Shown piece by piece: positions 1-64,000 of a stretch of DNA of 64,000 bases. The translations under genes were made by a program, and so were the position numbers. This DNA is from Microcoleus sp. CAWBG506 (GTDB taxonomy: Bacteria > Cyanobacteriota > Cyanobacteriia > Cyanobacteriales > Microcoleaceae): positions 1 to 64,000 of the forward strand of contig JAHREW010000030.1 in the NCBI GenBank assembly GCA_020883125.1. The letters run 5' to 3'. The notes beneath the pieces were generated by a model. That model saw nothing but the letters and a program-made list of their open reading frames with translations. It ran no database searches and had not been told where the DNA came from. Positions within the stretch are counted from its first letter, which is position 1. The number at the start of each line of letters is the position of its first letter.

Positions 1-20
1 ACCGCCAGGGTGGTTAAGTC

Positions 21-87
21 GTGGGGTGGGGGCGGGTTTATAGAATTTGTCTATACCGATGAAAGATATCGGTGAACCCGCCCCTAC
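21..87. repeat. ~67-bp GGGCGGGTT-ended element, copy 1
   Basis: The segment begins with a G-rich arm (gtggggtgggggcgggttta) and ends with a C-rich arm (gaacccgcccctac), so the ends can pair. The AT-rich middle has its own small palindrome, accgatgaaagatatcggt. Similar elements lie at 42988, 43091, 46196 and 62802. The form is that of a non-coding MITE or repetitive palindrome. No coding capacity is seen. Confidence 0.75.
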
Positions 88-116
88 AAAATCTGCCCTA
101 ATCGCCTTGGCAGTTG

Positions 117-866
117 CTATAACTTATGCAAAAAATCTTGACGGGATTTAGATACCCGCTCGTACACTTTAGCTACAGTCTTTTTAGCTTTGTTTCTGGA
201 TTTACTTCCTTTTTGTTTTTGGGCCAGCTTTTGTTGCTTGCGTTTGAGATTTTTTTCATGCTTGGCTAGGTGCTTAGGATTACTGTATTTAGATACTTTA
301 GTACCATCACTGGTGATAGCAAAATGAGTCAATCCTAGGTCAATTCCAATTACTTTACCCTCTGTTGAAACTATTGGGTTTTCACCTTCAGTCTCTGTCA
401 ATATTGATGCGAAGTATTTTCCTGATGGTTCTAAGCTGACCGTTACAGTCTTAATTATTCCTTCAATATCCCTATGCAGCTTAGCCTGGATTTTACCGAC
501 TTTGCCAGGAAATTGAACAAGCCTCTTAAATACTTTCACATTTTGAGGATACTGAATTGACTGCTTGCCGTGTTTTGATTTGTAACGCGGGAATCTAGCA
601 CGACCTGCAAAAAAGTTTTTATAGGCTGTTGTTAGATTTAGCGTTGTTGCTTGCAAAACTTGGCTGTAACATTCAGATAACCATACCGTTTCTTCTGCTT
701 TTTTCAGATGGGGTAAGAAGGCATTAAGTGCTGACTGACCGAGGCTTTTTCCAGTTTCTTTGTAAGTCTCGATTGATTTATTTAGAGCGTAGTTCCACCA
801 CCATCTAGCACAACCGAAGTGCTGAGATAGCACCTTAGCAAGATTTGGAAATTTCCGTTCCTCCAA
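117..866 (-). pseudogene. tnpB: Truncated TnpB (IS200/IS605 OrfB) remnant
   Basis: This is a remnant of the IS605-type RNA-guided nuclease TnpB. The helical motif FGCARWWWNYAL (about residues 18-29) and the RuvC-I motif IGIDLGLTHFAI with its catalytic Asp (about residues 173-184) are present. The protein stops at FLHKL, just after the linker that normally precedes RuvC-II, so the RuvC-II Glu, the four-Cys zinc finger and the RuvC-III Asp are all missing. The usual first dozen residues also look replaced. At 249 residues it is well short of the roughly 400 usual for the family. It cannot be an active nuclease. No tnpA is nearby. Confidence 0.85.
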
Positions 867-879
867 TTTCCCAGCCTTT

Positions 880-930
880 CATCCCACCGCTAAACTGGGT
901 ACAGTTATAGCGGGGGACTTCCCGGCGAGT
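880..930. mobile_element. Probable IS200/IS605 left-end palindromic sequence
   Basis: Upstream of the tnpB remnant lies imperfectly self-complementary DNA around ccgctaaactggg and gcgggggacttcccggcga. This resembles the subterminal hairpins at the ends of cyanobacterial IS605-type elements. It joins directly onto ISL3-like coding sequence, which suggests the IS605 unit inserted into an older element. The exact end cannot be fixed without a reference copy. Confidence 0.45.
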
Positions 931-1017
931 AGTTAAAATAATAAATTGTAATTCTGTTGAATAACTAAAAACAGTGACATTGGGCAAATTTAATAAACTA
1001 TCTAGATTAAAATCCAT
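916..1017 (-). pseudogene. 5' fragment of an ISL3-family transposase
   Basis: The peptide starts MDFNLDSLLNLPNVTVFSYS, which matches the usual start of cyanobacterial ISL3-family transposases. Similarity is lost after about 33 codons, where the sequence enters the IS605-type end region. The ORF stays open to about 835, but the rest does not look like ISL3 protein. The zinc finger and DDE core are absent, so it is non-functional. It marks the 5' part of an older insertion sequence later interrupted or deleted. Confidence 0.6.
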
Positions 1018-1028
1018 ATCTAGTCAGA

Positions 1029-1060
1029 GGGTATAATGTAGCGATGGCTACATTATACCC
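1029..1060. promoter_or_regulatory. Perfect 14-bp inverted repeat with a -10 box on each strand
   Basis: GGGTATAATGTAGC, a 4-nt loop GATG, then GCTACATTATACCC form a perfect 14-bp inverted repeat. Each arm contains TATAAT, so a -10-like hexamer reads on both strands. It lies just upstream of the ISL3 fragment (minus) and beyond the 3' end of the mscS gene. It may be a transposase promoter/operator or an element end. No convincing -35 box was found. Confidence 0.4.
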
Positions 1061-1139
1061 CAAGTTGCCGGAAGAGCCGATATTGCGAGACGATTGGCAT
1101 CGACGGAATAGCGTAGGGAGGCGACATATTCGCCGATCG

Positions 1140-2762
1140 TCAATGAGACAAATACGACTGACGCAAATGCCAGACGATTTCACGCCGCATTTCGCTGAGA
1201 ATCCGCTGTCCCCGTTCACAATGTTCTAGCTTGATGTCATCGACATAGAACCGCACCAGCGTCTCTCGCGTGTAATCTCCATTCAGGTCATTGATCCAGA
1301 TTTTGGGGTCTTGCCATTCATTGCGTGAACTCTTGAAGTTTTCTCGCAACCATTCGCGAAAGCCTTCTACCAGATCGTCTAATCGCGTTTCTAACCCTTT
1401 GGGATTACTGATTGCCCAAAACAGCTTGTTGACTTTGATCTTCAACAAATCAATCTTCTGTTCCCACTCTTGCTTCAACATTTGCTGGTCTTCTTGAAAT
1501 AGGTCAGGGTCTTTCAACCAGTATTGATACCAACGGCGTATCAGCCCAATCAACGTACTATCGGATAATGTTCCCGTAGCTTCACCGATCGAGCGTCTGC
1601 GACGGTCATGTCGATCGGACTTTTTTGATTCCATTCCAATCTTTTGACAAAGTTCCAGATAGTATGCTTGCACTGTTCGCCGCTCCTCTACATCTAATCC
1701 GCCCCTTTCTAATTGGGAGATGAGATCGGCTAGGTGCGCCAAACCCATTTCAATCTCAGCTAGTACAGTATTCACCTTAGACTCAGCTAACAAGCGTTGC
1801 CGTCCCGCCTCTCGCTTCTGTTGCGATTTTACCCCAGGTAAAGAGTAGCCATAAAACTGGTCAACTAATTCTAACTTCTTGTCTATTTCGCCCATAGTAT
1901 CGGGGTGCGCCAGCACGACTTTTTCAATCATGGAGATGGCTAGAGCCGGGGCAACATCTGCTTTGATGGGAATGGCGATCGTGTAGTAGTAATGATTGGT
2001 CGGACGGCTGAGGTTAATAATGTTCTGCCCTTCAAACGCGGCATTGGGAATGTAAATCTGTGAGTGCGTGTCAATGAGATACAGTTCGGTTAATCGCAGC
2101 CCAATGTGTTTGATCACACCTCTTTTACCGTTGGCTAGCTCAATCACATCCCCAAAGCGAAACGGTGTATCGATGAGCAAGACTAACCCACTGAAGAAGT
2201 TTGCCAGAATATCTTTTAGCGCAAACCCCAAGATAAAACTCAATCCTCCGATTGCAACTAACAAACCTTGGATGTCAACACCTAACGCTTGGAGAAACAG
2301 TAGTCCACCCACCAAGTAAACAATTAAAGGGAGAACATTTTGTAGGATGGGAGCGAGAACATCATCCCACATTGCCTCGGAGCGTGTGGCATACTGCCTA
2401 AAAGCATAGCTCACAACCTCAGTAAGCAATTGAACTACCCAAAAGGAGGCGACAAGGATAAGAAAAGCGGTCAAGCCTCGCTCGAACCAAGTAATGTAAC
2501 TTGTAGGAGTAACAGATAGCTTCAGTAATGCCAGCTTCAAACCGCTCGCGAACACAATGAGTGTCAGCGGCGTTTCTGAGACGTTGAGTGCAACTAACGC
2601 CAGGTCGGAGGTAAATACACGGAAAACCCTCCGCAAAATACCAAAAAGTAGGTAGAGAACAATAACGACAACACCAAGAATGCCGAAGTTAAGCAAAAAT
2701 GCACCCCATCCTGGAGCAGGAAAAATGGCTAACAGAAACGTATAACTGCTGATCGTCGTCAT
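1140..2762 (-). CDS. MscS-family mechanosensitive ion channel
   Basis: This predicted inner-membrane tension-gated channel protects against hypo-osmotic shock. Hydrophobic segments lie at about residues 20-42, 60-80, 95-120 and 142-160. The MscS pore helix is at about 165-198 (GGLSFILGFALKDILANFF), and the beta domain at about 200-260 includes FRFGDVIEL, RGVIKHIGLR and the YIPNAAF motif. At 540 residues it is longer than minimal MscS (about 286) because of a charged helical C-terminal extension from about residue 290. The gene ends near decayed insertion-sequence DNA but itself looks intact. Confidence 0.9.
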   Translation of the reverse strand: MTTISSYTFLLAIFPAPGWGAFLLNFGILGVVVIVLYLLFGILRRVFRVFTSDLALVALNVSETPLTLIVFASGLKLALLKLSVTPTSYITWFERGLTAFLILVASFWVVQLLTEVVSYAFRQYATRSEAMWDDVLAPILQNVLPLIVYLVGGLLFLQALGVDIQGLLVAIGGLSFILGFALKDILANFFSGLVLLIDTPFRFGDVIELANGKRGVIKHIGLRLTELYLIDTHSQIYIPNAAFEGQNIINLSRPTNHYYYTIAIPIKADVAPALAISMIEKVVLAHPDTMGEIDKKLELVDQFYGYSLPGVKSQQKREAGRQRLLAESKVNTVLAEIEMGLAHLADLISQLERGGLDVEERRTVQAYYLELCQKIGMESKKSDRHDRRRRSIGEATGTLSDSTLIGLIRRWYQYWLKDPDLFQEDQQMLKQEWEQKIDLLKIKVNKLFWAISNPKGLETRLDDLVEGFREWLRENFKSSRNEWQDPKIWINDLNGDYTRETLVRFYVDDIKLEHCERGQRILSEMRREIVWHLRQSYLSH

Positions 2763-2916
2763 TTGGTAACCGACTCCATATATCCGTAAAGTATGTAAAA
2801 ATGGTGCTTGACATAGTTTTAGATAAGTGTTAATTAATGAAAGGGATGCTCTTTCAAAAATAGAAATATAAAAAAACTAAAACAAGCATTTAGCTGCTGG
2901 ATTTGCTAGAGAAAAC

Positions 2917-2979
2917 TTCACAGTCGCCACGAAGCACAGTTGCTTCACAGTCGCCACGAAGCAGAGTTGCTTCACAGTC
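2917..2979. repeat. 27-bp tandem repeat (2.3 copies) upstream of the EamA genes
   Basis: A unit beginning ttcacagtcgccacgaag occurs twice (2917-2943 and 2944-2970), with a partial third (2971-2979). The copies differ at one base. It lies between the divergently transcribed mscS-like and EamA genes, about 40 bp before the EamA start, so changes in copy number could affect that promoter region. No function is known. Confidence 0.8.
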
Positions 2980-3018
2980 TATCATAAGTTTTTCTGTTTT
3001 ATATTTGTTTCACCCCTG

Positions 3019-3963
3019 ATGAATGAATCCAATAAAACGACGATGGCGATCGCCTCGTTACTTGTCGGTGTAGTCGCCATATCTTTTGGCTCTATCTTCA
3101 TTAGATGGAGTGAAGCTGAACTCAGCCCCAATGCTACAATATTTAATCGCTTTTGGCTAGGTAGTGTCGTCTTCGGGCTGTGGCAAGGATACAAGGCGAT
3201 ACGTCAGAGACTTTCTGGTGACAAACCCGTTCAACAGCACTCATACACCAGTCAGGAGCTTTTGCTATTGCTGGGTGCTGGGACTTTTTTTGCTGCCACC
3301 TTATCCTTTGTAGCTTGGTCGCTGACTCAAACCAGCATCGCTATCTCGACAATCCTACATAATCTCGCCCCGATATTTACCAGCTTAGGATCGTGGTTGT
3401 TATTCGGTCAAGGCTTTAACCGCCAATTTCTGATTGGGATGGTCATCGCCATTGGGGGAGCGATCGCCATTGAAATCCAGGAGATCCAAATCGCCACTGG
3501 TGAAGTCACAGGAGGCATAGCAGCCATCCTCTCTGCGGTTTTCTTGGGTGCATACCTGCTGGTGATAGAACAACTGAGAACCAAATTTGACCCCATCACA
3601 ATTCAGTTGTGGGTTTGTGCGATCGCTACTTTATCCATCTTGCCCATGCTTGTGTTCACTGGCGATCGGCTTTTTCCTTCTTCAGTCAATGGGTGGCTGT
3701 TCGTCATTTTTCTCGCCCTCGTCTGCCAAGTTTTAGGTCAGGGACTTTTAACATATAGCGTTGCTCGGTTGTCCTCAGTGGTTGTCTCCTTAGTACATTT
3801 GTTAGAGCCAGTATTTAGCAGCATTTTGGCTTGGGCCCTATTTTGGGAAAAGTTAAGTTTCTCGAATTGGGTAGGTTTTGCCCTAGTTCTCATCGGTCTA
3901 TACCTAGCTGTATCTAGCCAAGTGGCTGTTCATCTCCCACAAAATCGGCTAGAGAGCGGGTAG
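3019..3963 (+). CDS. EamA/DMT-family transporter, copy 1
   Basis: This is a drug/metabolite transporter superfamily permease of 314 residues with about ten predicted membrane helices, made of two EamA repeats. Typical features are the first-helix pattern SFGSIFIRWSEAELSP, the mid-protein IGMVIAIGGAIAIE, and LLEPVFSSILAWALFWE in the second repeat. Substrate cannot be inferred; family members export amino acids or other metabolites. A clearly related paralogue follows after 61 bp in the same direction, probably as one transcription unit. Confidence 0.9.
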   Translation: MNESNKTTMAIASLLVGVVAISFGSIFIRWSEAELSPNATIFNRFWLGSVVFGLWQGYKAIRQRLSGDKPVQQHSYTSQELLLLLGAGTFFAATLSFVAWSLTQTSIAISTILHNLAPIFTSLGSWLLFGQGFNRQFLIGMVIAIGGAIAIEIQEIQIATGEVTGGIAAILSAVFLGAYLLVIEQLRTKFDPITIQLWVCAIATLSILPMLVFTGDRLFPSSVNGWLFVIFLALVCQVLGQGLLTYSVARLSSVVVSLVHLLEPVFSSILAWALFWEKLSFSNWVGFALVLIGLYLAVSSQVAVHLPQNRLESG

Positions 3964-4024
3964 TCACCATTACTGTTTGTTTCAACGGTGAAAAAGACTT
4001 GGCTCAAAAAATCAGCACAACTAG

Positions 4025-5014
4025 ATGTCAACACATTTGTTAAAAAGTATGACAGCCAAACTGGAATTAGCACAGCAACCGTTGTCCAGAACACCAACTT
4101 GGATCGCAACTGCTTCATTATTTGCCAGCCTAATCCCCCTATCTTTAGCACCAATCCTCGTCAAATTGTGCGAACAAGAAATAGGTTCAAATGCCGTAGC
4201 ATTCCATCGTGGCTGGATCGCTACCATCATCTTTGGGTTGTTGAGCGGACTTGAAGCTTTGGGTCGCCAAAAATCTGATAACCAACCCGTAGAACAGAAG
4301 CCTTTTACCAGACGAGAATTGGGGCTATTGGTAGCATTGGGAACTTTCGGAGCGACCTACTTTCTCCTATGGTCTTTGTCGCTGACTCAAACCAACGTTG
4401 CCAACGTTACGTTATTTTGTGGTTTGAACCCACTGTTTGTCGGTTTGGGGGGGTGGTTGTTATTAGGTCGGAGCTATAATAGCAGATTCATTATTGGCAT
4501 GATCATGGCACTGGGGGGAGCGATCGCTATGGGATTGGATGACGTGCAGTTCGCCACTAATCAAGTACAAGGTAATGCCCTCGCCTTGCTATCGGGGATT
4601 TGTTTTGCTGCGTATCTGATACTGCTAGAACTGCTACGAGAACGATTTACCACGGCAACCTTATTGCTGTGGCGCTGCGCCTTCACGACTATGTTTGCGT
4701 TTCCCGTCCTCGCACTCGCCGAAGAAACATTGTTTCCCCATTCCTGGATGGGGTGGTTTTTCGTAATTTTGCAAGCCATCTTGTGTCAAGTGTTGGGTCA
4801 AGGACTTTTGGCTTACAGCCTCAGCCAACTGTCGTCAGGATTCGTCGCCGTCACGCTGCTTGGGGAGCCAGTCCTTGCCTCAATCTTCGCTTGGGTAATT
4901 TTCTCTGAACGCTTGGGTTTCCTTGACTTGGTGGCGTTTGTCGTGATTTTATGCGGTATCTATGTAGCTCAATCGAGTCAATCTGCTGTTAAAGAAACCA
5001 GCGAGGTAGCGTAA
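4025..5014 (+). CDS. EamA/DMT-family transporter, copy 2
   Basis: A second ten-helix EamA permease (329 residues), plainly paralogous to the gene upstream. Shared blocks include LSLTQTNVANVT, RFIIGMIMALGGAIA and CQVLGQGLLAYSLSQLSS. The pair arose by tandem duplication and has since diverged. A start at 4049 (MTAKLE) is also possible, since the first eight residues are not needed for the first helix. Substrate unknown. The two could form a heterodimer, as some small DMT proteins do, but both are full length and may work alone. Confidence 0.88.
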   Translation: MSTHLLKSMTAKLELAQQPLSRTPTWIATASLFASLIPLSLAPILVKLCEQEIGSNAVAFHRGWIATIIFGLLSGLEALGRQKSDNQPVEQKPFTRRELGLLVALGTFGATYFLLWSLSLTQTNVANVTLFCGLNPLFVGLGGWLLLGRSYNSRFIIGMIMALGGAIAMGLDDVQFATNQVQGNALALLSGICFAAYLILLELLRERFTTATLLLWRCAFTTMFAFPVLALAEETLFPHSWMGWFFVILQAILCQVLGQGLLAYSLSQLSSGFVAVTLLGEPVLASIFAWVIFSERLGFLDLVAFVVILCGIYVAQSSQSAVKETSEVA

Positions 5015-5212
5015 TTAATGCGCGATCGCTATGATTGTCACTTCGGGGACAGTATCAAACTAGGCAACAACTAAATCTGTAACTAATCGAGGATGAAAAA
5101 GAGTACATTATCCACACAGGATACAAGGCTGCCACGCCAAAAATTGAGAAAAGTTAAGCGTAGGAAAAATTAGTTTCGGCTTTGGTTGTTTTCGATTCCC
5201 CGCGATCGCCAG

Positions 5213-7294
5213 CTATCCTCCAACTGGGGATGAAATAGCAGAGACGACGTTCAGGTTAGCAACCAACCCATACGTCGATACATACTCTTCTAATTCTGCT
5301 AAATCAACACTGCCATTTTTGTCGGTGTCAAGAATATTAAACAGATAATCAGTGACGTACCTTCTAACTTCTTCCGAGCTACGTTCGCCTGTTGTCATAT
5401 CTTCGATTAGCCCTAACAACTCCATAATTTCGGAGGGTTCTAGCGACTTACTGCCATCCGTATCCAATTCCAGGAAAAGCTTTTTAACATCTTCTGTTGC
5501 CACTCTCGAAGAGCGGAGTGTTTCTCTCAATATGTCATTGCCAAATGAAGTCATAAACAATATCTGCTCGATGAGTGGGATACAGAAAAAGCCCAGTGAT
5601 GCCCAAAAAACTGCATACTTGACATCCGCAGTAGTTGCACTAACACCGATGAAAAGAGCAGCCCACAGGAAAAAGTTTGGGTTCACAAGCAGGATATAAG
5701 CATCCCGAGCTTCTGCCTTACTTAGCTTGCCCTTTGTAAATACAGAGGTTAATGTAGCTGCTACGCGCATCGAGACAAAGACTAGGGTGGCAATTGCCAG
5801 TTGTTGCAGACAAGCTAGCGATCGCGCTGTATCCGTTGAGGAAAATATATCGCTGAGGAATGTTGATGGAGTAAACTGAAACCCTGTTGCCAAAGCCATG
5901 AATGCAACAGCCAGCACGCCGATGAATTTCCAGTTCTTACTGTGGTGGTTTGATTCAACCGGAGATTTGTCACGCCAAAACTGGGCGATCGCACCCGGTA
6001 TTGCCAGACCTAAAATTAAAATGACTCCGAAAAAGATCAAACTGTCAACATTAATGGGTAAATTAGCAACCTTTAATGTCGCTAGCAGCGCCAGAGGCGC
6101 AACGATTGATAGCGTTCTTGACAACAGGGCTGAGGGATAAAGATTACCGCCCCAAAGCACGGATAAAACTGGGGAAGTCAAGGCTGGCGGAACCATCCAA
6201 AACAGCACCCACAAAACTTTGTACAAATCGGCTTCGCTTTGATACAAAAATCCAGAAAATATTAATAACAGCCCAATTATCCATCGCACTGCCATCCACC
6301 CGTAAACTAGATACTTCACAGTTGAAGTTACTTTACGTTTACTCGCTGCAAAGTCAATGTCTAGGTAGGTATAAAACGTTGAGGCAGCCAGACACGCAAC
6401 AATTATTGCTCGAAATAGCGCTGACGGAATCCCTCCTGCTGCGGCGCTGATTGCCCCTACCAAACTTCCCAGCAAGAAGGCGGTGGCATAGATCAAAATC
6501 GCCCACATAATTGAAAGATCGTTGAGTTCTTTTCGCAGGGCTGCTGTCCCACCCGATTCCTTGTCGCGAAACTTGACGAGTTCCACACCACTGAGAGCTT
6601 TACCATTGGGTAGTTTCAGGTGTTTATAAGCTGTCGGTGGTAAGCCACTTAAATAAAGGGCTAAAGGCTCCAATACATATTGGTGGCACACTACGAGAAC
6701 AGTTTCTCCCCGTTCCAAGTGCGGTACAATTTTGTCTTCGTAGAAACGGGCAGCGCGAGCGTAAACTTGGGAAATCTTTTCGCCTGCTGGGGGTGCTTCG
6801 TTGTGTGAGTGCAACATTTCCTCGAAGCCTTCGTAGCCCAGGGCTAGACGCAGCAGATTTAGGTTGCGACCCGCAAAAATGCCAAAGGATTTTTCGCTAA
6901 TTCGATGGTCGATTTGAACAGGGATATCGGGCGACTTTAGGGCTTGACTTTCAGCAAGGGCGATTTCACAGGTTTGCCGCGCCCGTCTCATGTGGGAGAC
7001 GTATACTGCATCAAATTTTGTACCTTTTTTCTTGAGGTCAACACCGGCACGGCGTGCCTGCAACCGGCCAAAGGAGGTGAGGTCAACATCCAGAACTCCC
7101 GCAAAAATGTTGCGTTCGTTACTGGTACTTTCACCGTGACGAATGAAGTAGACACGTCCTAGTTGTTCTGCATTGAATTCTGTTTGTGAATTCGCAGAAG
7201 TTCCTGTGGCTGCATCCGGGAATTTACCTGCAACTTCGATCGCTCCATTTTCGGTACTTTCTTCTACCTGGTCATCTAAGTTCCTAGTATTCAT
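5213..7294 (-). CDS. Histidine phosphatase + polytopic membrane domain + EF-hand pair
   Basis: An unusual 693-residue composite. Residues about 46-230 form a phosphoglycerate-mutase-like histidine phosphatase: RHGE with the phospho-acceptor His at about 53, and the distal VVCHQ. Residues about 262-590 are strongly hydrophobic with roughly eight to ten helices. The C-terminus (about 610-690) has two EF-hand loops: DTDGSKSLEPSE, with Lys at the usual Gly position 6, and the canonical DTDKNGSVDLAE. This suggests a membrane phosphatase whose activity or transport function responds to Ca2+. The substrate is unknown. No operon partner is evident, as the neighbours are convergent EamA genes and rimI across a 305-bp gap. 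Confidence 0.85.
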   Translation of the reverse strand: MNTRNLDDQVEESTENGAIEVAGKFPDAATGTSANSQTEFNAEQLGRVYFIRHGESTSNERNIFAGVLDVDLTSFGRLQARRAGVDLKKKGTKFDAVYVSHMRRARQTCEIALAESQALKSPDIPVQIDHRISEKSFGIFAGRNLNLLRLALGYEGFEEMLHSHNEAPPAGEKISQVYARAARFYEDKIVPHLERGETVLVVCHQYVLEPLALYLSGLPPTAYKHLKLPNGKALSGVELVKFRDKESGGTAALRKELNDLSIMWAILIYATAFLLGSLVGAISAAAGGIPSALFRAIIVACLAASTFYTYLDIDFAASKRKVTSTVKYLVYGWMAVRWIIGLLLIFSGFLYQSEADLYKVLWVLFWMVPPALTSPVLSVLWGGNLYPSALLSRTLSIVAPLALLATLKVANLPINVDSLIFFGVILILGLAIPGAIAQFWRDKSPVESNHHSKNWKFIGVLAVAFMALATGFQFTPSTFLSDIFSSTDTARSLACLQQLAIATLVFVSMRVAATLTSVFTKGKLSKAEARDAYILLVNPNFFLWAALFIGVSATTADVKYAVFWASLGFFCIPLIEQILFMTSFGNDILRETLRSSRVATEDVKKLFLELDTDGSKSLEPSEIMELLGLIEDMTTGERSSEEVRRYVTDYLFNILDTDKNGSVDLAELEEYVSTYGLVANLNVVSAISSPVGG

Positions 7295-7599
7295 GATTCA
7301 CTTTAGCCTTAAGCAGGATTTAGATTCTTTTCTCAGCTTGAAGTTCACAACTTCAATTCAGATTATTTAAAGATATGTCGCACTCTACCATGACACGTGG
7401 GTATTTGACAGTGCTCAGTTATACAGGGATTTTCAAGTTTGTGGGTATGCGAAACCGGGTTTCTGGAGTGTACTCGATCGATCTGAAATTTGCTGTAAAT
7501 TTACAATTATCTCACTCACCCGCCTCTACCAAATCTGGGCGAGGCCTTTTTTTACAAAAATTATTAATTAGAGGCACAATTTATCTCACTCACCCGCCT
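7295..7599. other. 305-bp intergenic region with short repeats
   Basis: No convincing gene is seen. The region holds one half of the CCGGGTTTCT repeat family (about 7459-7475), a direct repeat atctcactcacccgcctct (about 7508 and 7583), and a weak hairpin gcctc...gaggc followed by seven T at 7522-7553. That hairpin reads as a plus-strand terminator, but no plus-strand gene leads into it. Confidence 0.5.
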
Positions 7600-8319
7600 C
7601 TATAACTCAAAATTATCGATCGCCCAATGCCATTTTTTTTGATGCAGCCGATCGCACATCTGCACTTTCTCAACCGTCAAATATTGCTGAAATTCCGGTT
7701 TTTCCAGACCGCTGCGCCACATCACCAGAGCATCTTCTCCAGTGTCTTCGTAGTATCGTTTCCGCCGTCCTGCTTCTTTAAAACCAAATTTTTTGTACAG
7801 GGAAACTGCCGCTAAATTCGAGTCCCGCACCTCTAAAGTCGATCGCTCTAATTGTCTGTCGTGAGCCGATTTTAGCAAAGCCAAAAGCAGAGCTTGTCCC
7901 AAACCCTGACGTTGAAACTGAGGATGAATTGCCAGCATGATAATGTGAGCTTCCTCTAAAATTGCCCACAAACAACCGATACCGATGAGTAGGGGCGGTG
8001 GATGGTGCGTGCCCGCCCGGTTCTGTAGGGGCGGTGGATGGTGCGTGCCCGCCCGGTTCTGTAGGGGCGGTGGATGGTGCGTGCCCGCCCGGTTCTGTAG
8101 GGGCGGTGGATGGTGCGTGCCCGCCCGGTTCTGTAGGGGCGGTGGATGGTGCGTGCCCGCCCCCTCCCATGTCCATAAACCTAATAAATCGCTGTTAGGA
8201 CTCTCTAGCTCGCGCCTGTAGCCTTCGATCGCCCAAATTCCCCCAAAACAGAGGCGATCGAGTTCTACGGCATCAGGCAGGTGTTCTGGGGTCAGAGGTT
8301 TGATTTCGAGAAAACGCAC
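7600..8319 (-). CDS. rimI: GNAT acetyltransferase, RimI-like, with in-frame repeat insertion
   Basis: This is probably ribosomal-protein-alanine N-acetyltransferase or a close relative. The GNAT fold is seen in LTPEHLPDAVELDRLCF at the N-terminus, LAIHPQFQRQGLGQALL (acetyl-CoA loop, about residues 129-145) and RDSNLAAVSLYKKFGF. Length is 239, against roughly 150-190 for the family. The excess is a run of 12-residue units AGTHHPPPLQNR at about residues 54-110, encoded by a 36-bp tandem DNA repeat. It lies at a strand boundary before IGIGCLWAI, so the fold may tolerate it. Not in an obvious operon. Confidence 0.8.
   Translation of the reverse strand: MRFLEIKPLTPEHLPDAVELDRLCFGGIWAIEGYRRELESPNSDLLGLWTWEGAGTHHPPPLQNRAGTHHPPPLQNRAGTHHPPPLQNRAGTHHPPPLQNRAGTHHPPPLLIGIGCLWAILEEAHIIMLAIHPQFQRQGLGQALLLALLKSAHDRQLERSTLEVRDSNLAAVSLYKKFGFKEAGRRKRYYEDTGEDALVMWRSGLEKPEFQQYLTVEKVQMCDRLHQKKWHWAIDNFEL
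7990..8162. repeat. 36-bp tandem repeat (4.8 copies) inside rimI
   Basis: The unit starts taggggcggtggatggtgcg and is 36 bp long. Four full copies begin at 7990, 8026, 8062 and 8098, with a 29-bp partial copy from 8134. The copies appear identical, which implies recent expansion. Length is a multiple of three and no stop arises in the rimI frame. Its taggggcgg...cccgccc ends resemble the GGGCGGGTT repeat family found between genes here. Confidence 0.95.
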
Positions 8320-8430
8320 AGGGGATTTTAGATTTTAGAATTACTCAAAAGCATCAATCTGGGCGCTGATGACCCAATTGCTTGCGGTCAATTGTACACT
8401 GGGAAAGACTGTAAAGATAGTTATGGCGCG

Positions 8431-9852
8431 ATGGTATTAACTCAATCTATCGAAAAAGTGGAATCTGGACTTCAGTATCTGTCTGAGTCTCAAGAAGCCA
8501 GGGAAAATCGATCGCCCAATCAAGAACTGTTACCACTGACAGCCCGTGTTAATAGTCGCGATCGTTTAGAAATAGGAGGCTGCGAGGTGACAGCTTTGGT
8601 GGAGCAATTTGGCTCGCCACTGTACATCTTAGATGAAGAAACGCTGCGGGCGACCAGCAGCCAGTACCGAGAGGCTTTTGAAAAATTCTATCCGGGTTCT
8701 TCTCAAGTGCTCTATGCTTCTAAAGCTTGGAGTTGTTTGGCAGTTTGTGCGATCGCTGCTTCGGAAGGTTTAGGCATAGATGTGGTATCTTCTGGAGAAA
8801 TTAAGACAGCACTACAAGCTGGTGTGAATCCCGACCAAATCTACTTTCACGGGAATAACAAATCCCGCACGGAAATCGAACTAGCTGTCACCAGTGGCTG
8901 CACGATCGTCGCAGACAATTGGTGGGATTTAAAGACTCTAGCAGAGTTGGGAAAATTGGGTGTCTCTCACAAAGCAGGTGAGCCGACACGAGTTATGGTT
9001 AGGTTTACTCCTGGAATTGAGTGTCACACTCACGATTACATTAAAACTGGTCAAATCGACAGTAAATTTGGCTTCGATCCCAACTCTCTGGGTGAAGTTT
9101 TTAAATTTATCAGCGAGGAGCCGTCGTTATCGTGTGTGGGACTACACGCTCACATCGGCTCTCAGATTTTTGAAGTGCAACCTCATCATGATTTAGCCGA
9201 AGTCATAATTGAGGCCTTGACAAAAGCACGTAGTTATGATTTGCCAGCGACAGAAATTAATATTGGCGGCGGGTTGGGCATTCGCTATACTGAAACGGAC
9301 GATCCTCCTAGCATTCAAGATTGGGCACAGACAATTTGCTCCGCAGTGGTAGCAGCTTGCGATCGACACCACTTGCCATTACCTAAATTGCTTTGCGAAC
9401 CAGGGCGATCGCTCGTAGGTACAGCCTGCGTCACAGCTTATACCGTGGGTTCTGAAAAAGTCATTCCGGGAGTGCGGACGTATTTATCAGTGGATGGCGG
9501 TATGTCGGACAATCCACGTCCAATTACCTACCAATCAGTTTATCGAGTGCTCGCAGCCAACAAAATGTCTGCTCCCTTAACGGAAACAGTCACAGTTGCT
9601 GGCAAACACTGCGAATCAGGCGATATTCTGATTAAAGATGCTAAATTGCCAAAGTGTGAGCCGGGAGATATCCTTGTGGTCACGGCGACAGGAGCATACA
9701 ATTACAGCATGGCTTCTAATTACAACCGAGTCCCCAGACCGGCGGCGGTTTTGGTGAAAAATGGAGAAGTTAACACGATCGTACAGCGGGAAACTGACGA
9801 GGATTTGCTAAGGTTTGACCGTCTTCCTGAAAGACTCGGTGTTAAAAAGTAA
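8431..9852 (+). CDS. lysA: Diaminopimelate decarboxylase
   Basis: PLP-dependent enzyme that makes L-lysine from meso-diaminopimelate. Fold III landmarks are all present: VLYASKAW with the PLP Lys (about residue 98 from this start), GLHAHIGSQ, INIGGGLGIRY, CEPGRSLVG, the catalytic Cys motif GKHCESGD, and TGAYNYSMASNYN. I chose MVLTQ as the start (473 residues). An in-frame ATG at 8392 would add 13 residues that do not look conserved. About 110 bp separates it from the divergent rimI gene. It is followed by a (GTAAAAA)n tract. Confidence 0.95.
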   Translation: MVLTQSIEKVESGLQYLSESQEARENRSPNQELLPLTARVNSRDRLEIGGCEVTALVEQFGSPLYILDEETLRATSSQYREAFEKFYPGSSQVLYASKAWSCLAVCAIAASEGLGIDVVSSGEIKTALQAGVNPDQIYFHGNNKSRTEIELAVTSGCTIVADNWWDLKTLAELGKLGVSHKAGEPTRVMVRFTPGIECHTHDYIKTGQIDSKFGFDPNSLGEVFKFISEEPSLSCVGLHAHIGSQIFEVQPHHDLAEVIIEALTKARSYDLPATEINIGGGLGIRYTETDDPPSIQDWAQTICSAVVAACDRHHLPLPKLLCEPGRSLVGTACVTAYTVGSEKVIPGVRTYLSVDGGMSDNPRPITYQSVYRVLAANKMSAPLTETVTVAGKHCESGDILIKDAKLPKCEPGDILVVTATGAYNYSMASNYNRVPRPAAVLVKNGEVNTIVQRETDEDLLRFDRLPERLGVKK

Positions 9853-9890
9853 AAAGTAAAAAGTAAAAAGTAAAAAGTAAAAAGAAAGAT
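9843..9890. repeat. Heptanucleotide STRR, (GTAAAAA)n
   Basis: About five consecutive copies of GTAAAAA sit immediately at and after the lysA stop codon. Heptameric short tandem repeats are known from filamentous cyanobacteria. Confidence 0.85.
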
Positions 9891-10035
9891 AATTAAAAAG
9901 GAATTTTTGACTATCGTCTTTTACATTTTGATTTTTTGCTTGTTCAGTCACGCGATTGGAATAACAACTGTTCATGGTTCACGGGTTCGAGTGCATCAGA
10001 GTTCGCGGTTCACAGGCGGTAAGGTTCGATGAACC

Positions 10036-10956
10036 ATGAACAATCAACAATCTGGCTATGACTTTGGCCTTATTCAGTCCTTATTGATTCAGGCGATCGA
10101 TATTGGATTGGTATTTGCTCTTGCGTATTTGGTGCTCGTCATTGTTGGGGAGCGCCGGACGCTGTGGATGGTACGGGGATTTATTATTTTGATGCTGGCG
10201 GCGGCGGTGAGCAACTGGGCTGGATTGAGACTGTTGCACGTTGCCCTCAACAGCTTGGTGACAGGTTCGGCTGTGGCAATGGCGGTAATATTGCAGTCAG
10301 AATTTCGCCGATTTCTGGAACAATTGGGTCGGGGGGAAATTAGACAATTGTTTGGACGCGATCGCCGACCTACTCCCGAACCGGATAGCGTAATAGATGA
10401 AATTGTGGACGCAGTAAAAGAACTTTCGCAAAACCGCACGGGCGCTTTACTAATTGTAGAAACAGATGCTCCGATCGACGATCGGGATTTTTCGGTGCCG
10501 GGAGTGAAGCTGAATGCTGAAGTATCTAAGGAATTGTTGCAGACGATTTTTCAACCACAAACTTTGCTCCATGATGGGGCTGTTTTGATTCGAGCTTCGC
10601 GGATCGTGTCGGCGGGGGTAATTTTGCCCCTATCCGATCGCAGCGCGTCGCGACAGTTGGGAACCCGCCACCGGGCGGCGATGGGAATTACCGAACGGGT
10701 ACAAGCTTGTGTATGCGTGGTGGTGTCAGAGGAAACGGGTTCTATTTCTTTAGCCCAAATGGGAACTTTAAATCGACCTTTGACAAGCAATAAATTGAAA
10801 GAGTTGCTGGAAGCAAAGTTGTTTCCGTCAGAGGGAGAAAGAGCAGTCGCCCCAATTCCTATAGGTAATTTCGGACGGCAGATAGGATTGAAGGTATGGA
10901 CACTATTAAAGCGGATACTGCGTCGTCCGTCGTCGGCCAATCGGGAGAAAAAATGA
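10036..10956 (+). CDS. cdaA: Diadenylate cyclase (c-di-AMP synthase)
   Basis: Synthesises cyclic di-AMP from two ATP at the membrane. Two to three N-terminal helices lie at about residues 17-38, 45-60 and 65-90, followed by a DAC (DisA_N) domain at about 105-260 with the signature DGA (180-182) and RHR (211-213, in GTRHRAAMG). Length 306 is close to other cyanobacterial CdaA proteins. The stop codon overlaps the uppS start as ATGA, suggesting translational coupling. c-di-AMP is linked to osmotic, potassium and night-time control in cyanobacteria. Confidence 0.95.
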
Positions 10957-11699
10957 GTCAAGGAATTTGCTTGGAAAAGTTGCCTGCCGATCTCGAACAA
11001 GAACGGCTACCTCGGCACGTAGCGGTGATTATGGACGGGAACGGGCGCTGGGCTAAGGATAAAGGGTTGCCTAGGATTATGGGCCACCGTCGAGGGGCCA
11101 GCGTTCTGAAGGAACTGCTCAGATGCTGCAAAGATTGGGGTATTCCAGCTTTAACAGTTTATGCTTTTTCGACGGAGAATTGGGGCAGACCGGAGGGGGA
11201 GGTGGATTTTTTGATGAGTCTGTTCGAGGGAAAATTGCGGGAAGAATTGCGGGAGATGGTGGACGAGGATGTGCAAATCCAATTTATGGGGAATTTGGAG
11301 GCTTTGCCGAAGTCTTTGCAGTCGGAAATTGAGCGTTCTGTATCCGCAACTCAGCATAACCGAGGGATTCGGCTGACAGTCGCGACGAATTATGGGGGGC
11401 GTCAGGAGATTGTACAGGCTTGTCGGGCGATCGCGACTCAGGTGCAGGAGGGCAAGTTGCAGCCTTCTGATATTGATGAGACTTTATTTAAACGCTATTT
11501 GTATACTGCTGATGTTTGTGACCCGGATTTGTTGATTCGGACGAGTGGGGAAATGCGATTGAGCAATTTTCTCCTTTGGCAAATGGCTTATTCGGAAATT
11601 TACATTACTGAGACGCTGTGGCCGGATTTTGACCGATCGGAATTTCACCGCGCTTTGTCTACTTATCAGACACGCAGCCGTCGATTTGGCAAAGTGTAA
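10953..11699 (+). CDS. uppS: Isoprenyl transferase (undecaprenyl diphosphate synthase type)
   Basis: A cis-prenyltransferase that extends farnesyl diphosphate to the long lipid carrier for peptidoglycan and other surface polymers. Motifs: [13 protein letters not shown] with the catalytic Asp at about residue 28, [19 protein letters not shown], and the C-terminal [15 protein letters not shown] with AYSEIY. Start chosen at the ATGA overlap with cdaA (248 residues); an upstream in-frame start at 10896 would run 57 nt further into cdaA and adds unconserved sequence. It is co-transcribed with cdaA, a common cyanobacterial arrangement. Confidence 0.95.
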
Positions 11700-11700
11700 C

Positions 11701-11757
11701 GATTTTAGATTTTAGATTTTGGATTTTGGATTAATTGATTGATTGATTGATTATGGT
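11701..11757. repeat. STRR tract (attttag/attttgg; ttga)
   Basis: Heptamer repeats attttag and attttgg are followed by a four-copy ttga tract just after uppS. Related ctaaaat heptamers lie at about 11802-11860. They fill the gap between convergent genes. Confidence 0.8.
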
Positions 11758-11865
11758 TGAATGTACAGAAGAAATACACATTTTTGTTGATATTTCCCAA
11801 CCTAAAATCGCCCATCTAAAATCAAGTCCCAATCTAAAATCTCAAATCGCCAATCTAAAATCAAA

Positions 11866-12138
11866 TTAGGGGCCTGAGAAAACGGCATCTTCAATGTCGT
11901 GACGCGAGAGCGAGTATTTGAAGAAGCGCTGAATATCTTGGCCGTCGTTTCCAGCATTAATGTAGCGGATGGTGAGTTGGTCAATTTCGAGGGCGAGTTC
12001 TGCTTTCCATGCAGGTCTATCGATGTTCCAACAGTGGAGTTCTCGCAGATTTTGCTCGCACCCACGGCTTTTTAGCCACTTCTCGATTTCTGGGAGTGGA
12101 TGGTTATATAAAGGGGTGTCAGAGGAGGGAAGAGTCAT
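11866..12138 (-). CDS. DUF3143-type conserved cyanobacterial protein
   Basis: A small soluble protein of 90 residues with the cyanobacterial DUF3143 pattern: PLYNHPLPEIEKWLKSRGC, then LHCW and KAELALEIDQLTIRYI. Function is unknown. It lies downstream of and on the same strand as a J-domain gene, 62 bp away, a neighbour relation I recall for this family in cyanobacteria. That makes a chaperone-related role plausible but unproven. The gap between the two genes holds an (attttag)n repeat. Confidence 0.75.
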   Translation of the reverse strand: MTLPSSDTPLYNHPLPEIEKWLKSRGCEQNLRELHCWNIDRPAWKAELALEIDQLTIRYINAGNDGQDIQRFFKYSLSRHDIEDAVFSGP

Positions 12139-12192
12139 GGGATTTTAGATTTTAGATTTTAGATTTTAGATTGGGGATTTGGGATTTTAGAT
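12139..12192. repeat. STRR (gattttag)n between DUF3143 and J-domain genes
   Basis: About five copies of the heptamer attttag separate the two minus-strand genes, in the same sequence class as the tract after uppS. Confidence 0.8.
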
Positions 12193-12200
12193 GTGAGGCT

Positions 12201-12680
12201 TTAATTACCACGAATTAGCCCGATCGCGATCGCCAGCATCAAACATCCGACTAAGGTAGATCCCATCATAAACAAGGCGAATATTTCTCCGGGAGAAAGC
12301 GGCCGATCCGTGGGATCGAGGTAAGCCGAGTTGGAGTTTTTTGCCCGCGATTGGGAAACGGGAGTATCGAAGCCAGGGGGCTGCTGAATCACGTTCATCC
12401 GAGAATAGCCTATTGTGAGGTCGTAGGCGAGGCGGCGTTCTGGGTTGCTGAGGGTGGCGTAGGCGTTGTTAAGCTGCTGAAATTTGGCGGTAGCGACTGA
12501 CTGAGGCAAGTCGGTGGTATCGGGATGATAGAGTTTGCTCAGTTCCCGGTACGATCGCCTAATTGCGATCGGCGATGCGGAAGGATGCAGCCCTAACAAG
12601 CCGTAGTAACTAGAACCCAAGGGGGTTTTTCCTGGCATTTTCTGACTTTGGTTTTGTGCAGTTGCCTCGTTAGAAGTCAC
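12201..12680 (-). CDS. J-domain (DnaJ-like) protein with C-terminal membrane helix
   Basis: 159 residues. A J-domain spans about residues 24-88 (SSYYGLLGLHPSASP, SYRELSKLYHPDT with the essential HPD, and LNNAYATLSNPERRLAYD). After a Ser/Pro-rich linker, one hydrophobic helix lies at about 133-155 (IFALFMMGSTLVGCLMLAIA). There is no G/F-rich region and no zinc finger, so it is a type III J-protein. It is predicted to be membrane-anchored and to recruit Hsp70 to a local task. It is paired with the DUF3143 gene downstream. Confidence 0.88.
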   Translation of the reverse strand: MTSNEATAQNQSQKMPGKTPLGSSYYGLLGLHPSASPIAIRRSYRELSKLYHPDTTDLPQSVATAKFQQLNNAYATLSNPERRLAYDLTIGYSRMNVIQQPPGFDTPVSQSRAKNSNSAYLDPTDRPLSPGEIFALFMMGSTLVGCLMLAIAIGLIRGN

Positions 12681-12873
12681 CTAAGCGCCTCTGGGCTTGT
12701 TTATAATTTTTGATTATTTTAGACCAAATTGAAGGGTAGCGCCACTGTTTGCGATGTCGAGGGGTTGATGGTGGGCGATCGGGATAGCCAAAACGGGTGA
12801 GGTGGGTGAGGTTCAGTGGGTAAGATCATGTCCGCTATCACCATCCTTTGAATTTTTAAACATTGGTGTTTGC

Positions 12874-13284
12874 TTAATGTTCGTACAGAGTAAAGTTACG
12901 ATCTAACCAGATAACGAAGAAAGTAGCACGCTCACGATAGCCTACCATTGGGGCTTTAGCACAAAAACGAAAAGCTATTAAATTAACATCTGCTGTAATA
13001 TGTTTAGGGATAGAAGCTTTGATGGAAGTTTGTGCAATTCTTTCGTAACTTGAGCCATGACGAGCCGAACTATTTATTTGACTCCAAGTCATTTGGCTGA
13101 GTTTATAAAGTGTGCCGGCAAAAGCTGCCTTTTCCTCTTTCGTGCAGTCCGAAATACAAAAATTATTACTCATGTATCGTAGACAAAATATTGGATGTTG
13201 CTGTTCGGGAGATTCTTCAGTTGTGACTGGTGGAGATATGTTTTTTCCTCGCTCCACCCGCTTACCAATATTGTACTTAGCCAT
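12874..13284 (-). CDS. Putative toxin partner of a Panacea-type antitoxin
   Basis: 136 residues, no clear catalytic signature. Notable blocks are FCLRYMSNNFCISDCTKEEKAAF, MTWSQINSSARHG and FFVIWLDRNFTLYEH. Proteins with a similar MTWxQI...RHG pattern are, as I recall, often encoded next to DUF4065 (Panacea) proteins. The start codon overlaps the upstream gene by 8 nt, the tight coupling typical of toxin-antitoxin pairs. I infer the toxin role from context. The mechanism is unknown. Confidence 0.55.
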   Translation of the reverse strand: MAKYNIGKRVERGKNISPPVTTEESPEQQHPIFCLRYMSNNFCISDCTKEEKAAFAGTLYKLSQMTWSQINSSARHGSSYERIAQTSIKASIPKHITADVNLIAFRFCAKAPMVGYRERATFFVIWLDRNFTLYEH

Positions 13285-13717
13285 GAGTCATCTGAGTTCT
13301 AAAAAACGTTTTTAGAGATTCATGGGAAATTTCACTACTGTCTTGGGCCGCTTCCCTCCAAGGCTCCTCTTCGTGGGTCATATTGGCCAGTTTCCAAGCT
13401 GAAAACTGTCCAAATACAGAGTAAACTTCATCTAAAATGTTTCGGGTTGCATCATCATAGTTGGAGAAATCAATGTGATCCGGCTTTGGTAATGGGCCAG
13501 AACCGAAATCTTTTTTGGCATAATACAAGTCCGGTACTACAGGGCCATGAAGCCAAGCTTCAATACGCTCCGAAAAAATTGGCGTATCATGAACTGCTAA
13601 GTGCAAACCCTGAGCGTAATACATCAGTTTTTGAAGCTTGAGATTAGAAATTAAATCGCCTTCTTCCTCATTCGTTAGAGCCAGAAAGTAATCAGCGACA
13701 TGGTAACAGTCAAGCAT
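13277..13717 (-). CDS. Panacea-domain (DUF4065, SocA/GepA-like) antitoxin
   Basis: The SocA-like Panacea domain is recognisable: VADYFLAL, LKLQKLMYYAQGLHLAV, IEAWLHGPVVPDLY, and the Trp-rich WKLANMTHEEEPWREA. Start chosen at 13717 because GGAGGTG sits six bases upstream, which gives 146 residues; the 13747 start adds ten unconserved residues. Panacea proteins act as antitoxins for many unrelated toxins, and some adapt substrates to ClpXP. The downstream gene, overlapping by 8 nt, is the likely cognate toxin. Confidence 0.8.
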   Translation of the reverse strand: MLDCYHVADYFLALTNEEEGDLISNLKLQKLMYYAQGLHLAVHDTPIFSERIEAWLHGPVVPDLYYAKKDFGSGPLPKPDHIDFSNYDDATRNILDEVYSVFGQFSAWKLANMTHEEEPWREAAQDSSEISHESLKTFFRTQMTHG

Positions 13718-13841
13718 CGGTTTCACCTCCACAAGTGAGACTTCCATAATTATACAATACCGGGTTCAAAATATATATTTGCTCCCTGTCTCTGTTTGGA
13801 TCGCGTTTGTTCTGTAATATCACTGGTGATTATGGGGTCAT

Positions 13842-14135
13842 TCAATGTTTATTCTTTAAAGCGTCTCCTCTTTTCAACGCAAAACTTTTAAGCTGTGCGG
13901 AAGTCCAAAAAATGCAAGCCCAGAATGCTGTAGACAGAAATCCAGCCAATAAGGCTGTGTGCCAGGGCAAATGACCTTTTTGACTTGTGAGTAGACTGTA
14001 AATCATCATTAATGGCGATCCTAATGCGCCAAGTAGCCCAAGATAGTATGCCAAGTCACCTATACGCCAAAGCAATCCCAAGAACCAACTTTGCTTGCGT
14101 AGTTCTTCATATTCAGGATAGTCCAGTGACATCAC
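13842..14135 (-). CDS. Small two-helix membrane protein, unknown
   Basis: 97 residues with two or three hydrophobic stretches, at about 17-45 (LGLLWRIGDLAYYLGLLGALG) and 58-82 (WHTALLAGFLSTAFWACIFW), and a basic C-terminus. I recognise no family. It sits between the Panacea pair and the Rpn array, a region that otherwise looks accessory. Confidence 0.55.
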   Translation of the reverse strand: MMSLDYPEYEELRKQSWFLGLLWRIGDLAYYLGLLGALGSPLMMIYSLLTSQKGHLPWHTALLAGFLSTAFWACIFWTSAQLKSFALKRGDALKNKH

Positions 14136-14174
14136 AAATCCACTCCCTGTGCCTAATTACTTTAAACCTATGAA

Positions 14175-15059
14175 TCAATCGCCCGATCGCAAATTCTGGA
14201 CATCCTCAACGCTAAGCCCGGTAACTTGGCTAATCATTGCATTATCTAGCTGTGAAAGTAATTGTCGGGCGATCGCCAACTTCTCGAATCGCTTTCCCTG
14301 TTCTATTCCTTCTTCTCGTCCTTCTTCTCGTCCTTCTTCTCGTCCTTCCAGAGAAGCCTTAATAATCGCCCCCTGTTGGTCATAAATAAACTGTTCTCTT
14401 CTGTCCAAATCTGCCACTTCCTCGCGGCTTAACTTGGCTTGATTCGCAATATTAAAAGCTTCATGTATTTCCGGTACGCTATCCATTTTTTCTGGGATTG
14501 AGGTCAGACTTGTCGCATTTTTCATGAAATAAATCCACTTGTCTGCGAGGGTTTCAAGTTGTCCCAGTTCTTTCGTAAACTTCGGCAACTCTACAAACAC
14601 TAAATCTACATCGTTTTCGGGATAAGTAAAGTTTTTATTTACTTCTTTGTACACAAATCTCGACAGGAATTCTTCAGTTTCAGGAAACATTTCAAAATCC
14701 GTAATTGTCAAAGCAATCACTGGTTTTAACAGTCGATAGCCTTGTGCTGCTTGCAATTGAAAAGCATAAGTCTTCGCTGCATTGTAAAAAACCCGCTTGC
14801 CAAAAGACTGGACGTTGAGCACTTGCATTTCAATAATTACTAAAGTGCCATCCTTCAGTTGGGCTTTCACATCCAGATAAGTATCTTTTAAGCCTTCTAT
14901 TTTTGGTGGCAGATTTGGGTTGATAATTTCTAAGTCTTCGATAGTGGAATTGCCTTCATAAATCAAGGCGTTGAGAAAGCTAATCAGAATGTCTTTGCTT
15001 TCTGAGGAACCGAATATTTTTTTGAAGGCGTAATCGGTTTTTGGGTTGATAAATATCAT
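14175..15059 (-). CDS. Rpn/PD-(D/E)XK transposase-like nuclease, tandem copy (downstream)
   Basis: 294 residues of the Rpn/PDDEXK_2 family (recombination-promoting nuclease / putative transposase). The family start INPKTDYAFKKIFG is followed by the nuclease core YLDVKAQLKDGTLVIIEMQV, where Asp and the Glu-x-Gln motif are likely metal ligands. The C-terminus has a four-copy hexapeptide-like stretch of REEG and IEQG units, then a helical tail. This copy is the last of three tandem genes and has its own 3' flank. Rpn homologues in E. coli stimulate RecA-independent recombination; the role here is unknown. Confidence 0.8.
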   Translation of the reverse strand: MIFINPKTDYAFKKIFGSSESKDILISFLNALIYEGNSTIEDLEIINPNLPPKIEGLKDTYLDVKAQLKDGTLVIIEMQVLNVQSFGKRVFYNAAKTYAFQLQAAQGYRLLKPVIALTITDFEMFPETEEFLSRFVYKEVNKNFTYPENDVDLVFVELPKFTKELGQLETLADKWIYFMKNATSLTSIPEKMDSVPEIHEAFNIANQAKLSREEVADLDRREQFIYDQQGAIIKASLEGREEGREEGREEGIEQGKRFEKLAIARQLLSQLDNAMISQVTGLSVEDVQNLRSGD

Positions 15060-15112
15060 AGTTGGATTTAGGTGGTAGGGGTTAATCAGTGAAGCATCGT
15101 TTGTCGGAATAC

Positions 15113-15991
15113 CTAGGAATCGCCCGACGATCGCAAATTTTGCACATCCTCAACGCTAAGCCCGGTAACTTGGCAGATCGTGGCGTTATCTATCTGTGAG
15201 AGTAATTGTCGGGCGATCGCCAACTTCTCGAATCGCTTTCCTTGTTCTATTCCTTGTTCTATTCCTTGTTCTATTCCTTCCAGAGAAGCCTTAATAATCG
15301 CCCCCTGTTGGTCATAAATAAACTGTTCTCTTCGGTCTAAATCTGCCACTTCCTCGCGGCTTAACTTGACTTGATTCGCAATATCAAAAGCTTGATGTAT
15401 TTCCGGTACGCTATCCATTGTTTCTGGAACTGATGTCAGACTTCTCGCATTTTTCATGAAATAAATCCATTTATCTGCGAGGGTTTCAAGTTGCTCCAGT
15501 TCTTTAGTAAACTTTGGCAACTCTACAAACACTAAATCCAGATCGTTTTCGGGATAAGTAAAGTTTTTATTTACTTCTTTGTACACAAATCTCGACAGGA
15601 ATTCTTCAGTTTCAGGAAACATTTCAAAATCCGTAATTGTCAAAGCAATCACTGGCTTCAACAGTCGATACCCTTGGGCTGCTTGTAATTGAAATGCGTA
15701 AGTTTTTGCGGCATTGTATAAAACTCGTTTACCAAAAGACTGGACGTTGAGCACTTGCATTTCAATAATTACTAAAGTGCCATCCTTCAGTTGGGCTTTC
15801 ACATCCAGATAAGTATCTTTTAAGCCTTCTATTTTTGGTGGCAGATTTGGGTTGATAATTTCTAAGTCTTCGATAGTGGAATTGCCTTCATAAATCAAGG
15901 CGTTGAGAAAGCTAATCAGAATGTCTTTGCTTTCTGAGGAACCGAATATTTTTTTGAAGGCGTAATCGGTTTTTGGGTTGATAAATATCAT
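15113..15991 (-). CDS. Rpn/PD-(D/E)XK nuclease, tandem copy (middle, hybrid)
   Basis: 292 residues, same family and same YLDVKAQ...IIEMQV core. It is a mosaic. Its 5' part matches the downstream copy (NSTIEDLE, VKAQLKDG), while its 3' part matches the upstream copy (ARSLTSVPETMDS, IEQG units, LRSSGDS). The switch lies near 15715-15770 and includes a short stretch matching neither (taaaactcgtttacc, giving RVLYN). That is the expected product of unequal crossing over between two ancestral copies. Confidence 0.82.
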   Translation of the reverse strand: MIFINPKTDYAFKKIFGSSESKDILISFLNALIYEGNSTIEDLEIINPNLPPKIEGLKDTYLDVKAQLKDGTLVIIEMQVLNVQSFGKRVLYNAAKTYAFQLQAAQGYRLLKPVIALTITDFEMFPETEEFLSRFVYKEVNKNFTYPENDLDLVFVELPKFTKELEQLETLADKWIYFMKNARSLTSVPETMDSVPEIHQAFDIANQVKLSREEVADLDRREQFIYDQQGAIIKASLEGIEQGIEQGIEQGKRFEKLAIARQLLSQIDNATICQVTGLSVEDVQNLRSSGDS

Positions 15992-16044
15992 AGTTGGATT
16001 TAGGTGGTAGGGGTTAATCAGTGAAGCATCGTTTGTCGGAATAC

Positions 16045-16923
16045 CTAGGAATCGCCCGACGATCGCAAATTTTGCACATCCTCAACGCTAAGCCCGGTAA
16101 CTTGGCAGATCGTGGCGTTATCTATCTGTGAGAGTAATTGTCGGGCGATCGCCAACTTCTCGAATCGCTTTCCTTGTTCTATTCCTTGTTCTATTCCTTG
16201 TTCTATTCCTTCCAGAGAAGCCTTAATAATCGCCCCCTGTTGGTCATAAATAAACTGTTCTCTTCGGTCTAAATCTGCCACTTCCTCGCGGCTTAACTTG
16301 ACTTGATTCGCAATATCAAAAGCTTGATGTATTTCCGGTACGCTATCCATTGTTTCTGGAACTGATGTCAGACTTCTCGCATTTTTCATGAAATAAATCC
16401 ATTTATCTGCGAGGGTTTCAAGTTGCTCCAGTTCTTTAGTAAACTTTGGCAACTCTACAAACACTAAATCCAGATCGTTTTCGGGATAAGTAAAGTTTTT
16501 ATTTACTTCTTTGTACACAAATCTCGACAGGAATTCTTCAGTTTCAGGAAACATTTCAAAATCCGTAATTGTCAAAGCAATCACTGGCTTCAACAGTCGA
16601 TACCCTTGGGCTGCTTGTAATTGAAATGCGTAAGTTTTTGCGGCATTGTAAAAAACCCGCTTCCCAAAAGACTGGACGTTGAGCACTTGCATTTCAATAA
16701 TTACTAAAGTGCCATTATTGAGCTTGGCTTTGACATCCAGATAAGTATCTTTTAATCCTTCTACTTTGGGAGGCAGATTTGGGTTGATTATTTCTAAGTC
16801 TTCAATGGTGGGATTTCCTTCATAAATGAGAGCGTTGAGAAAGCTAATCAGAATGTCTTTGCTTTCTGAGGAACCGAATATTTTTTTGAAGGCGTAATCG
16901 GTTTTTGGGTTGATAAATATCAT
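16045..16923 (-). CDS. Rpn/PD-(D/E)XK nuclease, tandem copy (upstream)
   Basis: 292 residues, first of the three genes in transcription order. It differs from the other two in its 5' third (NPTIEDLE, KVEGLKD, VKAKLNNG) but is nearly identical to the middle copy over the rest and through the intergenic flank. The core Asp and ExQ are kept. The start codons of the three copies are spaced exactly 932 bp apart (15059, 15991, 16923). Confidence 0.82.
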   Translation of the reverse strand: MIFINPKTDYAFKKIFGSSESKDILISFLNALIYEGNPTIEDLEIINPNLPPKVEGLKDTYLDVKAKLNNGTLVIIEMQVLNVQSFGKRVFYNAAKTYAFQLQAAQGYRLLKPVIALTITDFEMFPETEEFLSRFVYKEVNKNFTYPENDLDLVFVELPKFTKELEQLETLADKWIYFMKNARSLTSVPETMDSVPEIHQAFDIANQVKLSREEVADLDRREQFIYDQQGAIIKASLEGIEQGIEQGIEQGKRFEKLAIARQLLSQIDNATICQVTGLSVEDVQNLRSSGDS

Positions 16924-16967
16924 AGTTGGATTTAGGTGGTAGGGGTAACATTAGTATTTTATCTGTG

Positions 16968-18551
16968 TCAAACTGCTGATTTTTTTTCAGGTGATAGCTT
17001 GATGTTTTCCGGCAAATGTGCATTAGCCATAGCCAACACAGGCTCATCACTGTGGTGTTCCTCATCGATCGGAATTTGGCAAGAAATCAGTTCGGTGACA
17101 ATGCGATCGCCCAAAGCATCTTCCCAATCCTGCAACTGTTCCCTTGCCTTAATCGGCGTATTAACCGCCACATCCACACCCATTTGCTGAAGGTTGAGAC
17201 TGTGGGCCTGCGATCGACGATTAACACACTCCACCAGCCAAACACTCAATCCGACAGCCGCCATCAAAGGCAAAACAATCCGGTAATCTCTAGTCAATTC
17301 AAACATCAACAGAATTGCTGTCAGCGGTGCTCTAGCACTACCGGCGAGCACCGCAGCCATTCCCACCATGGCATAGGCAGGAGGTCCAGCAACGCGATCG
17401 GCCAAGGCAGGCACCATCGTCAAAAAGATGCCATAAGCCGAACCCAGGGAAGCACCCAAAAACATCGCCGGAGCAAAAATGCCACCCACCAAACCGCTAC
17501 CCAAGCTAATTGCTGTCACCGCGAGTTTCACAAACAACAACAGTAGCAACAAAGGCAAAGAAAACTCAACATCTTGAAGCATGGCTTGGACTGTTTCATA
17601 ACCAACCCCCAAAACTTGAGGTAGCACCAAAGCTACTAAACCGACGCAAGCACCACCGATAATGGGGTGTACAGGCCGCGGTAGTCGTCCCAGCCAAGCA
17701 AATCCTCGGACTTTTCCTTGAAAACAGCGTTCTGCCAGTTGAATTGCCTCAGTATAAGCTAGGGAAACTAGGCTAGCCAAAAGCCCCAATCCCATATAAA
17801 AAGGCAATTCTAAGGGACTACGCACATCGTAGATTGGTAATGCAAAAGCTGGCTGAGATCCCAAACAAATTTGAGCTAGAAGTGCCGAAACTACCGCTGC
17901 TAGCAAAACAACACTCACTGAGGAAGTGGCAAAAGTGCTACCGAGCACAACTTCCAAGGCAAAGAATACTCCAGCGATGGGAGCATTGAAGCCGGCAGAT
18001 AAACCGGCGGCGGCGCCAGCACCGAGGAGCAAGCGCTGCCGTTCTGGAGAAAGTTGCAAAACTTGAGCCAGCAGCATTCCAAAGTTCGCACCGATTTCGA
18101 CGCTGGGGGCTTCTGGGCCAAGGGATGCGCCGGTGCCTAGGGAAACGGAGGCCGCCACCATTTTAGTGATGGGTTTGAGGGGGGATAGTTCTTGCAAGCC
18201 ACGAGTGGCTGCGATTAGAGAAGACATATTGGGGCCAAAATCCCGAAACCGCCAGCGCATTAAGCCGATGACGACTCCGCCCAGGGTGGGAATGCAGGCT
18301 AGTGTCCAAGGCCCTGAAGAGGAAATTACCCCCATCAAGTTTTCCAGCATCAGGGTGTGGATCAGATGGATGAGATAGTGAAAAGTGATGACACCTGCAC
18401 CAGTGACTCCCCCGATGACTAGGGAGAGGATGAGTAGGAGGGTTTCGGGACTGGGGTGCAAGCGGTTGAATATCGGGCTCAGCAGGGAAGCATCGGGAGT
18501 TTTTGCGGTTGGGCCGGGCGGCTCCAAGTCTACAGGATGGAGGAGTCTCAT
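16968..18551 (-). CDS. ClC-family chloride channel/transporter
   Basis: 527 residues with the ClC fold. Selectivity regions are GPEAP (gating-Glu position kept), GAAAGLSAGFNAPIAGVFFALE and GGIFAPAMFLG. In the FALEVV motif the position equivalent to the internal proton Glu203 of E. coli ClC-ec1 is Val, as in ClC channels, so passive conduction rather than Cl-/H+ exchange is plausible. No CBS domains are present; a short polar C-terminus follows the last helix. It is separated from the Rpn array by only about 45 bp and may be functionally unrelated to it. Confidence 0.9.
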   Translation of the reverse strand: MRLLHPVDLEPPGPTAKTPDASLLSPIFNRLHPSPETLLLILSLVIGGVTGAGVITFHYLIHLIHTLMLENLMGVISSSGPWTLACIPTLGGVVIGLMRWRFRDFGPNMSSLIAATRGLQELSPLKPITKMVAASVSLGTGASLGPEAPSVEIGANFGMLLAQVLQLSPERQRLLLGAGAAAGLSAGFNAPIAGVFFALEVVLGSTFATSSVSVVLLAAVVSALLAQICLGSQPAFALPIYDVRSPLELPFYMGLGLLASLVSLAYTEAIQLAERCFQGKVRGFAWLGRLPRPVHPIIGGACVGLVALVLPQVLGVGYETVQAMLQDVEFSLPLLLLLLFVKLAVTAISLGSGLVGGIFAPAMFLGASLGSAYGIFLTMVPALADRVAGPPAYAMVGMAAVLAGSARAPLTAILLMFELTRDYRIVLPLMAAVGLSVWLVECVNRRSQAHSLNLQQMGVDVAVNTPIKAREQLQDWEDALGDRIVTELISCQIPIDEEHHSDEPVLAMANAHLPENIKLSPEKKSAV

Positions 18552-18811
18552 TTAGGGATTAATTCTTCTGTAAGAATTTAGATAAATATTACATTTTATT
18601 TCTTATTTTAATTTTGAGTGATTTTTGGGAATTTGCCAACTAAATTAAGAGTGATTTTAAAGAGGATTTTTTGTGGTGGTGACTTGGTGGGAAAGGGACT
18701 TAACAGAGTAGCTCCTAATTTGAGTGGGAGATTGTATGCCTCACTACATTTAATCTTTCAGGAATTGGGCAAAAAGGTGGCTTGAGTATATTTACGCATT
18801 TATACAGTTGT

Positions 18812-20242
18812 TTAGATTGGTTGTTGAGTTGGCGGAATTCTTGGTTTCGGTTTGCCGATCGACATTAGCGGATCGCCCATAGTTGTAATTTTCCAGGGAG
18901 CCGATTGTAACTGCCGCGCTGCGATTAAAAATGGAGCCGATCGCAAAAGTCGCTCCACGATTAATTTCGGCGGAATAAATGCCGATAACAAAGGTTCATT
19001 AACACTACCTACATAGGCATAGGCTCCACTTTCTAACCACCGTCCAGCAACGGTATTTTTATCATCTGGTGCTGCGGCAGACCAACTGTGTATCATGTGC
19101 ACCACTGCGGGAAATTTGAGTTGTGGGATGTCTTTTACTAAAGCATCGCCGTTGCCAACTTGGAATGAATTTGGATAGCCTTTGGAATTCATCAAAATCA
19201 AGTCAAATTCCCAGGGTTTTGATGCTAAAGTTCGCCATTTGTTGAGGCTAGCTTCGGGTTTTTTAACTAATTCTACTTCTAAATCTAGTGTTTTTAATCC
19301 GGTAGCTGCTGAGTTCATTTCATATTTTGCCCAACTTCCTTCCTGGGGGTAACTATCATAAAGCAGGGCTGTTTGAACATCTAGAAATATGGAACACATG
19401 ACTTGATAAATCGATCGCACTGAGGCACCGTAAATCCAGCCGGCGACAGCCCAGCGATCGCTGTTGGGGTGACGCCCCAAACCGTCAGTAACGGCTAATT
19501 GTTCGTCTGGTTGGTCTGGGGATTGATATTTGACTGCTAATTGGCGTACCATGGTTAAAGTGTCGATCGCATCGCCGAGTTGAGCATAAACATATCCAGT
19601 AGATTCGACTGCTGTGGTAACTGCGGTTTGCAGAGTTTGCCACTGTTGCTGATTGAGAGTATCATTAGGCTTTCCGAAATTACCTTCTAAAAATACTAAA
19701 GGTTGACCGCGGGCGGCGGCTAAGGCGACTGCTGCTGTCCTTGCTGGGTCATTTTCAGATGTGATTACTACTCCTGGCGGTTCCCACCCCAACTCCATCC
19801 ATTTGGCTTTTAAAGTTTGAGAATCTGTGCAATTCCAGGCTGCTGCTGATGCCTTCAGCATCAATTGTTGAAGTTTTTGAGTTTTTGGCAGTTGCTGTTT
19901 GATGCTGGGTAAGCGGACTATTTCATCGGCTTGGAAGCGATGGAGAAACATGGGCGTATATTTGTTATCTTCGATCAGAATTGGCCAATGTCCTTTGAGG
20001 TTCCATTTTTGGATGGCTGCTAAGAATGTGGCTTCGTCTGGTACTAAAACTATGCGGTTAACAATGGGTATGTTGTCGCGAAGGATGTTGACTCGGAGGC
20101 CTGTTTGAACTGGCCAGGGTTCTTGTGTTGCCGATGGGGGCAGTTCAAAGGGTTTTTTGAGGGAGCTACAAGCCGTTAATGTATGTGATAAGCATAGCAA
20201 TAGTGCGATCGCCAGTGATTGAAATTTTAACGGTTTTTTCAT
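18812..20242 (-). CDS. Conserved lipoprotein of unknown function
   Basis: 476 residues. A lipoprotein signal peptide ends in SHTLTACSS, with lipidation expected on the Cys at about residue 25. The mature part looks like an alternating alpha/beta soluble domain, with VLVPDEATFLAAIQKW and RTAAVALAAARGQPLVFLEG. I recognise no catalytic motif. The C-terminal GDPLMSIGKPKPRIPP resembles the end of Gingipain/C25-like secreted domains, but no catalytic His/Cys pair is clear. It is predicted to be anchored in a membrane facing the periplasm. Confidence 0.7.
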   Translation of the reverse strand: MKKPLKFQSLAIALLLCLSHTLTACSSLKKPFELPPSATQEPWPVQTGLRVNILRDNIPIVNRIVLVPDEATFLAAIQKWNLKGHWPILIEDNKYTPMFLHRFQADEIVRLPSIKQQLPKTQKLQQLMLKASAAAWNCTDSQTLKAKWMELGWEPPGVVITSENDPARTAAVALAAARGQPLVFLEGNFGKPNDTLNQQQWQTLQTAVTTAVESTGYVYAQLGDAIDTLTMVRQLAVKYQSPDQPDEQLAVTDGLGRHPNSDRWAVAGWIYGASVRSIYQVMCSIFLDVQTALLYDSYPQEGSWAKYEMNSAATGLKTLDLEVELVKKPEASLNKWRTLASKPWEFDLILMNSKGYPNSFQVGNGDALVKDIPQLKFPAVVHMIHSWSAAAPDDKNTVAGRWLESGAYAYVGSVNEPLLSAFIPPKLIVERLLRSAPFLIAARQLQSAPWKITTMGDPLMSIGKPKPRIPPTQQPI

Positions 20243-20621
20243 AAAAAATAAATCAGTAGTCAGCAGTCATGAGTGATATCAATTCCGGTTGTATCGTCAG
20301 GTGATTTAACCGCGAAGGCGCTAAGGACGCGAAGTTCGAGAAGAGAGAGTTTAATACAGGACGATGAAGAGAGGATTTTAGATCAGCGTAAGAAGGAAGA
20401 GTAAAGAAGAAAATGAACTGGGGTGCATCTGTGTTTTGCAAATATATTCGTAGGGCGAAGCATGACCGCAGACAATTTATTAGTGATAACCTGAGATTTA
20501 CAGCGGTCATGCTTCGTAGGGGCGAAATCGGGATGCTCCCATGAACTGTAGGTTAGGTAGAGTAAATTAAAACCTAACCTACAGTGAAAATTTAACCTTC
20601 ATCAGTCAAAAGTCTACTGAT
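20243..20621. other. 379-bp intergenic region with a 121-bp inverted-repeat element
   Basis: No gene is supported. Apart from the element at 20421-20540 there is a short relic gatatcaattccggttgtatc near 20274, which resembles the tail of another repeat family, and a short palindrome-like aggttaggtagagtaaattaaaacctaacct at about 20550-20580. Confidence 0.6.
20421..20540. repeat. 121-bp-class inverted-repeat element, copy 1
   Basis: Outer boundaries gggtgcatct and ggatgctccc flank arms gggcgaagcatgaccgc and gcggtcatgcttcg, with a 31-nt loop beginning agacaatttattagtg. A second copy at 24772-24892 has its flanks reversed but its loop in the same window orientation. Non-coding, MITE-like. Confidence 0.85.
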
Positions 20622-21581
20622 TTATTCTTGCCAAGGACGAGTCATTAATTCTAGTTGGTTGACTTCATCTTGGCTCAAATTCCAGCCTAATGCACCGGCA
20701 TTTTCTGTGGCTTGTTTTCCGGTTTTTGCGCCGGGAATGGGGATGACTCCCTTTTGAGCGATGAGCCAGTTGAGGGCTACTTGGGCTGGGGTGCGATCGC
20801 GCTTTTTGCCCATTTTCCGCAGAGTGGACATCACTAATTCGATGTTTTTGAGGCCTGTTTTGCTGAAGCGCGAGTCAAATTTACGAGCACCGGTAGGTTG
20901 TTGTTCGGCACTATATTTACCTGTGAGCAATCCTTGGGCTAAGGGGCTATAAGCTAAAATTGTGACTCCTAATTCGCGGGCTGCGCTGACAATTCCTTGT
21001 TTTTCTACTTGTCGCGATAGCAAGGAGTAACGGACTTGATTTGTGGCTAAAGGAACGCCTCTATTTGCTAATATTTTGTGGGCTTCGCGCATCTGTTCTA
21101 CTGTGTAGTTGCTGACTCCGACTGCTTGGATTCTGCCTTGTTTGACTTCATCCGCTAAGGCGTTCATTAGGGTTTCTTGACTCAGTAAAAATGAGAATGG
21201 CCAGTGTACTTGGTAGAGGGCTATTTGTTCTACTTGCAAGCGTTTTAAGCTAGCACTCAAGGCTTCGGAAACAGATTTTCCGGTGATGCGCCAAGGTACG
21301 GGACCGAATTTTGTGGCTACTTGTACTGGTTGGCTGGTTTTTTTGATAAACTGCCCTAGTAATTCTTCAGACAAGCCGTTACCGTAGACTTCGGCGGTGT
21401 CGAAGAAGTTGACTCCGGCATCTAGGGATGTTTTGAATGCTGCTTCTACTTCTGCCGGGCCGTAGTTGCTGCCATAATTCCAGAATAGCTTATCCCCCCA
21501 AGCCCAAGTTCCGACGCAGAGGGGAATGACGGCGGGGCCGTTTTGTCCTAGGGTAATGGTTGTCACGGTTGGTAAATCCAC
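20622..21581 (-). CDS. Aldo/keto reductase
   Basis: NADPH-dependent oxidoreductase with the TIM-barrel AKR fold, 319 residues. The catalytic tetrad is visible: Asp61 and Tyr66 in FFDTAEVYG, Lys91 in ATKFG and His126 in YQVHWP. The cofactor region includes GVSNYTVEQM and the C-terminal IPIPGAKTGKQATEN. Substrate cannot be predicted. It is a monocistronic gene, divergent from the PucC-like transporter. Confidence 0.92.
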   Translation of the reverse strand: MDLPTVTTITLGQNGPAVIPLCVGTWAWGDKLFWNYGSNYGPAEVEAAFKTSLDAGVNFFDTAEVYGNGLSEELLGQFIKKTSQPVQVATKFGPVPWRITGKSVSEALSASLKRLQVEQIALYQVHWPFSFLLSQETLMNALADEVKQGRIQAVGVSNYTVEQMREAHKILANRGVPLATNQVRYSLLSRQVEKQGIVSAARELGVTILAYSPLAQGLLTGKYSAEQQPTGARKFDSRFSKTGLKNIELVMSTLRKMGKKRDRTPAQVALNWLIAQKGVIPIPGAKTGKQATENAGALGWNLSQDEVNQLELMTRPWQE

Positions 21582-21716
21582 AGTTATTGATTCTCTTTAT
21601 TTTTATATGAATTTATACGAATAATCCGATTTCAGCTTCTAGCCTGGGAAAGAATGGCGACGAGTTGCGATATCTCAGGTACGATCAATCCAAATGTTGT
21701 ATTTATTTGAATAGTT

Positions 21717-23150
21717 ATGTCGATCGACGGTTTACCAGATTCAAGATTAACAGATTCTGCCACTGTTGGGTTCAAAAGGGTTAACCTGCTTACTATGTTC
21801 CGCCTGGGCTTGTTTCAGATGGGCTTGGGTATGATGTCGATTTTGACCCTGGGGGTGCTCAATCGGGTGATGATTAAGGAGTTGGCGATTCCGGCTACTG
21901 TGGTGGCTGCTACTCTGGCTATGCACCAGTTTGTCGCCCCGGCTAGGGTGTGGTTTGGACAAATGTCTGATGCTAAGCCTTTGTTTGGCCATCACCGCAC
22001 TGGTTATGTGTGGCTGGGTGGGGTTTTGTTTGTGATTTCGGCTTTTTTGGCGGTGCAGGTGATGTGGCGCTTAGGCGATAGTTTGCAGGCTGTGGGATGG
22101 ACTACTCCTACCTATGGTTTGGTGGGTTTGTTGGGTTTGATTTTTGCCGTTTATGGTATTGCGATTTGTTCTAGTTCGACTCCTTTTGCTGCTTTGTTGG
22201 TGGATGTTTCGGATGAGGAAGATAGATCCAAGTTGGTTGGTGTTGTGTGGTCGATGTTGATGGTTGGTATTATTATTGGGGCGATTGTTAGCAGCGGTTT
22301 GCTTAAACAAATTGATGGGGATGTCCCACGGGAGGTTTTGCAGGCTTCGATTAATGGTTTGTTTGTGAAGGTGCCGGCGCTGGTTTTGTTTTTGGTGGGG
22401 GTTTCTACTTTTGGGGTTGAGAAAAAGTATTCGCGCTATGGATTGCGATCGTCGGCAGTTAATCGAGAAGATAAGATTACTCTGGGAAGTGCGCTGCGGA
22501 TTTTGACTGCTAGTCGCCAAACGGGTTTATTTTTTACTTTCCTGCTGATTATGACAATTTGTTTGTTTATGCAGGATGCGGTTTTGGAACCTTATGGCGG
22601 GGAAATTTTTAAGATGCCGATTTCGGAAACTACGCGGTTGAATGCTATTTATGGTACTGGTGTGCTTTTTGGTTTAAGCGCCACGGGTTTTTTAATTGTG
22701 CCACGAATTGGTAAGCAAAATACGATTAGGTTGGGCTGTTTGGCGGTGGCGGTTTGTTTTGGTTTAATTGTTTTATCGGGATTTACTGGTAATCCGATTT
22801 TGTTTAAGTTGGCTTTACTATTGTTTGGGCTGGCTTCGGGAGTTACGACGACGGGGGCTTTGAGTTTGATGTTGGATTTGACTGCGGCGGAAACTGCGGG
22901 GACTTTTATTGGGGCTTGGGGTTTGTCTCAGGCTATGGCGCGGGGTGTAGCGACGGTTAGCGGTGGTGCTATTTTGGATTTTGGCAGGAGTTTGTTTGGG
23001 GTGCCGATGCTGGCTTATGGGTTGGTGTTTATGGTGCCGGCGCTGGGTATGGTGGTGGCTGTTTGGCTGTTGGGAAGGGTTGATGTGCAGGAGTTTCAGG
23101 ATAATGCTAAAAGTGCGATCGCCACTATTCTCGAAAATGAACTAGACTAA
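21717..23150 (+). CDS. BCD-family (PucC-like) MFS transporter
   Basis: 477 residues with about 12 helices. The N-terminus (KRVNLLTMFRLGLFQMGLGM), RVWFGQMSDAKPLFGHHRTGYVWLG and the C-terminal half (GTGVLFGLSATGF, ASGVTTTGALSLMLDLT) match the bacteriochlorophyll delivery family that includes PucC and LhaA. Relatives in phototrophs act in assembly of pigment-protein complexes. Cyanobacterial members are thought to handle chlorophyll or related tetrapyrroles, but the substrate here is unknown. Confidence 0.88.
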   Translation: MSIDGLPDSRLTDSATVGFKRVNLLTMFRLGLFQMGLGMMSILTLGVLNRVMIKELAIPATVVAATLAMHQFVAPARVWFGQMSDAKPLFGHHRTGYVWLGGVLFVISAFLAVQVMWRLGDSLQAVGWTTPTYGLVGLLGLIFAVYGIAICSSSTPFAALLVDVSDEEDRSKLVGVVWSMLMVGIIIGAIVSSGLLKQIDGDVPREVLQASINGLFVKVPALVLFLVGVSTFGVEKKYSRYGLRSSAVNREDKITLGSALRILTASRQTGLFFTFLLIMTICLFMQDAVLEPYGGEIFKMPISETTRLNAIYGTGVLFGLSATGFLIVPRIGKQNTIRLGCLAVAVCFGLIVLSGFTGNPILFKLALLLFGLASGVTTTGALSLMLDLTAAETAGTFIGAWGLSQAMARGVATVSGGAILDFGRSLFGVPMLAYGLVFMVPALGMVVAVWLLGRVDVQEFQDNAKSAIATILENELD

Positions 23151-23171
23151 GGTTTGGCTGTTGGCAGTAGT

Positions 23172-23232
23172 AACAAATAACAAATCACCAATCACCAATC
23201 ACCAATCACCAATAACAAATAACCAATAACTA
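23172..23232. repeat. Heptanucleotide STRR (AATCACC/AATAACA)n
   Basis: Tandem heptamers aatcacc, then aataaca and aataacc, fill the gap up to the next start codon, leaving no room for a normal Shine-Dalgarno. Confidence 0.85.
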
Positions 23233-24069
23233 ATGAAAGATTTTTGGGATTCTATTTTAAGTTTTGCACAACATACTGTATATCGCGTTGGACAGCAGTT
23301 GTTACAAGATTTTGGTACGACGCAAGCCGATGAGAAGGATGACGGGAGTTTGGTGACGCAATCTGATAATTGGGCGGATGCGGAGATTAGAAGCGCGATC
23401 GCCTCTACTTTTCCCAGTCATGGTATCTTGAGCGAGGAGGGAGAACACGTTTTCCCTGATACTGAATGGTGTTGGATTGTTGACCCTGTAGATGCTACCA
23501 CTAATTTTGCTAGGGGAATTCCAATTTGGGGTATTTCTCTGGGTTTATTGTATCGCGGAACTCCGGTTTTTGGCTGCGTACATTTGCCACCATTGAGTCA
23601 AACTTTTCATGGTTTTTTTGCAGGAGATTTTGTCGAGAAAAATCTATTGACAGATATCCCACAAGGTGCTTTTTTAAATGGGAAGCCCATTCGTCCCACT
23701 GCGGATAAAATGAGTGGTAATCATTTGTTTAATTTGTGTTCCCGTAGTGTGGGAATTGGGCCTCATCTTCCCAGCAAAGTACGGATGTTGGGAATGGCTA
23801 CTTATAATTTTTTGACTGTGGCTTCGGGTGCGGTTTTGGGAGGTGTGGAAGCTACTCCGAAAATTTGGGATATTGCTGGGAGTTGGGTAATCGTTAAAGC
23901 TGCGGGTGCGGTTTGGCTACCGCTGGATTCCCAGGCAATTTTCCCCCTGGAAGTGGGGAAAAATTACGCTAGGGTTTCTTATCCGACTTTGGTGATGAAT
24001 CGGCAGGAGTTGGTGTCGATATTTTTGCCGTTTGTGGAGGCTTGGAAGCAGAAAAAATTGGGAAATTAA
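23233..24069 (+). CDS. Inositol monophosphatase-family phosphatase
   Basis: 278 residues. Metal-binding motifs of the family are SEEGEH (about residue 74), DPVDATTNF (variant of DPIDGTTNF) and WDIAGSWVIVKAAGAVW. Family members dephosphorylate inositol phosphates, PAP or sugar phosphates. The Gly-to-Ala change in the DPVDATTN loop is typical of some cyanobacterial members. It follows the PucC-like gene after an STRR tract and may share its transcript. Confidence 0.88.
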   Translation: MKDFWDSILSFAQHTVYRVGQQLLQDFGTTQADEKDDGSLVTQSDNWADAEIRSAIASTFPSHGILSEEGEHVFPDTEWCWIVDPVDATTNFARGIPIWGISLGLLYRGTPVFGCVHLPPLSQTFHGFFAGDFVEKNLLTDIPQGAFLNGKPIRPTADKMSGNHLFNLCSRSVGIGPHLPSKVRMLGMATYNFLTVASGAVLGGVEATPKIWDIAGSWVIVKAAGAVWLPLDSQAIFPLEVGKNYARVSYPTLVMNRQELVSIFLPFVEAWKQKKLGN

Positions 24070-24077
24070 ATACAGTT

Positions 24078-24659
24078 TTACGCGCTGAGTTTTGCCAATA
24101 TTCCAGCAAGTTTACCACCCAGATGTTGTACGGCTTCCTGTTGCTTGATATCTTTCAGGGTACCATCAGGATTGAATGCTTGAAAAGCTTGGGGAATTGC
24201 TTTTTGATCTGGAATCACCATGACGTTAATATTCTCCAAAAGCGATCGCAAATTAGCCAATCCCCGCATACCTCCTAAACCTCCGGGAGAAGCGCTCATA
24301 ATGGCTGCTACTTTATTGTTAAAAGCAGCCAGCCCTGCTTCTGAGGGTTGCGGGCGAGATGCCCAATCGATCGCATTTTTGAGCACTGCGGTAATGGAAC
24401 TGTTGTATTCTGGCGAAGCAATCAAAAGTCCTTGATGTGCTATCATCAATTCTTTGAATTTTAGAACATTTTCAGGAAGTCCTTCAGCGGCTTCTAAGTC
24501 TTCATCAAATAGGGGCATTGGGAAATCTCGCAAATCTATATAGGTGACTTCTGCCCCTACGTTTCTAGCCCCAGTCGCTGCTACTTTGACCAGCATTTTG
24601 TTATAAGATGCTGTCCGGGTACTTCCGGCAAATGCGAGAATTTTTGGTGGATTGCTCAC
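24078..24659 (-). CDS. NAD(P)H-dependent FMN reductase
   Basis: 193 residues with a flavodoxin-like fold. The FMN phosphate loop is AFAGSTRTASYN near the N-terminus, then ASPEYNSSITAVLKNAIDW and the SASPGGLGGMRG loop. Related enzymes (SsuE, ArsH, ChrR types) reduce FMN, quinones or metals. The ORF converges with the inositol phosphatase gene with only an 8-bp gap. Specific substrate unknown. Confidence 0.9.
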   Translation of the reverse strand: MSNPPKILAFAGSTRTASYNKMLVKVAATGARNVGAEVTYIDLRDFPMPLFDEDLEAAEGLPENVLKFKELMIAHQGLLIASPEYNSSITAVLKNAIDWASRPQPSEAGLAAFNNKVAAIMSASPGGLGGMRGLANLRSLLENINVMVIPDQKAIPQAFQAFNPDGTLKDIKQQEAVQHLGGKLAGILAKLSA

Positions 24660-24771
24660 GGGTAGTTCTTAATGGTTTAGTTGACTAAATTTAATTTTTG
24701 TGGCATGACTATATCATAATAAGGCGCTGGCTGTCTTATTCCTTAAGGTATATTTTACGACTCAATGGGAT

Positions 24772-24892
24772 GGGAGCATCCTGATTGTGTAAGGGCGAAG
24801 CATGACCGCAGACAATTTATTAGTGGTAAGCAGAGATTTACAGCGGTCATGCTTCGCCCCTACGAATATATTTGCCAAACACAGATGCACCC
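24772..24892. repeat. 121-bp-class inverted-repeat element, copy 2
   Basis: Boundaries gggagcatcc and cagatgcaccc enclose the same arms and loop as copy 1. Relative to copy 1 the outer sequences are in reverse-complement orientation while the loop keeps the same window orientation. Confidence 0.85.
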
Positions 24893-24914
24893 AATGCGAT
24901 CTATCTAATAATTT

Positions 24915-25042
24915 GATTAATAGCAAATAACAAATAACCAACAACAAATAACAAATAACAACTAACAACTAACAAATAACAACTAACAAATAACAACTAA
25001 CAAATAACAACTAACAAATAACAACTAACAACTAACAAATAA
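24915..25042. repeat. Long heptanucleotide STRR (AACAAAT/AACAACT)n
   Basis: Roughly eighteen consecutive heptamers alternating between aacaaat and aacaact. It is the longest STRR in the window and should vary in length between strains. Confidence 0.9.
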
Positions 25043-25045
25043 TAT

Positions 25046-25090
25046 AAAAAAAACCTGGCTGGTGTGACGGAGGAGTCTCCCACACCAGCC
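25046..25090 (-). terminator. Strong rho-independent terminator
   Basis: Read on the minus strand, GGCTGGTGTG pairs perfectly with CACACCAGCC, and an inner GGAG/CTCC stem closes on a 4-nt loop. AGG and eight T follow. It lies 230 bp downstream of the DUF2283 gene and would end that transcript or a small RNA from the gap. Confidence 0.75.
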
Positions 25091-25321
25091 GTGGGGTTTG
25101 TAGTAAAAATAACCGACCGATGACCGATAAGTAAAGTGTGCCTTGGTGAATGCAGTTTCTGCAATCTGCGATCGGGCTATTTAATTTTGTCCGATCGGGT
25201 GATGCGGTGTGTGGGAAATTGGTATAGTGTGAGGCGATCCCGTATAAATTACTTATTACTAAGTTTGGTTGAACAACCCATAATAATTAGAATTTTCTCA
25301 ACCTTCTAATTAACGAATTGG

Positions 25322-25549
25322 CTACTTATTTCCGCTGACTGTTAATAATCTCGCTTGCACAGATTCTAAAATTGAATCCCGAATAAAAGCACTAGCATTG
25401 ATAATCTCAATCCCTATTAATTCCCCTCCTTCATTGAGTTCTACCGTAATATTAGGGCTGATTTCAACACTTCCAGATTCCCGTTCATCAGAAAGAGTTA
25501 AATGAAGAATATCTTCTTTTTCAAAATACGCCATTTTTGGATTATTCAT
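25322..25549 (-). CDS. DUF2283-type small protein (putative antitoxin)
   Basis: 75 residues. The pattern YFEKEDILHLTLSD, VEISPNITVELNEGGELIGIEIINAS matches DUF2283, a compact beta-rich fold. The start overlaps the upstream gene by 8 nt (ATGAATAA). DUF2283 proteins are commonly paired with DUF4258-type proteins in cyanobacteria in the arrangement of a toxin-antitoxin module. I infer the function from that context. Confidence 0.75.
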   Translation of the reverse strand: MNNPKMAYFEKEDILHLTLSDERESGSVEISPNITVELNEGGELIGIEIINASAFIRDSILESVQARLLTVSGNK

Positions 25550-25817
25550 AAATTACTAATCTCCCAGTTGTTAAACGAAACTTTATTTGTTGACGAGTAG
25601 TTGTATGCACAGTGATCGGGGTAATATAATCTTCATTTATTTCATAAGGTATCATAACCAAGTCCTGATTATGTTTGCCCACCACAATTTGAGTTCCCGT
25701 TACTGTATCATCATACCTTTCTCCCGAAAATCTAATAATATTTTCCAAGATACTTAAGTCAAACCTCCTTAACTCAGCTCTATATTGCATATAGTCAGTC
25801 CAGATAATCTTAACCAT
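25542..25817 (-). CDS. DUF4258-like small protein (putative toxin)
   Basis: 91 residues. It has MQYRAELRRFDLSILENIIRFS, then GTQIVVGKHNQDLVMIPYEIN and a C-terminal strand pair (TVHTTTRQQIKFRLTTGRLVIYE). The size and the helix-then-beta layout fit DUF4258/RelE-like small toxins, but I see no diagnostic catalytic residue. Its coupling to the DUF2283 gene supports a two-gene module. Confidence 0.6.
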   Translation of the reverse strand: MVKIIWTDYMQYRAELRRFDLSILENIIRFSGERYDDTVTGTQIVVGKHNQDLVMIPYEINEDYITPITVHTTTRQQIKFRLTTGRLVIYE

Positions 25818-26134
25818 ACATCTAAATATAATTACATAACCGTTTTCTTTTCCCCTGCGAGGCTATTAACCTCCGCTTCCAGTTCCAGCTTCCTTTTAAT
25901 GGGTATTTATAAGCAGTGATGTATTCAGGTAGTTTCATGTCAAGGCGTAGCTAGTCTATAAATCTATGTTACCTTATTTACGATCGCGATCGCACCGACG
26001 ATCCGCGCAAACCCCAATATCAAATCTGTTAGCATCGGAATTGATACCACAGCCAGGACACGGCTTGGCCTTAGTCCCTACAATTAGTCGCAGTAGTCCA
26101 AGGGCACTGCCGTGTTCTCTATATTTGCTGAATT
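25818..26134. other. 317-bp intergenic region with a repeat relic
   Basis: No gene is seen. At 26018-26065 is a reverse-oriented copy of a composite repeat: atcaaatctgttagcatcgg, then aggacacggc. Tandem HIP1-like gatcgcgatcgc lies at 25982-25993. Confidence 0.6.
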
Positions 26135-27118
26135 TTATTCGCTAGAACCTCCCTCACTTAATGTTGACGAAGCCTGAGATTTTTTGCTAATAATTTCATG
26201 ATTTTTATCCTCCAATGAATTCGACTGTTTCTCCCCTTTAATTTCAGATTTGCGATTTTTCAACTTAACTTTACCAGCCGAACTTTTAGCCTGAATTTTC
26301 TCGCCCATAGCTTTAGTCTTAACTTCCCCTTTAGCACCTTTTGACTTAACCTTCACTCCAAAACCTTGAGATTTATTGCTCTTAGCCGCTGGGGATTTTT
26401 GTTCCGTTGCAGGCTTCTTAAACTCCTCGTCTAACTGGTCTAGAATTTCCTCTTGTTCGGGAGTATGTTCCGCTGCTTCCTCTAAATTTCGGGGATTGTA
26501 TTCATCAACCAACCGGGCTAACAATTCCGAAATTGACATACCCGCTGCGGCTGCTTTTTTAGATAAAAGAGCGTAGGTATCCGTTTTAATCTTAATTTGT
26601 TTGAGCCGCAGTTCGGGATTGTTGTCAACCGTTTCGCTAATAGTAACTGCGGTAATCTTTTCTTTTGGCACTACATCCACAACTTCTTGCCATTTCTCCT
26701 CCAAAGGACAGTCGCCATATTGGTCGGTGACTGCGTGCTTAAACAAAGGGACAACCTGAGCTACACAACTAGGCAAAATCTCAAATCCGGCTTTAATTAA
26801 GCGCAGGCAAATCCCAGCAGATTTAATGATTTGCGTACAGTAAAAATATTGTCTACCTAATGCTTGTTCGCAGTATTTTTTAAAGGTTTTGAACTGGTTT
26901 TTATACAATCGCAATCTGCGGATTGCGTCTAGCATGATTCCTTGGCGCACGTAGTCTAGGAATCCCCTTTTTATTTCGCCAGTTAAGTAGTCTAAATCGT
27001 GAAATGGTGATTGATTCTGGATTTCTTCTTCAAAGTCTAGAAGCGGGCCTGCAAAGTGAAAGTTGAAGGCGACATCGCCTACATAAAAGTTGTCAGTGGA
27101 TGTGGGCATAATCGGCAA
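26135..27118 (-). CDS. Putative DNA-binding protein of mobile-element type
   Basis: 327 residues, unknown function. Residues about 60-125 (AIRRLRLYKNQFKTFKKYC, then YCTQIIKSAGICLRL) resemble the helical domain 'RLYR..TFEEYC...RAYQLI' seen in plasmid and phage DNA-binding proteins. Residues about 170-207 (LKQIKIKTDTYALLSKKA, then MSISELLARLVDEY) look like a ribbon-helix-helix. The last 100 residues are very rich in Lys, Ser and Glu and likely disordered. The gene could come from an integrated element, but no integrase or replication gene is nearby. Confidence 0.55.
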   Translation of the reverse strand: MPIMPTSTDNFYVGDVAFNFHFAGPLLDFEEEIQNQSPFHDLDYLTGEIKRGFLDYVRQGIMLDAIRRLRLYKNQFKTFKKYCEQALGRQYFYCTQIIKSAGICLRLIKAGFEILPSCVAQVVPLFKHAVTDQYGDCPLEEKWQEVVDVVPKEKITAVTISETVDNNPELRLKQIKIKTDTYALLSKKAAAAGMSISELLARLVDEYNPRNLEEAAEHTPEQEEILDQLDEEFKKPATEQKSPAAKSNKSQGFGVKVKSKGAKGEVKTKAMGEKIQAKSSAGKVKLKNRKSEIKGEKQSNSLEDKNHEIISKKSQASSTLSEGGSSE

Positions 27119-27329
27119 TAGTTCTAGGAAGTGAAGAATATCACAGAATTAGTGCGATCGCCAAGTACAGAAAAGTCTTTGTGTTAATGTTTAATACTTT
27201 GATACAATCTTGATTCAGGCTGTAAAGGCGAGCGACGTTTTACCTAACGACTTAAGCCCACCAAATAGTGACTTATTGCAAATCCGATCGCGATCGCACT
27301 TGCAATAAGTCCTAACTTGTTAGAAGCCG

Positions 27330-27821
27330 TTACAACTTCATTTTCAACTGGTAACAACTGTCAGCCAGTTGCATCAGTTCGCCCAGGCCCCAAGTCTCCC
27401 GATCGTTCAAAAGTTCCGTTAGTTGCTTCGGGATAGCTTCCAGCCCCAGAAATGCCCCGCTGATGGCACAAGCCATTGCTGCGGTGGTATCCACATCGCC
27501 ACCAACGGCGATGCTAGTACACAGAGTCTCCCAGTAATCTTGAGGGGTTCTCAAAAACGCATATAAACTCCACAAGACGCTACCTACGACAAAGGGCGAA
27601 ATTCCTTGCCAAGAATGCTGGTAGTTTAACGGTAGTCCAGCTCTAGAAATCAACTCTACCGCTGACTCTGGGGGCAATTTCACCCACTCAATCAAATCTT
27701 TCAGCAAAGCGGCAAAGGAAGAATCAACTTCTGCTACCCATTCGCTCAGTTGGCCCAGAAATGCCTCAGTTTCAATAATCTCAGATTGAAGGGCGATCGC
27801 CACAGCCCCGGCGATCGCCAC
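27330..27821 (-). pseudogene. 5'-truncated ADP-ribosylglycohydrolase
   Basis: 163 residues starting at GTG. The C-terminal half of an ADP-ribosylglycohydrolase is clear: AIAGAVAIALQSE, SLYAFLRTPQDYWETL, and the metal motif GGDVDTTAAMACAISGAFLG (GGDxDT). The N-terminal half with the first metal-binding motif is absent, and an in-frame TAA lies just upstream of the GTG. The break coincides with duplicated gcgatcgcc DNA and a repeat relic. Family members remove ADP-ribose from proteins or act in nitrogenase control. This one is probably dead. Confidence 0.8.
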
Positions 27822-28241
27822 AGCACCCGCACTAGCTTACAATACATCCGATCGAGTTCCGCAGATGATCGAAGCCTGCTTTGCGTGTTTGCCCGGAGCG
27901 CTGAAATCCGGTTGATTTCAAATCCGGTAGCATCGGAATTAATATTACCCACAATCAGGACACGGCAGTACCCAAGGAGTGTCAACTTAAGCTGTCAGTC
28001 CACCCAGTCCTTCCGTCCGCCCATCAGTCCGCCAGGGGTTGAAACCCCTGTCTCAAAGCGCAAGTCCTCTAAAAGAGGACTGATGAGTTCTTGAGTCCTC
28101 TTTTAGAGGACTTTAGCTATTCGCCAGGGGTTTAAACCCCTGGCGGTATTTCGGGTACGAGCGGCCTTTCGGTTTAATTTGACACGAATGAGCTCTTGGA
28201 GTGTCCCGACAAATCTCACCCCAAATTAATCAGGTTGGCGA
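27822..28241. other. 420-bp intergenic region packed with palindromes
   Basis: It holds a composite repeat relic (27914-27972) and a nested set of four palindromes (28032-28145). No gene supported. It lies directly downstream of glnN, so the palindromes may also serve as its transcription end. Confidence 0.7.
28032..28145. repeat. Nested palindrome cluster downstream of glnN
   Basis: Four hairpins in order: CAGGGGTT-GA-AACCCCTG (28032-28049); AGTCCTCT-AAA-AGAGGACT (28062-28080); AGTCCTCT-TTT-AGAGGACT (28094-28112); CGCCAGGGGTTT/AAACCCCTGGCG with no loop (28122-28145). The two inner ones are reverse complements of one another and the outer two share a core, so the whole block can also fold as one long arm. 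Confidence 0.9.
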
Positions 28242-30416
28242 TTACTTAATAAACAGCATTTCCTGATAAGTAGGTAGCGGCCACAAATCATCAGCGATTT
28301 CACCTTCCAAAGCATCCGCATACTGGCGAACCTCATCCATCAAAGGACGAATTGTTTGCGAAGCATACTGCATATGATCTTCTGTCGAAGCAAAATCATG
28401 CTTGCTCGAAGCATCAGTTAACTTGCTAGCACAATCCATCATCGATTTAAGCAAGGTGGCTACCTTTTGGGCAGTTTCTTTATCTAAGTCAATGCCAATT
28501 TCTTTCAAACCAGCAATAGTGCTAGAAAGATCCGACAAATAACTCACGGCTGCTGGATAAATCATGGTTTTTGCCATGCTGACTACCAGTTTCGCTTCAA
28601 CTTCAATTGCCAGCAAATACTGCTCTGCATAGACATCGAAACGGCTTTCCAATTCAACAGGAGTCAACACACCTGTCTTTTCAAACAAATCTTCAATGTA
28701 TTCTGCTTTCAACACTGGCAAAGCATCGGCGGTAGTCCGCAAGTTGGCTAAACCGCGTTCTTCCACGGCCATTTTATGCCATTCTTCCGAATAGCCATTG
28801 CCACCGAATACCACAGCACCATGCTCGTCCATCACTTCTTTCAGGGCGTTTTGGATGGCAGCATTTAGTTCAGTTCCTTTGGCCAAATCGCTTTCTAACT
28901 TGTTAGCAACCCAGTCCAAAGAATCTGCCAAAATTGTATTCATTGCCACCAAGGGGCCGGAAACAGATTGACCGGAACCTACAGCACGGAATTCAAAACG
29001 GTTGCCAGTAAAAGCAAAGGGCGAAGTCCGGTTTCTGTCGCCGGCATCTTTTACGAAAGTAGGCAGTGTTTCTACGCCTAAATTCATGATTCCGCGACCT
29101 TGAGAACCCTTAATTCCGCCCTGGCGAATTTGATCGAAGATATCTTCTAATTGCGAACCCAAATAGACAGAGATAATCGCTGGCGGAGCTTCATTGGCAC
29201 CCAAGCGGTGGTCGTTGCTGGCAGTTGCAACTACGGCGCGCAACAAAGGGCCGTATTTGTGTACGCCACGAATTACAGCACCGCAGAACACTAGGAATTG
29301 TATGTTGGAGTGCGGTGTATCGCCGGGGTCTAACAAGTTGCCTTGGGTGGCGTTACCGACTGACCAGTTAACGTGTTTGCCGGAACCGTTAATCCCTGCA
29401 AAAGGCTTTTCGTGCAACAAACAAACAAAACCATGTTTCTTCGCAGTGTTACGAAGAATTGTCATGGTTAATTGTTGGTGGTCACTGGCGACGTTTGCTG
29501 ATTCAAAAAATGGTGCAATTTCAAATTGACCTGGTGCTACTTCGTTGTGGCGAGTTTTGGCAGGAATGCCCAGGCGGTACATTCTTTCTTCTACTTCCTG
29601 CATGAAGACTTGAACGCGCTCTGGAATTGCTCCAAAATAGTGGTCGTCAAATTGCTGTCCTTTGGCTGGAGGTTTGCCAAACAAAGTGCGACCTGCTAAC
29701 ATTAAGTCGGGGCGATTGTTGGCAAAATTTGCATCTATCAGGAAGTATTCTTGTTCGGCACCGCAACTGGAATTTACCGGAGCTACTTCGGTATTTCCTA
29801 ATAGTTTCAAAACGCGGGTTGCTGCTTTGTTCATGGCGGCAATGGAACGTAGAAGCGGCGTTTTTTTGTCTAATGCTTCACCTGTCCAGGAGATGAAAAC
29901 TGTGGGAATGCACAATGTCATGCCGTTGTCTGTTTCCATGACATAAGCAGGGCTGGTGACATCCCAGGCTGTGTATCCGCGAGCGGCGGCGGTGGAACGG
30001 ATGCCGCCGTTGGGGAAGGAGGAGCCGTCGGGTTCGCCTTGTACTAGCAGTTTGCCGGCAAATTCTGAGATGACTGAACCATCGCTTTGTACAGAGATGA
30101 AACCGTCGTGTTTTTCAGCGGTGCTGTTGGTGAGGGGGTAGAATACGTGGGCGTAGTACAGTGCTCCTTTGGAAATAGCCCAGTCTTTCATGGCTACTGC
30201 AACTACATCAGCTACGGATTCGTCGAGTTTTTTGCCGGTTTGAACTGTATTTTTTACTGATTTAAAAATACTTTTGGGCAGACTCTCTTGCATCTTGCTG
30301 AGAGTGAAGACATCTGTTGCCCACATATCTTCTAGTCGTTTCGCAGGCTGGGTAGGTGTCAGTGGGCGGTTGACGATTTGAGAAATTGCTTGAACGCGCG
30401 ATTCGTTTCCACTCAT
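28242..30416 (-). CDS. glnN: Glutamine synthetase type III
   Basis: ATP-dependent glutamate + ammonia to glutamine. 724 residues from MSGNESRVQ, the length typical of cyanobacterial GlnN; an ATG at 30446 would add ten residues. GSIII landmarks are [44 protein letters not shown] and [19 protein letters not shown]. Type III enzymes act in nitrogen-starved cyanobacteria, usually under NtcA. No perfect GTA-N8-TAC site was found upstream, only an imperfect one. A nested palindrome block lies downstream. Confidence 0.96.
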
Positions 30417-30969
30417 GATAGTTTTTTGTTGTTGATTACGGGACAAGTAGTTTTGAAAAGATATGGCTTAGGAAAAGCCGGTTGTTAGTGAGGACTTTTG
30501 TCCTTTTTATTGTTTTTCAATAAGGACTAAAGTCCTTACTACAAACAAGTTTTATTACGGGTAGTTACAGCGAGGTGCGATCGCTTCACCAGCATATTGA
30601 TGACAATATTGCACAGATTTAGTACCTAATCTTTACCCTGGAGAAGCTGAAAAATTTTGTGCCGATCGCGACTTTTCTGAATTCAGGTCAAAACTACTTG
30701 GAGTTTTTCACTGCGATCGCACAATTAGATTCGACCAAATAACACATTTACGTGGATTTTGGTAGAAGTATTGAAAATTTACAATCCACACTTGGAAAGT
30801 TTAAACAATCATTAATGAAATAAATGTATCCTAAGCTACAGAATTTTGTTTTTTAGGACTTATATCGTGTTGCCTGTGCGTCCAAGACTGTTTTTGCAGA
30901 ACTGTGTTAGATTACGTGCTGACGGAATGTTGACTGCCACTACAACACAGATATTGTCACTCGATACCT
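30417..30969. other. 553-bp intergenic region upstream of glnN
   Basis: Probably carries the glnN promoter. It contains the imperfect palindrome aaggactaaagtcctt (about 30522-30537), the related aggacttttgtcct (about 30491-30504), and an NtcA-like half match (GTA-N8-TAA on the minus strand, 30555-30568). Nothing else is recognisable, and I see no gene. Confidence 0.5.
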
Positions 30970-31545
30970 ATGATGCTTTTCAAATTATTGCCGATCGCGC
31001 TGGTATTATTAAGCTCTGCCATCAGTGGCGATGCACTAGCACAATCAGCGAAACCAAGTAGACAGATTGGGCAGGCGATTGATTGCGATCGAGACGGACA
31101 ACAAGATGACATCCGCATGGATGATGATGGTGATGGCATACCCGATCGCTGTTTGCTGAACCAGATTAAGCCTGTCATGAATCGGGCTAATTACGATCGA
31201 GAGTTGAAAGAACTTCAGGCTCAACCCTGTGAAAAAAACCAAAAGATTATCAAAAATATTAGCTACATGGTGTGTTCGACGAAGGGAGGTAAAACCATTG
31301 TCAGTGCGTCTGAAGCTTTGATGGAAGTGGGAGATGGAGTGGGATTGTGGCTTAAAGGCGATCGGGTTAGGGCGATCGTCTTTTTTGGTTCCGATAAAGT
31401 TGTTTTCTTCAATCGTGGAGTATTGGAAGCACAGATGTCGGATAAAGGGGGAGTTACAACTGTTTTTACTGCTGGTGAACGCCAGCATTTTGAGAGACTT
31501 GAAAAGGATGGAGTGCGGAGAATTTTGCAAAAATTGGGGAGGTAG
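30970..31545 (+). CDS. Secreted protein with thrombospondin-3-like Ca2+ loops
   Basis: 191 residues. A Sec signal peptide spans about residues 1-25 (FKLLPIALVLLSSAI...DALAQ). The mature N-terminus has an acidic repeat CDRDGQQDDIRMDDDGDGIP at about 39-58, the pattern of calcium-binding TSP3-type repeats, flanked by two Cys that may pair. The remainder (VCSTKGGKTIVSASEAL, then GLWLKGDRVRAIVFFGSDKV) is a compact beta-rich domain I do not recognise. Likely extracellular or periplasmic. It stands alone upstream of a toxin-antitoxin-like pair. Confidence 0.7.
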   Translation: MMLFKLLPIALVLLSSAISGDALAQSAKPSRQIGQAIDCDRDGQQDDIRMDDDGDGIPDRCLLNQIKPVMNRANYDRELKELQAQPCEKNQKIIKNISYMVCSTKGGKTIVSASEALMEVGDGVGLWLKGDRVRAIVFFGSDKVVFFNRGVLEAQMSDKGGVTTVFTAGERQHFERLEKDGVRRILQKLGR

Positions 31546-31590
31546 TAGGTGAGGGATAAATTCGGTTAACGCCATGAATTCTAATAAACC

Positions 31591-31619
31591 GGGTTTCTTA
31601 GAGAAACCGAATTTCTGGG
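31591..31619. repeat. Partial CCGGGTTTCT repeat
   Basis: The half-element aaaccgggtttct, a short stretch, then gaaaccgaatttctgg is a shortened relative of the ~65-bp inverted-repeat family found at 43187, 46303 and elsewhere. Confidence 0.6.
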
Positions 31620-31674
31620 TGGCTGCTATAATCTAACTATGATTCTGACCATCAATTAAGCCTCAACAAAAAAT

Positions 31675-31680
31675 GGAGGA
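31675..31680 (+). promoter_or_regulatory. Ribosome binding site deciding the DUF433 start
   Basis: GGAGGA lies seven bases before ATG at 31688 and overlaps the alternative upstream start, so the MLIEEYF start is favoured. The same arrangement recurs at 38473-38478. Confidence 0.7.
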
Positions 31681-31687
31681 AAAAACC

Positions 31688-32029
31688 ATGCTGATAGAAG
31701 AATACTTTGATTTTTTAGCACCTGACGACATTCGAGTAAAAGGAACAAGAGTGGGAATAGAGAGCATCCTTTATGAATATATTTATCGCCAACGTTCACC
31801 GGAGGAAATCTTAAAACACTTTTCCACTTTGACCCTCGATCAAATTTATGCGACAATCCTGTATTATTTAAACAATAAAGAAGTCGTAAATAAATATATT
31901 GAAGACTGGCTAGAATGGTCGCACCAACAACGAAAAGCCCAAGAATTAAAGCCTCATCCAGCTTCGCTCAGACTCCAAAAAATCAAGATGGAAAGACAGA
32001 AAAATAATGGCGCTCAAGTATCTTATTGA
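31688..32029 (+). CDS. DUF433 antitoxin-like protein, module 1
   Basis: 113 residues from MLIEEYF. The DUF433 core DDIRVKGTRVGIESILYEYI, RSPEEILKHF, LTLDQIYATILYYLNN is a small helix-turn-helix-like fold used by VapB45-type antitoxins. A C-terminal basic helix follows. The gene overlaps the downstream DUF5615 gene by 23 nt. Two homologous modules occur at 38486-39179 and 46470-47157. It probably binds its own promoter and neutralises the partner. Confidence 0.82.
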   Translation: MLIEEYFDFLAPDDIRVKGTRVGIESILYEYIYRQRSPEEILKHFSTLTLDQIYATILYYLNNKEVVNKYIEDWLEWSHQQRKAQELKPHPASLRLQKIKMERQKNNGAQVSY

Positions 32030-32381
32030 TGAAAATGTTGACCCGATTTATCCTACTCAACTTCGGATTAAACAAGTAGAATTAATTATTCGGGTCATTG
32101 GCGAACCTTCCATACCAGCAAAAGGAACTAAAGACCCGGAAATTTTAGAATGGTGTGAAAAATATGATTTGATCCTAGTCACGAATAACCGTAAATCTAT
32201 GCCTGTTCACTTAAACGATCATTTACAAGCAAATCATCATATTCCTGGGATATTTATTTTAAATGCGAATTTAAGTGTTGGGCAAAATATAGATGAATTA
32301 ATTTTGATAGCTGAATGTTCTTTTGCTAATGAATATCAAGATCAAATTATTCATCTACCTATCACTAAAATTGAAGAATAA
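32007..32381 (+). CDS. DUF5615 PIN-like toxin, module 1
   Basis: 124 residues. PIN-like DUF5615/Mut7-C features are KYLIDENVDP with Asp/Glu, KDPEILEWCEKYDLILVT and NNRKSMPVHL. The third acidic position, usually Asp in 'TDNR', is Asn here (VTNNR), as in module 2, which may weaken or change nuclease activity. It is translationally coupled to the DUF433 gene, in the layout of a type II toxin-antitoxin operon. Confidence 0.8.
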   Translation: MALKYLIDENVDPIYPTQLRIKQVELIIRVIGEPSIPAKGTKDPEILEWCEKYDLILVTNNRKSMPVHLNDHLQANHHIPGIFILNANLSVGQNIDELILIAECSFANEYQDQIIHLPITKIEE

Positions 32382-32445
32382 TTTTCCAGAAAGGATGATC
32401 GAGCTATATTGAGACTTGATTTGCTCTAAACTTGGATTATCCATC

Positions 32446-33531
32446 CTATTCACCGTGGCTACAGACTTGCTTCTCGATTGGAATATGAATCACAAACTCC
32501 GCCCCTCTTCCGGGAGTTGAAAAACACATGAGCTTACCGCCATGCTTTTCAGTTATAATCTGGTAACTAATCGCCATGCCCATTCCTGTTCCCTTCCCAA
32601 TGGGTTTTGTGGTGAAGAAGGGATTAAATATTTGTTTTTGAATTGCTTCGGGAATTCCTAATCCCGTATCCGCGATCGCAATTTGTACCCATTGTGCATC
32701 AACCACTGATGTAGAGATAGTAATCTGACTAGAATTTTCTTTTATTTCTTGAACCGTTCGTTTTTCATTTAATTCATCAACGGCATCAATAGCATTTGCC
32801 AGAATATTCATAAACACCTGATTTAGTTGTCCGGCATAGCACTCCACCATCGGCAAAGTACCATAGTTCCGAATCACCTGAATCTCTGAGTATTCCGGTT
32901 TATTCTCCAGACGATGCTGCAAAATGAGCAATGTACTATCAATGCCTTCATGAATATCCACTGACTTGAGTTGAGATTCATCCATTCGCGAAAATATCCG
33001 CAAAGAGAGGACAATGTTACGGATGCGTTCTGTTCCTAGCTTCATAGAAGTCACAATTTTGAGCAAGTCTTGCTGCAAAAATTCTAGGTCTATTGCATCT
33101 GCCTCGCCTTGAATTTCAGCTACCGGATTGGGGTAGTGATGCTGATAAAGTTGCACGATATTCAACAGGTTGTGAGCATATTCATCCAAGTATTTTAAGT
33201 TGCCGTGGATGAAGTTGACGGGATTATTAATTTCATGAGCGACTCCTGCTACAAGTTGCCCTAGGCTCGACATTTTTTCAGCATGAACGAGTTGGGATTG
33301 AGTGCGTTTAAGTTCGCTCAGAGTCTGTTCTAGCTGACGCTTTTCTTTGACTTCTTTTTGGGAATTTTCTAGGTCGTTGATAATTTGCCGTAGCAAAGAT
33401 TCTTTTTTTTGATTCGTTTGCTCGAGTTCTTGGCAAGTTGTCTCCGCTCGCTCTAATTTCTTGCGTAAAATGCGATTTTCTTTTTCAAGCTGCTTAATTA
33501 TTGCCCTAAGGTCTATTTCTTCTGACTGCAT
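32446..33531 (-). CDS. Cytoplasmic sensor histidine kinase
   Basis: 361 residues, no membrane helix. A long coiled coil at about 8-85 leads into the HisKA helix with GQLVAGVAHEINNPVNF (phospho-acceptor His about 99). The ATPase domain has NILANAIDAVDE (N box), IADTGLGIP (G1) and GKGTGMGMAISYQI (G2). It starts one base after the FIST gene stop, so the two are one operon. The FIST protein probably senses a ligand and passes the signal to this kinase. No response regulator is adjacent. Confidence 0.92.
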   Translation of the reverse strand: MQSEEIDLRAIIKQLEKENRILRKKLERAETTCQELEQTNQKKESLLRQIINDLENSQKEVKEKRQLEQTLSELKRTQSQLVHAEKMSSLGQLVAGVAHEINNPVNFIHGNLKYLDEYAHNLLNIVQLYQHHYPNPVAEIQGEADAIDLEFLQQDLLKIVTSMKLGTERIRNIVLSLRIFSRMDESQLKSVDIHEGIDSTLLILQHRLENKPEYSEIQVIRNYGTLPMVECYAGQLNQVFMNILANAIDAVDELNEKRTVQEIKENSSQITISTSVVDAQWVQIAIADTGLGIPEAIQKQIFNPFFTTKPIGKGTGMGMAISYQIITEKHGGKLMCFSTPGRGAEFVIHIPIEKQVCSHGE

Positions 33532-33532
33532 C

Positions 33533-34687
33533 TTAGGCTTCTCCGATTAGCAAAGTGACAAATGTTTCATTATGAAAATAAGAGATACCCCTAGCTTCTA
33601 AGGGGGAAATTTCCCCATTGGTGTAAAAGCCACAAGTGGGCAATGATTTGGTCAAACAGGTTTGAGTTAGTGCGTATTCTTCTTTAGTGCGAGTACCTAA
33701 GATTTGTCGCCTACTGGCGCAGGAAAAATATAAAGCAGCCGCCGGTTCTTGGCCGGGATAATTCTCTAAGGCTTGCATCATTGAGGTTCGAGATGCAGAT
33801 AGAATACTATCGTGGGTAGTTTCGGTAATTTGAACGATCGCCTGTTCGGGAAGATCTCCAAAAAAGCTCACGCTACCAATTTCTGAATCATAAACTCCGC
33901 TGGGTGCTCGCAAATAGTAATGATTTTCATTGACATCAAACACGGCTAGGGGATATTCTGAGGATGGTGGCATTTCCCCCAAATAATGGTGATAAAATGC
34001 GAGAGCAGGTTTACTGTCAATTTCGTAGACTATGTTTTGAGAAGCTTTGGTAACTTTACCGGGCTTACCAATGGGATTCCAACCACTAGCAATACTATGA
34101 GAAAACAGAATTGAACCAGAGATTAAGAGAATGGGAATTGCATCGCTATAAACTTCTGTTTGGTAGAATTGATAGGTTTGTTTGAACTGCCACCTATCCG
34201 CCGTAAGTCCGCCAAAAATAGGTACTTTTTTCCCTAAAGCTTGATTCAATCTATCTAAAATCAAAACGGCGCTATTGGTGAGACTTTCTGGCAAAGTAAT
34301 ACAGAGTTTAATCTCCTCTGTGTGACCTGCTTTTGCTTGAACTATAGCGGTTTTAATGGCAGCGTTCAAGTCCTTGGAGATGTCTCGTCCAATTCCAGCA
34401 CGAATCGCGATCGTGTCCGAACAAAATAGCATCAGAGTGAGGGAATCCTGCTCAAATCCTAGAACAGAAGACATCTCTCCATCGGTTGTGCCACCAATTA
34501 GCTCAATTCCTGGATAAGTCTGATTAATTTGATTTAAGATGAGAGTATGTTCAAAGTCAATGGCTGCAAACAGTATACCCGCTTGAGGTGATGCTCCTGA
34601 GAGGGATTGCTGGCATTGCTCTAGGACTTCTGTTATGGCGGAGAGAGAGTCAGGGTCGTTGCTATGACCAACCACTGTTTTTAACAT
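33533..34687 (-). CDS. FIST-domain sensory protein
   Basis: 384 residues with both halves of the FIST fold. FIST_N: ILFAAIDFEHTLILNQI, ELIGGTTDGEMSS, PIFGGLTADRW. FIST_C: ALAFYHHYLGEMPPSSEYPL, LYFSCASRRQILG, and the end FYTNGEISPLEARG. FIST domains are predicted to bind small ligands such as amino acids or their derivatives. With the kinase encoded 1 nt downstream, this protein is the likely input module of a two-protein sensor. Confidence 0.92.
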   Translation of the reverse strand: MLKTVVGHSNDPDSLSAITEVLEQCQQSLSGASPQAGILFAAIDFEHTLILNQINQTYPGIELIGGTTDGEMSSVLGFEQDSLTLMLFCSDTIAIRAGIGRDISKDLNAAIKTAIVQAKAGHTEEIKLCITLPESLTNSAVLILDRLNQALGKKVPIFGGLTADRWQFKQTYQFYQTEVYSDAIPILLISGSILFSHSIASGWNPIGKPGKVTKASQNIVYEIDSKPALAFYHHYLGEMPPSSEYPLAVFDVNENHYYLRAPSGVYDSEIGSVSFFGDLPEQAIVQITETTHDSILSASRTSMMQALENYPGQEPAAALYFSCASRRQILGTRTKEEYALTQTCLTKSLPTCGFYTNGEISPLEARGISYFHNETFVTLLIGEA

Positions 34688-35202
34688 CGGTTTACTCCAA
34701 TAATTGTACTGTCAGTAAAAATTTACAGGTAACAGCTATGCGTCAGTGAGAATACTTATCAGCAGATGCTTGTCAATATAAATACCCAAAACTTACCTCA
34801 GTATCTAGAGCTAAATCTCACTCGTAGGGAAGTGGTAAGCTTGAATCAACGAGCGCTTGAAAATTTATCTTGCAATTCTAACATACTTGTTTAGTTAGCA
34901 TTAAACGTTTGAAATCAATATACGATGCTGAGCGGGTAAAAACCGGAAAAAATCGCACTTTTATTTGAAATTAGGGAGTGGGATATGGAAAATTGTGTTG
35001 GCGGGGATCGTCCTTTTAGTTGGTTAAAAGCTACTGCAACGTCGCATTCATTGCAAGGCGATCTGTTTCTGTTCAAGCGTTTCTGAATAGGAGATTGAGG
35101 GCGCGACGAACATAGAGAGCGATCGGACTTATTTCAGCCTTTTGCCAGATGACAACCCCAAACAGCTCGCCGCAAAATCGATAATATTTCGAGTCACAAT
35201 GT
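34688..35202. other. 515-bp intergenic region, nothing recognisable
   Basis: This gap lies between the divergent FIST operon and the GH31 pseudogene and should hold both promoters. A 33-codon ORF from 34985 and the 3' part of a minus-strand ORF ending at 35073 are too short to support. No repeat or RNA motif was recognised. Confidence 0.4.
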
Positions 35203-37554
35203 ATGCCACAATACTTCGGAAAACTCCAAACTACCGAACAGCCTTGGTCAATTATTGGCGCAGTAGAATCGAGCGATAAAACCGATCGCACAATTCACTT
35301 CAACTGCGGCGAAACTTCCCTCAACATCAGCATCCTCGCCCCGAATTTAATTCGAGTCCGAATGTCCCCAACGGGTGAATTCACAAACCGTAGCGTAGCG
35401 GGGCGTAAGCCATCGCACTCAGTAACTCTCCCTGACGAAGAGTGGGAAATTGTCCCGTTTGAAGTGCGAGAAACCGAGGAAAAAATCGAAATAGAAACAG
35501 CAGAAATATTAGTTTCCGTAAAGCGCGATCGCACTTCCATCGAATGCTTTGACAAATCGGGAAAACCCTTTGCTAGCGACTGCGATCGCGCCCTAGGATG
35601 GCGCGCGGGCGCAACTGCTGGCTGGAAGCGCATTGAAACAGACGAGCACTTCTACGGTTTCGGCCAACGCACCGGCTTGCTCGACAAACTCTCGGAAGTC
35701 AAGACAAACTGGACAACCGACGCCCTCGACTACAATTCGCAGACAGATGAAATGTACCAGGCGATCGCATTTTACATCGCCCTAAATCCCGATCGCGCTT
35801 ACGGCCTGTTTTTCAACACCACATTTTGGAGTCAATTCGACATCGGCGCCGAAAAACCGGGCGTGTTGCGGATGGAAACCAGAGGCCCAGAACTCGACTA
35901 CTACATCATCTACGGCCCGGAACCCGCCCGAATTCTCGCGACCTACACGCAGTTAACCGGGCGGATGCCGCTTCCGCCAAAATGGGCGCTGGGATACCAC
36001 CAATGCCGCTGGAGCTACGAATCAGAGGATGTTGTGCGGGAGTTGGCGCGGGAATTTCGCGATCTGGCGATTCCCTGCGATGTCATCCACCTCGACATCG
36101 ACTACATGGACGGCTACCGCGTTTTTACCTGGAGCCCGAAGCGTTTCCCCGATCCCGCGAAACTGATCGCAGACTTGAAAGCAGTCGGTTTTAAGGTTGT
36201 CACGATTGTCGATCCCGGTGTCAAGTACGAACCGGAAGCAAATTATGAGATATTCGATCGCGGTGTGGAAAATGACTATTTCGTCCGCACCGCAGAGGGA
36301 AAGCTTTTCCACGGTTACGTTTGGCCGGATAAAGCGGTGTTTCCAGACTTTCTGCGGCCGGAGGTGCGCGAGTGGTGGGGCGACTTGCACAAAAGCCTGA
36401 CAGATATTGGGATTGCGGGGATTTGGAACGACATGAACGAACCTGCGATCGCCGAACGGCCTTTTGGCGACGGTGGCGAACATATCAGCTTTCCTCTGGA
36501 TGCACCGCAGGGCCCGGAGTTCGATCGCGCTACCCACGCGGAAACGCACAATTTGTATGGGTTGATGATGGCGAAAGCTTGTGCGGAAGGGTTGCAAAAA
36601 GTGCGATCTGGCGATCGATCTTTTGTGCTGACGCGATCGGGTTTTGCGGGGGTACAGCGGTACTCGTCGGTGTGGATGGGCGACAATCAATCGCTGTGGG
36701 ATCACTTGGAAATGTCCTTACCGATGCTGTGTAACATGGGACTTTCCGGCGTCGCGTTTGTCGGTTGCGACATCGGCGGTTTTGCGGGGAATGCAACTGC
36801 GGAATTGTTCGCGCGATGGATGCAGGTGGGATGCTGTATCCGTTGATGCGCGGTCATTCGGCGATGAGTACGGCGCAACACGAACCGTGGGTTTTTGGCG
36901 ATCGCACCGAGCAGATTTGCCGCGAATATATCAATTTGCGCTATCAGTTGTTGCCCTACATTTACACCTTGTTTTGGGAAGCTGCGACTGCGGGAACGCC
37001 GATTTTGCGATCGCTATTGTATCACTTTCCGCGCGATCGCACAACTTATCACCTTTACGATCAAGTATTGCTCGGCCCGTCGCTGATGGCTGCACCCGTT
37101 TACCGGCCGGGAGTTGAGCATCGCGCCGTGTATTTGCCGGAGGGGACTTGGTTTGATTGGTGGACTGGTGAATGCTATCAGGGCCCGACTCACATTTTGG
37201 CGATCGCACCTTTGGAGAGAATGCCGCTTTATGTGCGGGGCGGTGGGATAATTGCGTTAGCGCCTGTGAGGCTTTGTGAGCGAACAACAGCTTGATTCCT
37301 TGAAAATGCGAATTTGGCCCGGAACTGGTGAATGGACGCTTTATGAGGACGATGGACACAGTTTTGAGTACGAACAAGGTGTCTGGGCTACGACTAATTA
37401 TCAAGTGTATTTGGAAGGGGATAAAACCATTGTTGAAATTGCCGCGCGGGAGGGAGAGTTTGCGATTCCATCGCGCGAAATTACTGTAGAAGTTGTTGGG
37501 ATTGGTGAACAGCGATTTACAGATGACGGTACGGTGCGGCGTTTGACATTTTAG
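35203..37554 (+). pseudogene. GH31 alpha-glucosidase broken by two frameshifts
   Basis: Reading across three frames gives one GH31 alpha-glucosidase of about 780 residues. The N-terminal part (35203-about 36830) has the barrel and the nucleophile motif IWNDMNEPA near 36430, then SGFAGVQRYSSVWMGDN with the acid/base region. The frame shifts near 36828-36838, where ARWMQ should continue to GMLYPLMRGHS, and again near 37262-37276, before SEQQLDSLKMRIWPG. Each is consistent with a small indel. Catalytic residues are all before the first break, but the barrel end and C-terminal beta domains would be lost. Either a young pseudogene or sequencing errors. Confidence 0.85.
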
Positions 37555-37573
37555 GCAATTTTCTCAACCATAT

Positions 37574-37645
37574 CCGTAGGGACACAGCAGTGCTGTGTCC
37601 TCCTGTCTCAACCATATCCGTAGGGACACAGCACTGCTGTATCCT
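37574..37645. repeat. Two copies of the GACACAGCA/TGCTGTGTC palindrome
   Basis: ggacacagcagtgctgtgtcc, preceded by atatccgtag, occurs twice in tandem (about 42 bp apart) just after the GH31 pseudogene. It belongs to the same palindrome class as those at 51341 and 58571. Confidence 0.8.
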
Positions 37646-37830
37646 CGTATTGCGATCGAGTTGGCCTGTCCTGGCAATCTTATTATACTAAAAAGACTTT
37701 TGCTATAATAAGATTCCGATCCAGCCGTCTTATTTCACTGGAATAACATAAGATAACAAGACCTCTAACAAATTTGGCAAAGGTGTGGGATAAATTGTAA
37801 GGTAAAGGTTTTGAGGGTAGAGGAAGTCGG

Positions 37831-38055
37831 ATGGCGAGGCAAAAGAAACCTGACCAAAGGGCGATCGAGCAATACAAGCACGAACACCAACAAAGAGTCA
37901 ATAACCCACCCGTCGGACTGGTTACGCCAGACACCGATCCAGATGGGGATACCAAAAAATATGCCTACGATCCGCACCTTGACCCGCAGTTAGTGTTGGC
38001 CGGAAAAGCAGAACATACCAGCTTTGAAGTACCAACAGTCTCGCTGCACTCCCGC
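37831..38055 (+). pseudogene. N-terminal stub of a type III-like DNA methyltransferase
   Basis: About 72 codons match the usual start of a family of site-specific DNA methyltransferases (Mod-like): RVNNPPVGLVTP, AYDPHLDPQLV, GKAEHTSFEVPTVSLH. After SLH the similarity stops, and an unrelated tail runs to a stop at 38112. A Shine-Dalgarno-like agaggaag precedes the start. The SAM-binding and catalytic DPPY regions are missing, as is any restriction subunit. It is a leftover of a lost restriction-modification locus. Confidence 0.7.
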
Positions 38056-38095
38056 AGAAATGATAGTTTATTTATTAAGCTTCAGGGCCTCCAAA

Positions 38096-38485
38096 ATGAG
38101 AAAAATTGGTAAAATCAAATGGTTCGGTGGTCACAACAATAAAACTGGCAGCCAAAATGACTTTGGATTTATTGCTTGTGAAGGCAAACCCAATGATATA
38201 TTTGTACACCTAAGACAAATCAATTGTTCGGCAACTGCTTTAATAGAAGAAACAATCGTTACTTTTGAAGTAATTACTAACTTCCGAGACGGCAAAGAAG
38301 AAGCTAAAAACTTGCGCTTATTGATTGACGAAACCGATACAGAAATTATTACTTTTTGTGCAACCAATAAAGATCCAAATTTATGGATTCCTGTATTTAG
38401 TAAGTATTTTGCTAATTTTTCGATTAACGCCATGATTTTCATTGGCAATAATTCAAATTATAATCAACAAATGGAGGAATCAACC
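38096..38485 (+). CDS. Cold-shock-like domain read in frame into DUF433 module 2
   Basis: From MRKIGKIKWFGG the protein resembles a cold-shock/OB-fold nucleic-acid-binding domain: GKIKWFGG, NDFGFIACEG, NDIFVHLRQI, VTFEVITNFRDGKEEAKNLRLL. A 50-residue spacer follows, and the frame runs without a stop straight into the DUF433 protein that begins at 38486 and ends at 38830. A good ribosome site (38473-38478) precedes the DUF433 start, so both a fused and a free antitoxin could be made. Alternatively the domain gene has lost its own stop codon. The extended form from 38024 is not convincing. Confidence 0.6.
38473..38478 (+). promoter_or_regulatory. Ribosome binding site for the second DUF433 start
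   Basis: GGAGGA seven bases before ATG 38486, identical in context to module 1. This supports internal initiation within the longer fused frame. Confidence 0.7.
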
Positions 38486-38830
38486 ATGCTAATAGAAGAA
38501 TATTTTGAGTTTTTAGCCGATGATGACATTCGAGTAAAAGGGACAAGAGTGGGAATAGAAAGCATCCTCTATGAATATATTTATCAACAACGTTCACCAG
38601 AGGAAATTTTAAAACACTTTTACACTTTGACTCTGGATCAAGTTTATGCGACAATCCTGTATTATTTAAACAATAAAGCAGTTTTAGATAAATATATCGA
38701 AGACTGGCTCGAATGGTCGCACGAACAACGAAAATCTCAAGAATTAAACCCTCATCCTGCTTCGGCCAGGCTCCAAAAAATCAAGGAAGAAAGAAATAAA
38801 AAAAATGGCACTCAAGTATCTCATGGATGA
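38486..38830 (+). CDS. DUF433 antitoxin-like protein, module 2
   Basis: 114 residues from MLIEEYFEFL, a close paralogue of module 1: DDIRVKGTRVGIESILYEYI is identical, and LTLDQVYATILYYLNN differs by one residue. It overlaps the DUF5615 gene by 26 nt. Its frame is open upstream into a cold-shock-like domain. Like module 1 it probably acts as antitoxin and autoregulator. Because the two copies are so similar, cross-neutralisation between modules is plausible. Confidence 0.8.
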   Translation: MLIEEYFEFLADDDIRVKGTRVGIESILYEYIYQQRSPEEILKHFYTLTLDQVYATILYYLNNKAVLDKYIEDWLEWSHEQRKSQELNPHPASARLQKIKEERNKKNGTQVSHG

Positions 38831-39179
38831 AAATATTGACCCGATTTATCCTACTCAAATTCGGAGCAAACAAATAGGATTAATTATTCGGGTCATTGGC
38901 GAACCTTCCATACCAGCAAAAGGAACTAAAGACCATGAAATTTTAGAATGGTGTGAAAAATATGACTTTATCCTGGTCACGAATAACCGTAAATCTATGC
39001 CTGTTCACTTAAACGATCATTTGCAAGCCAATCGTCATATCCCTGGGATATTTATTTTAAACGCGAATTTAAGCGTTGGGCAAAACATAGATGAATTAAT
39101 TTTGATTGCTGAATGTTCTTTTCTCAATGAATATCAAGACCAAATTATTCATCTACCTATCACTAAAGAGGTTTCCTGA
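38805..39179 (+). CDS. DUF5615 PIN-like toxin, module 2
   Basis: 124 residues, nearly identical to module 1 (RVIGEPSIPAKGTKD, NNRKSMPVHLNDHL, NANLSVGQNIDELIL). It shares the Asn in VTNNR and additionally has His for Pro in KDHEILEW. Acidic residues in LMDENIDP remain. Encoded immediately after and overlapping its antitoxin. Confidence 0.8.
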   Translation: MALKYLMDENIDPIYPTQIRSKQIGLIIRVIGEPSIPAKGTKDHEILEWCEKYDFILVTNNRKSMPVHLNDHLQANRHIPGIFILNANLSVGQNIDELILIAECSFLNEYQDQIIHLPITKEVS

Positions 39180-39232
39180 TGACTCAAGCGATACCCAAGT
39201 TAATAACTACTGTTATAATATAACGGGAGGGG

Positions 39233-41167
39233 ATGAGTAGACCCGACACCTACCCACAAACTATGCAACCCATCCAAATTACCACATTCCAAGCTTTGCG
39301 CCGCAGTCTCGGCCTCATAATCAAAGCCGCACCAATAGAACTCCGCAATATAATCATACTCAACATCGTTCGAGGTGCTGCCCCATCTGGCGTACTATTT
39401 TTAGATAAACTAATCATTGATGAAGTATCTAAGCTGCTGTCGCAAACCCCAACAGCACAACCCTTAGCCTTGATGCTTTCCCATCCAATATTGCTGTGGA
39501 GTATTGGCGGAGTTTTAACTCTCAAATTGATCGCCGATGCCATCGACACAACGAGCTCCTTTGCAGCAACATCTTTGCGCTATCGCGTCCAAGGCAGAGT
39601 CGAAGGAAAAGTCCTCGAAAAAGTTGCCAATTTCGACGATATCGCCCTGTTTGAAAACCCCGAACTATTAAATATATTAGAACTTGCCAAAACCGGAGTC
39701 AAACAAGTACAGCAACTAGCATTCAGCATCAGCATGACAATCACGGGAATTTTTATTTTCATTCCCTCGATCGGCTTAGCTGCATCAATAGCTTGGTGGG
39801 TTCCTGTGGTGATGGTGGTTTCATCACTTCCCTCTATTCACATCGAAAGAAAATATCTCAAACTTATCTGGAGAGTTCAAAAAAAGCAAGCTAAAATTAG
39901 TCGCGAAATGAACTTATCCGCTACGGTATTGACGGGTCAAGAATATGCTAAAGAATTGCGTTTGTTTGGCTTGCAGGAACTTTGGCTAAAACGCTGGCAA
40001 GGTCAGTTTTTGCAGTTTTTTAGCGAGATGCAGCAAATCCGCAAAAAGGGAGCAATTGTTGTCCTTTTTTGGTCAATATTTAGTAGAATAGGAGTAGCCT
40101 TGCCCTTTGTTTATGTGGTCGCAGGAGCTTTGGGAGGGCGCTACACTTTGGGAGATTTGGCGCTGTATTCGGGTTTGATTGTCCAAGTAGAGACAAGTTT
40201 GCAATTACTGATTGGGAATTACACTAATTTGTACGATATCTCTCTCGGCGTTAGTCCGATTTTTCAACTGTTGGATCTGAAACCTGAGTTGCAGTCTCCG
40301 CTGGTGAATGTGGCATCTCGCTTGCCTAGTTTACTAAGTCACGGGCAAGATGCCCGTGCCACTACTCAATTACCGAGTCACGGGCAAGATGCCCGTGCCA
40401 CAAAGAATAAAATTGGCATTGAGATTAAGGATTTATCTTTTTGCTATCCCGGTAGCACAAAAAGCACGATCGCAAATATCGACTTAACCATTAATCCGGG
40501 TGAAATGCTCGTGCTTGTCGGTGAAAATGGTGCGGGTAAAACGACTCTCGGCAAACTCCTCGGCCGCCTGTACGACCCCACAAGTGGTACGATCGCCTGG
40601 AACGGTCAAGATTTGCGATCGTACTCTCTAGCATACGTGCGATCGCGCATAGCAGTAGTCATGCAAGATTACGCCCGTTTCCCCTCGACAGTCCGCGAAA
40701 ACGTCGGTTTCGGCGACTTGCTTTCCCTGTCGGATGACACCGCCATTAACGCAGCGATTTCCGAAGCAGGAATTGCAGCTAAAGTCAACAGTTTAGAACA
40801 AGGTTTAGAAACCCCGTTGGGGAAACAATTAGAAGACGGTATCGACTTATCGGGGGGACAGTGGCAAAGAATTGCGATCGCGCGCGCCCTCATGCGGCTT
40901 TCTACAGCCGAAGTCCTAATTTTTGACGAACCAACCGCCGCCCTCGATCCGAAGACAGAATACGAAATTTACAGCATCTTTCGCCAAATAGCCGCCGGGA
41001 AAACCACGATTGTGATTAGCCACAGATTGGGATTGGCCAAAATTGCCGATCGCATCGCGGTGATGGAAAATGGTAAAATAGCCGAAATCGGAACTCACGA
41101 CGAATTGATCGCATCAAACGGAATTTACTGCTCAATGTTCACCCGTCAAGCTAGCAGTTATATTTAG
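39233..41167 (+). CDS. ABC exporter (fused permease-ATPase) with in-frame repeat insertion
   Basis: 644 residues. A six-helix type 1 exporter membrane domain spans about 25-340, and the nucleotide-binding domain about 400-640: Walker A GENGAGKTT, Q-loop VMQDYARFPSTV, signature LSGGQWQR, Walker B VLIFDEP, and the H-loop in VISHRLG. Between them, at about residues 365-395, sits SHGQDARAT twice, from a 39-bp palindromic DNA repeat. It lies in the flexible linker, so the transporter may still work. The start is uncertain; ATG 39263 is an alternative. Substrate unknown; possibly peptide or lipid export. Confidence 0.9.
   Translation: MSRPDTYPQTMQPIQITTFQALRRSLGLIIKAAPIELRNIIILNIVRGAAPSGVLFLDKLIIDEVSKLLSQTPTAQPLALMLSHPILLWSIGGVLTLKLIADAIDTTSSFAATSLRYRVQGRVEGKVLEKVANFDDIALFENPELLNILELAKTGVKQVQQLAFSISMTITGIFIFIPSIGLAASIAWWVPVVMVVSSLPSIHIERKYLKLIWRVQKKQAKISREMNLSATVLTGQEYAKELRLFGLQELWLKRWQGQFLQFFSEMQQIRKKGAIVVLFWSIFSRIGVALPFVYVVAGALGGRYTLGDLALYSGLIVQVETSLQLLIGNYTNLYDISLGVSPIFQLLDLKPELQSPLVNVASRLPSLLSHGQDARATTQLPSHGQDARATKNKIGIEIKDLSFCYPGSTKSTIANIDLTINPGEMLVLVGENGAGKTTLGKLLGRLYDPTSGTIAWNGQDLRSYSLAYVRSRIAVVMQDYARFPSTVRENVGFGDLLSLSDDTAINAAISEAGIAAKVNSLEQGLETPLGKQLEDGIDLSGGQWQRIAIARALMRLSTAEVLIFDEPTAALDPKTEYEIYSIFRQIAAGKTTIVISHRLGLAKIADRIAVMENGKIAEIGTHDELIASNGIYCSMFTRQASSYI
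40338..40404. repeat. In-frame palindromic repeat (2 copies) inside the ABC gene
   Basis: gtcacgggcaagatgcccgt begins at 40338 and again at 40377, a 39-bp (13-codon) period. The core cgggcaagatgcccg is a hairpin. It encodes SHGQDARAT each time. Confidence 0.9.
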
Positions 41168-41187
41168 AATTATCTGGTTCACTTAAG

Positions 41188-41305
41188 ACAGATCCCCCCT
41201 AACCAGGGCGGGCACGGGGGCACCGCCCCTACAAAGGGGGGGACAAGAAAGCTCTCAAAGTCCCCCTTCTTAAGGGGGATGCGAGGGGGATCTCCGGGGC
41301 ATAAA
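41188..41305. repeat. G/C-rich repeats after the ABC transporter
   Basis: gcgggcacgggggcaccgcc and then cccccttcttaagggggatg plus gcgagggggatct. The CCCCTT...AAGGGG pattern is the same as the repeats inserted in the amidohydrolase and tsaB genes. Confidence 0.7.
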
Positions 41306-41350
41306 TAGTGTTAAGTAAACCGTACTGGTTTATGATTGTTGAAGCCGCCG

Positions 41351-42937
41351 CTACCTAGAAAATATTTTCCTTACCAGCGGCCCAATTTTCGGCAATATTT
41401 TTCTCGCCAGCGGTAGAATAGGTAATATCAGCAAGCCGAATAGTATACCGAAAACCAAACTACCGATAATCGTCGCGGTGAAGGGATGAAGCGGGAGGGA
41501 AAAATCGGGTTGCCATTTAATCGGTGTATCCTTGATTACGGGATAAGCTGCTGAAAATATTTGGCCGCCGCCGATCGCAGTTCCGACAAAAAATATGATA
41601 TTCTCAAGTTGGCGATCGCGCTTTTTCTCTTTCTCTTCATTTTTATTGACGATGACCATTTGAGCTAGATCGCGTTCTTTCTGCTCTTGTTCCTTTTGCT
41701 GGTACAATTGTATCTGTTCGCGATCGCGCTGATGTTCCCTTTCTGCCTGTTCCCGGCTCAACTCCACCTGTTCGATTGCCACCATCCCGCGGATTGTGGA
41801 GATTGTCTGCTGGAACAAATCCTGATTCGCCATCAGGTAGTTTAAGTATTTTTGGATTTGACTTTGATATTTGCGATCGCACAAACTCAGAAACTTCTCT
41901 AAAAACTGGAGATTGTCACCATCCACGGACAACTCTTTAATTTTAGCATAAGCTGCCTCATAATTTTCAGTATTAATGTCAATCGTATTGCTAAATTCTC
42001 GCAAATGCCGCAACTCCTGAGCATAATTAAATACTAAACTGCGGATTGCCGCCAACAAACTCTTTAACTTCGTGAGTTTAACTTCTCGATTTGGTTCCGA
42101 GTCTATTTGAGTGAATTCTGGCAGTAATTTATCTAGCTTAGTCGCTATTTGTTGTCCGAGGCGATAACTTTCCTTAGCTTGATTGTACACAAACAAAGTT
42201 TTACTGCGAGCACACAGTAGATTCATCAAATGATAGTTAAAAGTTGCTGTTGCGAACTTCAAAGTATCAGGATTCTGTTGCAACCAGATTAAGACATGAC
42301 ACTTTTTGCTAAGATTATCATATTCAAAAATCGGACTACCAAATAACTCTCCAGTCCCAGTAATTTGTAATTCTGTTTCGATGCCATCTCCCACCAAAGC
42401 CCGCACGCATTTATCCGCCAGAGTGCGATAATCATCATACACAACAGGCTCTGCATACAGAAATAACGTCTGTCCCAGGGATGCTTGAATTTGATTCGAG
42501 AGCAAGCAACCTTGGGGATTTAATTGCTTTAAATCAGCAACTAAAATCGTAGCATTTTGGTAATATAAAGTCAAGTCTGCGGCGTAGGTATCGCTAATCC
42601 TTCGTGCATTAATCGAGCCATAGAGATTGGGATAATTCGGCTGAGTCAGGGGCGTGAAATTTAAGGGTTTGCCATTTTTTAGTAACTTTGGATCGCTCAA
42701 ATTCGCATCTTCGCCCGCTGGGTGATACTTGCCATTTTTGTAGCAGATTAGCTTGTCTCTCAGGGCTTTGAGTTCGGGAAACTCAAATTTTCCGCCGACA
42801 TTATCGGCTAGATGTTGCCAAATGCGATCGGCATTTTGGGCTGGTTTTTGGTAGCCTTCGTCTCCGTCATTTCGCAGGTGGAAAGGATACAGAGTGATGC
42901 TGGGATTTTTAATTTGCGGTGGTTCGTTCATCATCAA
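41351..42937 (-). CDS. Coiled-coil protein with C-terminal two-helix membrane anchor, unknown
   Basis: 528 residues. Residues about 1-390 are soluble and mixed alpha/beta, then helical, with no motif I recognise. Residues about 385-445 are a highly charged coiled coil rich in Glu, Gln, Arg and Lys. Two membrane helices follow at about 446-464 and 488-511, then a basic tail. A long sensing arm on a membrane hairpin would suit a signalling or pore-forming effector. It lies on the same strand as and downstream of the TPR-CHAT protease gene, 327 bp away across two repeat elements. Confidence 0.6.
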   Translation of the reverse strand: MMMNEPPQIKNPSITLYPFHLRNDGDEGYQKPAQNADRIWQHLADNVGGKFEFPELKALRDKLICYKNGKYHPAGEDANLSDPKLLKNGKPLNFTPLTQPNYPNLYGSINARRISDTYAADLTLYYQNATILVADLKQLNPQGCLLSNQIQASLGQTLFLYAEPVVYDDYRTLADKCVRALVGDGIETELQITGTGELFGSPIFEYDNLSKKCHVLIWLQQNPDTLKFATATFNYHLMNLLCARSKTLFVYNQAKESYRLGQQIATKLDKLLPEFTQIDSEPNREVKLTKLKSLLAAIRSLVFNYAQELRHLREFSNTIDINTENYEAAYAKIKELSVDGDNLQFLEKFLSLCDRKYQSQIQKYLNYLMANQDLFQQTISTIRGMVAIEQVELSREQAEREHQRDREQIQLYQQKEQEQKERDLAQMVIVNKNEEKEKKRDRQLENIIFFVGTAIGGGQIFSAAYPVIKDTPIKWQPDFSLPLHPFTATIIGSLVFGILFGLLILPILPLARKILPKIGPLVRKIFSR

Positions 42938-42987
42938 ACCTTGTGGAATATATTGATATTATATCTGGTCAAATAAACATAATTATT

Positions 42988-43053
42988 GTAGGGGCGGGTT
43001 CACCAACCATATCTAACTCCCACAAACAATCTTAATAAACCCGCCCCCGCCCA
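42988..43053. repeat. GGGCGGGTT-ended element, copy 2
   Basis: gtaggggcgggttcaccaac at the left and aaacccgcccccgccc at the right. With copy 3 in opposite orientation 38 bp away it forms a long inverted repeat. Confidence 0.85.
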
Positions 43054-43090
43054 ACCGATATTTTCAGGCAGTTTTGTACAGGTAATTTTG

Positions 43091-43159
43091 GGTGGGGTGG
43101 GGGCGGGTTTATGCAAATTGTCGGCAATCATTATAGATGGTTGGTGAACCCGCCCCTAC
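43091..43159. repeat. GGGCGGGTT-ended element, copy 3 (inverted)
   Basis: Reverse orientation to copy 2: ggtggggtgggggcgggttt at the left, ggtgaacccgcccctac at the right. Confidence 0.85.
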
Positions 43160-43186
43160 GGCATTGATGATTGGAAAATTGTTAAA

Positions 43187-43248
43187 AAACCGGGTTTCTA
43201 CCACAATTTCGGCTGAGCACGAGAGATATTGGAAGAAACCCGGTTTCT
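43187..43248. repeat. CCGGGTTTCT inverted-repeat element
   Basis: aaccgggtttct and agaaacccggtttct bound a middle with the conserved words acaatttcgg and gagatatt. Other copies lie at 46303, 46387, 47224, 47307 and 57961. Confidence 0.85.
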
Positions 43249-43264
43249 GAGATTTAGTTTATCC

Positions 43265-45271
43265 TCAATCTTCAACCGATTCCGTCCCAGAATCATCTGT
43301 TTCAACCACCGGAATCGATGGCCGAGACAAGCCCAGCCTGATCTGATTCTCTATCATAGTTTCCATAAACTCCCTCTCAATTTCTTCCGGTGGATCATCA
43401 CAGTTTCCACCAGGCCCACATTGCTCGATTTCGTTCTCTAAATTCTCTTCGATAGACGGTCTGGTTTCGCACCAAGCCTTGATTTTTTCTGCTATAGTAT
43501 TGACACGATCCGTAGAACTCACATCAAGCCCAGGCAAATCATTCACAAATAGCTTCGGTTCCGATATTCTCAATAACTTAGTTAAACCCTTGACAATCTC
43601 TTCCGGTGTGTAATTATCTGGGAGTGACATTTTTAGCTTCCTTAAATCTATTGGTTGAGTCTCTAACGATAAAATTTCCGTTTCGCCGATTAAGGTAAAT
43701 GCAGCCCAGGCGATCGGACTGGGAAATCGTTCCTTTGTTGTTAGCATAGCACGCCGCAAAGCCGCCGCTCTGTTATCGCCTCGTGCTAAATTTTGGTAGA
43801 ATTCAGTCATTAGTAACTTGGCTGAAACTGCTCCCATATTCCACAGAGATATGATGATACTCGGTACTCCGGCGAGGATGAAGCAGCGCGATAGTCCGTT
43901 AACTCCATCTCCGGTGATTTTACCGCGGCCTGTGCTGCAAGCGCTTAATACTACGAGTTCGGAATTGAGTTTTAATTGCAGGATTTCGGCGGCATTCAGT
44001 GCGCCGTCGTCGGTGTCTCCTGAAGCAGCTAAAATTATCGTGCCGGGAATCCCCGAACCTTGGAAATCGTCGAGGAGTCCGTGGGCGGATAAATGGATGA
44101 TGCGGGTGTTTAGCATCTGGTCTAATATGGCGGCTTTCGTGGCATTTTCTCCGCTAATTGCTGCGGTTCCTAAAATTGTGGCGATGGCTTCGGCGGCTTC
44201 CTTCGCCCTCGATAGTTGTCGGAGTTTGTAGGGGTTTTCTTGGAATTTAGCGGCAATAGTTGGATCGCCGACTATGAGGGCGGCTTGTCTCAATCCTTTG
44301 ATGTTTTGGTGGTGTTCGCTGGTTTGTTCTAATACTTGGATGGATGGGGCGCTCAGGATGGTATGGTCTTCGATTAGGTAGCGGTTATTGGCGGATTGCA
44401 GGGCGGTGAAGGGGACTAGAAATATTTCGTAGTGGGGGATGAAGATGACAAGGGAATTGGGGTCGGTTGGGAGTAAATCTGCTATGGGTTCGATGAGGAT
44501 TTGATAGAGTATTTTTAGTAGGGGATAGCCGCCTGTTTCGTCTCGGTTGTACTCTGGTTCTAGATTAATTTTGTTCTTTTTGTCATCGATTTCATCGACT
44601 CCGATGGAGATGCGGGTTTTGAGGATGATTTGTTCTAGGGATTGGTTTTGTTGGTTGAGGGGTTCGAGGTTGGCGGCGCGATGGGTGATGTTGCCGTTTG
44701 GTTGGATTACCCAGATGTAAAGGTTGTCTGAATCGATAATCGAATATTCAACGATTGTGGAGTTTTTCTGGTGGGCGATTTGTTGGATTCTGGGAATTGA
44801 TAATGTATTGGTGGGTTCGTTCGCAGTTGAATCTGTTGTGAATAGGTTTTGCTGCAATAATTCTGCGAAGGCGCGGGTACGGGACATTTCAGATATTTCT
44901 AGGGCTTCGTTATATTTATTTTGGGCGACTAGGACTTGTTGCAGGAGTCGATAGGCAGATATTTGGGTTTCAAAAATTGATACTTTGTGGTCATTGTTGA
45001 CTAATTTAGACCGCAGAGTTTCCCTAATTATGATTGAGGCGCGGAGTTTTGCTTCTGCTTCTGGGAATTGGTTTATTTTGAATAGAGTTTCGCCTAAATT
45101 GTTGAGTGATATTGACTCTCCCACCGGATCGCCGATTTCCCGTTGAATCACCAAAGACTGTTCGTAAAAGTCGATCGCCTGCTTGTACTCTCCTAGGGAA
45201 TTGTAAGCAGCGCCCAAACCGTTGAGGGAAGCAGCTTCTCCCACCGGATCGCCGATTTTCCGTTGAATCAC
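43265..45271 (-). CDS. CHAT caspase-like protease with TPR repeats (5' end lost)
   Basis: 668 residues from a GTG. Two TPR-like units of 40 residues (NLGETLFKINQ type) lead to the CHAT domain at about 155-530. Its catalytic dyad is His397 in IIHLSAHGLL and Cys445 in VVLSACSTGRG; the family end AWAAFTLIGE is kept. The last 110 residues (PDNYTPEEIVKGLTKLL and following) form a small helical domain resembling effector-associated adaptor domains, then an acidic tail. The upstream frame is closed by stops in a foreign 56-nt block; the original protein continued into the TPR gene at 45347-46090. Confidence 0.85.
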   Translation of the reverse strand: MIQRKIGDPVGEAASLNGLGAAYNSLGEYKQAIDFYEQSLVIQREIGDPVGESISLNNLGETLFKINQFPEAEAKLRASIIIRETLRSKLVNNDHKVSIFETQISAYRLLQQVLVAQNKYNEALEISEMSRTRAFAELLQQNLFTTDSTANEPTNTLSIPRIQQIAHQKNSTIVEYSIIDSDNLYIWVIQPNGNITHRAANLEPLNQQNQSLEQIILKTRISIGVDEIDDKKNKINLEPEYNRDETGGYPLLKILYQILIEPIADLLPTDPNSLVIFIPHYEIFLVPFTALQSANNRYLIEDHTILSAPSIQVLEQTSEHHQNIKGLRQAALIVGDPTIAAKFQENPYKLRQLSRAKEAAEAIATILGTAAISGENATKAAILDQMLNTRIIHLSAHGLLDDFQGSGIPGTIILAASGDTDDGALNAAEILQLKLNSELVVLSACSTGRGKITGDGVNGLSRCFILAGVPSIIISLWNMGAVSAKLLMTEFYQNLARGDNRAAALRRAMLTTKERFPSPIAWAAFTLIGETEILSLETQPIDLRKLKMSLPDNYTPEEIVKGLTKLLRISEPKLFVNDLPGLDVSSTDRVNTIAEKIKAWCETRPSIEENLENEIEQCGPGGNCDDPPEEIEREFMETMIENQIRLGLSRPSIPVVETDDSGTESVED

Positions 45272-45740
45272 TAAAGACTGTTCGTGAAAGTCGATCGCCC
45301 GCTATGGTAAAATTAGTGCTTTTGCTAATATGATATCTTCGGGAAATCAGGTAGTTGGTCCCACGGGATTGTTGATTTTCCGTGAAATCACTAATTGCTG
45401 TTCGTAAAAGTCGATCGCCCGCTTGTACTCTCCTAGGGAATCGTAAGCATTACCCAAACCGCAGAGGGAATTAGCTTCTCCCACGGGATTGTTGATTTTC
45501 CGTTGAATCACCAAAGACTGTTCGTAAAAGTCGATCGCCTGCTTGTACTCTCCTAGGGAATTGTAAGCATTACCCAAACCTCCGAGGGAAGCAGCTTCTC
45601 CCACGAGATCGCCGATTTCCCGTCTAATCACTAAAGACTGTTCGTGAAAGTCGATCGTCCGATTGTACTCTCCTAGGGATTGGTAAGCATTACCCAAATT
45701 GCCGAGGGAATTAGCTTCTCCTTGGCGATCACCGATTTCC
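45120..45740. repeat. 120-bp coding tandem repeats (TPR)
   Basis: Units of 120 bp recur with landmarks gtcgatcgcc, tgtactctcctagggaat and tcccac(c/g)ggat. High DNA identity between units suggests recent duplication and room for slippage. Confidence 0.85.
45303..45358. other. 56-nt foreign block replacing part of a TPR unit
   Basis: Neighbouring TPR units have exactly 56 nt between cgatcgcc(t/c)gc and tcccac; here those 56 nt are AT-rich and unrelated (tatggtaaaattagtgcttt at the start). The length match keeps register, yet the block adds stop codons on the minus strand, splitting the TPR-CHAT gene. Confidence 0.75.
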
Positions 45741-46090
45741 CGATAGATAGTTAATGCCTGTTCGTAAGACTGTAAAGCATCTCGATATTGATTGATTTGA
45801 GACTCTTGATTCCCTTGAGTCTTCAGTCTATCTGCTTCCGCTTTCAGTGCAATTACCGCTAAAAATTCGCCATCCACCTTACGCAGTATTCCTGTCCAAT
45901 TCTTCAACCGATTAGCGTTATTTAGTTTACCTTGTTCCCTCAGATTTTCTGCCTCTTCTAGCATAGCCGCCACCAAGCCATCATCCAGCAAATCCGGGTG
46001 AGTTTTCAATACCTCCGCTTCTTCCCCGGTGGGACAGTTTAGCAGTTGATTAATCAGGTTGAGATAGGCTTGTTGGCGTTCAGAGTTCAT
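45347..46090 (-). pseudogene. 5' part of the TPR-CHAT gene (TPR region)
   Basis: 247 residues. The N-terminal helical segment (MNSERQQAYLNLINQLLNC, HPDLLDDGLVAAMLEEAENL) is the usual start of cyanobacterial TPR-CHAT proteins. Then come at least four 40-residue TPR units of the type LGNAYNSLGEYKQAIDFYEQ. The reading frame ends at NNPVGPTT, inside a TPR, where a 56-nt foreign block begins; homology resumes in the CHAT gene. It could still make a stand-alone TPR protein. Confidence 0.8.
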
Positions 46091-46195
46091 GGCGGAGTTA
46101 GGGGAAGGTTGAAGGGTGAAGGCCGAATTAAATTGCGATAGATTTATTATAGATGGATCTCATCTGTTTAGGTGTTAGTCATTGCCCTAATTGTC

Positions 46196-46260
46196 GTAGG
46201 GGCGGGTTCACCAACCATCTCTAACTCTCATAGATTATCTACATAAACCCGCCCCCACCC
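46196..46260. repeat. GGGCGGGTT-ended element, copy 4
   Basis: gtaggggcgggttcaccaac to aaacccgcccccaccc, the same orientation as copy 2. Confidence 0.85.
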
Positions 46261-46302
46261 AGCGACGGGATTAGGGCGCTCTAATTTCAATCGTTGAGTG
46301 GC

Positions 46303-46452
46303 GAGAAACCGGGTTTCTGCGACAATTTTCGGTTAAGTACCAGAGATATCGGAAGAAACCCGGTTTCTGGGATTAGGGTGGGTGGCGAGAAACCGGGTTT
46401 CTAAGACAATTTCTGTTAAGTACCAGAGATATCGGAAGAAACCCGGTTTCTG
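46303..46452. repeat. Two consecutive CCGGGTTTCT elements
   Basis: Copies at 46303-46369 and 46387-46452, each gagaaaccgggtttct ... gaagaaacccggtttctgg with a conserved core aagtaccagagatatcgg. Confidence 0.85.
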
Positions 46453-46469
46453 GGATTAGTGCGACCTTT

Positions 46470-46829
46470 TTAATATGGAATCCAATCCAACTTATCGATC
46501 CATTCTTCAGCTTCAGTAGTTTGCCAAATAAAATGAATTGTTTCTGCCCATCTGCCAATACTTCCACTTGGACGCACCCAAACCAATCCCCAACTTTGTC
46601 CACCTGCGGCCCAATGTTCTTCCAAATGTCCCGGAATACTTTTGCGATTATCCGTCACCAATAGTCGTTTCGATAATTCCAAATAAATGAGAATCTCTGG
46701 ATCTAAAGTTCCTAAAGTTGGTGCACCTGAATCGCCCACCCGCAAAATATCTATCTCCGGCTGGAGTTTCAAAACAGCACTCTTGAGTTTAGGTGGCAAA
46801 TTTTCATCGAGTAAAAAACTAATTTTCAC
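46470..46829 (-). CDS. DUF5615 PIN-like toxin, module 3
   Basis: 119 residues. FLLDENLPP, TLDPEILIYLELSKRLLVTDNRKSIPGHL keep all acidic positions including the Asp in TDNR that is Asn in modules 1 and 2. C-terminal IHFIWQTTEAEEWIDKLDWIPY is typical of cyanobacterial DUF5615 proteins. It overlaps the DUF433 gene by 11 nt. It is the most canonical toxin of the three modules and so the most likely to be an active nuclease. Confidence 0.85.
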   Translation of the reverse strand: MKISFLLDENLPPKLKSAVLKLQPEIDILRVGDSGAPTLGTLDPEILIYLELSKRLLVTDNRKSIPGHLEEHWAAGGQSWGLVWVRPSGSIGRWAETIHFIWQTTEAEEWIDKLDWIPY

Positions 46830-47157
46830 TAAAGTTTAGTAACTCCTGTTCTCGTTGTGCTTTGATTGCTCTCAGACGTAACGCTAGAGGAGATGGATTG
46901 GCTAAAGATTCCTGATAACGTTCTTCGCGCCACCGGGCCAACCGCAACATATAAGCATCCATCTGTCTGCGATTGTGCAGATAATACGTCAGACTAGCGT
47001 AAATTTTCTCAAAGTTCAAACTCGGTAATTCTTCCAGAATTTGCTCTGGCGAATATCCGCTCAAGTAATATTTAATCACATCGTCGATGCCAATCCGATG
47101 TCCTTTGATGCGGATATCATCGGGGTCGAGAAACTCAAAATAATCTTCTAGCTGCAT
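46819..47157 (-). CDS. DUF433 antitoxin-like protein, module 3
   Basis: 112 residues from MQLEDYFEFL (an ATG five codons upstream is possible). DDIRIKGHRIGIDDVIKYYL, YSPEQILEELPSL and KIYASLTYYLHNR match DUF433. It is more diverged from modules 1 and 2 than they are from each other. Upstream and downstream are CCGGGTTTCT elements, which may have moved with or mediated exchange of the module. Confidence 0.85.
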   Translation of the reverse strand: MQLEDYFEFLDPDDIRIKGHRIGIDDVIKYYLSGYSPEQILEELPSLNFEKIYASLTYYLHNRRQMDAYMLRLARWREERYQESLANPSPLALRLRAIKAQREQELLNFSEN

Positions 47158-47223
47158 TTGTTTATATCCCAACTCTTAAATTAATTATATCTCACTCGTC
47201 CTTAAGTGCGACCTTTTTGTGCC

Positions 47224-47372
47224 GAGAAACCGGGTTTCTGCGACAATTTTCTGGTGAGTACCAGAGATATAGTCAGAAACCCGGTTTCTAAGATTAGCTG
47301 CGTGGCGAGAAACCGGGTTTCTGCGACAATTTCTGTTAAGTACCAGAGATATAGTCAGAAACCCGGTTTCTG
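47224..47372. repeat. Two consecutive CCGGGTTTCT elements
   Basis: Copies at 47224-47289 and 47307-47372 with the core accagagatatagtcagaaa. Together with 46303-46452 they bracket toxin-antitoxin module 3. Confidence 0.85.
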
Positions 47373-47405
47373 GGATTAGCCTCCATCCACAAAATCGATC
47401 GCAAA

Positions 47406-47840
47406 TTATCTCCCAGTCAGCGTATCCGCATAAGGATCTGGCAAAGCTTGCTGTACCTCAAAAACCGACAAAGAATCCCCAGTTAAATCATTAGTTAAAT
47501 CCTTGCTAATTAATTTTTTTTTTACCCCATCCCCGCGCCTGTCGCGCTCTTGCAACTTCACCAATTCCTCTTGATAAACAGCAACAATGCGCCCCAAACT
47601 CACCACCAAATCATCCCAATTCTCGTCTCCCACCAACTTCTCAGAAATCCCCTCAAATAACTCTCCCGCTTGCCTTTTTTGCACGTAAGCTTTCAAAAGC
47701 TTTCCCGACTTTTGCAAAACCGCCTGATAAATGTCCCCATCAGACCACCACAGCCCCTGTTGACTCAGCAGCCAAGTTAAAATATACTCGCGAGCGTGTT
47801 GCTCCTTCACCCAGGCCGCGAGATACTGCAAATCTTCCAT
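47406..47840 (-). CDS. Hypothetical helical protein
   Basis: 144 residues, mostly helical and charged. Start MEDLQYLAAWVKEQHAREY; a basic stretch DRRGDGVKKK follows a predicted coiled coil (VVSLGRIVAVYQEELVKLQE). The C-terminal 35 residues look disordered. No family recognised. It stands alone between module 3 and gnd. Confidence 0.5.
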   Translation of the reverse strand: MEDLQYLAAWVKEQHAREYILTWLLSQQGLWWSDGDIYQAVLQKSGKLLKAYVQKRQAGELFEGISEKLVGDENWDDLVVSLGRIVAVYQEELVKLQERDRRGDGVKKKLISKDLTNDLTGDSLSVFEVQQALPDPYADTLTGR

Positions 47841-48131
47841 AGTTGTAGTCTCCTAACTTTTTTCTAAAATTTTGGCTAGTTTGTATCTACCGTTACTGCG
47901 TTCGATTTAATATCTGCTTTATTATCACCCGTCCCCGTCTTTAATATCCCTTAAATCTTAAAAAAACCCTACTGATTTAGCAAACACCAATTCTTACAAT
48001 ATAAAAATAAACCTAAACCTCCTAGGTCTATTGTCCGATACTTTCTGTCCACCGGAAAGCGGTAAACCCCGCCTCGCTTTCCCAAGACAGCAAATCCATC
48101 CTCAAGCGAGAACAACCAGCGGGTTATTAGC

Positions 48132-49586
48132 ATGACAAAGCAAAATTTTGGTTTAATTGGTCTAGCAGTGATGGGCGAAAACCTAGCCCTCAACGTCGAA
48201 AGCAGAGGCTTCTCTGTAGCTGTGTACAACCGCACAGTAGCTAAAACCGACGAATTCATGGCGAAACGCGCCCCCGGCAAAAACATTGTAGCCGCCAAGA
48301 CTCTGACAGAATTCGTCGATGCCCTAGAAACCCCGCGCCGCATCTTAGTCATGGTGCAAGCGGGGAAACCAGTCGATGCAGTCATCGACCAGCTCAAACC
48401 CATGCTGTCACCGGGCGACATGATTATTGACGGCGGTAACTCCCTCTACGATGACACCGAACGTCGCACCAAAGATTTAGAAGCTGCGGGACTGGGATTT
48501 GTTGGCATGGGCATCAGCGGGGGCGAAGAAGGCGCGCTCAATGGCGCTAGCTTGATGCCCGGTGGCACCCACGCAGCTTACGGCATACTAGAGCCAATTC
48601 TGACTAAAATTGCGGCTCAAGTAGATGACGGCCCCTGCGTCACATTCATCGGCCCTGGTGGCGCTGGTCACTACGTGAAGATGGTTCACAACGGGATTGA
48701 GTACGGGGATATGCAGCTCATTGCTGAAGCCTACGATTTGCTCAAAAACGTGGCTGGATTGGATGGTAAGCAGTTGCAGGAAGTTTTTGCAGAATGGAAT
48801 ACCACTGACGAGCTCAATTCGTTTTTGATTGAAATTACGGCGAATATTTTCAAGTACATTGACTCGGAAACTAAGCAGCCCTTAGTTGAGGTGATTATGG
48901 ACGCAGCGGGCCAAAAAGGTACTGGCCGCTGGACTGTAATGAGTGCTTTGGAATTGGGCGTGAGCATTCCGACAATTATTGCTGCTGTGAATGCCAGAAT
49001 CATGTCTTCTTATAAGGCGGAGCGCGTCAAAGCTTCCCAAGAATTAACGGGGCCTACCGCTAAGTACGAAGGCGATACTAAAGAGTTTGTCAACAAAGTT
49101 CGCGATGCTCTTTACTGCTCGAAAATTTGCTCCTACGCGCAAGGCATGGCGCTGTTGAGCGCGGCCTCGAAGTCCTACGGTTATGACTTGAGTTTGAGCG
49201 AAATTTCCCGCATTTGGAAGGGTGGCTGTATCATTCGTGCTGGCTTTTTAGACAAGATTAAAAAAGCTTTCAAGGACGATCCGGCCTTGCCGAATTTGCT
49301 GTTAGCGCCGGAGTTTAAACAGAGTATTCTCGATCGCCAATCAGCTTGGCGGGAAGTGTTGTCTACGGCTAGCCTGCTGGGGATTGCTGTACCGGCATTT
49401 AGCGCGTCGCTGGACTATTTCGACAGCTACCGGCGCGATCGACTGCCGCAAAACGTGACGCAAGCTCAGCGCGATTATTTCGGCGCTCACACCTACGAGC
49501 GTACCGACAAACCGCGCGGTGAATTCTTCCACTCTGAGTGGACTCAGGCTGCTGAAGAGTCGCTGCAAACTGGAACTACTGATTAA
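48132..49586 (+). CDS. gnd: 6-phosphogluconate dehydrogenase (decarboxylating)
   Basis: Third enzyme of the oxidative pentose phosphate pathway: 6-phosphogluconate + NADP+ to ribulose 5-phosphate + CO2 + NADPH, important for dark respiration. 484 residues. NADP-binding GLAVMGENLALNVESRG, VYNRT; catalytic GGAGHYVKMVHNGIEYGDMQ (Lys, Asn, Glu) and SGGEEGA; the C-terminal tail HTYERTDKPRGEFFHSEW reaches into the partner subunit. Monocistronic, with a 291-bp upstream gap. Confidence 0.97.
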   Translation: MTKQNFGLIGLAVMGENLALNVESRGFSVAVYNRTVAKTDEFMAKRAPGKNIVAAKTLTEFVDALETPRRILVMVQAGKPVDAVIDQLKPMLSPGDMIIDGGNSLYDDTERRTKDLEAAGLGFVGMGISGGEEGALNGASLMPGGTHAAYGILEPILTKIAAQVDDGPCVTFIGPGGAGHYVKMVHNGIEYGDMQLIAEAYDLLKNVAGLDGKQLQEVFAEWNTTDELNSFLIEITANIFKYIDSETKQPLVEVIMDAAGQKGTGRWTVMSALELGVSIPTIIAAVNARIMSSYKAERVKASQELTGPTAKYEGDTKEFVNKVRDALYCSKICSYAQGMALLSAASKSYGYDLSLSEISRIWKGGCIIRAGFLDKIKKAFKDDPALPNLLLAPEFKQSILDRQSAWREVLSTASLLGIAVPAFSASLDYFDSYRRDRLPQNVTQAQRDYFGAHTYERTDKPRGEFFHSEWTQAAEESLQTGTTD

Positions 49587-49599
49587 TTAGTTTTTGTAG

Positions 49600-49617
49600 G
49601 GTGCGTTTCGGCGCACC
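49600..49617. terminator. Hairpin between convergent genes
   Basis: GGTGCG, 6-nt loop, CGCACC, just after gnd and before the stop of the minus-strand gene. No T-run, so only a possible bidirectional terminator. Confidence 0.4.
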
Positions 49618-49620
49618 TTA

Positions 49621-49884
49621 CTAATCGATCTGGGGTTGCAAATTGTTTTGACGTTTGTTTTGGAGATAGGTTTTAATATATTCGTCGTTAAAGAGCGATC
49701 GGGCGATCGTGAGTGCTTCTTCTCTTTCTGCGTCTGTCATGTAATCATCGCCGTTTAAGCCTGATGGCGGGTGTCGAGGATCGCCGCCTGCATCCAGGAA
49801 TCGCTGACGTGCGAGCGCCATTAATTCTCCTAATCTCCGGTCTTGTTGTCTTCTGATATCATGCGGTTTCGTCATAGTCTTCAA
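49621..49884 (-). CDS. Hypothetical small protein
   Basis: 87 residues (or 84 from MTKPHDI at 49875). Helical and charged: RRLGELMALARQRFLDAGGD, a Pro/Gly-rich turn, then MTDAEREEALTIARSLF. It overlaps the upstream small gene by 26 nt. The two-gene overlap is reminiscent of toxin-antitoxin layout, but neither protein matches a family I know. Confidence 0.5.
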   Translation of the reverse strand: MKTMTKPHDIRRQQDRRLGELMALARQRFLDAGGDPRHPPSGLNGDDYMTDAEREEALTIARSLFNDEYIKTYLQNKRQNNLQPQID

Positions 49885-50089
49885 GCTCGTCTATACGAAC
49901 AATCTCGCCACTTTGTAGTATAGCAGCCCTTGGTAAAACTCGACTAGGGGTTTCGATGTACCAAAAGCCCTTTTCTTCATCATATATTCTCCAGATCAGC
50001 AAGTCGAGAGTTTCCAGGGCATTGATAATTAAGTATTGAACTCCTGATGATGGCATAGGTCGATGTGTAGTTGAGCCTGTACTGAGCAA
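49859..50089 (-). CDS. Hypothetical small protein
   Basis: 76 residues. The core LLIWRIYDEEKGFWYIETPSR and the acidic end EIVRIDELEDYDETA suggest a small beta-rich domain. Overlaps the gene downstream. Divergent from the Mrr-like nuclease gene. No function assigned. Confidence 0.5.
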   Translation of the reverse strand: MLSTGSTTHRPMPSSGVQYLIINALETLDLLIWRIYDEEKGFWYIETPSRVLPRAAILQSGEIVRIDELEDYDETA

Positions 50090-50133
50090 ATCTGGTACAA
50101 TTATAACTACTCCTTTAAAATAAATGTAATTTT

Positions 50134-50604
50134 ATGAAACCTTTTATAGTAAGAGCCGCTGGCATTATCGGTGATATTGCAGCATTGGCATTTGATACAT
50201 TGAAAGAACAAGATCAAAGAAAACGTTTATCAGACAGTGGTATTCTGGAAGTGGATGCAATGACTGGCAAAGAGTTTGAAATATTTCTAGATGTCCATTT
50301 TAGAAACTTGGGTTATAGTGTTACTTTAACTCAAGACAGTCAAGATTATGGAGCGGATTTAATTCTGGACAAAGATGGCTCAAAAACCGTGGTTCAAGCA
50401 AAAAGAAGCAAAAATTCAGTTGGGATTAAAGCAGTTCAAGAAGTAGCAGGAGCCGTCAGACATTACAAAGGAAATAAAGGCAGAGTAATCACTAATAACA
50501 GATTTACAGAAAACGCTTGCAAACTTGCTCAATCTAACGATGTAGAGTTATGGGATCGAAAAAAACTAATTGAGTTTATACTCACAGCTAAGAATTATCA
50601 ATAA
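50134..50604 (+). CDS. Mrr-like restriction endonuclease-fold protein
   Basis: 156 residues. A short N-terminal hydrophobic helix (IVRAAGIIGDIAALAF) is followed by an Mrr_cat fold: MTGKEFEIFLDVHFRNLGY, DYGADLIL with Asp75, and VVQAKR, where Gln88-x-Lys90 is the QxK variant of the PD-(D/E)XK core. Late blocks are AVQEVAGAVRHYKG and RVITNNRFTENACKLA. Relatives cleave modified DNA. The N-terminal helix suggests a membrane-tethered version. It is followed after 3 bp by arfB. Confidence 0.82.
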   Translation: MKPFIVRAAGIIGDIAALAFDTLKEQDQRKRLSDSGILEVDAMTGKEFEIFLDVHFRNLGYSVTLTQDSQDYGADLILDKDGSKTVVQAKRSKNSVGIKAVQEVAGAVRHYKGNKGRVITNNRFTENACKLAQSNDVELWDRKKLIEFILTAKNYQ

Positions 50605-50607
50605 ATC

Positions 50608-51021
50608 ATGCTACAAATTTCTAATACTGTGTTCATTCCCGATCGCGAAATCGAGATTAGTGCAATTCGCTCTCAAGGCGCAGGCGGTCAAAACGTAAAT
50701 AAGGTGGCGAGTGCAATTCACCTGCGCTTTGATATCCCAGCATCCTCATTACCCGATCGCTACAAAGAGCGACTATTACAAATCAGCGACAACCGCATTA
50801 CCTCCGAAGGCGTGATTGTGATTAAAGCACAGGAACACCGCAGCCAAGAACAGAACAAAGAAGAAGCATTAAAACGACTGCAAGAATTGATTAAAAGTGC
50901 GATCGTCATACCCAAAAGGCGCAAACCCAGCAAAGCAACTCGTAGTTCCCAACGTAAGCGTCTCGACAGCAAAACCAAGCGAGGGGAGATTAAAGCTATG
51001 AGAGGGAAAGTCACGGACTGA
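50608..51021 (+). CDS. arfB: Alternative ribosome-rescue factor (peptidyl-tRNA hydrolase)
   Basis: 137 residues. RF-1-type GGQ domain without a codon-recognition domain: [22 protein letters not shown] with GGQ at residues 26-28, and a basic C-terminal tail ([21 protein letters not shown]) that in ArfB/YaeJ enters the empty mRNA channel. It releases peptides from ribosomes stalled at mRNA ends. Encoded 3 bp after the Mrr-like gene. Confidence 0.93.
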
Positions 51022-51087
51022 GCGATAGTATCAAATTTTAATTATGATATAATTTTAGGTGATGATTGTTAGTTTCAGGAAACAGCA

Positions 51088-51306
51088 ATGACAACTACTG
51101 CAAGTAACGAGCCGACGCTAGCTGATGTTATTGAAAAGCTAGACAAGCTATCGACTGAAGTTGAAAAAACTAATGAAAAAACCGACAGATTCAATGACAA
51201 GTTCGACAACTACCAAAAAGCTACCCAATGGGTTGTGCAACTTGCTTTCACTTTGATTGCAAGTGCCACTATCACGGTGATTATCACTTCAGTTTTCCGC
51301 AAATAA
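51088..51306 (+). CDS. Small coiled-coil membrane protein
   Basis: 72 residues. A coiled coil at about 10-45 (VIEKLDKLSTEVEKTNEK) precedes one membrane helix at about 49-69 (VVQLAFTLIASATITVIITS) and a basic end. A plausible gene of the kind common in filamentous cyanobacteria; function unknown. Confidence 0.55.
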   Translation: MTTTASNEPTLADVIEKLDKLSTEVEKTNEKTDRFNDKFDNYQKATQWVVQLAFTLIASATITVIITSVFRK

Positions 51307-51340
51307 GTCAGGATATAGAGGAGACTACACGTGCCGTGTC

Positions 51341-51427
51341 CCTACCCCAATTAATTGTAGGGACACTGCACGTGCCGTGTCCCGGCAGTGAGTAATATTA
51401 ATTCCGATGCTACCGGATTTGATCTAA
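51341..51427. repeat. Composite GACACGGCA palindrome + conserved tail
   Basis: A tagggacactgcacgtgccg palindrome is followed by the tail attaattccgatgctaccgg and atttgat. Tail relatives lie at 26018, 27914, 58757 and 58860. Confidence 0.75.
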
Positions 51428-51478
51428 CAGGGGCGATCGCCCCCAACAACCTCACAACAGAGGCTCAAACTCCCTCAA

Positions 51479-52888
51479 TTAAACGATTTGCTTCTGAGAA
51501 GGTTCCCCCTCCGCAGGAGGTTCTGCCGGTTCACCAAAAGCAATCCGCAGAAATGGTGGTGCCAAAAAAGTTGTTAGAATCACCATGATAATAATCGACA
51601 CTTCCAATGGCTTATCCAAAACCCCACTCGCCGAACCAATGCCGGCAAAAACTAACCCGACTTCACCGCGAGGAATCATCCCAACTCCGATCGCCAATCG
51701 ATTGATTCCAGGCTGACCAAAAACCACCCAGCCTGTAACTAGCTTGCCAATAATCGCCACCAAAATCAAGAAACCAGCAATCAAAAGTCCCGCCCGATTA
51801 TCCGGGACTGTGGGGTTCAAAACTCCCAAATCCGCCCGTGCTCCCACCGTAACAAAAAAGATGGGAACAAATAAATCGGCGATAGGTTTCACCAACTCAT
51901 CCAACTCATTGCGCGCATCGCTTTCATCCAAAACCAAGCCCGCAGCAAACGCACCCAAAATCGCTTCCAGATGGATTGCATTACCCAGAAATGCCATGAA
52001 GTAGGCAAAAATAAATGCCGGAATCACAATATTGCCACGAGTTTTGAGTGTCTCTACAATCCCAGTAAAGGTTTTGTTGAAAAAACTACCCAACAGAATC
52101 GAACCTAGCAGAAAAGCAGTGGCACTAACAATCAAATAAATGACATTAACCACATCAATTTCACCAGTTTTAGCTAAGCTAGCAACAACAGCTAGGACAA
52201 TAATTCCTAGCACATCATCAATCACCGCCGCACCGACAATTATTTGACCTTCTTTAGATTTCAGTTGTCCTAATTCCGACAAAACTTTCGATGTAATGCC
52301 AATGCTAGTTGCCGTCAAAGCCGCCCCGGCAAAAATCGCTGGAATCGCCGCAGTATGGAAGAAAATCATCAAGCCCGCAGTACCAGCGGCAAAGGGAACT
52401 ACCACACCAACACAGGCGACAACAACAGCTTGAATTCCGACTTCCTTAAGTTGTCTGAGATCCGATTCTAGGCCAATTTCAAACAACAGAATAATTACAC
52501 CCAATTCAGCTAGCACTGAAATGACTTCACTCTGAGATTCAAAGATACTGGTGACGGCGGCTGGGGAGAGATGATTAATTAATTGCAGAACACTCATAAT
52601 CCCAGAGTCTGAGGCTGACAGCCCAGCTTCGGGAAAGACGATGAGGTGTAAGGCCGATACTCCGACAATTACCCCTGCGACTAATTCACCCAAAACAGGG
52701 GGGAAATCGAAGTTTTTAGCTACTTCTGCACCTAATTTACTGGCGAGATAAATCACCACTAAACTAAGTAAAACTCCGCTGAGGACGATGGGAGAATATT
52801 CGGCTTCGACGGTTGCTAACAAAGGTAGGGGAGTAATTAGGGATGCCATCCCAGAACTTAAGGCTGTAATTGTAGGGTTCACAAACAT
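51479..52888 (-). CDS. CPA2 cation:proton antiporter, NhaS3-like
   Basis: 469 residues with about 12-13 helices. Key features are GELVAGVIVGV, LLFEIGLESDL, GAALTATSIGITSKVL, and the ion-binding Asp pair in VIDDVLGIIVLAVV (Asp224-Asp225), diagnostic of electrogenic Na+/H+ exchange. The late motif GMIPRGEVGLVFAGIG is also present. Closest in type to cyanobacterial NhaS3, a thylakoid Na+/H+ antiporter needed for salt and pH balance. The C-terminal 25 residues are Pro/Glu-rich. Confidence 0.9.
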   Translation of the reverse strand: MFVNPTITALSSGMASLITPLPLLATVEAEYSPIVLSGVLLSLVVIYLASKLGAEVAKNFDFPPVLGELVAGVIVGVSALHLIVFPEAGLSASDSGIMSVLQLINHLSPAAVTSIFESQSEVISVLAELGVIILLFEIGLESDLRQLKEVGIQAVVVACVGVVVPFAAGTAGLMIFFHTAAIPAIFAGAALTATSIGITSKVLSELGQLKSKEGQIIVGAAVIDDVLGIIVLAVVASLAKTGEIDVVNVIYLIVSATAFLLGSILLGSFFNKTFTGIVETLKTRGNIVIPAFIFAYFMAFLGNAIHLEAILGAFAAGLVLDESDARNELDELVKPIADLFVPIFFVTVGARADLGVLNPTVPDNRAGLLIAGFLILVAIIGKLVTGWVVFGQPGINRLAIGVGMIPRGEVGLVFAGIGSASGVLDKPLEVSIIIMVILTTFLAPPFLRIAFGEPAEPPAEGEPSQKQIV

Positions 52889-53014
52889 GAGTTAGGTGAG
52901 GATAATAAGGACGATTCTACGGTGACAGTTCGCTGTTGACTGTTCGCTGTTAAGTGTGAGTTATCAAAGTGATAACTGCTAGATATTTTATAGCTACTTA
53001 ACTCAACATGAAGC

Positions 53015-53788
53015 TCAAGCAAAACTTGAAGAACTCAAATCGGGAGGAACATCCTGCCATCGCCCTTGACCTACTGCTTGAATTGCTTCTTTTAGCAAGA
53101 TATCTCCAGTATAAATGGCTCTACCAACGATCGCACTTTTGACACCAATTGCTTCCAAGGCTAACAAACTCAACAAATCTGCGATCGAACTAACGCCACC
53201 GGAAGCAATCACCGGAATCGAAATAGCATTGGCAATTTCGCGCAAAGATTCCAAATTTGGCCCTTCCATTGTACCATCGCGGTGAATGTCGGTATAAATA
53301 ATTTCAGCAGCACCTAATTCTGCCATTTGCTGTGCTAATTCTGTTGCTAAAACTTCCGATGTTTCTAGCCAGCCTCTAGTTGCGACTTTACCATTTCTGG
53401 CATCAATACCGACCAGAATTTGACCGGGAAATTCGCTGCACAATTCACCGACTAATTCCGGTTTTTCGACAGCGACAGTGCCGAGAATTGCCCGCCGAAC
53501 GCCTAAATTAAGGATAGCAGCCACGGAAGTGCGATCGCGCATTCCGCCTCCCACTTGACAGGGAACATCAACGGCTCTGACAATGGCTTCAATGGCTGCT
53601 TGGTTGACAGGATGACCTGCTTTGGCCCCGTCGAGGTCTACTAAATGCAGCATGGTTGCGCCTTCGTTGACCCACTGTCTGGCGACTTGGACGGGGTTGT
53701 CGTTAAAAGTTTGGGATTTGGCGTAGTCTCCTTGATAGAGTCTGACGCATTTTCCATCCAATAAGTCGATCGCGGGAATTACATTCAT
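53015..53788 (-). CDS. hisA: HisA isomerase
   Basis: Phosphoribosylformimino-AICAR ribotide isomerase, histidine pathway step 4; 257 residues from [10 protein letters not shown]. Both catalytic Asp are visible: Asp8 in IPAIDLLDG and the one in [15 protein letters not shown]. Also [18 protein letters not shown] and IASGGVSS. A longer frame up to 54025 exists only because heptamer repeats upstream lack stops; it has no homology and is rejected. Confidence 0.95.
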
Positions 53789-53789
53789 A

Positions 53790-53905
53790 ATTTGGGAATT
53801 GGGAATTGGGAATTGGGAATTGGGAATTGGGAATTGGGAATTGGGAATTGGGAATTCTCTTCCTGCTTCCTGCTTCCTGCTTCCTGCTTCCTGCTTCCTG
53901 CTTCT
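53790..53905. repeat. Two adjoining heptanucleotide STRRs
   Basis: About nine copies of gggaatt (53793-53855), then about seven of cttcctg (53858-53903), directly upstream of hisA. They occupy the hisA leader, so length changes could alter its translation. Confidence 0.9.
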
Positions 53906-53943
53906 GGGAACTAAAGTCCTGACTACAAACATCCTACAATATT

Positions 53944-55140
53944 TTAAACTGACGGACGCTGTATTTTTGTAGGAAAAAATGCTCGGAATGCCGTATTTCG
54001 CTCTTCGGGAGTTTCTTTTGCCCAATTTGATAAGCTTTCATAGAAAAAGAATGAGACACCGGCAAAGTTTCTTTTTCGCACTTCTTGTACTTGTTCTTGA
54101 ATTTGTTTGAGGGGAACAGGGTTGTTTTTTAAACCCGTTAAAATGCCAATTGCAGTGGGAATATGAGGCTTAGCAAGTTTAACTTCTTCTCGTTCCAGTT
54201 CCTGATTAAAACGCTTGATATCGCTGCGATAAACCTGCAACACAATTTCTTCGATGTAACCGCGTCTTTCCCAAGTAAACCAGTCTTGTAAACTAGCTGG
54301 TAATGCAAAGTTAAAAGGGTTTGGAGATAAGCTAACAATACATTTTTGTTTACGAGATTTGATGGCTGTGAAAAGTCGCGCCATAAACTGATTGATTCTG
54401 TCGGCACGCCAGCGTATCCAGAAGGTTTCGCGAGAGTCGTTCGAGGGAGGTTGTTTGATATCTTTTTGGTACATTAAAACCGTTAGCGGTTCATATCCAA
54501 ATTCTGAAGGTAAGCCGAAATGGTCGTCAAATTGAATCCCATCTAGATCGTAATTTGCCACAAGTTCCACAACTAAATCTTGGATAAATTTCTGCACTTC
54601 GGGATGAAAAGGACTCAGCCATACCCGCTCTTCTATACCTTCTTTCCAAATAGTTGAACCGTCGCGTCGTTTCGCCAGCCAGTCGGGATGCAATCTCGCT
54701 AATTCCGATTTGGCTGGGGCCATGAAACCAAACTCAAACCAAGGGATTACTGCGAGCCCTTTTTGATGTGCTTCTGTAATGATTTCTTTGAGAACATCTC
54801 GCCCTTTTAATGCGGGTGCTGGGTCGTTTAATTGTCCGAATACTCGTTTGGCTACAGCGCTGGGATGAATGGTATAACCCCCTTGCCAAACGGTAGGATA
54901 TATGGTATTAAAATTAAGTTTTTCTAGGCGATTTACAGCGTCATTTATGTTTTTGCGGGAGAAGATGACATCGCTGTCAATGTTGGTCAACCAAATGCCG
55001 CGCAATTCGGTTTTTGTAGGCATTTTGGGGGGAGTTTGAGCCCAGCCACGGGGAGAGAAGATGGCGGTGGATGTGAGGGCGATCGCACAAACAAGTATTA
55101 AAGCCAGTATCCTCTGCGATCGGTGCAGTTTAATCATCAA
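53944..55140 (-). CDS. GHL10-type glycosyl hydrolase-like secreted protein
   Basis: 398 residues. A signal peptide spans about 1-35 ([18 protein letters not shown] ... WAQ). The mature protein is a GHL10/DUF187 TIM barrel: [57 protein letters not shown] and [13 protein letters not shown], with likely catalytic acids. Relatives such as YngK/DigH act on peptidoglycan-related glycans, so a cell-wall role is likely. Upstream of hisA on the same strand. Confidence 0.9.
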
Positions 55141-55264
55141 CTTTTTTACATATTATTATTGTGAGGTTTCTATTTTACCTCATCAGAGAGCAATAATATC
55201 AATAACAGGCCGGAAAGCCTGTTTATAAAAAGCTGATTGAAAATGGCAAGAACTCAATTTTATC

Positions 55265-56806
55265 CTACTTTGAGCGATCGGGCAAATTCATCACTTGTCG
55301 GTAATGATCCTCAATTTGAGTCACCATTGCTGATTGGCGCTTGCTAGTCCACTCACTGCGATCGAATAATTCCTTTCTCAAATCATCAACATCAATTGTT
55401 TTCACCTTACCTTCTGCTACAATTTGTTTACCATTTACCCAAACACTATGCACAGCATTAGTCGGTCGTCCTAATATTAGTAAACCAATGGGATCGGTGC
55501 GTGGGAGTAATGATAAACTGGTTAAATCGTATAACACAAAATCAGCACTTTTTCCTACCGTCAAAGAACCAAGTTTGTCGGCAATATTTAAGCCTTTTGC
55601 TCCTCCTAGCGATGCCATTTCTACTGACTGGCGGGGTGTAATCCAGTGGCGGTAATCTAAATCGGTGATGTTGTGCAATTGAGAACCAATCTTAATCGCT
55701 TCTAGCAAATCCTGGGAGTCATTGCTAGCAGCACCGTCGCAACCAAAGGAAACATTTACTCCCGCTTGACGGTATTTTAAAATTGGTGCGATACCGCTTC
55801 CTAAACGTAGGTTACTGAGGGGATTATGGACGACTGTGGATTTGGTTTCTGCCATAATTGCAATGTCTGCATCGTCCAACCAAACACAGTGTGCTAGGGA
55901 TGTTCGGGGACTCAAGAACCCAATTTGTTGCAAGTGTGCTACGGCGCTACAACCATATTTTTCTTGAGCTAATTGTTTCTGGGCCAGGGTTTCTAAGAGG
56001 TGGGCGTGGCGGCAAAGATTTTGGCGATCGCTCAAATCGATACAGCCTTCAAATAACGCATCAGAACACAGTTGAATTCCCGTCGGTGCTAATAATATAT
56101 TCACACCTAATTCTGGTTTATGAAACTGTTTTATGGCTGATTCCATTAAATCTAAAGTTGCCTGAGTCGATCGCAAATAAGCTGCGGTCTCGATAGCACT
56201 ATCGCCAGCGGGCATTCCCGATTTTAGAGATTCATCTTGAATTAACGGCCCGATGAAAGCGCGAATTCCAATTTCTTGGTAAGCGCGAACTGCTGCTGCA
56301 ATTGTCTCTAATTCTTGTCCGGGAATCAAGACTAAATGATCGACTACGGTTGTCCCTCCAGATAGCAATGTTTCTACGGCTGTTCCCAGTGCACTTAAGT
56401 AAATCTGTTCGGTATCGAGAGGGGTGAAATCGTACAATTCTGCAATCCACAATTCCAGCGGCAAAGGGGGAATTATGCCCCGCTGCCACATTTCGGAAGA
56501 GTGCGTGTGGGCGTTAACAAAACCGGGAAGCAGCAGCTTATTTGTGCCGTCGATAACTGTTTCACCCCCCCTATCCCCCCCTTGGTAAGGGGGGGGACTA
56601 AAAAGGGCGGTTTCCCCTTGGTAAGGGGGGGAATTAAAGGGGGCGGTTTCCCCTTGGTAAGGGGGGGGATTAAAGGGGGGGTTGTTGGGTGCGATCCTCT
56701 TCGAGGGCTTCGCTAACGCACTTATGCAATTATCCACCACCTGCACCTCTGCGGTTTCATAACCACCCTCAACGGGAATTAAAACATTTTGAATTGTAAA
56801 GCTCAC
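55265..56806 (-). CDS. TRZ/ATZ-type amidohydrolase (deaminase) with in-frame repeats
   Basis: 513 residues. Zn-dependent nucleoside or guanine-type deaminase motifs: GFVNAHTHSSEM (His100, His102), the His in CRHAHLLET, ETKSTVVHNPLSNLRLGSG, and FGCDGAASNDSQD with the final Asp. Residues about 29-82 are extra: ALAKPSKRIA, then 12-residue units like PPYQGETAPFNS three times, from DNA repeats. They lie between two strands of the small beta domain. Divergent from the isochorismatase-like gene. Exact substrate unknown; SAH/MTA deaminase or 8-oxoguanine deaminase types are candidates. Confidence 0.88.
   Translation of the reverse strand: MSFTIQNVLIPVEGGYETAEVQVVDNCISALAKPSKRIAPNNPPFNPPPYQGETAPFNSPPYQGETALFSPPPYQGGDRGGETVIDGTNKLLLPGFVNAHTHSSEMWQRGIIPPLPLELWIAELYDFTPLDTEQIYLSALGTAVETLLSGGTTVVDHLVLIPGQELETIAAAVRAYQEIGIRAFIGPLIQDESLKSGMPAGDSAIETAAYLRSTQATLDLMESAIKQFHKPELGVNILLAPTGIQLCSDALFEGCIDLSDRQNLCRHAHLLETLAQKQLAQEKYGCSAVAHLQQIGFLSPRTSLAHCVWLDDADIAIMAETKSTVVHNPLSNLRLGSGIAPILKYRQAGVNVSFGCDGAASNDSQDLLEAIKIGSQLHNITDLDYRHWITPRQSVEMASLGGAKGLNIADKLGSLTVGKSADFVLYDLTSLSLLPRTDPIGLLILGRPTNAVHSVWVNGKQIVAEGKVKTIDVDDLRKELFDRSEWTSKRQSAMVTQIEDHYRQVMNLPDRSK
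56562..56720. repeat. 36-bp tandem repeat plus palindrome inside the amidohydrolase
   Basis: cttggtaagg followed by a G-run occurs at 56581, 56617 and 56653, a strict 36-bp period. At about 56692-56720 is another repeat, gcgatcctcttcgagggctt and cgctaacgc. All in frame, no stops. Confidence 0.9.
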
Positions 56807-57117
56807 GGATTGACCCCTGCTGGTGAAGAATTCACATCTATTTATATTTTACGATTGGTCTGGGCTAAAATTGGCTGCGATCCAAGGCTTTTACCATATT
56901 GAATTAAAGATGAATTATTATAAAAGTTTCCTTAAGATATCTAGATTTGGCGACAATATAGGTTATGACAATTTAATTGTACCGAATTTCCCAAAAATTG
57001 TGAGAATAGTTGTGCTTAATTTTTGTAAATTTATTCAGCTAAAAATATTCACATTTGGTAAATTAGCAAGTAAAAAAATGGTTATAAAATTGAAATTAGT
57101 TTTGTGCGATCGAACCT
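56807..57117. other. 311-bp AT-rich divergent promoter region
   Basis: Between the amidohydrolase and cysteine hydrolase genes. A 101-codon plus-strand ORF (56823-57128) is AT-rich, Lys/Phe/Ile-rich and unlike its neighbours; I do not accept it as a gene. It probably holds both promoters. Confidence 0.5.
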
Positions 57118-57888
57118 ATGAATCCTGAAAATCTCCGTACCTTGGGCGTGCCGCCGAATGCTTGGAAAGTTGATGCCAAAATTGCCGACATCACCCGCCC
57201 CCAACTGCATCCACAAATTGTAACTTTGGAAACACAAACTAAAACGCTGCGTGTGGATTTAGCCAAAGCTGCAATGTTGGTAATAGATATGCAAAATGAT
57301 TTCTGTCATCCCGACGGTTGGCTATCACATATTGGCGTAGATGTAACGCCAGCGAGAACTCCAATTATTCCTTTACAAAATTTACTGCCAAAATTGCGAT
57401 CGCACGCAATTCCCATTATTTGGATCAACTGGGGAAATCGCCCCGATTTGCTCAATATTAGCGCAGCTTCCCGTCACGTTTACAATCCCACAGGCGACGG
57501 TATAGGCTTGGGAGATCCGCTACCAAAAAACGGTGCTTCTGTATTAATGGCTGGGAGTTGGGCGGCGCAAATTGTGGATGAATTGGAAGTGAAACCGGAG
57601 GATATTTGCATTGATAAATATCGGATGAGTGGCTTTTGGGATACTGCTTTAGATAGTATTCTCAAAAACCTGGGCAAAACTACACTTTTCTTTGCAGGAG
57701 TCAACGCGGATCAGTGCGTGATGGCGACGCTGCAAGATGCTAATTTCCTCGGTTACGACTGCATTTTGGTCAAAGATTGTACTGCTACGACATCGCCAGA
57801 TTATTGCTGGCAAGCTACTCTATATAACGTTAACCAATGTTTTGGTTTTTTGTCGGATTCTCAGGCTATGTTAGAAGCAATTAAATAG
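57118..57888 (+). CDS. Isochorismatase-family cysteine hydrolase
   Basis: 256 residues. The Asp-Lys-Cys triad is visible: Asp57 in MLVIDMQNDFCHP, Lys167 in CIDKYRMSGFWDT, and Cys200 in VNADQCVMATLQ; the cis-peptide region precedes the Cys. Family members hydrolyse amides such as ureidoacrylate, N-carbamoyl compounds or nicotinamide. With a divergent deaminase and a downstream cupin, a role in breakdown of a purine, pyrimidine or triazine-like compound is plausible. Confidence 0.9.
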   Translation: MNPENLRTLGVPPNAWKVDAKIADITRPQLHPQIVTLETQTKTLRVDLAKAAMLVIDMQNDFCHPDGWLSHIGVDVTPARTPIIPLQNLLPKLRSHAIPIIWINWGNRPDLLNISAASRHVYNPTGDGIGLGDPLPKNGASVLMAGSWAAQIVDELEVKPEDICIDKYRMSGFWDTALDSILKNLGKTTLFFAGVNADQCVMATLQDANFLGYDCILVKDCTATTSPDYCWQATLYNVNQCFGFLSDSQAMLEAIK

Positions 57889-57960
57889 CAGTCAGTCCTT
57901 AGTCATTAGTCAGCAGTCATTAGTCATAATGACATCAGAAACATAACAACCAGCACCAAA

Positions 57961-58023
57961 GAAACCGGGTTTTTGCAGTTGTTGTCGCCTGTAACGGGTC
58001 TTCTCGTAAAAACCCGGTTTCTG
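57961..58023. repeat. Diverged CCGGGTTTCT element
   Basis: gaaaccgggtttttgcagtt to aaaacccggtttctgg; the middle is more diverged than in other copies. A gtcatta STRR precedes it at about 57895-57930. Confidence 0.75.
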
Positions 58024-58112
58024 GCCACCCATACCTAAATCCTAAACTAATGACTCTGGCTCCCTCGCTAATGACATTAAAAACATAACAAGTAACAACT
58101 CAGAATAAAAAC

Positions 58113-58565
58113 ATGATCCATCAATGTATGATTCCTGTTTCAAAGTCTCCCCAAGACTACCAAGCATTTCGCATTAGTCCACGGGATACTAATAGATTAG
58201 CCATCGTCTTCGATCCCGCAGCAGCCAATAGTTCCTTAACAGTTTGTATCGAAATTTTTGATGTGGGTGGCAAAACTCCTCCCAATCGGCATTTATTGGC
58301 AGTAGAAATGTTTTTTGTACTCAAGGGACAAGGGCGAGCAACCTGTGATGGCAAAACTGTTAGTATTAGGGCGGGAGATAGTTTGTTAGTGCCACCCACC
58401 AGCACCCACCTAATTGAGAACACTGGTAGCGAACGGTTGTATGCTTTGTGCATCATGGTCCCTAATGAGGATTTTGTGGAACTAATACGCAGCGGTATGC
58501 CTGTGGAACTTGATGAGGAAGATATGAGAGTATTAGGGCGATCGGATGTACTCGTGCCGTGTTAG
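58113..58565 (+). CDS. Cupin-domain protein
   Basis: 150 residues forming one cupin barrel: PPNRHLLAVEMFFVLKGQG, then CDGKTVSIRAGDSLLVPPTSTHLIEN. His and Glu ligands of motif 1 and the His of motif 2 suggest metal binding. The last few residues (DVLVPC) and the stop codon are contributed by the start of the GACACGGCA repeat array, so the C-terminus may have been altered by repeat insertion. Same strand as the cysteine hydrolase, possibly the same pathway. Confidence 0.85.
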   Translation: MIHQCMIPVSKSPQDYQAFRISPRDTNRLAIVFDPAAANSSLTVCIEIFDVGGKTPPNRHLLAVEMFFVLKGQGRATCDGKTVSIRAGDSLLVPPTSTHLIENTGSERLYALCIMVPNEDFVELIRSGMPVELDEEDMRVLGRSDVLVPC

Positions 58566-58885
58566 GTTTGTAGAGGAACGGAGGACACGGCATTGCCGTG
58601 TCCCTACCCGAAAATAATCAGGTAGAGGAACGGAGGACACGGCATTGCCGTGTCCCTACCCGAAAATAATCAGGTAGAGGAACGGAGGACACGGCATTGC
58701 CGTGTCCCTACCCGAAAATAATCAGGTAGGGAAACGGCATTGCCGTGTCCTGATTTCTGGTTATATTAATTTTGATGCTAACGGAGGAGACGTCAATGCT
58801 GTGTCCCTACCCGAAAATAATCAGGTAGGGAAACGGCATTGCCGTGTCCTGATTTCTGGTTATATTAATTTTGATGCTAACGGAT
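58566..58885. repeat. Tandem GACACGGCA palindrome array (52-bp and ~105-bp units)
   Basis: Three 52-bp units end at 58620, 58672 and 58724, each aggacacggcattgccgtgt followed by ccctacccgaaaataatca. Then two larger units carry cggcattgccgtgtcctgat and the tail ttttgatgctaacgg. A 69-codon ORF through it is an artefact. The rest of the gap to 59000 shows no gene. Confidence 0.9.
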
Positions 58886-59000
58886 TTGATATAAAGTGCG
58901 ATCGATGCTAAAATCATGAAGCTGACAGTGACTTGTCACGGAAATTTTCCCTCTAAATTTTAGCTGACAATTATCGATAAAACCTAAAACTTATCCAATC

Positions 59001-59348
59001 ATGAACGTTATATTTCACATTGCTAAAAGCCAACAGTGGGAAGAAGCAAAACAGCTTCAATTCTATCGCGGCGATACCCTAGACTCTGAAGGATTCATCC
59101 ACTGTTCGACAATCCCACAAATTACTAGAAGTGCCAATAAGTTTTTTATCGGACAAACAGGATTACTTTTGCTGTGGATAGATTCTGAAAAAGTGGAAGC
59201 AGAAGTTAAGTATGAACCGGCCGCCGGAGATATGTATCCCCATATTTACGGGCCGCTGAATGTGGATGCTGTGTTGAAAGTTGTTGACTTTGAAGCTGGT
59301 GCAGATGGGAAGTTTGAATTACCGTCTGAATTAAACCCTCAGAATTAA
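59001..59348 (+). CDS. DUF952 protein
   Basis: 115 residues. DUF952 pattern: IFHIAKSQQWEEAKQ, DSEGFIHCSTIPQI, LLLLWIDSEKVEAEVKYE and FPHIYGPL-like MYPHIYGPLNVDAV. The family resembles ADP-ribosyltransferase-like or phosphate-binding folds with a conserved His-Cys; biochemical role unknown. Stands alone after a repeat array. Confidence 0.88.
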   Translation: MNVIFHIAKSQQWEEAKQLQFYRGDTLDSEGFIHCSTIPQITRSANKFFIGQTGLLLLWIDSEKVEAEVKYEPAAGDMYPHIYGPLNVDAVLKVVDFEAGADGKFELPSELNPQN

Positions 59349-59468
59349 CAGGCTTAGTACGTAATGATAGGTTTATTGTTGGTGAAACCTCCAGACAAAT
59401 ATTAGGGTTGAAAGTTCAGGTTGACTGGGGCGATATAGCAATCTTCAATCATTTGTGAATTTATTACT

Positions 59469-59492
59469 CCCGGACCGAACTCGCGGTCCGGG
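59469..59492. other. Perfect hairpin CCCGGACCG/CGGTCCGGG
   Basis: A 9-bp perfect GC stem with a 6-nt loop between the convergent DUF952 and cca genes. No T-run follows on either strand, so it may be a repeat relic or a weak terminator. Confidence 0.5.
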
Positions 59493-59546
59493 TTGGGGTG
59501 GGGTAAAAATATTGGCTACTCATTTAGAATTGCTATAGTTGTAAAA

Positions 59547-60800
59547 TTAATGAACCTCAATCAACTCTGCTGCCAATTTTAGCGCTGCTTCGCGAGTAGA
59601 AATTCTCCCCTCTACCCGCGCCAATTGAATTTCCATTAATAATTGACCAATTTGCGGACTTCTGGGCACATTCAAATATTCCATTAAGTCATTACCGCTA
59701 ACTAATTGTGTCGGATGTGCAACAATATCATCCGCATCGAGATAGCGATTAATTAACAGTGAAATCTCATCCATGGCAACTCCCACAGCTACAGCCAACA
59801 CTGCTAAAACTGGAAATACTATTCCCACATCTCGAAATAAGAAATACTGTTCTCGCAAAGACATCTCAGAGATAGGTTCTGCTTGCAATTTGGGCAAATA
59901 TTTCACAAGCTCGATCGCACTTTTGATCTCAGCATTGCTATACTTTAACCGTAGCAACTCAGTTTCAGCCATTGTCGGGTCAGAATCTGCCAAAATAGCC
60001 AACTTAGCCACAGCCAACAACGGTGTTTTAATCGTATCTCGAATCTGGCGCCCGAATTCCTTTGCTAATTCCGGGTAAATTGCCACTAATTGGTCAGCAG
60101 ATTGGTCAATTTTGGTTAAAGTATCAAAACGGTCGATCGCACTTTCAAACCAAATCGAAAACAAACCATCTTCCCAACCCCGACAAATCCAAGGTGCGCC
60201 GTTAGGATTGCTTAACAAATAACCCAATTCTGTCCGCACCCGTTCCACCGCTACCCGACTCAACAACGGTGCTAATTCGCGAATCGCCGATTGAGTTTCC
60301 GCTTCGATCGCAAAACCCAACTGCGCCACTTGACGGTAAGCTCTTAATAACCTCAGCGGATCATCTTCCAAATTGGCGCGGGAAATCATCCGCACCAAAC
60401 CCAGCCGCAAATCAGTTTGACCATCCACAGGATCGATGATTTCTCCGGTAAAAGGATTGCAGGCGATCGCATTAATCCGAAAATCCCTGCGCCACAAATC
60501 CCCCTCCAGACTCCCCCCTTCCGCCTGCGCCAAATCCACCGTACCGCCCGCAAACACTACCCGTGCAATTTGCCTTTCCGCATCCAACAAGACAAACCCA
60601 GCATTAGTGCGATCGGCAATTTTTCGAGCAGTCTTCACCGCCCGTGTTAGCATAACAAAATCTAAATCAAAATAAGGCGATCGCCTCCCCAGTAGCGCAT
60701 CCCGCACCGCACCCCCCACCAAATAAGCAGGTGGCGTCAGCAGTTCCAAATCAAACGGCCAAGAATCAGGAGATAATGTAGGTGGCAAACTATTCGACAT
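59547..60800 (-). CDS. cca: CCA-adding or A-adding tRNA nucleotidyltransferase
   Basis: 417 residues from MSNSLPPTL. Class II nucleotidyltransferase: YLVGGAVRDALLGR, FDLDFVM with the catalytic DxD, RRDFRINAIACNP, then the neck domain EDDPLRLLRAYRQ (ATP/CTP selection, EDxxR) and a helical body and tail. Repairs or completes tRNA 3' CCA ends. Some bacteria split C- and A-addition over two enzymes; which type this is cannot be told here. The ATG at 60830 is less likely. Confidence 0.92.
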   Translation of the reverse strand: MSNSLPPTLSPDSWPFDLELLTPPAYLVGGAVRDALLGRRSPYFDLDFVMLTRAVKTARKIADRTNAGFVLLDAERQIARVVFAGGTVDLAQAEGGSLEGDLWRRDFRINAIACNPFTGEIIDPVDGQTDLRLGLVRMISRANLEDDPLRLLRAYRQVAQLGFAIEAETQSAIRELAPLLSRVAVERVRTELGYLLSNPNGAPWICRGWEDGLFSIWFESAIDRFDTLTKIDQSADQLVAIYPELAKEFGRQIRDTIKTPLLAVAKLAILADSDPTMAETELLRLKYSNAEIKSAIELVKYLPKLQAEPISEMSLREQYFLFRDVGIVFPVLAVLAVAVGVAMDEISLLINRYLDADDIVAHPTQLVSGNDLMEYLNVPRSPQIGQLLMEIQLARVEGRISTREAALKLAAELIEVH

Positions 60801-60906
60801 CGCAACAAAAATAAATAAACTTACAACCATAAAACTCTGGTTACGCTAGATTAACAGAAAGCTCGAAATTCACCAATCTTTTTGAAATGCACAGAGGATA
60901 TCAAAG

Positions 60907-61155
60907 ATGTGTATTTGTGTTAACTGCCATTATGTAGACCGCTGCTTCACCTACCACGCCGTAGAAGGACAGCACGAACAGCCTCACCTCACCGAAACCC
61001 CCGATTTCGACCCCGTAGAACCCACAATCAACGTCAACATCCGCCCCCGCCAAGATGAAGTAGAAATGGAATGGGATGTAGTCGGCTGTGAAAGTTTCAA
61101 GCAAGAAATGGGAAAATGGGCAAAATTGCGGCCGGGCGAACTCGTACCAACTTAA
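60907..61155 (+). CDS. ycf34: Ycf34 family iron-sulfur protein
   Basis: 82 residues. It starts MCICVNCHYVDRCFTYH with Cys at 2, 4, 7 and 13, the conserved Ycf34 ligand set, followed by the end VVGCESFKQEMGKWAKLRP. Ycf34 is a small Fe-S-binding protein of cyanobacteria and red-lineage plastids linked to photosynthetic electron flow. Divergent from cca. Confidence 0.93.
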   Translation: MCICVNCHYVDRCFTYHAVEGQHEQPHLTETPDFDPVEPTINVNIRPRQDEVEMEWDVVGCESFKQEMGKWAKLRPGELVPT

Positions 61156-61376
61156 GTCAGCAGTCATTAGTCATTAGTCATTAGTCATTAGTCATTAGTC
61201 AGTAGTCAGTAGTCAGTAGTCAGTAGTCATTAGTCATTAGTCATTGGTAATTGATTATTTGTTCGTCGCTTGGATCTGCCAATAACCAATTCCCAATTCC
61301 CAATAACCAATAACCAATTCCCCATTCCCCATTCCCAATCAATAATCAATAATCTAAAATCTAAAATATAAAATCA
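61156..61376. repeat. STRR cluster (GTCATTA, GTCAGTA, CCAATAA types)
   Basis: About eleven heptamers gtcatta/gtcagta (61157-61240), then ccaataa/cccaatt heptamers and ctaaaat words, running up to the next start codon. Confidence 0.9.
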
Positions 61377-61377
61377 A

Positions 61378-61965
61378 ATGAGCTATTGCTTAAACCCAAC
61401 TTGTCAGCATCCGCAAAACCTCGGTGATGCAGAATTGTGCGAAAGTTGCGGCTCACAATTATTGTTAACTCCATACCCAAAAGCCTCCCAAGCATCTCGC
61501 TACCGTACCATAAAGCCGATCGGACAAGGCGGTTTTGGCAGAACCTTCCTAGCAGTAGATGAAACCAAACCCCAGATGGTTTCCCAGTGCGTCATCAAGC
61601 AATCCTTACCCCAAAAAAACCCCGCTGAAAAAGCCGATCGACTATTTCACCAAGAAGCAGCCCAGCTACAAATATTAGGCAAACAGATGTTTAGCTTAGT
61701 TTGGTTTATCTTTGGCTCTCAAATAGTGATTTTTAATGCTATGTTTGCACTCACAATTTCAGCAGCTTTTATGTTCGTCAAGTATCAACTTTCCCAAAAT
61801 AAAGAATTTGCGAATAACAATTTATTTGCCAGTTTAGTATTGTTGTTTCTGATGGCCGGAAGCATGGGAAATTCCAGGATTTTAAATACGGGAATATTTG
61901 GCTTTCTTTTGGCTTGCTTAGTTGTAGCTTCTCCTCTGTTTTTTATCAAGGAAAATTATCAATAA
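61378..61965 (+). pseudogene. Truncated 4-Cys Ser/Thr kinase fused to membrane segments
   Basis: 195 residues. A zinc-ribbon (Cys4, Cys9, Cys21, Cys24) and the start of a Hanks kinase (IGQGGFGRTFLAVDE, CVIKQ with Lys74) run to about residue 101 (LQILGKQ). The frame then jumps to a hydrophobic C-terminal part with three or four helices (LVWFIFGSQIVIFNAMF; FASLVLLFLMAGS). The catalytic HRD and DFG regions are gone, which fits an in-frame deletion of some 200-plus codons between the N-lobe and a C-terminal membrane domain. Inactive as a kinase. Confidence 0.75.
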
Positions 61966-61968
61966 ATA

Positions 61969-62682
61969 ATGAATAGCCATCCAAAATCCGCAACAGCAGT
62001 TAAAAAATACGGCTTAGCTATACACACAGCTAGTCGCGAACTTGGTTTCGCCATCAGCAATTTTGCAGGTGAATCTCGCTCTGCAACTTGGAATTTGGAT
62101 CGGGATTTAGCCACACATTTGCACCAGTATTTAGTTGAGTTTATTCAGCCGCAAACTTGGGCGGATTTGGCTTTTATTGCAGTTGCTAAGGGGCCTGGAG
62201 GTTTCACGGGGACTCGCATTGGTATGGTGACAGCCCGGACTTTGGCTCAACAGTTGGATATTCCGATTTTTGCTATTTCAACTTTGGCGGCTTTTGCTTG
62301 GGCACAACCCCCCCAACCCCCCCTTATTAAGGGGGGGCTTTTGGAATTGGCACCGCCCCTACACTCAGGGGGGCTTTTGAGAGATGATGTCGCGGTGCAA
62401 ATGCCTGCACAGCGCGGTCAATTATTTGGGGCTGTTTATTCAGTTAATCAAGATTCAGGTTTGAAGGAGTTGTTTCCTGATACCGTGATGACTCCTGAAT
62501 CTTGGCAGGAAAAGTTGGATAGTTGGGGTAATTCTTATCAGTTGATTGAAGCGACTAGCGGGTTGGGTGCGTCGGTTTCTAGTGTATTAGAATTGGCTTA
62601 TTTGGAGTGGCAAATGGGTAGTCGTCCTGATTGGTCGGATGCTTTGCCTTTTTACGGTCAACATCCGGTTAAGGATCACTAA
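61969..62682 (+). CDS. tsaB: TsaB, t6A tRNA-modification subunit, with in-frame repeat insertion
   Basis: 237 residues. Partner of TsaD/TsaE for threonylcarbamoyl-adenosine at tRNA position 37. ASKHA-fold features: AIHTASRELGFAIS, AVAKGPGGFTGTRIGMVTAR, IFAISTLAAFAWA, then AQRGQLFGAVYSV. Between the last two lies an extra stretch of about 28 residues (PPQPPLIKGGLLELAPPLHS...), encoded by C/G-run repeats at 62304-62390. It is at an exposed loop, so function may survive. It starts 3 bp after the kinase remnant. Confidence 0.88.
   Translation: MNSHPKSATAVKKYGLAIHTASRELGFAISNFAGESRSATWNLDRDLATHLHQYLVEFIQPQTWADLAFIAVAKGPGGFTGTRIGMVTARTLAQQLDIPIFAISTLAAFAWAQPPQPPLIKGGLLELAPPLHSGGLLRDDVAVQMPAQRGQLFGAVYSVNQDSGLKELFPDTVMTPESWQEKLDSWGNSYQLIEATSGLGASVSSVLELAYLEWQMGSRPDWSDALPFYGQHPVKDH
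62304..62390. repeat. In-frame CCCCCC...GGGGGG repeat inside tsaB
   Basis: aacccccccttattaagggg followed by ggggcttttg and a partial second ggggggcttttg unit with caccgcccctac between. Same class as repeats at 41188 and 56562. Confidence 0.85.
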
Positions 62683-62764
62683 ATATTGGGGGGATTCGGA
62701 AATTGATAATTAGGGATAAGTGATGTTGACTTTTAGCCAATCTAAGTTTAAGTCCGTTTAACTC

Positions 62765-62862
62765 GTTCCCAGGCTCTTCCTGGGAACCAGTTAAAATTCC
62801 TGTAGGGGCGGGTTTTACCAACAATAATTGCCTAAAACTAATAATATACTAAACCCGCCCCG
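62765..62862. repeat. Palindrome plus GGGCGGGTT-ended element, copy 5
   Basis: GTTCCCAGG-CTCTT-CCTGGGAAC (62765-62787), then the fifth GGGCGGGTT element (62802-62862), the most diverged in its middle. Confidence 0.8.
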
Positions 62863-62930
62863 GCCTTGATATCATTGTCGATCGACCGGACACGATCTGA
62901 TACCAAATTAGGCTAACACTCTTATTTTAT

Positions 62931-62959
62931 AACCCCGACTTATTTAAGAAGTCGGGGTT
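62931..62959. terminator. Palindromic hairpin between convergent tsaB and SDR genes
   Basis: AACCCCGACTT, 7-nt loop, AAGTCGGGGTT. An 11-bp stem with A/T ends, 18 bp after which the SDR stop lies. It may end transcription from both sides, though T-runs are short. Confidence 0.5.
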
Positions 62960-62977
62960 CTAGGTATTGTCTAAAGC

Positions 62978-63802
62978 TTATCGCCCGCTAGCTAAAACCT
63001 CTCGCAATTTGCGATCGCCCCGCGCTTTATCCGAAAGTTGTGGAGTCGCCATCCGCAACACAAAATCCAGCAGCCAAGGCGCAATTCGGTGACACCAAAC
63101 TGCTAAATGACTTTGATATCCTACCAAGATTTCCGGCGCGTCTTTGTGCAATCCCGCCACCAGCGCCAGGGCAACTTTTTCGGGAGTTGTCGGCACCACC
63201 CACCGAAATTGCTCCAAGTCTCGCACCATGTCGGTATCTGTTAGCGATGGTAGCAAAGCTGTGACTCGAACATTGTACGCTGTCAACTCGCTGCGTAAAG
63301 CTTGGGTGAAGCCCAAAATGGCAAATTTAGTAGCAGAATAAGTTGCCATTGTGGGAGCCGCAATTTTGCCCATTAAGCTGGAAACATTGACAATTGTTCC
63401 GTCTCTTTGGGCCGCCATTCTCCTGGCTATTAAGCGCGTCACTGTGTAAGTTCCCAGTAAATTTAAGGCGATTTCTTCCTCGATTAATGGGACTGGGGAA
63501 CGTAAGAATGATGCTTGGTGCGCGACACCTGCACAGTTGACTAGGAGGTGAATTGGGCCGCAATCTCGCCACGCTTGGGCGATCGCAATATTCACCGCTA
63601 CCGACTGAGTTAAATCTAAGGCTAATGGTACTGCTTCTACACCAAAAACTTCGATTTCAGTCGCTAATTCAACTAATTGCTGGCGATTGCGCGCCACAAT
63701 CAACAAACGTTTGATGCCTTGTCTGGCTAATTCCAGGGCGATGGATCGCCCAATTCCGCGAGAAGCCCCTGTCACAAGAGCTGTTTTTCCTTGAAGCTGC
63801 AT
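62978..63802 (-). CDS. Short-chain dehydrogenase/reductase
   Basis: 274 residues, classical SDR. Cofactor motif TGASRGIG at about 11-18, VNCAGV, catalytic Ser in VNVSSLMGK and YSATK with Tyr and Lys. The Arg in ARNRQQL after the second strand suggests NADP(H). A C-terminal hydrophobic stretch (HLAVWCHRIAPWLLDFVLRM) could associate with membrane, as in sterol/retinol-type SDRs. Substrate unknown. Confidence 0.92.
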   Translation of the reverse strand: MQLQGKTALVTGASRGIGRSIALELARQGIKRLLIVARNRQQLVELATEIEVFGVEAVPLALDLTQSVAVNIAIAQAWRDCGPIHLLVNCAGVAHQASFLRSPVPLIEEEIALNLLGTYTVTRLIARRMAAQRDGTIVNVSSLMGKIAAPTMATYSATKFAILGFTQALRSELTAYNVRVTALLPSLTDTDMVRDLEQFRWVVPTTPEKVALALVAGLHKDAPEILVGYQSHLAVWCHRIAPWLLDFVLRMATPQLSDKARGDRKLREVLASGR

Positions 63803-64000
63803 AGATTTAAACCTCTGGATTTGAAGTGCTCACCGGGTACGGAGTTATAAGTTGTGAGTTGTGAAGTTTGTGGAGTTAACTCAAAACTTTTGAATCGACA
63901 ACATACCCGTGAGTTGAACTAAGCTTTGATGTGCCAGAAATTGGTCAGGAATCTGATAAGTAAACCTCATTCAAGCAGACAAACTTGAGGTGGGAAAACC
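63803..64000. other. Upstream region of the SDR gene, no feature seen
   Basis: 198 bp to the window end without a recognisable gene or repeat; likely holds the SDR promoter. Confidence 0.4.

Follow-up and report, generated by a model that had tools for sequence, protein, structure and literature searches.

The closest described counterparts of the element analyzed here are the GTAG REPs, which, according to Di Nocera, De Gregorio and Rocco (2013, PMC3733652), have a stem of 5-13 bp and a loop of 2-20 bp, form head-to-tail clusters, and flank RAYT genes. Their ends can supply the TAG stop codon of a neighboring gene, and intragenic units are a listed feature of the class, with in-frame GTAG REPs in known proteins and clusters that code for 43 to 82 residues in Thauera and R. 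conorii; loops and linkers are argued there to tolerate them (PMC3733652). Three cyanobacterial families, GTAG-12, -15, and -16, are described, and the main text of the study names neither Microcoleus nor Oscillatoria. The same text treats the Rickettsia palindromic elements, which are short in-frame palindromes in likely functional proteins. The rimI element described below resembles them in this respect; they differ in that R. conorii RPE-4 and RPE-6, which are intragenic, belong to the CGTC class, which is without a dedicated transposase, in that RPE-1 is longer, and in that their host is unrelated to Microcoleus (PMC3733652). We rejected an assignment to these elements, as the unit has a GTAG sequence and lies in a cyanobacterial genome: it works alike but is not one of them. 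Another source states that overlap of REPs with coding regions is rare (PMC12306157), and its available text mentions neither Microcoleus nor Oscillatoria.

The window, the whole 64,000-nucleotide stretch of Microcoleus sp. CAWBG506 DNA that we analyzed, carries a tandem array of such units within rimI (Table 1). The 36-bp unit is composed of a 30-nt GTAG-tagged REP-type palindrome and the 6-bp spacer GGTTCT, in the plus-strand order GTAG, GGGCGG, loop, CCGCCC, and spacer, and it folds, on the CTAC strand, into a hairpin with a 6-bp GGGCGG/CCGCCC stem and a 14-nt loop. With an unpaired GTAG end, a stem and a loop within the published ranges, and dispersed copies, the unit is, judging by its sequence, a GTAG-tagged REP of a Microcoleus/Tychonema genus. 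The array encodes AGTHHPPPLQNR units, and the statement of the initial annotation that nearly five identical 36-bp units lie in frame in rimI without a stop is confirmed, with 4.8 units, 100% matches, and a 239-codon ORF that stays open throughout the array. Five of the six frames of the unit are open, the sole stop being the TAG of the GTAG tag, and the CTAC strand, which is the one that codes in rimI, has no frame with a stop. We considered the open unit as evidence of selection and rejected it, because composition alone often gives five open frames (73% of 20,000 GTAG-keeping shuffles).

Table 1. Features of the window, with coordinates in the window
Feature	Position	Strand	Basis or remark
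rimI, ribosomal protein S18-alanine N-acetyltransferase, 239 aa, GTG start	7600-8319 (feature 7603..8319)	-	TIGR01575, predicted fold
Tandem array, 4.8 identical 36-bp units	7989-8162	+	Tandem Repeats Finder: period 36, 100% matches
REP unit 1	7989..8018	+	Pattern match, sequence reading
REP unit 2	8025..8054	+	Pattern match, sequence reading
REP unit 3	8061..8090	+	Pattern match, sequence reading
REP unit 4	8097..8126	+	Pattern match, sequence reading
REP unit 5, without trailing spacer	8133..8162	+	Pattern match, sequence reading
Only other strict family match in the window, short-loop type	41206..41232	-	Longest spanning frame 46 codons
Element of ~55-60 bp, long inverted ends GTAGGGGCGGGTT...AACCCGCCC in the best copies	28-84, 42990-43048, 43099-43157, 46198-46256, 62804-62862		Frames of at most 42 codons

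A search of the 64-kb window with Rfam at gathering thresholds gave no match. The GGGCGGGTT motif has 11 matches in the window, well above the 0.47 expected. Ten of these form five inverted pairs, each part of an element of about 55-60 bp that is distinct from the rimI REP although related to it; it would seem to be a longer relative, confined to the DNA outside genes. The eleventh match is single and lies within a 553-codon frame. The resemblance to elements found between genes, pointed out earlier, stands insofar as the rimI unit is a relative of such elements, but the motif matches themselves belong, with one exception, to a different element.

The array-bearing gene is identified as RimI by a curated model, with a TIGR01575 score of 104.3 bits against a cut-off of 86.4, and by a predicted GNAT fold, the best PDB match of the AlphaFold model being the E. 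coli RimI (PDB ID 5isv_B), with a TM score of 0.83 by target length. Two strands of the model (residues 43-52 and 110-120) flank the array. The pLDDT falls below 50 at residues 58-82 and 84-90, with block means over residues 51-110 of 63, 42, 41, 42, 55, and 76 (the last two for 91-100 and 101-110), and the rest of the model, the last residues excepted, reaches 89-98. The array is hence modeled as a predicted disordered turn inside a confident GNAT fold, and it would be tolerated because this long turn is without a defined fold. The rimI core is under purifying selection, with a dN/dS of 0.067 between the copies of this genome (G000) and G011, both array-bearing, and of 0.078 between G000 and G026. 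The gain of about 57 residues claimed for the array holds as a count between the flanking predicted strands (residues 53-109) but not as a net figure: because orthologues already have a loop at that place, the rimI loop gains about 34 residues over single-unit relatives and 21 over the median.

The history of the site was read from 29 same-genus rimI copies, which come from 28 genomes and include the second copy of G000. By eye, a REP in this same position, immediately ahead of LIGxG, is clear in 18, decayed in 5, and lacking in 6. Many copies have the junctions CAAAACCGGGCGG... and ...CCCCTACAGATTCC in common, pointing to one old insertion. The loop measures 99-102 bp in 9 of the 27 same-genus copies read (the single-unit relatives), has a median of 141 bp, and reaches 204 bp here. 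Among the 28 copies read, which include one from another genus, 27 have a loop length divisible by 3; L003, L021, and L030 fell outside the loop script, L003 being read separately and L021 being cut by a contig end. A conserved, non-repetitive segment of equal length was looked for in these orthologues and is absent, the loop running from 69 to 378 bp. Of the two events implied by the initial annotation, the recent expansion is borne out, all units being identical here and mixed in G011, and a recent insertion into this rimI is not supported as stated, given the clear and decayed units at the same place in other copies. The insertion is old, and only the copy number is recent.

The three largest arrays are those of G000 (4.8 units), G011 (10 units, of mixed types), and G026 (3 units), and their genes cluster with a support of 93/88 in a tree built without the loop, where the second rimI of G000, with two units, joins the long-array group at 99/98. 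The tree has 26 rows and is without G003, G008, G020, and G025, the last of which has no rimI core match among the matches listed. The unit types at this fixed site differ among species and imply at least 5 changes over 14 labeled rows on the best tree, a count that may be too high since the tree leaves 7 of 23 inner branches without resolution and that uses labels assigned by eye, as the loop states were. Exchange between REPs would explain these differences. The rimI of G000 is, by eye, without a linker of about 30 bp before the REP and one of about 15 bp after it.

An exact repeat of 174 bp is hard for short reads, and the genome is a draft in 81 contigs, so short reads might have stacked or collapsed the units in assembly. 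We regard such an artefact as very improbable, since the G011 and G026 assemblies have arrays at the same rimI place with different units and the frame is kept in G000; what the draft state of most assemblies makes uncertain is the exact copy number. It is also improbable that selection keeps the array, with a Pro/Gly/Thr/His-rich linker tuning RimI through substrate access or ribosome or partner binding and slippage adjusting the unit number. The presence of a clear or decayed unit in 23 of the 29 same-genus copies (by eye), the frame kept in all but one of the copies read, and the long arrays that two related genomes keep beside a constrained core would agree with a selected linker. However, six copies are without the REP, the changes of unit type and the wide range of loop lengths suggest that no particular sequence or length is needed, and the same REP element also occurs in unrelated proteins.

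The genome has a second, shorter rimI on contig C51 (24834-25472), and the end of this contig is identical to positions 1-117 of the window. If the two contigs join there, the two rimI genes are about 8 kb apart and point in the same direction. With two copies present, the long one may be spared by redundancy in this genome. A full and a 5'-truncated rimI, about 7 kb apart and with a rearranged neighbor order, are found in G022. The rimI protein of G011 is identical to that of L072, and the one of G026 to that of L090. The G026 gene, the only rimI among 5 of 6 matches listed for this metagenome bin, is off frame by one base in a run of seven C behind its 3-unit array, where G011 has five C. 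The core of this copy still has a low dN/dS, and a sequencing error, a fresh loss, or slippage may have caused the break.

These observations bear on two further explanations. The first, that the expanded rimI is decaying and being lost while the copy about 8 kb away spares it, would draw on the second rimI, on the contig end identical to the window, and on the broken frame of G026, but it is unlikely given the low dN/dS between the array-bearing copies of G000 and G011, and given that the 10-unit gene is the only intact rimI of G011 among 5 of 8 matches listed. The second, a contingency locus in which slippage of the array and of the C run behind it switches RimI on and off, is extremely unlikely: the one-base shift in the C run of G026 is what such a switch might look like, but it is seen in 1 of 28 copies read, from a metagenome bin, and the units measure 33 or 36 bp, so that whole-unit slippage would not switch the frame.

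The REP belongs to a dispersed family, with 35 strict matches of the pattern of tag, stem, and stem in G000 (reversed control, 0), five of them in rimI and 30 elsewhere. Each of the 29 same-genus genomes has 4 to 119 sites, and the control produced a single match, in just one of these genomes. The GTAG tag and the GGGCGG stem are found in the rimI units and in all strict sites read except C61, which has TTAG, and the loop types are TGCCCCCGTGC, the commonest, TGCCAAGAGTGC, and TGGATGGTGCGTGC, the rimI type. Tandem in-frame units with a variable copy number are also the mark of coding minisatellites; the rimI array differs from these in that its unit is a hairpin that is dispersed through the genome, at 30 strict sites besides those in rimI.

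More than half of these other sites (16 of 30) lie in frame inside 15 long ORFs, namely, a Gfo/Idh oxidoreductase, cysS, a CHAT protein (two sites), an Eco57I-type methylase, gcvP, a TPR-glycosyltransferase, thrB, chlD, two STAND-like proteins (by eye), gltB, fructosamine kinase, ileS, rsmE, and a dehydrogenase-like protein (by eye). The products of ileS, cysS, gcvP, thrB, chlD, and rsmE exceed curated equivalog cut-offs, some of the proteins being cut by the locus end, and the gltB product can be aligned with a glutamate synthase of solved structure over 1,400 residues; L069 and L155 gave no profile match in one library each, and the C61 gene was named by eye. Of the 16 in-ORF REPs, 11 have CTAC as the coding strand, with each of the three frames represented, and 5 have GTAG. 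The remaining 14 sites are in no long ORF, and four of them surround the RAYT-like gene described below. With about 75% of the window being ORF (at least 150 codons; 68-81% at other cut-offs), the share of 16 of 30 is a mild depletion and not avoidance (P = 0.003, computed with 15 of 30, before C61 was added). The idea that the repeat tolerates or exploits coding DNA is upheld for tolerance, by the 15 further long ORFs, and exploitation is left unproven by the shuffles. Among six looser family matches outside the strict set, four are in long frames (C1:29711, C9 twice, and C12) and one is in the second rimI. Tandem in-frame units are also found in a CheA-like kinase (G025), a CHAT protein (G011), and a TPR-glycosyltransferase (G011 and G026), the gene names being given by eye.

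Empty sites are seen for two of these genes. In ileS, 22 of the 25 orthologues read (G022, G009, G025, and G026 were left out) are without the REP, which is present in G000, G011, and G021, where about 30 bp stand in place of about 6 bp, a net gain of 24 (by eye). In gltB, G000 is the sole carrier, 21 of the 22 loci read being without the REP (8 of 30 loci were left out by the reading script); here, within a variable loop, the REP replaces some 30 bp, with a net gain of 9 (by eye), and the loop contains a different C-rich repeat in G015 and G008. The gcvP loop, with classes assigned by eye in 21 of 29 genomes, has the REP in 2, a CCCCCC...GGGG element in 3, AACAGTC-like heptamers in 10, and short unrelated residues in 6. 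The differing fillings of the gltB and gcvP loops show that some loops can take in repeats from several families. We saw no target-site duplication.

Other repeats adjoin some of the REPs. In one STAND-like protein (L069, G000:C34), about nine PVPA(L/P) units come after the REP; these 15-bp repeats are seemingly derived from the REP end. In rsmE (L156, G000:C78), several in-frame PPQPPLVRGEQGLE units and variants lie beside the REP, so that two repeat families adjoin in an rRNA methyltransferase. The TPR-glycosyltransferase frame of more than 3,300 codons has 4 or 5 THHPQD-type units before the REP in G026 (L035, C115) and G011 (L036, C12) and one in G000 (L064).

Contig C15 has a candidate mobilizing gene, which encodes a Y1 transposase in 181 codons and has an HUH-like motif, DHIHG. 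The gene ends on the TAG of one REP, and three further REPs in the opposite orientation, with a run of N among them, lie upstream. The protein scores 54.7 bits with NF047646, below the cut-off of 80, for which reason we call it RAYT-like, and barely passes PF01797 (Y1 transposase), with 24.3 bits against 23. Close homologues, 84-86% identical, occur in G011, G015, and G021, and REPs flank the gene on both sides in inverted orientation in all four close homologues (84-100% identical); in G021 (L251), the upstream REPs are of the rimI loop type. None of the 26 loci of more distant homologues examined has REPs beside the gene. The four genomes with a close homologue have 35, 91, 102, and 119 REP sites and the 25 without one have 4-116, giving a P of 0.015 in a one-sided rank test that is not corrected for kinship. 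Against a simple link between the gene and the REP number stand G017, with 116 sites and no match to the RAYT-like protein, and G000, with the gene and 35 sites. The arrays beside RAYT-like genes have steps of 35, 36, 37, and 39 bp and the in-frame arrays (rimI and the CHAT protein of L034) steps of 33, 36, and 54 bp, which agrees with a coding constraint in a small sample; the 37-bp-step array falls in a stop-free upstream extension of the RAYT frame.

In its tag, stem, loop, clusters, RAYT-like flanking, TAG stop, and in-frame copies, the rimI family is like the GTAG REPs described in PMC3733652, where intragenic units and clusters of 43-82 residues are already published. Unlike in the cases described there, 16 of the 30 strict non-rimI copies here are in long ORFs, a frequency in coding DNA that is unusual, the copy number can be compared across the orthologues of one gene, and the unit type varies at a fixed site. 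Two points are notable, namely, how large a part of the copies lies in genes and that single loops can be followed as a series from species to species. Among the CC-licensed PMC papers listed by our searches, we found none on this element in Microcoleus, a scope that does not allow us to claim priority.

Taken together, the account that we consider highly probable starts with a single REP that, as the orthologues show, entered the RimI turn between two beta strands early in the genus. Because disorder is predicted for this turn and the reading frame was preserved through the element and its junctions, RimI would have stayed working, as purifying selection suggests. The REP then multiplied head to tail in the group of G000, as the arrays show, likely by replication slippage or unequal exchange between neighboring hairpins, and selection would discard arrays that break the frame. 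The RAYT-like transposase is the likely mover of the family, and the extra RimI residues are probably a neutral linker.

More tentatively, the REPs of the genus might be a coding-compatible mobile element that repeatedly colonizes the same surface loops of essential enzymes, swaps types, and changes its copy number, giving rise to length-variable hot spots. If this is true, the gcvP, gltB, and rimI loops would reflect one process, in which mobile hairpins feed new disordered segments into housekeeping proteins. The REP-bearing ORFs of G000 include two tRNA synthetases and central metabolic enzymes. For annotators, AGTGAPPLQ- or GGHGGTAPT-type inserts in these cyanobacterial proteins are REPs and not domains. 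With unit numbers between 0 and 10 that can be traced through 28 related genomes, the rimI site offers a natural series of a rare kind, which bears on how a hairpin enters a protein, on how a folded enzyme tolerates it, and on whether such inserts gain a use.
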